Assembly (NCBI GenBank): GCA_016281405.1
Contig: JAEEIO010000117.1
Coordinates: forward strand, 1-32,976
DNA: 32,976 nt
Origin: Clostridiales bacterium
GTDB lineage: Bacteria; Bacillota; Clostridia; Oscillospirales; RGIG5299
Direction of reading: 5' to 3'
Shown here: in pieces, positions 1 through 32,976 of the stretch
Numbering within the stretch: the first letter of the stretch is position 1
Layout of the letters: each line of letters opens with the position of its first letter
Program-made: the position numbers and the translations under genes
The notes under the pieces: model-generated
What the model saw: only the letters and a program-made list of their open reading frames with translations
Told to the model about the DNA's origin: nothing
Database searches by the model: none

Positions 1-777
1 CTCGATAAGCATAAATCCTACGAAGAGTATATCGACGCCAAGAAAAACGTCTTTTTATATCAGTCTCCCGCCGACCGCCTCGTCATAAACGCCGATAACG
101 CCGTCACCGCCGCCTTCGGTAAGGAGGCCAAGGGCGAGGTCATGGCCTTCAGCTACGCCGGACTTGACGGCGCCGCCGTCACCCTCGATAAAAACGGTAT
201 TATACGCTTTAAGGGCGAGCCCTTCCTTGACAGAAAAGAGATAATCCTCCCCGGCGACCACAACGTCGAAAACTATATGGCCGCCATAGCCGCCGTAGGC
301 GACCGCGTCGGACGCGACGCCGTCAGAGAGGTCGCGGCGACCTTTAAGGGCGTCCGCCACAGAATAGAGCTCGTCCGCGTCAAAGACGGCGTCCGCTTCT
401 ATAACGATTCCATAGGCACAAGCCCCACCCGCTCCGCCGCGGGACTCAAGTCCTTCGATAAGAAAATTATTCTCATAGCGGGCGGCTACGATAAGCACCT
501 CGACTATACCGACTTCGGCAAGATCGTCGCCTCTCATGTAAAACTCCTCGTTTTAACGGGCGACACCGCCCCCAAGATCAAAAAAGCGGCTCTCGACGCC
601 CTCCCCACGCTTCCCGTCGTCGACGCCCCCGACTTCGAGTCGGCCGTCCGCGCCGCTGCGGACGCCGCCGTAAGCGGCGACGTCGTCATGCTCTCGCCCG
701 CCTCGGCAAGCTTCGACCGCTTCAAAAACTTCGAGGAGCGCGGCGACCTCTTCTGCTCCATCGTAAACTCGCTTTGA
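1..777 (+). CDS. murD: UDP-N-acetylmuramoylalanine--D-glutamate ligase (MurD), 5'-truncated by window edge
   Basis: Frame 1 is open from base 1 (LDKHKSYEEYIDAK...). Mur ligase motifs: GDHNVENYMAAIAA, FKGVRHRIELV, FYNDSIGTSPTRSAAGLKSF, LIAGGYDKHLDY, LSPASASFDRFKNFEERGD. Confidence 0.95.
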   Translation, partial: LDKHKSYEEYIDAKKNVFLYQSPADRLVINADNAVTAAFGKEAKGEVMAFSYAGLDGAAVTLDKNGIIRFKGEPFLDRKEIILPGDHNVENYMAAIAAVGDRVGRDAVREVAATFKGVRHRIELVRVKDGVRFYNDSIGTSPTRSAAGLKSFDKKIILIAGGYDKHLDYTDFGKIVASHVKLLVLTGDTAPKIKKAALDALPTLPVVDAPDFESAVRAAADAAVSGDVVMLSPASASFDRFKNFEERGDLFCSIVNSL

Positions 778-790
778 TAAAGGAAAAATT

Positions 791-1807
791 ATGGACGTAT
801 TAAAAACGCTTGAAAAACTCACCTCCCTTTACCTCCCGTCCCCGGGCGGGAAGAAAAACACCGACGCGCTTGCGAAAGCGCTTTCCGAATACGCCGATAA
901 CGTCTCCGTCACAAGAGGCGGAAGCGTCATAATTACGGCAGGCTCGGGCAAAAAACGCGTCCTCGTCGACGCCCATCACGACGAGGTCTGCTTCATCGTC
1001 AGCGAAATAAAGGGAAGCTTCGTGAAAATTATTGACCCCTTCGGCGCCGACGTCCGCGTGCTCCCCGCGGGACGCCTCACGATACTCGGCGAAAAGCCCG
1101 TCGCGGGCGTCTGCTTCGCCATGCCGCCGCATTTGCTCAAAGACGACGAGCGCGGCAAAAACCTCCCCGCCGACAAACTCTGTATCGACACGGGTCTCCC
1201 CGAGGCCACCCTCAAAAAGCTCGTCTTCCCGGGCGCGCCCGTCTGCTACCCGCGCCGTTTCGAGAAGCTCGAAAACGGACGCGTCGCCGCCGCGGCCTTG
1301 GACGACCGCATAGGCTGTCTTCTCAACTTAATGCTTTACGAAAGCCTCAAAAAAGACTGCCCCGAGGATATAACCGTCGACTTCGCCTTCGCCTCCGAGG
1401 AGGAGCGAAGCGGCAGGGGAGCCGAGACCGAGGGCTTCGGCCGCGGTTACTCCGAAGCCTTGGCCTTCGACGTCACCTTCGCGACCGACCCCGCCGTAAG
1501 CGAGAAAAAAGCGCTCGCCTTAGGCTCAGGCGCCGCCATCGGCGTCTCGCCGATACTCGACCGCGCCATGTCCGACGCGCTTATTAAAATCGCCAAAGAA
1601 AACGGCATCCCCCACACCGTCGAGGTGATGGGCGGCCGCACCGGCACCGACTGCGACTCCCTCTCGACTCGCGAGGGCGGCATAAAAACGGCGCTCGTCT
1701 CGGTCCCCATAAGAAGCATGCACACCCCCGTAGAGCTGTGCGACCCCGCCGATATCGACGCCGCTTTTAAGCTTTGCGACCTTTTCTTAAGGAGGGAAGC
1801 GTTATGA
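791..1807 (+). CDS. M42 family metallopeptidase (glutamyl aminopeptidase/endoglucanase-like), copy 1
   Basis: M42 metal-site motifs AHHDEV, ALDDRIGC, ASEEERSGRGAET, HTPVE. Confidence 0.88.
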   Translation: MDVLKTLEKLTSLYLPSPGGKKNTDALAKALSEYADNVSVTRGGSVIITAGSGKKRVLVDAHHDEVCFIVSEIKGSFVKIIDPFGADVRVLPAGRLTILGEKPVAGVCFAMPPHLLKDDERGKNLPADKLCIDTGLPEATLKKLVFPGAPVCYPRRFEKLENGRVAAAALDDRIGCLLNLMLYESLKKDCPEDITVDFAFASEEERSGRGAETEGFGRGYSEALAFDVTFATDPAVSEKKALALGSGAAIGVSPILDRAMSDALIKIAKENGIPHTVEVMGGRTGTDCDSLSTREGGIKTALVSVPIRSMHTPVELCDPADIDAAFKLCDLFLRREAL

Positions 1808-2811
1808 GACTCCTCAAAAAACTCTGCGAGCAGGACGGCCTCTCGGGCATGGAAGAAGACGTCTTCTCCTTGATAATCTCCGAGATAAAAGACTTTGCCG
1901 ACTTGACCCGCGACGGCTTCGGCGACCTGATAGCCACCGTGAAAGGCAAAAAACGCCCGAAAAAAGTCGCCTACTTCGCCCACGCCGACGAAGTCGGACT
2001 TATGATAAAAGATTACGATCAGGGCGGCTTCGCGAGCTTTTCCTGCGTCGGCGGCATAAACCCCGCCGTCTTACAGGGCAAGGCCTTCCGAGCGGGCAAA
2101 TATAAAGGCGTTTCGGGACTCGCTCCCGTCCACCTTGTCGACGACGAAGAGATGTTCTCGACCAAACTGAAGGCCTTCGATATGTTCCTCGATTTCGGCT
2201 TCAAAACCAAAGAAGAGGCGCTTGAAAAGCTCCCCTTAGGCAGCCCCGTCGCCTTCGACGAGCCCTTCTATATAAGCGGAAATCAGATATTCGCCAAGGC
2301 CCTCGACGACCGTATCGGCTGCCGCATCCTTATCGATATGATTAAATCCCGCCCCGAATACGAAACGACCTTCGTCTTCACCAAATGCGAGGAGACGGGC
2401 ACCCACGGCGCCCGCGCCGCCTCCTTCGCCGTGAAGCCCGACGTCGCCGTCGTGCTCGAATGCACCACCTCGGCCGACACGCCCGACGACCGCGGCGGCA
2501 AGGCCGTTACGCTTATCGGCGGCGGCGCCGTCATATCCTACCGCGACGGCGGCACGATGTATGACCTCGGCCTCTATAAAAAGGCCTTGGAGACGGCCGA
2601 AAAACACGGAATAAAATACCAGACCAAGACGATGGTCGCGGGAGGCAACGACTCCCGCTCGATCCAGACCGCCTGCGAGGGCGCGGCCGTCGCGGCTTTT
2701 TCGGTTCCCGCGAGGAACCTCCACGCCTCGGTCTCCACCGCCTCAAAAAAAGACTACGAAGCCGTCCGCGACCTCGCCGTTTACTTCAATAACGAGATCG
2801 GCCTCCGCTGA
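1804..2811 (+). CDS. M42 family metallopeptidase, copy 2
   Basis: ATG at 1804 after AAGGAGG, overlapping the previous stop by ATGA. Motifs AHADEVG, ALDDRIGC, KCEETGTHGARAA. The ORF-track start at 1774 lies upstream of the RBS and is probably too long. Confidence 0.88.
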   Translation: MRLLKKLCEQDGLSGMEEDVFSLIISEIKDFADLTRDGFGDLIATVKGKKRPKKVAYFAHADEVGLMIKDYDQGGFASFSCVGGINPAVLQGKAFRAGKYKGVSGLAPVHLVDDEEMFSTKLKAFDMFLDFGFKTKEEALEKLPLGSPVAFDEPFYISGNQIFAKALDDRIGCRILIDMIKSRPEYETTFVFTKCEETGTHGARAASFAVKPDVAVVLECTTSADTPDDRGGKAVTLIGGGAVISYRDGGTMYDLGLYKKALETAEKHGIKYQTKTMVAGGNDSRSIQTACEGAAVAAFSVPARNLHASVSTASKKDYEAVRDLAVYFNNEIGLR

Positions 2812-2829
2812 AGAAAAGGAGATAAAAAT

Positions 2830-3816
2830 ATGGAAAAACTTTTTGAAAGCTTCAAAAAACTAACGACCTTCGCCGCCCCCTCGGGCCACGAGGCCGCCTT
2901 CAACGCCTACCTTGCCAAGGAGGCCGAAAAATACTGCGACTCTGTCCGCTTCGATAAACGCGGAAACCTCATATGCCGCAAAGCGAACGAAGGCGCCGAA
3001 AAGCTTATTCTGGCGGCCCACGCCGACGAAATCGGCATACTCGCCATGTATGCCGAGGATAACGGCTACTACCGTTTCGCCGTCATGGGCGGCGTTCAGA
3101 AAAGCGGCTTCCTTTTCCGCCGCGTCGTATTTCAAAACGGCGTGACGGGCGTCGTCTTGCAGGAAGAGGGCGAAAAGCCCGAGGCGCCCGACGTAAATAA
3201 AATGTATATCGACATCGGCGCCGCCTCCAAAAAAGAGGCCGAAAAAATGCTCCCGCCCTGCACCGCGGGCGTATTCCTCACCGAGCCCGCTTTACAAGGC
3301 GCCCGCCTCGTCTCCCGCGCCATAGACGATAAGATCGGCTGCCTCATTTTACTCGAACTGATGAAGACCGAAAAAAGCCGCTTCGACCTCTATTTCTGCT
3401 TCACCGTCGAAGAAGAACTCGGACTCCGCGGCGCCCGCACCGTCGGCAACGCCATACTTCCGGATATCGCCATAGCCGTCGACGTCTCGGGCGCCTCCGA
3501 CGTCATCCCCGAAAAGCGTAAAAACATAAAACTCGGCGGCGGCGCGGCCTTGAAGATAATCGACCGCGGCATAGTGAGCGACGCCGAACTTATCAAAGAA
3601 CTTTCCGCCATCGCCAAAAAGAATAAAATAGCCTCGCAGACCGACGTAGCCGAATACGGCCGCACCGACGCCGCCGAACTTCAATACGTCGGCGAGGGCG
3701 TGCGCGCGGGCGTCGTCTCCGTCCCCATCCGCTACTGCCATACCGCCGTCGAAACGGCCGATATGAAGGACGTCGAGGCCGTCATAGCCCTCCTCGAAAA
3801 ATACATCGCAAAATGA
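2830..3816 (+). CDS. M42 family metallopeptidase, copy 3
   Basis: Motifs AAHADEIG, AIDDKIGC, TVEEELGLRGART, HTAVE. AAAGGAG RBS upstream. Confidence 0.88.
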   Translation: MEKLFESFKKLTTFAAPSGHEAAFNAYLAKEAEKYCDSVRFDKRGNLICRKANEGAEKLILAAHADEIGILAMYAEDNGYYRFAVMGGVQKSGFLFRRVVFQNGVTGVVLQEEGEKPEAPDVNKMYIDIGAASKKEAEKMLPPCTAGVFLTEPALQGARLVSRAIDDKIGCLILLELMKTEKSRFDLYFCFTVEEELGLRGARTVGNAILPDIAIAVDVSGASDVIPEKRKNIKLGGGAALKIIDRGIVSDAELIKELSAIAKKNKIASQTDVAEYGRTDAAELQYVGEGVRAGVVSVPIRYCHTAVETADMKDVEAVIALLEKYIAK

Positions 3817-4550
3817 TAGAAACCGTTAAAGAAGGCACGTTGCCTTGTGACCTTATAGCCGAAAAAGGCTCCGCCGCCGTCTATTTTCTCGATCCCACGG
3901 GCCGTTTTTACCGTCTCCGCCGCGAAAGCGAGACCGTCGGACTTATCCTCCTTCGCGGCCCCTCCTTTTATCATATTTCTTTCCTCCCCGAAACCCCCGA
4001 CGAAAGGGAAGAGCTCTTCGCCTTCGCCGACGTCTCGGGCGCGAAAGAAATAATCTCCGACCTTCCCTTCGAAGGCTCCATACCCCTGAAAGTCCTCGCG
4101 CTTCCGTCCCTCTCCCCGCGTGAGACCGAAATGCCGATAAAGGAGGCCTCGGGCCGCCTTTACGACGGCGTTTACCGCCTTCTTTCCTCGGTCGGCTTCC
4201 CGCTTCCGGACTTCGACGAATACTACGTCACCGCCTTCGCCCGCGCAAAAAAAGGCGCCCCGACCCTCGTCGCCCTCGACGGCGAACGGGTCGCCGCCAC
4301 CGCCTCGGTATTGTTTTCGGGCGAAAAATACGCCCTTCTCGGAGCCGTGGCCACCGACCCCGACTACCGTAAACGCGGCCTTGCCGCCGCCCTTGTCTCG
4401 AAGTGCGCCGCCCGCGTCCTTGCCGACGGAAAAACCCCTATTATCACCTGCTTCACCGAAAACGCCGAGCGGCTCTATAAAAGCCTCGGCTTTACTGACG
4501 CCGCCCTCCTTTACAAAAAAATGCGTCGGGACTTTGAAAAAAGTTCTTGA
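3813..4550 (+). CDS. GNAT family N-acetyltransferase
   Basis: ATGA overlap with the upstream gene. C-terminal GNAT fold signature LLGAVATDPDYRKRGLAAALVSKCAARVLADGK...CFTENAERLYKSLGF. Confidence 0.85.
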   Translation: MIETVKEGTLPCDLIAEKGSAAVYFLDPTGRFYRLRRESETVGLILLRGPSFYHISFLPETPDEREELFAFADVSGAKEIISDLPFEGSIPLKVLALPSLSPRETEMPIKEASGRLYDGVYRLLSSVGFPLPDFDEYYVTAFARAKKGAPTLVALDGERVAATASVLFSGEKYALLGAVATDPDYRKRGLAAALVSKCAARVLADGKTPIITCFTENAERLYKSLGFTDAALLYKKMRRDFEKSS

Positions 4551-4575
4551 CAAATCAAAAAAGCGGTATTATAAT
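4547..4575 (+). promoter_or_regulatory. Predicted sigma-A promoter for the T-box/symporter transcript
   Basis: TTGACA (4547-4552), 17-nt spacer, TATAAT (4570-4575). The -35 overlaps the stop codon of the GNAT gene. Confidence 0.8.
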
Positions 4576-4589
4576 AAACGAAGTCAAAA

Positions 4590-4872
4590 GCGTATGAGCG
4601 GAAACAAGTAAGCCGTTTTGAAGCCTCAAGAGAGCTGTCGGTCGGTGCGAGCACAGCGGATAGAAACGGTCGAATACCTTCCGCGAGCTTATTTCCCGAA
4701 AGAACGCAAGTAGGGGAATACGGGTCAGCGCCCGTTACAGCGTTTCACCGCGGATCCTGGCGGACAGTTCGCGGTGAGTGAGGCCTTTTTCGTAAGGAAA
4801 GGGCGAATATGAGGTGGTATCGCGTTTACAAGACGTCCTCTGTATTAAAAATACGGGGGACGCTTTTTATTT
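4590..4872 (+). ncRNA. T-box leader RNA (tRNA-responsive riboswitch)
   Basis: Stem I base GCGGAA/TTCCGC. Specifier-loop E-motif halves AGTA (4607-4610) and GAA (4672-4674), closed by GCCGTTT/AAACGGT. AGAGAG and GGTGCGAG distal elements. T-box consensus GAGGTGGTATCGCG (about 4811-4824), then a terminator followed by TTTTTATTT. Confidence 0.9.
4834..4872 (+). terminator. T-box-associated intrinsic terminator
   Basis: CGTCCTCTGTAT-taaa-ATACGGGGGACG followed by CTTTTTATTT. The 5' arm CCTC can alternatively pair with GAGG of the T-box sequence. Confidence 0.85.
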
Positions 4873-4912
4873 CCCCCGAACGCCTCAAAAAGGCGGGAAA
4901 GGAAAGACACTT

Positions 4913-6421
4913 ATGGCAGTAAAAATCATCATCCTCGTGGTCTTCACGGCGATAACCGTCGGCATAGGCTTCTTATGCCGTAAAAACGCCGAAGGCCTCG
5001 GAAACTTCGTCCTCGGCGGACGAAAAATAGGCCCGTGGCTCTCGGCCTTCTCCTACGGCACAAGCTACTTCTCGGCCGTCGTCTTCATCGGCTACGCCGG
5101 ACAGTTCGGCTGGAACTTCGGCGTCTCGGCCGTCTGGATAGGCCTCGGAAACGCCTTCATCGGCTCGCTTCTCGCGTGGGCAGTCTTAGGCAAGCGCACC
5201 CGCCTTATGACCAAGCACCTTGACGCCGCGACGATGCCCGACTACTTCGCAAAGCGCTTCGACAGCCGCGCCCTCAAGATCTTCTCTGCAATCATCATAT
5301 TTATATTCCTGATACCCTACTCGGCCTCGGTCTATAAAGGCCTCGGCGGCATCTTCTCGATGGCCTTCGGCATCGATTACACCTGGTGCCTTATCGGCAT
5401 GGCCGTCTTAACGGGCATTTACGTCGTCCTCGGCGGCCTTGTCGCCACGGCGGTAAACTCTTTGGTTCAGGGCATTATAATGCTCGGCGGCATAGTCGCG
5501 ATACTTATCTGCGTCTTCAACGTCAACGGCGGCCTCTCCGAGACCCTCGTCAAACTCTCGCAGATAACCAGCGAGCAGGCCCCGACCTTAAACGGCGCCT
5601 TCGTCTCGATGTTCGGCCCCGACCCGCTCTCTTTGATAAGCGTCGTGATTCTCACCAGCCTCGGCCCGTGGGGACTTCCTCAGATGATACAGAAGTTCTA
5701 CACCATCAAAAACGCCAAGGCCATCCTCCCCGGCGCCGTCATTTCGACCGTTTTCGCCGTCATAGTGGCGGGCGGCTCCTACTTCCTTGGCGGCTTCGGC
5801 AGACTCTTCTACAGCGAAACGCCCGTCATCTTTGACGACGTAGTCCCCACCATGCTTCAGACGGCGCTCCCCGACGCGCTTATCGGCGTCGTCCTCGTCC
5901 TGCTTCTCTCGGCCTCCATGTCGACCCTCTCGTCCCTCGTCCTCACCTCGAGCTCGACGATAACCATTGACTTCTTAAAACCCGTTTTCAAGAGCAAGAC
6001 GCTCGAAGACGGCAAAAAGCAGGTCGTCGTGATAAGAATACTCTGCGTCCTTTTCGTCATCCTCTCGCTCGTCATCGCCCTCTTCCCGAACGCGCTTATA
6101 ACGAGCCTCATGAGCCTTTCGTGGGGCACCCTCGCGGGATGCTTCTTGGGCCCCTTCCTCTTCGGACTGTATTACAAAAAGGCCACAAAGCTTTCTGTCT
6201 GGGCGTCGATGTTCGCGGGACTTGCCTTAAACGTCTCGAACCTCTTCTTGAAGTTCACGACTCCCACCATGGCGGGCGCCGCCTCCATGATACTCTCCCT
6301 CCTCCTCGTGCCTCTCGTGAGCCTTATTTCCAAAAAGCCTTCGGAAGAGCACGTCGTCTCGGTCTTCAAATGTCTTGACCGCGAGAGCGTCATCGAAGCC
6401 GAAAAAGAAAAGAATTATTAA
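4913..6421 (+). CDS. Sodium:solute symporter (SSS family)
   Basis: About 13 hydrophobic segments. N-terminal GFLCRKNAEGLGNFVLGGRKIGPWLSAFSYGTSYFSAVVFIGYAG is SSS/PutP-like. ATG at 4913 after GGAAAG. The ORF-track start at 4814 lies inside the T-box and is not the true start. Confidence 0.9.
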   Translation: MAVKIIILVVFTAITVGIGFLCRKNAEGLGNFVLGGRKIGPWLSAFSYGTSYFSAVVFIGYAGQFGWNFGVSAVWIGLGNAFIGSLLAWAVLGKRTRLMTKHLDAATMPDYFAKRFDSRALKIFSAIIIFIFLIPYSASVYKGLGGIFSMAFGIDYTWCLIGMAVLTGIYVVLGGLVATAVNSLVQGIIMLGGIVAILICVFNVNGGLSETLVKLSQITSEQAPTLNGAFVSMFGPDPLSLISVVILTSLGPWGLPQMIQKFYTIKNAKAILPGAVISTVFAVIVAGGSYFLGGFGRLFYSETPVIFDDVVPTMLQTALPDALIGVVLVLLLSASMSTLSSLVLTSSSTITIDFLKPVFKSKTLEDGKKQVVVIRILCVLFVILSLVIALFPNALITSLMSLSWGTLAGCFLGPFLFGLYYKKATKLSVWASMFAGLALNVSNLFLKFTTPTMAGAASMILSLLLVPLVSLISKKPSEEHVVSVFKCLDRESVIEAEKEKNY

Positions 6422-6432
6422 ACTAAAAAACG

Positions 6433-6465
6433 TCGCCGCAAGCTTTTGCTTGCGGCGGCTTTTTA
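6433..6465 (+). terminator. Intrinsic terminator downstream of the symporter
   Basis: GCCGCAAGC-TTTT-GCTTGCGGC followed by GGCTTTTTAT. Confidence 0.85.
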
Positions 6466-6486
6466 TATCCGCACCGAAAAAACCTG

Positions 6487-6516
6487 TTGACACGCCCCCG
6501 CATATAGATATATAAT
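6487..6516 (+). promoter_or_regulatory. Predicted sigma-A promoter for the lipoprotein gene
   Basis: TTGACA (6487-6492), 18-nt spacer, TATAAT (6511-6516). Confidence 0.7.
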
Positions 6517-6550
6517 ATATATAATCAAACATAATTCGGAGGTTGTCGCT

Positions 6551-7579
6551 ATGAATAACCGCAAAAGATACGTCATAGTTTTGCTTGCCATCCTTATCGC
6601 CGTAACGGCGATCCTCGCGGGATGCGATAATAACGCGATAAAGGCGGAACCGATAATGCACGAAGGAAAGCAAATTATAATCGACCCCAACTTTTCAAAC
6701 GGCTTCAACGTCCGCGGCTTAAGCAGCATGACCGACGGCGCCAAGGTCTTCGGCAAATTCGATTACGGCAACTCCGCGTTAGAGCCCAAGTGGACTTTCA
6801 GCCAGTGGTGGGCAAAAGAAAGCATCCTTGACGGCGGCGCCGAAAAACTTCGGGACGGCAGCTGGCGCTATTACGACTCCACCAAGGAGCTTACCGTCAA
6901 CGTCAAAGCGGGACTTCTCAAACAGAAGGTCGTCGCCTCGAAAAACTACGACGCCCCGAGACGATCGAACGAAATGTGGATTCACGAGCTTTGCGAACTC
7001 ACGCTCGCAGGCAACTTCTTGTCCGATAGAGAGAAACTTGCCGACTACCGCCTCGCCGACATGAAAGAGCTTTGGTTCACGGGCCGCTTCAAACTCACCT
7101 GTTTTGTCGATTATATGGGCGAAGAGGCCGTCGCGGGTATGCACGCCGCCCAGTATACATGCTTTATCAATATGCAGAATTTAAATAACAATCCCGAAAA
7201 GGACGCGGGCTTCGACACAGTTATGCACTTCGGCCTTCCGATTTTCGATAACAGACGCGAATATACGTCTCTTTACGCGGCCAAAGACGCCACCTCTCAA
7301 AACTATATTTACTCTCTGGCAAGCGATGAATATATGTCCTCGTCCTTCTTTAAAGACGGCGCACCCTACGGCTCCGAGGACAATGAGTGGATTACCATAG
7401 ACGTCGATATTCTCCCCTACCTGAAAAAAGCGTTTGACCGCGCCAAGAGAAGCAAAGCCATGTCCGAAACCGACTGGGAGGAACTCTACGTCGGCGCGCT
7501 GTCTGTCGGCTGGGAAGTCCCCGGCACCTACGACGTTGAAATGTGGGTAAAAGACCTCGCCCTTTACGCGGTAAAATAA
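6551..7579 (+). CDS. Putative lipoprotein of unknown function
   Basis: Signal peptide with lipobox (VLLAILIAVTAILAGC). GGAGG RBS. Own promoter and terminator. No catalytic motif recognised. Confidence 0.8.
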   Translation: MNNRKRYVIVLLAILIAVTAILAGCDNNAIKAEPIMHEGKQIIIDPNFSNGFNVRGLSSMTDGAKVFGKFDYGNSALEPKWTFSQWWAKESILDGGAEKLRDGSWRYYDSTKELTVNVKAGLLKQKVVASKNYDAPRRSNEMWIHELCELTLAGNFLSDREKLADYRLADMKELWFTGRFKLTCFVDYMGEEAVAGMHAAQYTCFINMQNLNNNPEKDAGFDTVMHFGLPIFDNRREYTSLYAAKDATSQNYIYSLASDEYMSSSFFKDGAPYGSEDNEWITIDVDILPYLKKAFDRAKRSKAMSETDWEELYVGALSVGWEVPGTYDVEMWVKDLALYAVK

Positions 7580-7585
7580 AACCAA

Positions 7586-7618
7586 AAAAGAGGCTCCTCT
7601 GGAGAGGAGCCTCTTTTT
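7586..7618. terminator. Bidirectional intrinsic terminator between convergent genes
   Basis: AAAAAAGAGGCTCCTC-TGGA-GAGGAGCCTCTTTTTTT: A-tract and T-tract flank a perfect stem. Confidence 0.85.
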
Positions 7619-7780
7619 TTATTTATCTCTGTATTCTTCCATTCCCATTTTAACGGTGAGGTCGTGAAGACTCTTTTCAAACTGCGCCCTCGTTATCGCG
7701 CCGTTTTTCAAAAAAGTCTCCAAAAGCTTTTTCTGTTCGAAATAAAGCGAAACCCGCTTTTTGAAGCGGTCTTCTTCCAT
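7619..7780 (-). CDS. Small uncharacterised protein (53 aa), below the ORF-track size cutoff
   Basis: Translation MEEDRFKKRVSLYFEQKKLLETFLKNGAITRAQFEKSLHDLTVKMGMEEYRDK*. GGAG upstream of ATG. Sigma-A-like promoter further upstream. Ends at the shared bidirectional terminator. Confidence 0.75.
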   Translation of the reverse strand: MEEDRFKKRVSLYFEQKKLLETFLKNGAITRAQFEKSLHDLTVKMGMEEYRDK

Positions 7781-7855
7781 TTTACCCACTCCGTGAAAAA
7801 AATAATTATAATTCTTCCGCGCCGTCTCCCCGTATCCGGGAAAACCGTCCGTTTG

Positions 7856-7884
7856 ATTTTATCACGGCTTTTAACGAAAGTCAA
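7856..7884 (-). promoter_or_regulatory. Predicted sigma-A promoter for the 53-aa ORF
   Basis: On the minus strand: TTGACT (7884-7879), 17-nt spacer, TAAAAT (7861-7856). Confidence 0.6.
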
Positions 7885-8010
7885 TAAACTGTTATGCTTT
7901 TCAAGCGTCACGCCCGAAAGACTTTTTATAAAAAACTCTTTCATTTACTTGAATTATCTGTTATAATAATATAATAATCGAAACTATGCCCTTTTGAAGG
8001 AGGAAAACCT

Positions 8011-9258
8011 TTGGAATACGTGACGCTTATCCTCTCCGCCGTCGCCGCGGCCGCGGCCGTGGCGGCCCTCATAGTCGCCGTCTGCAAGAAGTCGGTCTCG
8101 GAGAAAAAGATAAAAGAACTTTTGAACGAGCGGGCCTCCCGCGACGCCGAGCTCAGAAACGCCGATAAAGACCATATCGTCGCCATGATAAAGACGAGCG
8201 CCGAGAATCAGAACAACGTCGTCGAGACCCTCCGCCGCTCCGTCTCCGATTCGTCGGCGCAGATGGACGCCCGCTTCGAGGCCTTCTCCAAAAACACCGA
8301 CGCCAAGTTCGAGGCCTTAAAGACCTCCAACGACCAGAAACTCGGCGAAATAAAAACCGTCGTCGACGAAAAACTACAGAAGACCTTAAACGAACGCTTC
8401 ACCCAATCCTTCGAGACCGTCTCCAAGAGCCTCGCCTCGGTCCAGCAGGGACTCGGCGAAATGAAGGAACTCGCCTCCGACGTCGGCGACCTCAAAAGCG
8501 TCATGACCAACGTCAAGACGCGCGGCGGCCTCGGCGAAATACAGCTCGAATCGATACTCGCCGAGATCCTCCCGAAAACTCTCTGGGAGCGGCAGTATAG
8601 AATATCGCCCGCCAAAAACGAAGCCGTCGACTTCGTCGTAAAACTGCCCGGCAGCGGCGAGACCCCCGTCCTGCTCCCAATCGACTCCAAGCTCCCCGTC
8701 GAAGACTATAAGCGTCTCGTCGCGGCGAACTCGGCGGGCAATAGGGAAGAGGCTGCGAAGGCCCGCAAATCGCTCGAGGCGAGAATAAAGGAAGAGGCTA
8801 AGGATATCTCCGATAAATACATAAAGCCTCCCCTTACCACCGACTTCGCCCTCATGTATCTCCCCTTCGAGGGACTTTACGCCGAGGTGACCGAATCGGA
8901 GCTTCACGAAACGCTCCGCCGCGATTACAGAGTCAACGTCACCGGTCCCTCGACCGTCGCCGCCTTCTTGAACAGCCTTCAGCTCGGCTTCCGCACCCTT
9001 GAGATACAGAAGCGCTCGGGCGAGGTATGGCGCACTCTCGGTGCCGTCAAGACCGAATTCGAAAAATTCGGCGGACTTCTCGAAAAAACGCAGAAAAAAC
9101 TCAACGAGGCGAGCGGCGACCTCGAGACCCTTATCGGCACCCGCTCCAACATGATAAGAAGGTCTCTGAAAAGCGTCTCCACCCTCCCCGACGACGAGAG
9201 CGCCGAACTGCTCGCCGCGTCCGACGAGCCCGCGCTCCCCGACTCCACCGAAATCTGA
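8011..9258 (+). CDS. rmuC: DNA recombination protein RmuC
   Basis: N-terminal TM plus coiled coil, then RmuC core NVKTRGGLGEIQLESILAEILP...VDFVVKLPGSGETPVLLPIDSKLPVEDY...FALMYLPFEGLYAEV. TTG start after AAGGAGG. Confidence 0.92.
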   Translation: MEYVTLILSAVAAAAAVAALIVAVCKKSVSEKKIKELLNERASRDAELRNADKDHIVAMIKTSAENQNNVVETLRRSVSDSSAQMDARFEAFSKNTDAKFEALKTSNDQKLGEIKTVVDEKLQKTLNERFTQSFETVSKSLASVQQGLGEMKELASDVGDLKSVMTNVKTRGGLGEIQLESILAEILPKTLWERQYRISPAKNEAVDFVVKLPGSGETPVLLPIDSKLPVEDYKRLVAANSAGNREEAAKARKSLEARIKEEAKDISDKYIKPPLTTDFALMYLPFEGLYAEVTESELHETLRRDYRVNVTGPSTVAAFLNSLQLGFRTLEIQKRSGEVWRTLGAVKTEFEKFGGLLEKTQKKLNEASGDLETLIGTRSNMIRRSLKSVSTLPDDESAELLAASDEPALPDSTEI

Positions 9259-9278
9259 AAAACCGGACGTGAGGCAAC

Positions 9279-10403
9279 TTGGCAGGTTTTTTGAAAAAAC
9301 TCATAAAACCCCTTGACCTGCCGCTTTTGGCGGCATGCCTCTTGGCGTCCGCCGCGGGCATGGTGCTTATCTTTTCCGCCCTCGAAAGTCCGCCCGCGGG
9401 CATCTCCCAAAGCAGATACATGATAGTTCAGGGCGTCGCCACGGCCGTAGGACTCGCGTTAGCCGTCGTCATATCGTTAATAGACTATAACTTTTTCCGT
9501 CCCTTCACCAAATTCTTCATCCCCGTCGGCGCGGCCGCCCTCGTCCTCACGGGACTGTTCGCCCCCGAGATATCGGGCAACCACAGCTGGATAGACTTAG
9601 GCATCACCTACGTCCAGCCCGCCGAATTCATAAAACTGCTGTATATCGTCACCCTCGCGGCGCATATAGATAAACTCGGCGACGATATAAACCGCCCCAA
9701 AAACTTCATCTTCCTCCTTCTCCACGCGGGCGTCTATATCGCGGGCGTGCTCGTCGAGGAGGATATGGGCATGGCGACCATATATATCCTGATTTTCGTC
9801 ATAATGCTCGTCTCGGCGGGACTTCGCGTAAAATATATGCTTCTCGCGGGGGCCCCCGTCGTCGCCGCCTTGCCGCTTATCTGGACCTTCGTCCTCAAAG
9901 ACCGTCAACGTTTCCGCATCCTCACCCTTTTCGACCCGACGTTAGACCCCCTTGGCTACGGCTATCAGGTCATCCAGTCCAAGACGGCGATAGGCAGCGG
10001 CAAATTCTTCGGCGCCGGATTTATGCAGGGCGTCATGACGCAGACCAACATGATCCCCGCCAAGCACACCGACTTCATTTTCGCCGTCTGCGGCGAGGAA
10101 TTCGGCTTCGTGGGATGTCTCGCGGTCATAGCGATACTCCTTTTCATCGTCGGCAGGATATTTTACGACACCAAAAAATCCACCGATAATTTCGGACGCA
10201 TGATTTTAGTCGGCGTTTCGGCCATGCTTCTGGTGCAGGCGGTAATAAATATCGGCATGTGCATAGGCATAACCCCCGTCATAGGCATAACTCTTCCGTT
10301 TTTCTCGGCGGGCGGCTCCTCTATGCTCTCTGTCTGGCTCGCCGTGGGACTCGTCCTGTCGGTCTTGCGCCACAGAAAGAAAAACTGGCAGGAAGCGCTT
10401 TAA
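9279..10403 (+). CDS. rodA: SEDS family peptidoglycan glycosyltransferase RodA/FtsW
   Basis: Polytopic protein with GNHSWIDLGITYVQPAEFIKL, EEDMGMATIYILIF, QSKTAIGSGKFFGAGFMQG, HTDFIFAVCGEEFGFVG, PVIGITLPFFSAGGSSML. TTG start. Confidence 0.92.
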   Translation: MAGFLKKLIKPLDLPLLAACLLASAAGMVLIFSALESPPAGISQSRYMIVQGVATAVGLALAVVISLIDYNFFRPFTKFFIPVGAAALVLTGLFAPEISGNHSWIDLGITYVQPAEFIKLLYIVTLAAHIDKLGDDINRPKNFIFLLLHAGVYIAGVLVEEDMGMATIYILIFVIMLVSAGLRVKYMLLAGAPVVAALPLIWTFVLKDRQRFRILTLFDPTLDPLGYGYQVIQSKTAIGSGKFFGAGFMQGVMTQTNMIPAKHTDFIFAVCGEEFGFVGCLAVIAILLFIVGRIFYDTKKSTDNFGRMILVGVSAMLLVQAVINIGMCIGITPVIGITLPFFSAGGSSMLSVWLAVGLVLSVLRHRKKNWQEAL

Positions 10404-10415
10404 GGCGGTGACGTT

Positions 10416-11186
10416 TTGCGGATTCTTTTCATAGCCGACGTCGTCGGCAAAGGCGGAACGGAGCTTTTATTAAAAAGACTCCCCGCCCTCAAAAACGAAT
10501 ATAAGCCCGACCTCACAATAGTAAACGGCGAAAACGCCGCGGCGGGCAACGGCGTCGACGCCTCCGCCGCCGACGCGATATTTTCGGCGGGAGCCGACGT
10601 CATAACGGGCGGCAACCACTCCTTCGACCGCCGCGACGACTCGCTTTTCGACCGTCCCTATATCCTCCGCCCGCTCAACTGGCGAACGGACGTCGGGAAG
10701 GGGAGCGCCGTTTACGACGCGGTAAGGTGGAAGGCGGCCGTCGTCTCCCTCTCGGGGACGGTAAATATGGTCGGAAACCACGAAAACCCCTTCCTCTCCG
10801 TCAAAGAAGAGATCAAAAAACTCAAAACCGAGACCGACACCGTCTTCGTCGACTTTCTCGCCGAGGCGACGAGCGAGAAAAAGGCCATGGGCCTTTGGCT
10901 TGCGGGCGAGGTCACTGCCGTAATAGGCACTCACACTCACTGTCAGACGGCCGACGCCGAAATAATAAACGGCACGGCGTATATAACCGACGCGGGATTT
11001 ACGGGGTCGAAAAACTCGGTCCTCGGCGTCGCCCCGAAGGAAGTCGTCGAGCGCTTCGCCCTCGGGAGCAGGGAAAAGCTTTTACAGCTCGACGAGCCGC
11101 CCTATATGATAAACGGCGTATTTATTGAAACCGAAAACGGCAAAGCCGTTTCGATAGAAACCGTAATGAAAATATACCAAAGATAA
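10416..11186 (+). CDS. YmdB-like/TIGR00282 family metallophosphoesterase
   Basis: MRILFIADVVGKGGTELL, NGENAAAGNGV, VITGGNHSFDRRD, GTHTHCQTADAEI, DAGFTGSKNSVLG motifs. TTG start. Confidence 0.9.
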   Translation: MRILFIADVVGKGGTELLLKRLPALKNEYKPDLTIVNGENAAAGNGVDASAADAIFSAGADVITGGNHSFDRRDDSLFDRPYILRPLNWRTDVGKGSAVYDAVRWKAAVVSLSGTVNMVGNHENPFLSVKEEIKKLKTETDTVFVDFLAEATSEKKAMGLWLAGEVTAVIGTHTHCQTADAEIINGTAYITDAGFTGSKNSVLGVAPKEVVERFALGSREKLLQLDEPPYMINGVFIETENGKAVSIETVMKIYQR

Positions 11187-11198
11187 GGAGTCTTTTGT

Positions 11199-12035
11199 TT
11201 GGAACTTCTCAAGTCGATTCTTCTCGGCATCATTCAGGGCCTCACGGAGTTTTTGCCCGTCTCGAGCTCGGGACATCTCGTGCTTGCGCAGGAGATATTC
11301 GGGCTCTCCTATAACGAGGCCGAAAACCTCGCCTTCGACGTCTTTCTGCATTTCGGCACCCTCGTCGCGATATGCGTCGTCTTCAGAAAGACCGTCTGGG
11401 GCATAATTAAGGCCTTTTTCACCTCGCTTAAAAAGCTTTTCACGGGCAAATACCGCTATTCGACGCTCGACAGATTCGAGAAAATGCTTCTTCTTATGAT
11501 AATCTCGATAATCCCGCTCTTCGCCGTCCTTCTTCTCAAGGATCATATAGACGCCCTCTTCTCGAGCGTGCTTGCCGTCGGCATCTCGCTCATCGTCACG
11601 GCGGGACTTCTGTTCGTCGCCGATATGCTCACGAAAAAGCCCCGTAAGACCGTCGAGCCCAAGCCCCTTCACGGACTTATAATCGGCCTTTTCCAGGCCG
11701 TCGCGACGGTGCCGGGCATTTCGCGCTCGGGCTCGACCATCACGGGCGGACTGCTTTGCGGCCTTGATAAGAGCTTCGCGGTCGAATTCGCCTTCGTCAT
11801 GTCCATCCCCGCCGTCCTCGGCGCCAATATACTCGAAATATTCAAAGTCGTCAAAAACGGTATGGAAACGCCCTTTGTCTACTGTCTTATAGGCGCGGCG
11901 GTCGCCGCCGTCGTCGGCGTCGGAGCCATCAAGCTCGTCGAGCTCGTCTCCAGAAAAAACAAGTTCGTCTTCTTCTCGATCTACTGCGCGGCGGTCGGAC
12001 TTTTCGCCGTGATCTGGTCGATAGTCGTAAAATAA
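11199..12035 (+). CDS. uppP: Undecaprenyl-diphosphatase (UppP/BacA)
   Basis: GIIQGLTEFLPVSSSGHLVLAQ and GLFQAVATVPGISRSGSTITGGL signatures. Confidence 0.95.
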   Translation: MELLKSILLGIIQGLTEFLPVSSSGHLVLAQEIFGLSYNEAENLAFDVFLHFGTLVAICVVFRKTVWGIIKAFFTSLKKLFTGKYRYSTLDRFEKMLLLMIISIIPLFAVLLLKDHIDALFSSVLAVGISLIVTAGLLFVADMLTKKPRKTVEPKPLHGLIIGLFQAVATVPGISRSGSTITGGLLCGLDKSFAVEFAFVMSIPAVLGANILEIFKVVKNGMETPFVYCLIGAAVAAVVGVGAIKLVELVSRKNKFVFFSIYCAAVGLFAVIWSIVVK

Positions 12036-12062
12036 AAGGCTTTTAAGAAAGAAGGTCGTAAA

Positions 12063-14492
12063 ATGGCCCAAAAAAGCAAGAATAAGAATAAAAATGCCGC
12101 GAGCCGGCCTCGTAAAAACGAGCCCGCCAAAAAGAAAAACACGGGCGCGCAGGTCGCGGGCGTTGCGCTTTTCTTTCTCGCCCTTGCCGTCGTCATCTCG
12201 CTCTTTTTCGACGTCGGCGGCGCGGGGACGTGGATCCGCTCCGTCCTCCGCGGACTCTTCGGCTTCGGCGCCTATCTGCTCCCGATAATCCTCGTCGTGA
12301 GCGGCGTCTACGCCGTTTTCCCGAAGACCGAGCGCCGCGGCGTCAAGCTTATCTGCGGCGCGATAATGTTCGCCTCGGTCTGCGGCGTCTTCGCCCTCTT
12401 TCACACCGACGGCATCGCCGCCGAATCCTTCACGGGCCTCACGGCCGAGCTCTATAACCTCGGCAGCGCCGAGCTCTTCTCGGGCGGCGTCGTGGGCGGC
12501 TACCTCGGCTACCCGCTGTCTTTGTGGCTCGGCGGAGTTTTCGCCGCGCTCATAATCTGCTTCATCCTCGTCGTTTCCCTCATCTATTACTGCGACGTCT
12601 CCCTCGCCGCCGTCTTCTCTAAAATCGGCGAGAAGATAAAAGCCTCCCGCGAAAAGAGAATGCTCGAAAAAGAGGAGCGCGCCGAGGCCGAAAAGAATAA
12701 AGAAAACGATATTTTCGGCGAGCCCGAAAAGAAAAGGAACGAACCCGTCATTAACGGCGTCGCCGATATCGACATCCCCGTCGACGACCCCCTGGAGCCC
12801 GAAAAGAAGAAAAAGAAGGAAAAAGAAAAGGATAAAAAACGCAGCGTCATCGACGTCCCCGTCGACTCTCCCGCCTCTCCGGCCATCCCCGACGGCCCCG
12901 CCGCGGAGGAGATCCCCGAAAAGATAACCGTCACCGCCGCCGAAAAGGCGGAAATGATAAAAGAGATAGAGGAAAAAGCGGGCGAAAAGCCCAAGGCCAA
13001 GCCCTACCGCTATCCGCCTCTCTCCCTCATATCCAAGGGCGAAGCCGATAACTTCGACGCCTCCGCCGAGATGCGTCAGATGGCCGAAAAGATAGTCTCC
13101 ACGCTCGCCTCCTTCGGCGTCGAAACGAGAATAACCAATATCACGAGAGGCCCGTCCGTCACCCGATTCGAGCTCGTCCCCGGTATGGGCGTAAAAATAA
13201 GCAAAGTCGCAAACCTCTCTAACGACCTCGCGCTTGCCCTCGCCGCGAGCCGCGTGAGAATAGAGGCGCCCATACCCGGCAAGGCCGCCATCGGCATCGA
13301 GGTCCCCAACCGCAAGAGGACGACGGTCTACCTCCGCGACATCCTGAACAGCCGCGAGTTCACCACCTCCGAAAGCTTCGTCACCGCCGCTCTCGGCAAG
13401 GATATAGGCGGCATGCCCGTAATTATGGACATCGCCAAAATGCCCCACGTGCTCGTAGCGGGCTCCACAGGCTCCGGTAAATCGGTCTGTATCAACTCGA
13501 TAATCGTTTCGCTCATCTATAAAGCCTCGCCCGAAAAGGTAAAGCTTATAATGATAGACCCCAAAATGGTCGAACTTTCCGACTATAACGGCATCCCGCA
13601 CCTTCTCATCCCCGTCGTCACCGATCCGAAAAAGGCCGCGGGCGCGCTTTTGTGGGCCGTCGCCGAGATGGAAAAACGCTATCAGCTTTTAAGCGAAAAC
13701 TCGGTCAGAGAGATATTTTCCTATAACGCCCTCGCCGAGAACGACCCCGAACTCGAGCCCATCCCGCAGATAGTCATAATCATCGACGAGTTTGCCGACC
13801 TTATGATGACCGCCCCCAAGGACGTTGAAGACGCCGTCTGCCGCATAGCGCAGAAGGCGAGAGCCGTCGGCATGCACCTCATAGTCGCCACCCAGCGTCC
13901 GTCCGCCGACGTCCTGACGGGTCTTATCAAAGCCAACATCCCCTCGCGTATAGCGTTTGCCGTCGCGAGCGGCCTCGATTCGAGGATCATCCTCGACCAG
14001 ACGGGCGCCGAAAAGCTCATAGGCCGCGGCGATATGCTCTATAACCCCTTGGGCTGCGAAAAGCCGATAAGAGCGCAGGGCTGCTTCGTCCCCGATAAAG
14101 ACATATCGGCCGTCATAGCCTTCGTCAAGGCCAACGGCACGGCCGCTTACGATGAAGGCGTTATAAAAGAGATCGAAAAGAACGCCGAACTGCAGGACAA
14201 CAAGGGCAAGAAAAACGGCGGCGCCCCCGCCGAGGTCGGCGACTCCGACCCGATGACCGAAGAGGCGATAGACATCGCCATCGACGCCCGCACCGTCTCG
14301 ACCTCCATGCTTCAGCGCCGTCTGAAACTCGGCTACGGCCGCGCCGCGAGAATAATCGACGAGATGGAGGAGCGCGGCATCGTCGGCCCGCCCGACGGCT
14401 CCAAGCCCCGCCAGGTCCTCATCTCCAAATCCGAATGGAACGAAATAAAACTGCGTCAGGCCGACGTTTCCGAAATGCAGGATAAAGTCTGA
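12063..14492 (+). CDS. ftsK: DNA translocase FtsK/SpoIIIE
   Basis: N-terminal TM helices, charged linker, Walker A VAGSTGSGKSVCIN, VIIIDEFADLMM, RPSADVLTGLIKANIPSRIAFAVASGLDSRIILDQTGAEKLIGRGDML, C-terminal winged-helix gamma domain. Confidence 0.95.
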   Translation: MAQKSKNKNKNAASRPRKNEPAKKKNTGAQVAGVALFFLALAVVISLFFDVGGAGTWIRSVLRGLFGFGAYLLPIILVVSGVYAVFPKTERRGVKLICGAIMFASVCGVFALFHTDGIAAESFTGLTAELYNLGSAELFSGGVVGGYLGYPLSLWLGGVFAALIICFILVVSLIYYCDVSLAAVFSKIGEKIKASREKRMLEKEERAEAEKNKENDIFGEPEKKRNEPVINGVADIDIPVDDPLEPEKKKKKEKEKDKKRSVIDVPVDSPASPAIPDGPAAEEIPEKITVTAAEKAEMIKEIEEKAGEKPKAKPYRYPPLSLISKGEADNFDASAEMRQMAEKIVSTLASFGVETRITNITRGPSVTRFELVPGMGVKISKVANLSNDLALALAASRVRIEAPIPGKAAIGIEVPNRKRTTVYLRDILNSREFTTSESFVTAALGKDIGGMPVIMDIAKMPHVLVAGSTGSGKSVCINSIIVSLIYKASPEKVKLIMIDPKMVELSDYNGIPHLLIPVVTDPKKAAGALLWAVAEMEKRYQLLSENSVREIFSYNALAENDPELEPIPQIVIIIDEFADLMMTAPKDVEDAVCRIAQKARAVGMHLIVATQRPSADVLTGLIKANIPSRIAFAVASGLDSRIILDQTGAEKLIGRGDMLYNPLGCEKPIRAQGCFVPDKDISAVIAFVKANGTAAYDEGVIKEIEKNAELQDNKGKKNGGAPAEVGDSDPMTEEAIDIAIDARTVSTSMLQRRLKLGYGRAARIIDEMEERGIVGPPDGSKPRQVLISKSEWNEIKLRQADVSEMQDKV

Positions 14493-14512
14493 AAACGAAA
14501 GGATAAAATATC

Positions 14513-15334
14513 ATGAGCGAATGCACCCACAACTGCGAGACCTGCGGGCAAAACTGCTCCTCAAGGTCAAATGAAAGCCTCAAAGCGGCCCCCCACGAGA
14601 TGTCGCAGATCAAAAAAGTAATAGGCGTCGTCAGCGGCAAAGGCGGCGTCGGCAAATCGATGGTCTCCTCACTGCTTGCCGTCACCATGCGCCGCCGCGG
14701 CTTTGAAACCGCCGTGCTCGACGCCGACGTCACCGGCCCCTCCATCCCCAAAATGTTCGGCGTCAGGGATAAAGCCGAGGCCGACGGAAGCGGCATCTAC
14801 CCCGGCCGCACCAAAACCGGCATAAAAATAATGTCCGTGAATATGCTCCTTGAGGACGACACCGACCCCGTCGTCTGGCGCGGCCCCGTCATAGCGGGCG
14901 CCGTCAAGCAGTTCTGGACCGACGTCATCTGGGAAGACGTCGACTATATGTTCGTCGATATGCCTCCCGGAACGGGCGACGTCCCGCTCACCGTCTTCCA
15001 GTCCCTCCCCGTCGACGCTATCGTCGTCGTCACCTCGCCCGCCGAGCTCGTCTCGATGATAGTCGCCAAGGCGGTCAAAATGGCCCGCCTCATGAATATC
15101 CCCGTCCTCGCCCTCGTCGAGAACATGAGCTATTTCGAGTGTCCCGACTGCCATAAAAAACACGATATTTTCGGCGAATCGAAGGCCGAAAAGACGGCGG
15201 AGGATTTCGGCGTCAACGTAGTCGCGAGACTCCCCGTCGACCGCAAACTCGCGGCCGCCTCCGACAAGGGCGCCGTCGAGCTTTTCGAAGGCGACTGGCT
15301 CGAGGGCGTGGCCGACGCCATCGAAAAACTGTAA
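14513..15334 (+). CDS. Mrp/NBP35 family Fe-S carrier ATPase
   Basis: Deviant Walker A GVVSGKGGVGKSMVSSLLA, DADVTGPSIPKMFG, Cys-rich N-terminus CTHNCETCGQNC, ECPDC near the C-terminus. Confidence 0.92.
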   Translation: MSECTHNCETCGQNCSSRSNESLKAAPHEMSQIKKVIGVVSGKGGVGKSMVSSLLAVTMRRRGFETAVLDADVTGPSIPKMFGVRDKAEADGSGIYPGRTKTGIKIMSVNMLLEDDTDPVVWRGPVIAGAVKQFWTDVIWEDVDYMFVDMPPGTGDVPLTVFQSLPVDAIVVVTSPAELVSMIVAKAVKMARLMNIPVLALVENMSYFECPDCHKKHDIFGESKAEKTAEDFGVNVVARLPVDRKLAAASDKGAVELFEGDWLEGVADAIEKL

Positions 15335-15346
15335 AAGCGTTTTTTC

Positions 15347-15375
15347 TTTACAAACCGCCCCCGCGGTTGTATAAT
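15347..15375 (+). promoter_or_regulatory. Predicted iorAB promoter with a palindrome filling the spacer
   Basis: TTTACA (15347-15352), 17-nt spacer, TATAAT (15370-15375). The spacer contains AACCGC-CCCC-GCGGTT. Confidence 0.6.
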
Positions 15376-15407
15376 AATTGACAGACGATTCAAACAGGAG
15401 AATACCG

Positions 15408-17147
15408 ATGAAAAAACTTATGCTCGGCAACGACGCCGTCGCCCGCGGCCTCTACGAAGGCGGACTCGTCTTCGCCTCAAGCTACCCGGGCACTCCCTCG
15501 ACCGAAATAACCGAAACCCTTTCAAAATACGACGACGTTTACAGCGAATGGGCGCCCAACGAAAAGGTCGCCGCCGAGGCGGCCCTCGGAGCCTCCGTCG
15601 CGGGCGTCAGAAGCTTTTGCGGCATGAAGCACGTCGGCCTCAACGTCGCGGCCGACCTTCTCTACACCGCCTCCTACACGGGCGTAAACGGCGGCTTCGT
15701 TTTAGCTGTGGCCGACGACCCGGGTATGCACTCCTCTCAAAACGAGCAGGACAGCCGTCATCACGCCATAGCCTCCAAAACCCTCATGCTCGAGCCCTCC
15801 GACTCTGCCGAATGCCGCGACTTCGCCAAAGCCGCGCTGGAGCTCTCCGAACGCTTCGACACCCCCGTTATTTTACGCCTCTCGACCCGCGTTTCGCACT
15901 CGCAGTCGCTCGTCGAGGAAGGGGAGAGGCCCGCGCTTTATAAAAAGCCCTACGAGAAAAATATCGCCAAATTCGTCATGATGCCCGGCAACGCCGTCAA
16001 GCGTCACGTCGAGGTCGAGCGCCGCGCCGCGGCCGAGCGCGAATGGGCCGAGACCTGCGAGTTCAACAGAATCGAAAATAACGGCTCCGACGTAGGCGTC
16101 ATCACGGCGGGCATCTCCTACTGCTACGCCCTCGAGGCGCTCGGAAAGAGCGCCGACTACCTTAAACTCGGCGTCGTGAACCCCTTACCCGAAAAACTCA
16201 TAAAAGACTTCTGCGCCGCCCATAATACCGTCTACGTCGTCGAAGAATTAGACGATATCATAGAGACCCACTGCAAAAAACTCGGCCTTTCCGTCATAGG
16301 CAAGGAAAAGTTTACCTACCTCGGCGAATACACCGCCGCCATGATAAAAGAGGCCGTCACGGGCGAAAAAGCGGATATAACGCCCGCCCCCGAAAAGGCG
16401 CCCGCCCGTCCTCCCGTCATGTGTCCGGGATGCCCCCACAGAGGCGTTTTCTACACCCTCTCGCGCCTCGGATATTACGTCAGCGGCGACATAGGCTGCT
16501 ACACCCTCGGCGCCGCCGCGCCCCTTGCGGCCATGGACTCCACCGTCTGCATGGGCGCCTCGGTCTCGATGCTCCACGGCTTCAATAAAGCCAACGCCGC
16601 CTTCGGCGAGCGTAAAAAGGCCGTCGCCGTCATCGGCGACTCCACCTTCATCCACTCGGGCATAACGAGCCTCATAGACGTCGCCTACAACGCCAGCTTT
16701 TCGACCGTTTTGATACTCGATAACTCCATAACCGGCATGACCGGCCACCAGCAGAACCCGACAACGGGCAAAAACATAAAGGGCGACCCCGCCTCTGCCG
16801 TAAATCTCGAAGCGCTTTGTCGCGCCGTCGGCATCGATAACGTCGCCGTCGTCGACCCCTTCGACGTCAAGGGACTTACCGCCAAGCTCAAGGAGTTCAC
16901 CGCGCTCGACGCCCCGTCGGTCATAATCTGCCGCCGCCCCTGCGCGCTTTTGAAATATGTCAAAGCCGCGCCGCCGCTCGTCATCGACACCGAAAAATGC
17001 GTAAAATGCGGCATGTGCCTGAAAGCGGGCTGCCCCGCCATAGTCAAAAAGCCCGAAGGCATGAAGATCGACGCCGCGCTTTGCGTCGGATGCGGTCTTT
17101 GCGAAAAAATCTGCGCCGTCGGCGCAATAGGAAAGGCGGTCGACTGA
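15408..17147 (+). CDS. iorA: Indolepyruvate ferredoxin oxidoreductase, alpha subunit
   Basis: GNDAVARGLYEGGLVFASSYPGTPSTEI, MCPGCPHRGVFYTL, GDIGCYTLG, IGDSTFIHSGITSLIDV, C-terminal ferredoxin Cys motifs. ATG at 15408 after CAGGAG. Confidence 0.93.
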   Translation: MKKLMLGNDAVARGLYEGGLVFASSYPGTPSTEITETLSKYDDVYSEWAPNEKVAAEAALGASVAGVRSFCGMKHVGLNVAADLLYTASYTGVNGGFVLAVADDPGMHSSQNEQDSRHHAIASKTLMLEPSDSAECRDFAKAALELSERFDTPVILRLSTRVSHSQSLVEEGERPALYKKPYEKNIAKFVMMPGNAVKRHVEVERRAAAEREWAETCEFNRIENNGSDVGVITAGISYCYALEALGKSADYLKLGVVNPLPEKLIKDFCAAHNTVYVVEELDDIIETHCKKLGLSVIGKEKFTYLGEYTAAMIKEAVTGEKADITPAPEKAPARPPVMCPGCPHRGVFYTLSRLGYYVSGDIGCYTLGAAAPLAAMDSTVCMGASVSMLHGFNKANAAFGERKKAVAVIGDSTFIHSGITSLIDVAYNASFSTVLILDNSITGMTGHQQNPTTGKNIKGDPASAVNLEALCRAVGIDNVAVVDPFDVKGLTAKLKEFTALDAPSVIICRRPCALLKYVKAAPPLVIDTEKCVKCGMCLKAGCPAIVKKPEGMKIDAALCVGCGLCEKICAVGAIGKAVD

Positions 17148-17148
17148 T

Positions 17149-17730
17149 ATGGGAAGCGTAATGATAGTCGGCGTCGGAGGGCAGGGAACGCTCCTTGCCT
17201 CCCGCATACTCGGAGCCGTCTACACCGGCGCGGGCTTCGACGTCAAGGTCAGCGAAGTCCACGGCATGAGCCAGCGCGGCGGATCGGTCGTCACCTACGT
17301 CCGCTACGGCGACCGCGTCGCCTCTCCGATAATCGAAAAGGGCGGAGCCGATATAATTCTCGCCTTTGAAAAACTCGAAGCCCTCCGCTATTTCGAATAC
17401 CTCAAAAAAGGCGGTAAGATCATAGTAAATACGCAGGAGACCGACCCCATGCCCGTCATAACGGGCGCCGCGGTCTACCCCGAAAACATCCTCGAAAAAC
17501 TTTCGGCCGCGGGCGTCGCCGTAACCGCCGTCGACGCGCTCTCGCTCGCCAGAGAGGCGGGCAATCAGAAAGCGGTAAACGTTGTCCTCATAGGCGTCCT
17601 CGCCGCCTCGTCCGATATCCCCGAGGCCGACTGGATAGCCGCCGTCAAATCTACAGTCCCCGAAAAACTGCAGGAAATAAATCTGAAGGCCTTCGCCCTC
17701 GGATATTCCCATAAAAACAAGGAGGAATAA
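17149..17730 (+). CDS. iorB: Indolepyruvate oxidoreductase, beta subunit
   Basis: GVGGQGTLLASRILGAVYTGAGFDVKVSEVHGMSQRGGSVVTYVRYG. Confidence 0.92.
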   Translation: MGSVMIVGVGGQGTLLASRILGAVYTGAGFDVKVSEVHGMSQRGGSVVTYVRYGDRVASPIIEKGGADIILAFEKLEALRYFEYLKKGGKIIVNTQETDPMPVITGAAVYPENILEKLSAAGVAVTAVDALSLAREAGNQKAVNVVLIGVLAASSDIPEADWIAAVKSTVPEKLQEINLKAFALGYSHKNKEE

Positions 17731-17733
17731 AAA

Positions 17734-18168
17734 ATGTCCATCAAACAGCTTTCAACCTTTCTCGAAAACCGCCCGGGCAGACTTTGCGAAATAACCCGCG
17801 TCTTCCGCGAAAACGGCGTCGACATCAAAAGCCTCTGCATCGCCGAGACCACCCGCTACGGCGTCCTTCGCATGATCGTCGACGACGCCGAAAAGACCGC
17901 CGCCGTCTTAAAGGAAAACGGCTTCACCGCCACCATGGGCGACGTTGTCGCCGTAATGGTCGACGACGCCCCCGGCGGCTTAAACGACCTCCTCGAGCAC
18001 TTCGAGAAGGCGGGACTTTCCGTCGAGTATATGTATAGCTTCATAGGCCGCGTCGACGGAAACAAAGCCTGCATCGTCATAAAGGCCTCCTCTAACGAGA
18101 CGGCCGAGCGCGTCTGTAAGGAAAACGGCTTCGAGCTCATGACCGAAAAGGACCTCGCCAGACTTTAA
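17734..18168 (+). CDS. ACT domain-containing protein (tandem ACT)
   Basis: KQLSTFLENRPGRLCEITRVFRENGVDIKSLCIAET, then a second ACT-like half. Confidence 0.88.
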   Translation: MSIKQLSTFLENRPGRLCEITRVFRENGVDIKSLCIAETTRYGVLRMIVDDAEKTAAVLKENGFTATMGDVVAVMVDDAPGGLNDLLEHFEKAGLSVEYMYSFIGRVDGNKACIVIKASSNETAERVCKENGFELMTEKDLARL

Positions 18169-18183
18169 TTTCCCCGAAAACTC

Positions 18184-18226
18184 CAAACGACGCGTCCCGT
18201 TCTCACGGGACGCGTCTCATCGTTTG
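18184..18226. terminator. Long palindrome downstream of the ACT gene (terminator-like, T-poor)
   Basis: GACGCGTCCCGT-TCTC-ACGGGACGCGTC with additional outer pairing CAAACGA/TCGTTTG. Confidence 0.6.
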
Positions 18227-18244
18227 CGCCGTAGGCGCAATCAT

Positions 18245-18275
18245 AACTGTAAACTGTAAACTGTAAACTGTAAAC
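18245..18275. repeat. Tandem heptamer repeat (AACTGTA)x4 plus partial
   Basis: Four exact copies at 18245-18272, followed by AAC. Confidence 0.95.
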
Positions 18276-18316
18276 CCCGCTCCCGACCGCGGCGGCCTTT
18301 TCCCACGTCTCCTGCC

Positions 18317-18350
18317 TCCCCCGCCTTCCGTGGCGGGGGAAATATTTTTT
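18317..18350 (+). terminator. GC-rich hairpin followed by T-tract
   Basis: CCCCCGCC-TTCCGT-GGCGGGGG then AAATATTTTTT. Confidence 0.6.
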
Positions 18351-18382
18351 ACCGTTTCACCTCTTTTTCACCTATTTCCTTA

Positions 18383-18410
18383 TTGACTTTTTCTTTATTT
18401 TCTTTATAAT
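18383..18410 (+). promoter_or_regulatory. Predicted sigma-A promoter for the sugar isomerase gene
   Basis: TTGACT (18383-18388), 16-nt spacer, TATAAT (18405-18410). Confidence 0.6.
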
Positions 18411-18471
18411 AGTAAGTGTATAAGCGTAGGCTAACCGAATACGACAAAATTACTGTTAAGAGGTGTCATTT

Positions 18472-19515
18472 ATGTTAAAAATCGAAACTTCCGGCGCCGG
18501 CTGGTCCTCCTGCCCCGACAGATTCGTAACCGAAGGTTACCGCAAAGGCTTCACCGCCGAACAGTCTCTCGAAGAGCTCTTCAAGATTAAGGGCCTCAAC
18601 GGCTTCCCGCTCTGGTGGGGCTCCATCTCCGAAAAGTTCCCCGAAATGGTCGACGGAGCCCATATCAACGGCGGCTATATCGACCAGTCCAAATGGACCT
18701 TCGACTTCCCGAGCGTCGATTATCTCAAAGAAAAGCTCGCCGCCCACGGCGTCACCATCGGTACCGTCGCGCCCGATACCTACATGAGCCCGATATGGAA
18801 AAACGGCTCCTTCACCAACCGCGATCCCGCCATCAGACGTCTCATGATAGAGCATATGAAGATGGGCATCGACGAAGCCGCCAAGATCCCCGGCTCCGAC
18901 GTCCTTCTCTGGATGGCTCACGACGGCTACGACTATCCCTTCGAGGACGATTACCGCACCCGCTGGAACTGGCTCCTTGAAGGCATCGCCGAATGCTGCG
19001 ACCACAACAAGAACGTCAAACTCACCATAGAGTATAAGACCAAGGAACCCCGCACGAGGCAGTATATAGCCGACTACGGCAAGGCTCTCTTTATCTGCAA
19101 AGAGATAGGCGCCCCTAACCTCGGCGTCGTCGTTGACATCGGCCACTCTCTCTTCGCGGGCGAAAATCCCGCCGAAGCGGTCGACATCGTCAGCTCCTAC
19201 GGCAAACTCCACCACATCCACATGAACGACAACTACAGAAGCTGGGACGACGATCTCTATCCCGGCGCCATCCACTTCTGGGAGAACCTCGAGATGTTCT
19301 ACGTCCTCAATCAGATAGGCTATGACGGCTGGTATACCATCGACGTCTGGCCGACCAGAGTCGACGGACACAAGGTCATCCAGGAAGCGGTCGACCGCAT
19401 CCATATGTTCGACCGTCTCGCCAAAATGCTGCCGCTCAAAGAGATCAAGAGAATGCAGGCCGAAAACGACACCATCGGCATCCAGACTCTCATCCGCGAG
19501 ACCGTCATAAAGTAA
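18472..19515 (+). CDS. Sugar phosphate isomerase/epimerase-like TIM-barrel protein
   Basis: AP endonuclease 2/xylose isomerase-like motifs: LTIEYKTKEPRTRQYIADYGKALFICKEIGAPNLGVVVDIGHSLFAGENPAEAV, HHIHMNDN. ATG at 18472 after AAGAGGTG. Confidence 0.85.
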   Translation: MLKIETSGAGWSSCPDRFVTEGYRKGFTAEQSLEELFKIKGLNGFPLWWGSISEKFPEMVDGAHINGGYIDQSKWTFDFPSVDYLKEKLAAHGVTIGTVAPDTYMSPIWKNGSFTNRDPAIRRLMIEHMKMGIDEAAKIPGSDVLLWMAHDGYDYPFEDDYRTRWNWLLEGIAECCDHNKNVKLTIEYKTKEPRTRQYIADYGKALFICKEIGAPNLGVVVDIGHSLFAGENPAEAVDIVSSYGKLHHIHMNDNYRSWDDDLYPGAIHFWENLEMFYVLNQIGYDGWYTIDVWPTRVDGHKVIQEAVDRIHMFDRLAKMLPLKEIKRMQAENDTIGIQTLIRETVIK

Positions 19516-19533
19516 AATCAAACAATAATCGTA

Positions 19534-19582
19534 TCAAAAAAGCCCAAAATGTATATTTCACGTGCATTTCGGGCTTTTTTAC
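19534..19582 (+). terminator. Intergenic hairpin with T-tract between the isomerase and hydrolase genes
   Basis: AAAAAAGCCC(A)AAATG ... CATTT(C)GGGCTTTTTT. Confidence 0.65.
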
Positions 19583-19600
19583 GGAAAGGAAAGAATTGAT

Positions 19601-22600
19601 ATGGCCGAATTCAAAAAATATATCGCCACCTTCAAAAACCCGCCCAGGGAATTCCGCCCCGTCTCTATGTGGTTCTGGTGCGACGATATGCGCAAGGACG
19701 AGATAACCTTCCAGCTTGAGGAGTTCAAAAAGCAGGGCATGAACGACGTCTTCGTAAACGCCGTCTGGGGCATTGGCGTCGAGTACCTCTCGGACGAGTA
19801 TTTCGAATACGTCAAATACTGTGTCGACGAGTGCAAGCGCCTCGGTATGAACTACTGGATATACGACGAGTTCAACTGGCCCTCGGGCAACGCGGGCGGC
19901 AAACTCTTATCGAAATATCCGTGGGCCGTCGGCAAGCTCCTTAAATGCGAGCAGTTTTACGTCTGGGCGGGCAACTGCGCCGACACCATAAGCACCGGAC
20001 GTCTCGTCGCCGCGCAGATACTCCTCGTCACGCCCGACGGCTTCGACGTCATCGACATAATGGACAAGGTCAAGGTCGAGATAACCGACACGGGCGACAC
20101 CAAGGTCACCTACAGAAATCTCGAATACAACAGCCTTGTAAGAGTCCAGTATTTCTTCTCGATGCCCGACCCGCACATCCTCACGACTTCGGTCTGGTAT
20201 AAATACGCGAATTACGAGGCCGGCTACATCGACACCTTCAACGTGGAGGCTGTCAACAAGTTCCTCGAGCTCACCCACGAGAGATATAAGCAATACGTCG
20301 GCGACGAGTTCGGCAAGACCGTCAAGGGCGTTTTCACCGACGAGATATGCCTCGCTTCGCCATTCTCGATAGGCGAGAACCGCATCCCGTGGAGCGAGCA
20401 TTTCGCCGAAAAGTTCAAAAAACTCAACGGCTACGACATCGTCCCCTACCTCTACTGCCTCTTTAACGGCACCTTGAACAAGCACGACAGAAAGATAAGG
20501 AACGACTATTTCAACACCGCCAAGACCCTCTACCTCGAAAATTTCGTCAAGCCGATGTACGACTGGTGCGATAAAAACGGCATAGCCTTCACCGGCCACT
20601 TCGACGGCGAGGAGTCTCTGACCTGGCACCTCATGCAGTCTGCCGACCTCATCTCCTCCTTCAAGTATATGCACATCCCCGGCATCGACTCTATAGTCCC
20701 GCCCTTCAAGATAGACGACAAGAACTACAACGTCGCGGGCAAGGTGCTTAACTCCATAGCGAAATACTATGACCGCGACCGCACCCTCTGCGAGACCTAC
20801 ACGGGAAGCGGCTGGGACGTCCGTTTCGACACCATGAAAAGAATAGGCAACCGCCTTATGACGCTCGGCGTCAACATGATCCACTATATGGGCGCCTATT
20901 ACTCCTGGGACGGCATGCTCAAGATCGGCCCGACCTCCTATCCGCCGTCGCACGGCTATAACAACCCGATGTGGCAGCACTACGGAAAGCTCGGCGACTA
21001 TTTCGCGAGGATACAGTCGCTTTCCGCCGCCACCAAGGGCGGCTCGAAGGTCCTCTTCATGGCTCCTCTGGTGCAGGCCAAGATTGACCTTGACCTCTCG
21101 AAAAACATATTCAATTATCTTAAAGACGATTTCGCGGTCCGTTATCTCGACGAGATAATGGAAGCGACGGTCACCGCGTCCATGCGCCTCGGCGTCGACC
21201 TCGACCTCATATCCGAGGACGGCGCGCCCGATATAAAGGCAAAAGACGGCCTCATGACCTACCTCGGCCACACCTACGAATATATCATCTTCCCGGCCAT
21301 GGCTTTCATAAACAAAGAGACGGCCGAGCTTATAGCGAGACTCGACAAAGCGGGCGTCAAAATGATATTCGTAAACACCCTCCCCGTCGAAGTCATCGAC
21401 GCCGACGTCCCCGCCCTTAAGGCCGATTTCGGCGGCAAGAGCACGGTCTATGAAAACGACGACGCCTCTTACGAGGTCTTCAAAAAGAAGAACGTCTCGA
21501 TGCTCACCGTCAAGAAACGTCCGCTCGTCCTCGACGGCTACCGCGAGACGCTCGCAAAGGTCTTCAAGCCCGCCGATATAGCCCTTTCGATGAAGTCCAC
21601 GGGCAATATCTTCATAGGCCACCGCGAGAATAAGGACATCGACCTCTATTTCGTCTCGAACGACGACAACGCCTGCAACGAGATGAGAATACCCAAGAAG
21701 CTTCGCGGACTCGAGATACTCTCGCCCGACACCGGCGACCTCAAGACGGTCTATACCGACGGAAACGACATAGTGATACCCTTCGCCCCCTACGAACTCG
21801 TCGTTATAGTCAAGTCGAAGAAGGAGAGCTTCGCAAATATCGCCGACTTCGCGAAGAAGGCGGAGCCCGCCTCGGTGACCGAGCTGGAAAGCGGCTTCAC
21901 CTTCACCCCCGAGAAGGAAAACGCCCTCCGCTGCAGCTGGAAATTCAACTACAAGGGCAAATTCCTCCCCGTCAACTTCTTCTACTTCCCCGAGTGGCAG
22001 CCCAACACCCTCAATATGCCCTACGAACTCGAGTGGGATCTGAAGATAGAGTCGATGCCCGAAATGATCTTCTTCAACGCCGAGATAAAGGGCGTCAAGG
22101 AGATAACGATAAACGGCAAAAAGCTCCCCTTCGAGCGTAATATCCGTATCTGGGGCCTCAATAACTTCCGCGCGGAGGCGACCGAATACTTCAAGGAGGG
22201 CGACAACGTAGTCCGCTTCAAGGCCGTCACTCCCGACTGGGTCGGCATCCACGCGCTCCCGTTCGCCTTCATCACGGGCGACTTCCTCGTCACCCCCGAC
22301 GACGTCGTCCACGCCGTAAAGAGCCGCGCCGTAAAGCTCGGCAGCCTCGACCCGCAGGGCTATAAGTATTTCAGCGGCAACGGCAGTTATAAGGTCGTCT
22401 TCCCCGCGAGGAAGGGCAAAAAGACCTTCGTCGAGCTCGACACGAGAGAGGTCGTCGGCGTAAAGATAAACGGCGTGCTCGTAAAAGAGATTATGTGGCA
22501 GCCGCGCCGCGCCGAGATAACCAAGTTCGTGAAGAACGGCCTCAACGAGCTGGAGCTCGTCATGACCGCCACCTACGCGAACCTCCTTGCCGAACAGCCC

Positions 22601-22642
22601 GCCAACCACGGCATAAGCGGTGTGAAAATTATTACCTATTAA
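19601..22642 (+). CDS. Large glycoside hydrolase, GH106/alpha-L-rhamnosidase-like, apparently cytoplasmic
   Basis: N-terminal PPREFRPVSMWFWCDDMRKDEITFQLEEFKKQGMNDVFV and YWIYDEFNWPSGNAGG resemble GH106-type proteins. C-terminal beta-sandwich-like region. No signal peptide. RBS GGAAAGGAAAG before ATG 19601. Confidence 0.7.
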   Translation: MAEFKKYIATFKNPPREFRPVSMWFWCDDMRKDEITFQLEEFKKQGMNDVFVNAVWGIGVEYLSDEYFEYVKYCVDECKRLGMNYWIYDEFNWPSGNAGGKLLSKYPWAVGKLLKCEQFYVWAGNCADTISTGRLVAAQILLVTPDGFDVIDIMDKVKVEITDTGDTKVTYRNLEYNSLVRVQYFFSMPDPHILTTSVWYKYANYEAGYIDTFNVEAVNKFLELTHERYKQYVGDEFGKTVKGVFTDEICLASPFSIGENRIPWSEHFAEKFKKLNGYDIVPYLYCLFNGTLNKHDRKIRNDYFNTAKTLYLENFVKPMYDWCDKNGIAFTGHFDGEESLTWHLMQSADLISSFKYMHIPGIDSIVPPFKIDDKNYNVAGKVLNSIAKYYDRDRTLCETYTGSGWDVRFDTMKRIGNRLMTLGVNMIHYMGAYYSWDGMLKIGPTSYPPSHGYNNPMWQHYGKLGDYFARIQSLSAATKGGSKVLFMAPLVQAKIDLDLSKNIFNYLKDDFAVRYLDEIMEATVTASMRLGVDLDLISEDGAPDIKAKDGLMTYLGHTYEYIIFPAMAFINKETAELIARLDKAGVKMIFVNTLPVEVIDADVPALKADFGGKSTVYENDDASYEVFKKKNVSMLTVKKRPLVLDGYRETLAKVFKPADIALSMKSTGNIFIGHRENKDIDLYFVSNDDNACNEMRIPKKLRGLEILSPDTGDLKTVYTDGNDIVIPFAPYELVVIVKSKKESFANIADFAKKAEPASVTELESGFTFTPEKENALRCSWKFNYKGKFLPVNFFYFPEWQPNTLNMPYELEWDLKIESMPEMIFFNAEIKGVKEITINGKKLPFERNIRIWGLNNFRAEATEYFKEGDNVVRFKAVTPDWVGIHALPFAFITGDFLVTPDDVVHAVKSRAVKLGSLDPQGYKYFSGNGSYKVVFPARKGKKTFVELDTREVVGVKINGVLVKEIMWQPRRAEITKFVKNGLNELELVMTATYANLLAEQPANHGISGVKIITY

Positions 22643-22650
22643 TAAAATGT

Positions 22651-22684
22651 AAAAAAGCCTCCGAGTGAACGGAGGCTTTTTTTA
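22651..22684. terminator. Bidirectional terminator between convergent genes
   Basis: AAAAAAGCCTCC-GAGTGAAC-GGAGGCTTTTTTTA. Confidence 0.85.
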
Positions 22685-24676
22685 TTTGTATAATGCGAGT
22701 ATCCTCTCGCACTCCTCTTCGCTTTCCCCGACCGCCGTCACCGTCACTGACGGACGGAACCGGTCGAACCTGAGAAACGCCCTTGCCGTCCCCGTCCCCG
22801 CCGTCTCGGCCGCCGTCAGCCTCGCTACGGTTTTCGCCGCCCGCTTTGCGGGAAAACTCTCTTTTTTTATAAAATACCTCGGCGTCGCGGCGGCAAGCGA
22901 AAATACGGGTCTCAAAAGCGCCTTCGACGCCTTCATGACGGACGCTATCTGAAAAGCGGCGTCGTAAAACAAGGTCGCCTTTTCGCCGCCCCTGATTATC
23001 CTCCCGCCCGTCGCACGCTCCAGAAGCGCGTCTGCGAGCGGATAGTTTTCGGGCAGATAAAGCGTTTTTTCGGTCGCCAAAATGCAAAACGCCGCGAGCG
23101 ACGGCGTCCGCTCCTCTTTCATATATATACCTTTTTCATCCGAAAGGGAAAAGGAGACGCCGTCCGCCCCGACATAAAACGACGCGCCGCCCTCGCCGCC
23201 GAGCCGCCCCTCGTAGACTCTTCGCAGATACTCCGACTCCGAAGACACCTCGAACCCTTCCGTCGGCGCCCCGAAGGAGGCCACCTTCGCGCCGTAAATA
23301 AGCCCTGCCGCATCGGTAAGGTCTTTTACGGCGCCGCTTTCCCGCCGCGGCTCCTTCCTTTCGACCTCGTCGAAGCCGTCCGAAAATAAGGGACCGTCAG
23401 CGCAGAAATAAACTCCGCTTTCGGCCCCCACGGCGCCGCATAGGACTCTCCAAACGCACTCGGGCGCGCCTTTGATAATGACCGCCGCCGCGCCCGCCGC
23501 CGCGGCTCCGTCCGCAAAAAGGCAGGCCGACTTTACCTCCTCTTCGCCCGCGTCCGACCCGACGGCGATGACCCGCCGCCCCTTTCCCGCCTTCTTGCCG
23601 AGCGCGAAAACCTCGTCTCCCGAAAGAATAAGGCTCCCCGAGCCTACGCTTCTGAAATCGGGGACGTGAACGCCCCGCAGAATAACCTCGCCGCTTTCGG
23701 CCTCGGCGTCAAACCCGATGACCGCGTCCTCGCAAACGCGCGCTCCGTCGCCCACCGTCGCGCCGTCCAGGATTATGCCGCCGTCAATTTCGCAGTCCTT
23801 CCCGATGGTGACGCCGTCGCCTATCACCGAGTTCCTGACGGAGCTCCCGCCGCCGACCGCCGCGCCTTCGCCGAGCTGCGTAAACGGCCCGACCGCCGCG
23901 TCCGCGGCGATTTTCGCGTTTTCCGCGTAGCAGGGAGGAATTACCCCGCGCCTTTTTTTCTCACCGCCGCCGTCCTTCATAATGAAAAACGCCGCGGCCT
24001 CGCGATAAGACGGCGCGTCTTTTATAAACCGCGCCTCTTTTCCTGTGTCGAAGGCGAAGACGGCGAGCTTTTCCGCCGCCGCGCCGACCAAATCGTCGAT
24101 CCCGCCGCAGCTTTCCCCCGCGGCAAGCCCCAAAACTCGCGTTCCGAGGACGGCCGCGCCGCACCCGACGAGATCGCTGTATCCGTGATCCAAAGAAGGC
24201 GGCGCGAAAACTCCTTCGACCCTCTTCGCGCCCGAAATCGAATATACCCTGCTCTCGGGCTCGTAAGCCTCCGTCACCGCCGCCGTCACGTCTGCCGCCG
24301 CCTCCTTGTGAAAGTCGAGCATGGACTTTATCGTCGCCGCCGTCGTAACGCACCCCTCCTCGAGCAGAATAAGAGGCTCCCTGCCGTTTCTCAAAAGGGC
24401 GTCCCTGTATTCCCTCAAAAACGCGAGGGCGCTTTTTCCTTTGGGAAGAGTGAAAGACACGCGAAAGGCGCCCGACTTCCTTTTCGCAAAATAGTCCGAA
24501 AGCCCCTTGTCCTCCTCGGCAATGACCGTCGCCGCCGTCGCTCCCGCGCCCATAAGGCAAAGGAGCTGACGCTCGATAAGCGCCGTCCCCGCGAATTTGT
24601 GAAGCGAAAGCGGCCTTCTCGCCGCGATAGGCCTTAAAGCCGCCGCCGTCTTTCTTATAATAATAACGCCCGTCAT
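22682..24676 (-). CDS. Sugar nucleotidyltransferase/hexapeptide-repeat/phosphomannomutase-like chimera with apparently degenerate active sites
   Basis: N-terminal RPLSLHKFAGTALIERQL resembles NTP_transferase. Middle hexapeptide turns: AVGPFTQLGEGAAVGGGSSVRNSVIGDGVTIGKDCEIDGGIILDGATVGDGARV. C-terminal part aligns by eye with PGM/PMM domains (RRVIAVGSDA...FADGAAAAGAAAVIIKG..., LPRYF-like TPRYFIKKE). Confidence 0.7.
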   Translation of the reverse strand: MTGVIIIRKTAAALRPIAARRPLSLHKFAGTALIERQLLCLMGAGATAATVIAEEDKGLSDYFAKRKSGAFRVSFTLPKGKSALAFLREYRDALLRNGREPLILLEEGCVTTAATIKSMLDFHKEAAADVTAAVTEAYEPESRVYSISGAKRVEGVFAPPSLDHGYSDLVGCGAAVLGTRVLGLAAGESCGGIDDLVGAAAEKLAVFAFDTGKEARFIKDAPSYREAAAFFIMKDGGGEKKRRGVIPPCYAENAKIAADAAVGPFTQLGEGAAVGGGSSVRNSVIGDGVTIGKDCEIDGGIILDGATVGDGARVCEDAVIGFDAEAESGEVILRGVHVPDFRSVGSGSLILSGDEVFALGKKAGKGRRVIAVGSDAGEEEVKSACLFADGAAAAGAAAVIIKGAPECVWRVLCGAVGAESGVYFCADGPLFSDGFDEVERKEPRRESGAVKDLTDAAGLIYGAKVASFGAPTEGFEVSSESEYLRRVYEGRLGGEGGASFYVGADGVSFSLSDEKGIYMKEERTPSLAAFCILATEKTLYLPENYPLADALLERATGGRIIRGGEKATLFYDAAFQIASVMKASKALLRPVFSLAAATPRYFIKKESFPAKRAAKTVARLTAAETAGTGTARAFLRFDRFRPSVTVTAVGESEEECERILALYK

Positions 24677-24743
24677 AAAATCACCCGCATTTTTTGTTTC
24701 GGGACTATTATTGACGGCCTTCAGGCGACGTATTCGGCGCGAT

Positions 24744-24772
24744 TTGCCAAATTTTCAAAAAAAATATATAAT
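24744..24772 (+). promoter_or_regulatory. Predicted promoter for the sigma factor operon
   Basis: TTGCCA (24744-24749), 17-nt spacer, TATAAT (24767-24772). Confidence 0.55.
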
Positions 24773-24835
24773 TTATGTAAGATTTTCGTTTTTTAAACGA
24801 CTATATTATCAAACGGATCGGCGAGAGGCGAGAAT

Positions 24836-25384
24836 ATGAACGACGAAAAGCTCTTAAAACTGATTCGCGAAAACCCTGACGAGGGCGCGAAGAAGCTCAT
24901 AAGGCAATATGCGGACCTGGTTTTCGGAATTGTGAAAACCAGGCTCGACGGAGTGTGCGGCAAAACGGAGCAGAAGGATCTGACAGCAGACGTCCTGACG
25001 GACTTTCTGCAAAGCGCGGGCAAATTCAGAGGCGAGACCTCGATAAAGAATTATCTTTGCCTCATAGCCCGTAACGCCGCCGTCGACCTCTACCGCAAAA
25101 AGCTTCCCGAAACAAGCCTCGAGTCCGAAACGCTCACGCTCGATCTCAAAGCGGCGACCGACGTCGAGGCGGAGGCCGAAAGAAAGCGGCTCTTATCGGA
25201 GATCACCGACGCCGTTTTGAAGTTGGGCCACCCCGACAGCGACATCATTTTTGCCAAATACTGGTTCGGAGAAAGCACCAAAAGCGTCGCCGCGAGGCTT
25301 CGGATGACGGTTTCGGCCGTCGACACGAGGGCAGCGAGGGCGATAGCTATCATCAGAGAAAGGTTCGGAGATGAACGAAAATGA
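24836..25384 (+). CDS. RNA polymerase sigma factor, sigma-70/ECF type
   Basis: Region 2-like DVLTDFLQSAGKFRGETSIKNYLCLIARNAAVDLYRKK. Region 4-like ITDAVLKLGHPDSDIIFAKYWFGESTKSVAARLRMTVSAVDTRAARAIAIIRERF. Confidence 0.85.
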   Translation: MNDEKLLKLIRENPDEGAKKLIRQYADLVFGIVKTRLDGVCGKTEQKDLTADVLTDFLQSAGKFRGETSIKNYLCLIARNAAVDLYRKKLPETSLESETLTLDLKAATDVEAEAERKRLLSEITDAVLKLGHPDSDIIFAKYWFGESTKSVAARLRMTVSAVDTRAARAIAIIRERFGDERK

Positions 25385-26649
25385 AAACAGATCTTGAAAA
25401 GCTTTTAAGGACGGCCGACGCCGAAAGCCTCGCGCCCGCCTTAAACGCCGTAAAACACCAAAAGCTCGATAAAGAGACAAAAGCCGCCCTTACCGCGGCG
25501 GTCTCGCCCACCGTGAAGACAAAGGCTCCTGTCGAGCCGAAAGGCGTGAAAAAGCCCGCTTTTAATTTTTTAAAGCCCGCCGTGGCCATAGCCCTTTGCG
25601 CCGTCCTCGCGGCGGGGGTGGGCCTCGGCGTGGTCGGAGGACTAAAAGACGGAATAAGAAACGGAAACGGCTACGGCGGCTTGCCCGTCTCGTCGGACGT
25701 CGGCGCGACGTCGGCGACCCCGTCAATGGGCGGAACCGAGAGCGCCCCGCCGTCGTCGAATAGCGACCCGACCCAGAGCGGCACGGCGTCACAGCCGGTA
25801 AACGTGATATCCGTTGAGTTGCCGGGGTATAGCAAAAACGCGCTTGTCTATCTCGTCGGCGGTCCCGGCGACGTGATACTCGACAGCGATGCTTACGTCA
25901 TCCGCTTCGTAGGCTACGATTTTGACGCCGAGTTCGGCCCGCGTATCGATTTTATAATTAACAATAAAACAAAAAAGAATATTATGATCCATTGTGTGGA
26001 GACTTCCGTAAACGGCATTTCTCTGCCGTGCAATATGGGCCTCGACTATCCCGAAACGGGGTTTGAAATAATGGTCGGCCCCGGCGAGACTGAATTCAAC
26101 GTCTTCGCCGACAGCCAGGATCTTAATAATTACGGAATAAAGAGCGTCGCCGAGGTGGGAACGAAGATTGCAATAAGCGAGCTCGTTGCCGATTGGGAAG
26201 ACAATATCCTCGCAGTTTCGCTCGAGACGGTATGCGATAACGAGGGCGTTATAGCGAACGAGGTGGAAATGACCGAGGGCGCCGTCACAATAACGGAGGG
26301 CGACGTGGGCATATACGTCGACGAGCTCGATAATTACGGCAAATCGTTCCCGCTTTTGAAGGCGTATGTTAAAAACAACACCGCCGGGAAGATAAGAGTG
26401 ACCGCGAAAGTCTTTGATTGCGAAGCCAATACGGTCGACCTCGAGTGCGATGTGCCCGCCGGCATGACAGGTATAAGGTATTTTAGCTTCAGCAACTGGT
26501 ATCTTGACGAAAAAACGGGTGAATATTGCCGCAGAGAGGAGTCTCCCGCCCCCGCCCGGTTCAAACTTTCTTTCGTCGTTTCCGACGAAAACGGCAGCGT
26601 TCTCTTCGAAACGGAAAAAACCGCTTTCGACTTCGAAGAACTTGAATAA
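25381..26649 (+). CDS. Putative anti-sigma factor/membrane-anchored extracytoplasmic protein
   Basis: ATGA overlap with the sigma gene. Single TM segment PAVAIALCAVLAAGVGLGVVGG followed by a Ser/Thr/Pro-rich linker and a beta-rich domain. Confidence 0.65.
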   Translation: MKTDLEKLLRTADAESLAPALNAVKHQKLDKETKAALTAAVSPTVKTKAPVEPKGVKKPAFNFLKPAVAIALCAVLAAGVGLGVVGGLKDGIRNGNGYGGLPVSSDVGATSATPSMGGTESAPPSSNSDPTQSGTASQPVNVISVELPGYSKNALVYLVGGPGDVILDSDAYVIRFVGYDFDAEFGPRIDFIINNKTKKNIMIHCVETSVNGISLPCNMGLDYPETGFEIMVGPGETEFNVFADSQDLNNYGIKSVAEVGTKIAISELVADWEDNILAVSLETVCDNEGVIANEVEMTEGAVTITEGDVGIYVDELDNYGKSFPLLKAYVKNNTAGKIRVTAKVFDCEANTVDLECDVPAGMTGIRYFSFSNWYLDEKTGEYCRREESPAPARFKLSFVVSDENGSVLFETEKTAFDFEELE

Positions 26650-26687
26650 GCGTTTCCTTTCAGCCGCGACCTCCGTGGTAAAGAATT

Positions 26688-26709
26688 CCCCGCGCCGAAA
26701 GGCGCGGGG
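26688..26709. other. Strong hairpin in the intergenic leader, without a clear T-tract
   Basis: CCCCGCGCC-GAAA-GGCGCGGGG (GNRA-type loop). Confidence 0.6.
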
Positions 26710-26750
26710 ACGAGCGGCCCGAATAACACGGGCTTAAAAGGAAGTAAAAT

Positions 26751-27017
26751 ATGAAAAAAGTTATAGGCACCGTCATAATCGCCGCCTTGCTTCTCGTTTT
26801 GTTTCTGCCCGTTAAAGCGGGAGACTATGACGACGGCGGCACGCTTGACTATCGCGCACTTACATACAGATTAGTCGTCTGGAACAGGTTTACGACCAAA
26901 ACCGATGAAGACGGCTCGCAAAGCAGCTACAAGTATCATAATATTTCAGTTTTCTGGTTTCCCGATAGTTTCAAAAAAATCGACGAACTGTGGGAAATCG
27001 AAATGGGACGTTTATAG
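26751..27017 (+). CDS. Small secreted or membrane-anchored protein of unknown function (88 aa)
   Basis: N-terminal hydrophobic segment MKKVIGTVIIAALLLVLFLPVKAG followed by DYDDGGTLDYRALTYRLVVWNRF. GGAAG RBS. Confidence 0.75.
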   Translation: MKKVIGTVIIAALLLVLFLPVKAGDYDDGGTLDYRALTYRLVVWNRFTTKTDEDGSQSSYKYHNISVFWFPDSFKKIDELWEIEMGRL

Positions 27018-27024
27018 AATTAAG

Positions 27025-27060
27025 AAAAAACAGCACCGCATTTTGCGGTGCTGTTTTCTT
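27025..27060. terminator. Bidirectional terminator between convergent genes
   Basis: AAAAAACAGCACCGCA-TTT-TGCGGTGCTGTTTTCTT. Confidence 0.85.
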
Positions 27061-27067
27061 GTTAGGG

Positions 27068-27493
27068 TCAGCGTTTCGTCACGGTTATCGAGAGGCCGTG
27101 CTCCGACATCAGACTGCTGTTGTATTCGAGGTCGTATTTCACCGTGATCTTTCCGCCCTTTTCGCCGAGCCGGCAGGAGAGGTCTTTGGTGTTGACGCCG
27201 AAAACGAGGTCGCCCGCCTCGGTGCCGAGCTGCATCATATGCCGCTCGTTTTTTCGGAGCATCATAGTCTCGGATACGCCGCCCACCCGCTTCAGAGAAA
27301 GCGAATCGGCGGTGGCGCGAATGACCGTTTCGGTCTTTTTATTGCTTTCGTCGGTTTCGTCGTAATAGATGAAATAAGCGCCGTTTTTTATTTCGAATTC
27401 GCCGTCGGTGCGGAAATCTATGACGTTTTTCCCGCCCTCCGACTTTTGGGTGCCTTTTATGGCGATATATGCCTTGCTTTTCATTTGCTCCAC
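27068..27493 (-). CDS. DUF1934/YwiB-like beta-barrel protein
   Basis: IAIKGTQKSEGGKNVIDFRTDGEFEIKNGAYFIYYDETDE...LRKNERHMMQLGTEAGDLVFGVNTKDLSCRLGEKGGKITVKYDLEYNSSLMSEHGLSITV. Confidence 0.75.
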   Translation of the reverse strand: MEQMKSKAYIAIKGTQKSEGGKNVIDFRTDGEFEIKNGAYFIYYDETDESNKKTETVIRATADSLSLKRVGGVSETMMLRKNERHMMQLGTEAGDLVFGVNTKDLSCRLGEKGGKITVKYDLEYNSSLMSEHGLSITVTKR

Positions 27494-27495
27494 CG

Positions 27496-28293
27496 TTAAA
27501 AAGTGATTTTTGTTATCTCGCCGTCTATGTCGCGCCCCAAAAACATCTTCGCGACCTTCGAGAAGCCGTCGGCCGCGTCGCTCACGAAATAGCGGTTCGC
27601 GCCGTGACGGCCGTCCGAAAGCAAGCCGTTTTCGGTAAGATGATCCTTCAGATGTAAGGCCGCCTCCTTGCCGCTGTCTATAAGGGCGACGCCGGGCGCC
27701 AGATCGGCAATTAAGTCTTTTATGACCGGAAAATGGGTGCAGCCGAGTATCAGGGTGTCGACGCCTTTATCGAGGACGGGAGCGAGATAGTCTGCCGCGA
27801 CGAGGCGGGTGACCTTGTTGTCCCTTTCGATGTAGCCGTTTTCGACAAGCGGTATAAATAGCGGACAGGCGGCGGAAAACACCTCGGCGTCCGACACCTC
27901 GGCGACTGCCTTTTTGAAGGCGCCGCTTTTATGGGTCGCGCCCGTCGAAATGACGCCGATGCGGCCGTTTCTGGTCGTCTCGGCCGCCTTCTTTGCGGCG
28001 CTTTTGACGACGCCGATTATTTTAACGTCGTAGTCGCTTTTGATAGTCTGAAGCGCGACCGAGCTGACGGTGCCGCAGGCGACCATTATCGCCTTGGGGT
28101 TATATTTCATAAGGAAGTCCATATCCTCCCTCGCGTAGGCGAGGATGGTCTCGGGCGAGCGGGTGCCGTAGGGGACGCGGCCGGTGTCGCCGAAATAGAC
28201 TATCTCCTCGTCGGGGAGGATAGCCGACAGCTCCTTGACGGCGGTGAGGCCGCCGATGCCGCTGTCGAATACGCCTATGGGACGGTTATCCAT
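27496..28293 (-). CDS. murI: Glutamate racemase
   Basis: MDNRPIGVFDSGIGGLTAVKEL, YFGDTGRVPYGTRS, VACGTVSSVAL, LILGCTHFPVI. A GTG three codons upstream (28302) is an alternative start. Confidence 0.95.
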   Translation of the reverse strand: MDNRPIGVFDSGIGGLTAVKELSAILPDEEIVYFGDTGRVPYGTRSPETILAYAREDMDFLMKYNPKAIMVACGTVSSVALQTIKSDYDVKIIGVVKSAAKKAAETTRNGRIGVISTGATHKSGAFKKAVAEVSDAEVFSAACPLFIPLVENGYIERDNKVTRLVAADYLAPVLDKGVDTLILGCTHFPVIKDLIADLAPGVALIDSGKEAALHLKDHLTENGLLSDGRHGANRYFVSDAADGFSKVAKMFLGRDIDGEITKITF

Positions 28294-28311
28294 AAAAAGC
28301 ACTACCTTTCT

Positions 28312-29670
28312 TTATGCGAAAAGTGTCAAAAACGCCGCCGAGAGCACCGCGAAGACCGCCGCGGGCGCGGCGAAAATGATTTTGGCCTTTTTGCCGAGCC
28401 CCTCCGTCCCGAGGACGAAGACGAGCGCCGCCGAAATAAGCAGGGGAGCGAGGTATCTGAAATCCGCGGTGCACCCGAATGGATATTTATAGTTAAAGTA
28501 AAGGAAGAACCCGATATTGAGGACGACGTTCCCCACGATAAGAAACTTGACCGCAAAGTCCCCCGCCGCGTCGCCGCGTTTTCTCACGGCGTATCGCGCC
28601 GTCAAAAACGCGACCTCGGCCGTCACGACGGCCGCGGCGCCCGTAAGGGCCCACGCGGCGGCGTTTTTGACCCCTTCGCCGAAGCGGTCGGAATAGTTTC
28701 CGAAATGACCGCCCCACTCGCCGAAAAGACTCGTCTTGAACGCCGTCGAAAGAATATTATGCCTGTAGGCGTCGGAGAAGGGCGAGGCGAAGTCTGGGGC
28801 GTAATAGCCGAAAAGCCTCTTTATAAACGGCAGATCGATATACTGCCAGTTGTTGTCGCCCATATAGGCGACGTAACCGAGCGGCTGCCCGAAAAGAATA
28901 TAGTTTCTTATAGTGTATGAAAGCCCCAACGGGATACATACCGCGGCAAAGACGGCAAACTGCGCGATAAGCCGCCCCACGCCGTCCCTCGCCTTTATCC
29001 TCTTTATCAAAACGGCGAGGAATAAGACGGCGACAAGCGGCGCGATCAAAACGCCCGAAAACTTCGAGAGCATCGAAAGGGCGATGGATACTCCGATACC
29101 GATGATATTCGCGAAAGTCTGGTTTTTATACCACCTCACGGTGAAAAGAAACGCCAGACCGTAAAGCAGATAAGTCAGCATATCGTTGTTCAAGGACGCC
29201 GACAGAATTATATTCGTCGGATGCAGCGCGAAAAACGCGAAAGCAAGTAGTCCCATGCCGTTTTCGGCGCCGAGCTCTCTTAAAACCGCGAGAAAGACGA
29301 GAAGAAGCAAGACGCTGTAAACGAGCGGCACGACCTGCAGAATATCCGATATTTTCGCGTCGTCGGGCTCGCCCGACTCGGTTTTGACAAACTGCGAAAG
29401 CGCGGCGTAACCGCCCGCCAAGACTAAGTGCGAAAGCGGCGGATGGTAATACTGCCAGTCGTTGTTGTCGGGCAGAGCGCCCGTCGTCGCGATGATCTTT
29501 ACGTATTGATAATGTCCGTTATTGCCGCCCCAGTCGTGCTGACGCTCGTAGGCGCCCGTCCCGACGCCGTAGACCGCCCTCACCAGAACCGCGAGGACGA
29601 GGATAATCATGGCGGCGGCGCGGAAATCTATTCGCAGACCGAAGAGCTTAATTTCCCTCTTTTGACTCAT
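28312..29670 (-). CDS. Polytopic membrane glycosyltransferase, GT39/ArnT-like
   Basis: Many TM segments. Luminal-loop motifs QYVKIIATTGALPDNNDWQYYHPPLSHLVLAG and FALHPTNIILSASLNNDMLTYLLYGLAFLFTVRWYK. Confidence 0.75.
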   Translation of the reverse strand: MSQKREIKLFGLRIDFRAAAMIILVLAVLVRAVYGVGTGAYERQHDWGGNNGHYQYVKIIATTGALPDNNDWQYYHPPLSHLVLAGGYAALSQFVKTESGEPDDAKISDILQVVPLVYSVLLLLVFLAVLRELGAENGMGLLAFAFFALHPTNIILSASLNNDMLTYLLYGLAFLFTVRWYKNQTFANIIGIGVSIALSMLSKFSGVLIAPLVAVLFLAVLIKRIKARDGVGRLIAQFAVFAAVCIPLGLSYTIRNYILFGQPLGYVAYMGDNNWQYIDLPFIKRLFGYYAPDFASPFSDAYRHNILSTAFKTSLFGEWGGHFGNYSDRFGEGVKNAAAWALTGAAAVVTAEVAFLTARYAVRKRGDAAGDFAVKFLIVGNVVLNIGFFLYFNYKYPFGCTADFRYLAPLLISAALVFVLGTEGLGKKAKIIFAAPAAVFAVLSAAFLTLFA

Positions 29671-31207
29671 GATAGCTTTCCTCGACGTTAATATCCCATA
29701 CGGCGTCCTTGCCGAAGCCCTCTTTTATCGCCTTCGCGGCGGCGAAAGCCGTCAGCATCGAGTGGTCCATATTGTTGTAGCGGTGCTGACCGTTGCGGCC
29801 TATGCAATAGAGATTGTCAAACCCGCAAAGCCAGTTCTTTACGGTGTCGAACTCGCCGTAGGTGCCGAAATAGGCGGGTTAGGCCTTCTTTATCTTGAAG
29901 CGGACGCCGTCCCTTATATTCTCTTTTCTGATTATCCCCAGCTTGCAAAGCTCGTCCTCCGCGAAGGCTATAAAGTCTTCGTCGGACATATTCCACATCC
30001 CGTCGCCCTCGTTTACGAAGTATTCGAGGCCGATCCACACCTTTTCGCCGAAATCCTTTACAAGATAGGGACTCCAGTTGTTGAATATCTGGAGCCTGCC
30101 GACCTTTACGTCTTTTTCCTGGACGTAGATCCACGTGTCGGGCACGATATTGCCGACTGTTTTGATTTTGGTCTTGTTTTCGAGGTCGAGTTTGTCGACG
30201 GAGAGACCGACGGTTATGAAATCGCGGTAGACGAGACCTTCCGCGATTCTTTTCACGTCCTCGGGGACGTCGCAGTCAAACGCGTTCACAAGGTCTTTGA
30301 CGGGCATCGACGATATGACGACGTCGGCCGCCCTCTCGGTGACGGCGCCGCCCTTGCGGAAGCGGACGCCTCTTACCGTCCCGCCGCTCGTGATAAGCCC
30401 CACGACCTCGGCGTTTTTGATGATTTTCGCGCCCTTCTCCTCGCAAAGCGAGGCGACGCGCTCCCAAAGCTGTCCGGGTCCGTATTTCGGATACCAGAAG
30501 CTCTCGATGAGCGAAGTCTCCTTCGTTTTCTGACTCTTATTCTTGGTAAAAGGGGAGAGCAGGGCGTTTTTCAAGGCCTTGCGGAGCGAAAGTCCCTTTA
30601 TCCTCTGCGCGCCCCACGACGCCGAGATTTTGTCGGGCGCCACGCCCCAGACCTTTTCGGTGTAATCCTTGAAAAACATCTCGTAAAGCGGACGCCCGAA
30701 GCGGTTTATCATAAAGTCCTCGAGACTTTTCTCGGGCTTCCTCTTGAAAACCGCCGACTTCATATACCCGAATCCCGCCTTGACGGTCTTCGTAAACCCC
30801 ATATTTATAAACGTCGCGGGCTTGAGCGAGATAGGATAATCGAAAAATTTGCGTAAATACAAAATGCGGGACACTCTCTCGCGAAGCAGCATCACGTTGT
30901 TGTCCTTTTCGGGGTCGGGGCCGCCCTCGGCAAAGGGTTTGTCTTTGCCGAGAAGGGCGTCGTCCTTCGACGGACGCCCCTGCACGGGCATAATTTCGCT
31001 CCACCACTTCATGACCGAGTCGTCCTTCGAGAAAAAGCGGTGGCCGCCTATGTCCATGCGGTTGCCGTTATGGACGACGGTCTTCGAAATGCCGCCTATG
31101 TCGCCCGTCGCCTCGAGGACGGTTACGTCGTAACATCCCTCTTTCAGAAGCTCGTAGGCGGCGGTAAGACCCGAAGGCCCCGCGCCGATAATTATCACTT
31201 TTTTCAT
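29648..31207 (-). pseudogene. FAD/NAD(P)-dependent oxidoreductase (protoporphyrinogen oxidase/UDP-galactopyranose mutase-like) interrupted by an in-frame TAA at 29879-29881
   Basis: [24 protein letters not shown] dinucleotide-binding motif. ORF ends ...FKIKKA*, but the same frame continues as PAYFGTYGEFDTVKNWLCGFDNLYCIGRNGQHRYNNMDHSMLTAFAAAKAIKEGFGKDAVWDINVEESYHESKEGN* to 29648. That tail matches the usual C-terminal GRNG.HRYNN.DHSMLTA region of this family. Confidence 0.8.
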
Positions 31208-32676
31208 TTCGCGGCCGCTCCTCTCTTCGCGCCGAGAAGACGCGCCGTAATGTCGGCGTCGCCCTCGTGCGGCTTGTAAACTCCGTCGTACATCATGGTT
31301 TTCTCGTTGCCCTTGCCGAGTATCAGCACGACCTCGTCCTTCGCGGCGTTTTTGACGGCGTATTCGACGGCGTCCTTCCTGTCGGCGATTTTTATATAGG
31401 GCTTGTTTTTCTTATCGAGCCAGACGGCGATCTCGTCCATCGTCTTTTCGGGCGGCTCGGTGTCGGGATCCTCGGCCGTGAGGACGGTGAAATCGGAATA
31501 CTCGGCCGCCACCTCGCCCATATCCTTACGTCTGTTCAAGGCCTTTGTGCCGGGACACCCGAAGACCGAAACTATCTTTTTATCGGGAAAATCCCTTTTC
31601 ACGTTTTCAATAAGCCTCTCGTAGCTCAGACGGTTGTGGGCGTAATCGACTATGACGGTCTTTCCCGCCTTCTCGAATATCTCCATCCTGCCGCTCACGA
31701 ATATCCTCTCGAGACCCTTTTCTATATCGGCCTTGTCGATCCCGAGAATATAGGCGCAGGCGATGGCCGCGAGGGCGTTTAAGACGTTGAAATCCCCTAA
31801 AATTGATATTCTGAACCGCCCCGTCATATATTCCGAGCGGAGCGTGAAGGCAAGGTATCTTCCCTCGACCGCGAGCTCTCTCGCGTAAAAATCGTTTTTC
31901 TCATCCATCCCGAAGGTGTAGTGCGGGATGTCCCTTACGCGCTCGAGCACTCTTTCGTATTCCTCGCCGTCGCCGTAAATGACCGCCGCCTCGCAGTTTT
32001 TGAAAAGCTCCGTCTTGCAGCGGAAATAGTCCTCGACGTCGGGGTGCTCTTTAGGCCCTATGTGGTCGAGCCCGAAATTCGTGAACACGCCTATCTTGAA
32101 GTGAAGAAAATCGGCGCGGTGCATCTTGAAGGCCTGCGCGCTCGTCTCGATGACCGCGTATTTTGCGCCGTTATCGGCCGCCTCGCGCAAATATCTGTTT
32201 ATCTTAAGCGACTCGGGAGTCGTAAGATTGTTGTCGTAAAGCCTCTTGGTGGTGTCGACGCCGTTGGTGCCTATGACCGCGCACCCGTGCGAGACCGAGA
32301 GGATGGTCTTTATCATTTCGCAGGTGGTGGTCTTGCCCTTGGTGCCCGTCACCCCCACCGCGATCAGATCGTCGGTCGGAAAACCGTAAAAGACGCCCGA
32401 GACCGCCGCGAAAGCTTTCAAAAGCTCGTCGGTAAAAAGCGCCGCGCGCGCGTTTACGCCGTAATCCTTCTCCGAAAGATAGCAGACGGCGCCCTTTTTG
32501 ATCGCGTCCTCGAGATACTCTTTCTTGAAGCCGGCGCCCTTGCAGACGAAAAGACACCCCTTCGACGCCTCGCGCGAGTCGTCGGTGACCGAGATTATCT
32601 CGACGCCCTCGTCGCCCGCCGCCGACCTTAAAAGTCCTTTATCCGAAAGAAAACCGGCAATTTCGCTTAAAATCAC
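31204..32676 (-). CDS. murE: MurE-like Mur ligase (UDP-N-acetylmuramyl-tripeptide synthetase family)
   Basis: [85 protein letters not shown] overlap with the next gene. Confidence 0.88.
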
Positions 32677-32714
32677 TTTTTAAGCCTCCGAAAAAGAAAA
32701 TGTCTTATTCTAAT

Positions 32715-32743
32715 ATAATATAATATTATTCGCCGCTTGTCAA
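32715..32743 (-). promoter_or_regulatory. Predicted sigma-A promoter for the murE-like operon
   Basis: On the minus strand: TTGACA (32743-32738), 17-nt spacer, TATTAT (32720-32715). Confidence 0.65.
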
Positions 32744-32776
32744 ATAAAAAACCGTCGGAAGACCCGACGGTTTTAA
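32744..32776 (-). terminator. Intrinsic terminator downstream of the phosphohexomutase gene
   Basis: On the + strand: AAAAACCGTCGG-AAGAC-CCGACGGTTTTAA, a symmetric hairpin with flanking A and T runs. Confidence 0.8.
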
Positions 32777-32778
32777 TT

Positions 32779-32976
32779 TTATATCCTTTTGCAAAACTCT
32801 TTCGCGGCGGCGTTTATCTTTTCGGACTCCTCGGGGTCCCCCGTCTCGCAGTAAATACGGAGAAGCGGCTCGGTGCCCGAGAACCTTATGATTATCCACC
32901 CGCCGTCCTCAAACCAGACCTTCACGCCGTCCCTGTAATCGACGCTCTTTACGGGCGCGCCGAAATCGGGGAGCGC
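32779..32976 (-). CDS. Phosphoglucomutase/phosphomannomutase family, C-terminal end only (truncated by window edge)
   Basis: ALPDFGAPVKSVDYRDGVKVWFEDGGWIIIRFSGTEPLLRIYCETGDPEESEKINAAAKEFCKRI*, including the phosphate-binding loop RFSGTEP. Confidence 0.88.
   Translation of the reverse strand, partial: ALPDFGAPVKSVDYRDGVKVWFEDGGWIIIRFSGTEPLLRIYCETGDPEESEKINAAAKEFCKRI

Follow-up and report, generated by a model that had tools for sequence, protein, structure and literature searches.

Proteins in which a nucleotidyltransferase (NT) domain and a left-handed beta-helix (LbH) form a non-catalytic body have mostly been described in partnership with an active paralog. One of these is GMPPA, a paralogue of GMPPB that is without activity and works as an allosteric feedback inhibitor (PMC11228364). 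In the Bacillota, the inactive NT-LbH subunit GlgD modulates the active ADP-glucose pyrophosphorylase (PMC9093745). The nearest characterised architecture to the protein described here is SCO1388 of Streptomyces coelicolor, in which an NT domain like that of GDP-mannose pyrophosphorylase is fused to a phosphomannomutase (PMM)-like domain. SCO1388 was reported as probably adding little GDP-mannose pyrophosphorylase activity, so that chimeras of this sort could well have some other role, and it keeps the NT signature motifs (PMC5982138), whereas the protein described here has lost them.

The gene lies in a window of 32,976 nucleotides, by which we mean the whole stretch of DNA that was analysed. 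It is reasonably probable that it encodes a pseudoenzyme that lost catalysis in both halves and was kept as a scaffold or sensor. The gene and its domains are laid out as follows:

22682..24676, minus strand: putative pseudo-NT/left-handed beta-helix/PMM-like chimera, an uninterrupted ORF of 664 amino acids and the sole family member in the genome
23957..24676, minus strand: NT domain, residues 1-240, with a fold resembling GDP-mannose pyrophosphorylase
23624..23956, minus strand: left-handed beta-helix (LbH), residues 241-351, Pfam PF25084/PF00132
22685..23623, minus strand: PMM-like domain, residues 352-664, without catalytic loops, from hhalign to GlmM and fold match

The initial annotation had given the coordinates, strand and intact 664-codon ORF correctly, and its domain order of NT, LbH and PMM was confirmed by Pfam (for the LbH), by PDB sequence and fold matches and by profile comparison. 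Only the beta-helix was a confident Pfam match, with the NT domain (PF00483) falling below the cut-off at E 0.29. A PDB sequence search matched GDP-mannose pyrophosphorylases to residues 2-325 (E 8e-10) and 3-338 (E 3e-9), and a profile of 29 relatives (A2) matched the whole protein, with E 3e-31 at positions 14-364 and 1.6e-10 at 391-731. Scored against profiles of intact relatives, the NT, LbH and PMM-like parts gave 32.8, 95.4 and 48.8 bits, as compared to 3.0, 5.2 and 7.7 bits in 200 shuffles. The AlphaFold models took intact relatives as input, so that their good fold is partly borrowed and they can be read as consistent with these folds but not as proving them: the model of the window protein (mean pLDDT 82.7) best matched plant and human GDP-mannose pyrophosphorylases and eIF2B subunits, the human GMPPA/GMPPB structures being among the best, and a separate model of residues 344-664 (pLDDT 87.5) best matched phosphoglucomutase, phosphomannomutase and GlmM structures in the PDB. 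For the PMM-like part, Foldseek gave E 1.6e-16 to a phosphoglucomutase and hhalign gave 99.4% against GlmM.

The relatives make up a family of NT-LbH-PMM-like chimeras, represented by 125 full-length members that are nearly all from one order of the Bacillota, to judge by named records the Oscillospirales, and the window protein belongs to it by full-length profile similarity. Intact members of that order (L010, L013 and L005) share with it full-length homology, the domain order and the absence of the PMM loops. They have an intact NT site and about 720-790 amino acids, whereas the window protein has 664 amino acids and retains 2 of the 18 scored active-site residues. Its PMM-like part has about 315 aligned residues versus about 400 in relatives, making it about 80 shorter. 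The motifs replaced in its NT domain are:

24620..24655, minus strand: RKTAAALRPIAA, replacing the GGxGTRLxPLT loop
24347..24367, minus strand: LLEEGCV, replacing SGD, with the metal-binding Asp lost
24188..24208, minus strand: FAPPSLD, replacing EKP, with the substrate-binding Lys lost
24020..24040, minus strand: KEARFIK, replacing YWxDIG, with the second metal-binding Asp lost

Loss of the GGxGTRLxP loop had been noticed in the initial annotation, and residues 8-16 indeed read RKTAAALRP. The losses extend beyond its list, as the K of PKP became L, SGD became EGC, EKP became APP, NTG became GCG and WxDxG became AxFxK. Where an active mannose-1-phosphate guanylyltransferase has the GxGxRx(n)K loop and EKP, the window protein has RKTAAALRP and APP. 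It retains 10 of 38 NT residues that are near-invariant among 29 relatives and has replaced the other 28, a table biased by the choice of those relatives with a pattern requiring GG...RL.P; the 125-member set was gathered by profile without that filter and brought in further degenerate members. In NTP_transferase enzymes, the lost residues contact the nucleotide, the metal and the sugar-phosphate. Aligned in this way, the window NT half has lost residues for all these contacts and, because of their known roles, can hardly make an NDP-sugar.

In the PMM-like domain, hhalign placed the following at the positions of the catalytic loops:

23372..23410, minus strand: YFCADGPLFSDGF, at the ASHNP phosphoserine loop position
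23129..23173, minus strand: VGADGVSFSLSDEKG, at the DGDxDR metal loop position
22733..22762, minus strand: RFRPSVTVTA, at the RxSGTEP phosphate loop position

When the C-terminal profile was aligned with the two GlmM proteins of the genome, YFCADG fell on ASHNP, VGADGVSFSLSDEKG on DGDxDR...DEKG and FRPSVT on RPSGTEP, the same positions at which the initial annotation had seen these three losses. Profile alignment places all four losses where they had been read by eye. The window protein belongs by profile and fold similarity to the PMM/PGM superfamily and lacks the phosphoserine, DGDxDR and RxSGTEP loops of the active enzymes. The same is true more widely, with no canonical ASHNP or RxSGTEP loop in any of the 125 full-length members, DGDGDR strings in only two of them (near-identical proteins, with the string alone in each) and all three loops absent from two members from further off in the phylum. 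With the ASHNP and RxSGTEP loops missing family-wide, PMM catalysis is, on the evidence of the alignments, an ancient loss and a trait of the family, not peculiar to the window protein. All four motif losses are thus real, but the three in the PMM half are ancestral and uninformative on this gene. Automatic annotation as "mannose-1-phosphate guanylyltransferase/phosphomannomutase" is therefore probably mistaken about the PMM half family-wide and about both halves in the window protein. The two GlmM genes of the genome (contigs C92 and C141) are distinct, motif-complete and 50% identical, and perhaps reflect the 6% contamination estimate of the assembly.

Active-site residues of the NT domain were kept at 18 of 18 in 103 family members, at 17 in 16 members and at 16 in one, while five members keep 12 or fewer. 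The window protein lies outside the typical intact range of 17-18 residues (119 of 125 members) and is a degenerate offshoot. The other four degenerate members are L208 (12/18), L186 (11), L206 (10) and L037 (5), each the sole family copy, without a chimera paralog, in its genome (G172, G288, G360 and G323, respectively). Milder changes, at the PKP lysine, were seen in L022 and L212. A tree made from the LbH and PMM-like columns only gave at least four separate NT losses, even when only strongly supported branches were trusted, and tight groups of intact sisters enclose two of the degenerate members, L037 (with L160) and L208 (with L188, L190 and L193).

The loss was largely confined to one domain. 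NT identity to intact relatives was 19-36% in the five degenerate members versus 45.9% (sd 2.6) in the family, whereas their LbH identity (22.6-27.1% versus 26.3%, sd 2.9) and PMM-like identity (17.7-22.2% versus 21.5%, sd 2.4) stayed close to the family values. The window protein stands at 27.1% and 17.7% in these two parts, and the beta-helix described earlier as well preserved is indeed at the family's normal conservation. Similarly, L037 differs from its close sisters in the NT domain (33-35% versus 46-50%) and is about equal to them in the LbH and PMM-like parts. Drift of the NT domain alone, with the LbH and PMM-like domain retained, is the pattern expected from losing one function and keeping another. 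For degenerate L208, which is not the window gene, dN/dS was 0.08-0.23 where computable, a rough support given that dS was saturated, as it also was in the L037 pairs. No close homolog of the window gene was found in about 1,250 genomes of its phylum, a scan of genome contigs with the window protein turned up no relative, and the same-genus genome and the order, class and phylum samples yielded nothing stronger than 29% identity over the N-terminal half, so that the window gene has no direct dN/dS.

The initial annotation had also proposed a regulatory subunit of an active paralog, and this found no support. The assembly (G000; 1.7 Mb, 208 contigs, 89% complete, 6% contamination) holds no second chimera family member. 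Any partner would therefore be a different kind of sugar nucleotidyltransferase; three other candidates lie on contigs C151, C196 and C62, and a heteromer with one of them is possible. With respect to GMPPA and GlgD, the residue losses and the fold place the presumably inactive NT-LbH body of the window protein with theirs, but the active paralogous partner in the same genome is missing from G000. GMPPA lacks a PMM-like domain and acts on an active subunit paralogous to it, and the GlgD model gave the window protein, with its PMM-like domain, 23.5 bits versus a cut-off of 236.6.

The locus was compared with G001, the only same-genus genome used, and the features that matter outside the gene are:

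18463..26649: stretch absent from the matching place in G001, by genome comparison
24836-26649: ECF sigma factor, then a 422-aa ORF without Pfam match, divergent from the pseudoenzyme gene across a 159-bp gap
27068-27493, minus strand: DUF1934 protein adjoining murI (PF09148, E 1.2e-29)

The absent stretch holds a TIM-barrel isomerase-like gene, a GH106 gene, the window gene, the ECF sigma factor and the 422-aa ORF, whereas the flanking genes lie in matching blocks. Contamination as the source of the contig was rejected, as murE, an FAD protein, o452, murI, o14-o16 and others match one contig of G001 in such blocks at 55-85% identity. A plasmid origin was likewise left without support when tblastn in plasmids with the window protein gave no match. 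The ECF sigma factor and the 422-aa ORF, both of poor codon-usage fit, are possibly a sigma/anti-sigma pair, and the plus-strand ORF 26990-27499 is probably an antisense shadow of the DUF1934 gene. Elsewhere in the family, 49 of the 67 loci with enough downstream sequence (e.g., L061 and L062) have RNase J as the next gene downstream on the same strand, which one would not expect beside a gene for a sugar-nucleotide protein. Of the four other degenerate members, three keep that position (L186, L208 and, by contig coordinates, L037). Most intact family loci precede RNase J, unlike the window gene. The place before RNase J is taken in G000 and G001 by a transaldolase-like gene, named from sequence, and the window gene is therefore not at the family's usual address.

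The proposed history begins with a Bacillota family of NT, LbH and PMM-like domains in which, by sequence, the PMM half was already non-catalytic. In the window lineage, the NT half lost its active-site residues as well. The reading frame nevertheless remained open, and the other two domains kept evolving near the family's usual rate, which suggests that the protein was probably kept for a non-catalytic task. The beta-helix may hold an oligomer together, and the dead NT and PMM-like pockets could respond to ligands or offer surfaces for protein binding, as in GMPPA or GlgD. Since both of these are allosteric regulators with dead NT-LbH bodies, a non-catalytic scaffold or sensor is favoured. 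To judge from its sequence, the window protein is quite probably catalytically dead yet maintained; that it is specifically a regulator or sensor is a tentative analogy on which we are somewhat doubtful. Of the non-catalytic role suggested in the initial annotation, the loss of both active sites, the kept helix and the probable maintenance of the gene stand, and the subunit of an active paralog does not.

Some observations count against maintenance and suit relaxed selection, and they would equally fit a decaying pseudogene that lost its function recently and drifts with no stop yet by chance. The codon usage, which had been called normal, is the worst fit among 25 window genes (mean log synonymous frequency -1.207, versus -0.75 to -1.16 in the others), GC2 is unusually high at 0.51, the branch is the longest in the tree at 1.7, the PMM-like part is shortened and the gene is absent from G001, in a variable stretch. 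Nevertheless, the position-specific GC of 0.62/0.51/0.72 is retained, the LbH shows the same conservation as in intact members and the PMM-like part falls only a little short of the average. In a simulation that used the window sequence and substitutions only, an unconstrained frame stayed open in 5.5% of cases after 0.05 substitutions per site and in 0.3% after 0.10. A free frame is thus lost at amounts of change far below what the 28 replaced near-invariant NT residues need. Decay is therefore unlikely, and less likely than a maintained non-catalytic protein.

Hexapeptide proteins include acyltransferases, and a changed enzyme could have a new activity at the LbH, or in the former NT pocket by means of different residues. 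No other part is as well conserved as the LbH, which also has matches among acyltransferase LbH profiles such as LpxD and GlmU, and wholesale replacement of the active-site loop could reflect new chemistry. The best match of the LbH, however, is the eIF2B/GMPP-type helix, which serves assembly in known members, and with no close homologs no conserved new motif is definable, so that we regard a changed enzyme as rather improbable. Although the domain order would suit a normal bifunctional mannose-1-phosphate guanylyltransferase/phosphomannomutase whose catalytic residues had been misaligned by eye, profile alignments confirmed the positions of the losses, no canonical loop stands anywhere in the protein, and this scarcely credible reading was refuted on sequence.

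The whole family might also be mainly non-catalytic, with the LbH and the dead PMM-like domain doing its work and NT catalysis dispensable and repeatedly lost. This is a long shot, and it is drawn from hints: the RNase J neighbour, a GdpP-type neighbour and GlmM-CdaA fold matches. A GdpP-type c-di-AMP phosphodiesterase gene adjoins some family loci (L064:5454-7469, with a matching cluster upstream of others), and complexes of GlmM with the c-di-AMP cyclase CdaA (7olh and 9g69) are among the fold matches of the PMM-like domain, which makes a c-di-AMP link through a GlmM-like dead domain possible. Sugar-phosphate supply might then be linked to RNase J-dependent RNA turnover, or to c-di-AMP signalling via the GlmM-like surface.

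No description of the degenerate family was found in the open-access papers searched. Pseudo-nucleotidyltransferases were already known, and this family adds the repeated, domain-specific loss of the NT site next to a PMM-like domain. The maintained pseudoenzyme favoured here would be a bacterial pseudo-NT that is alone in its genome and fused to a second dead enzyme domain. As the first active site was lost at least four times in the family and the remainder was kept, the task of that conserved remainder becomes the testable point.
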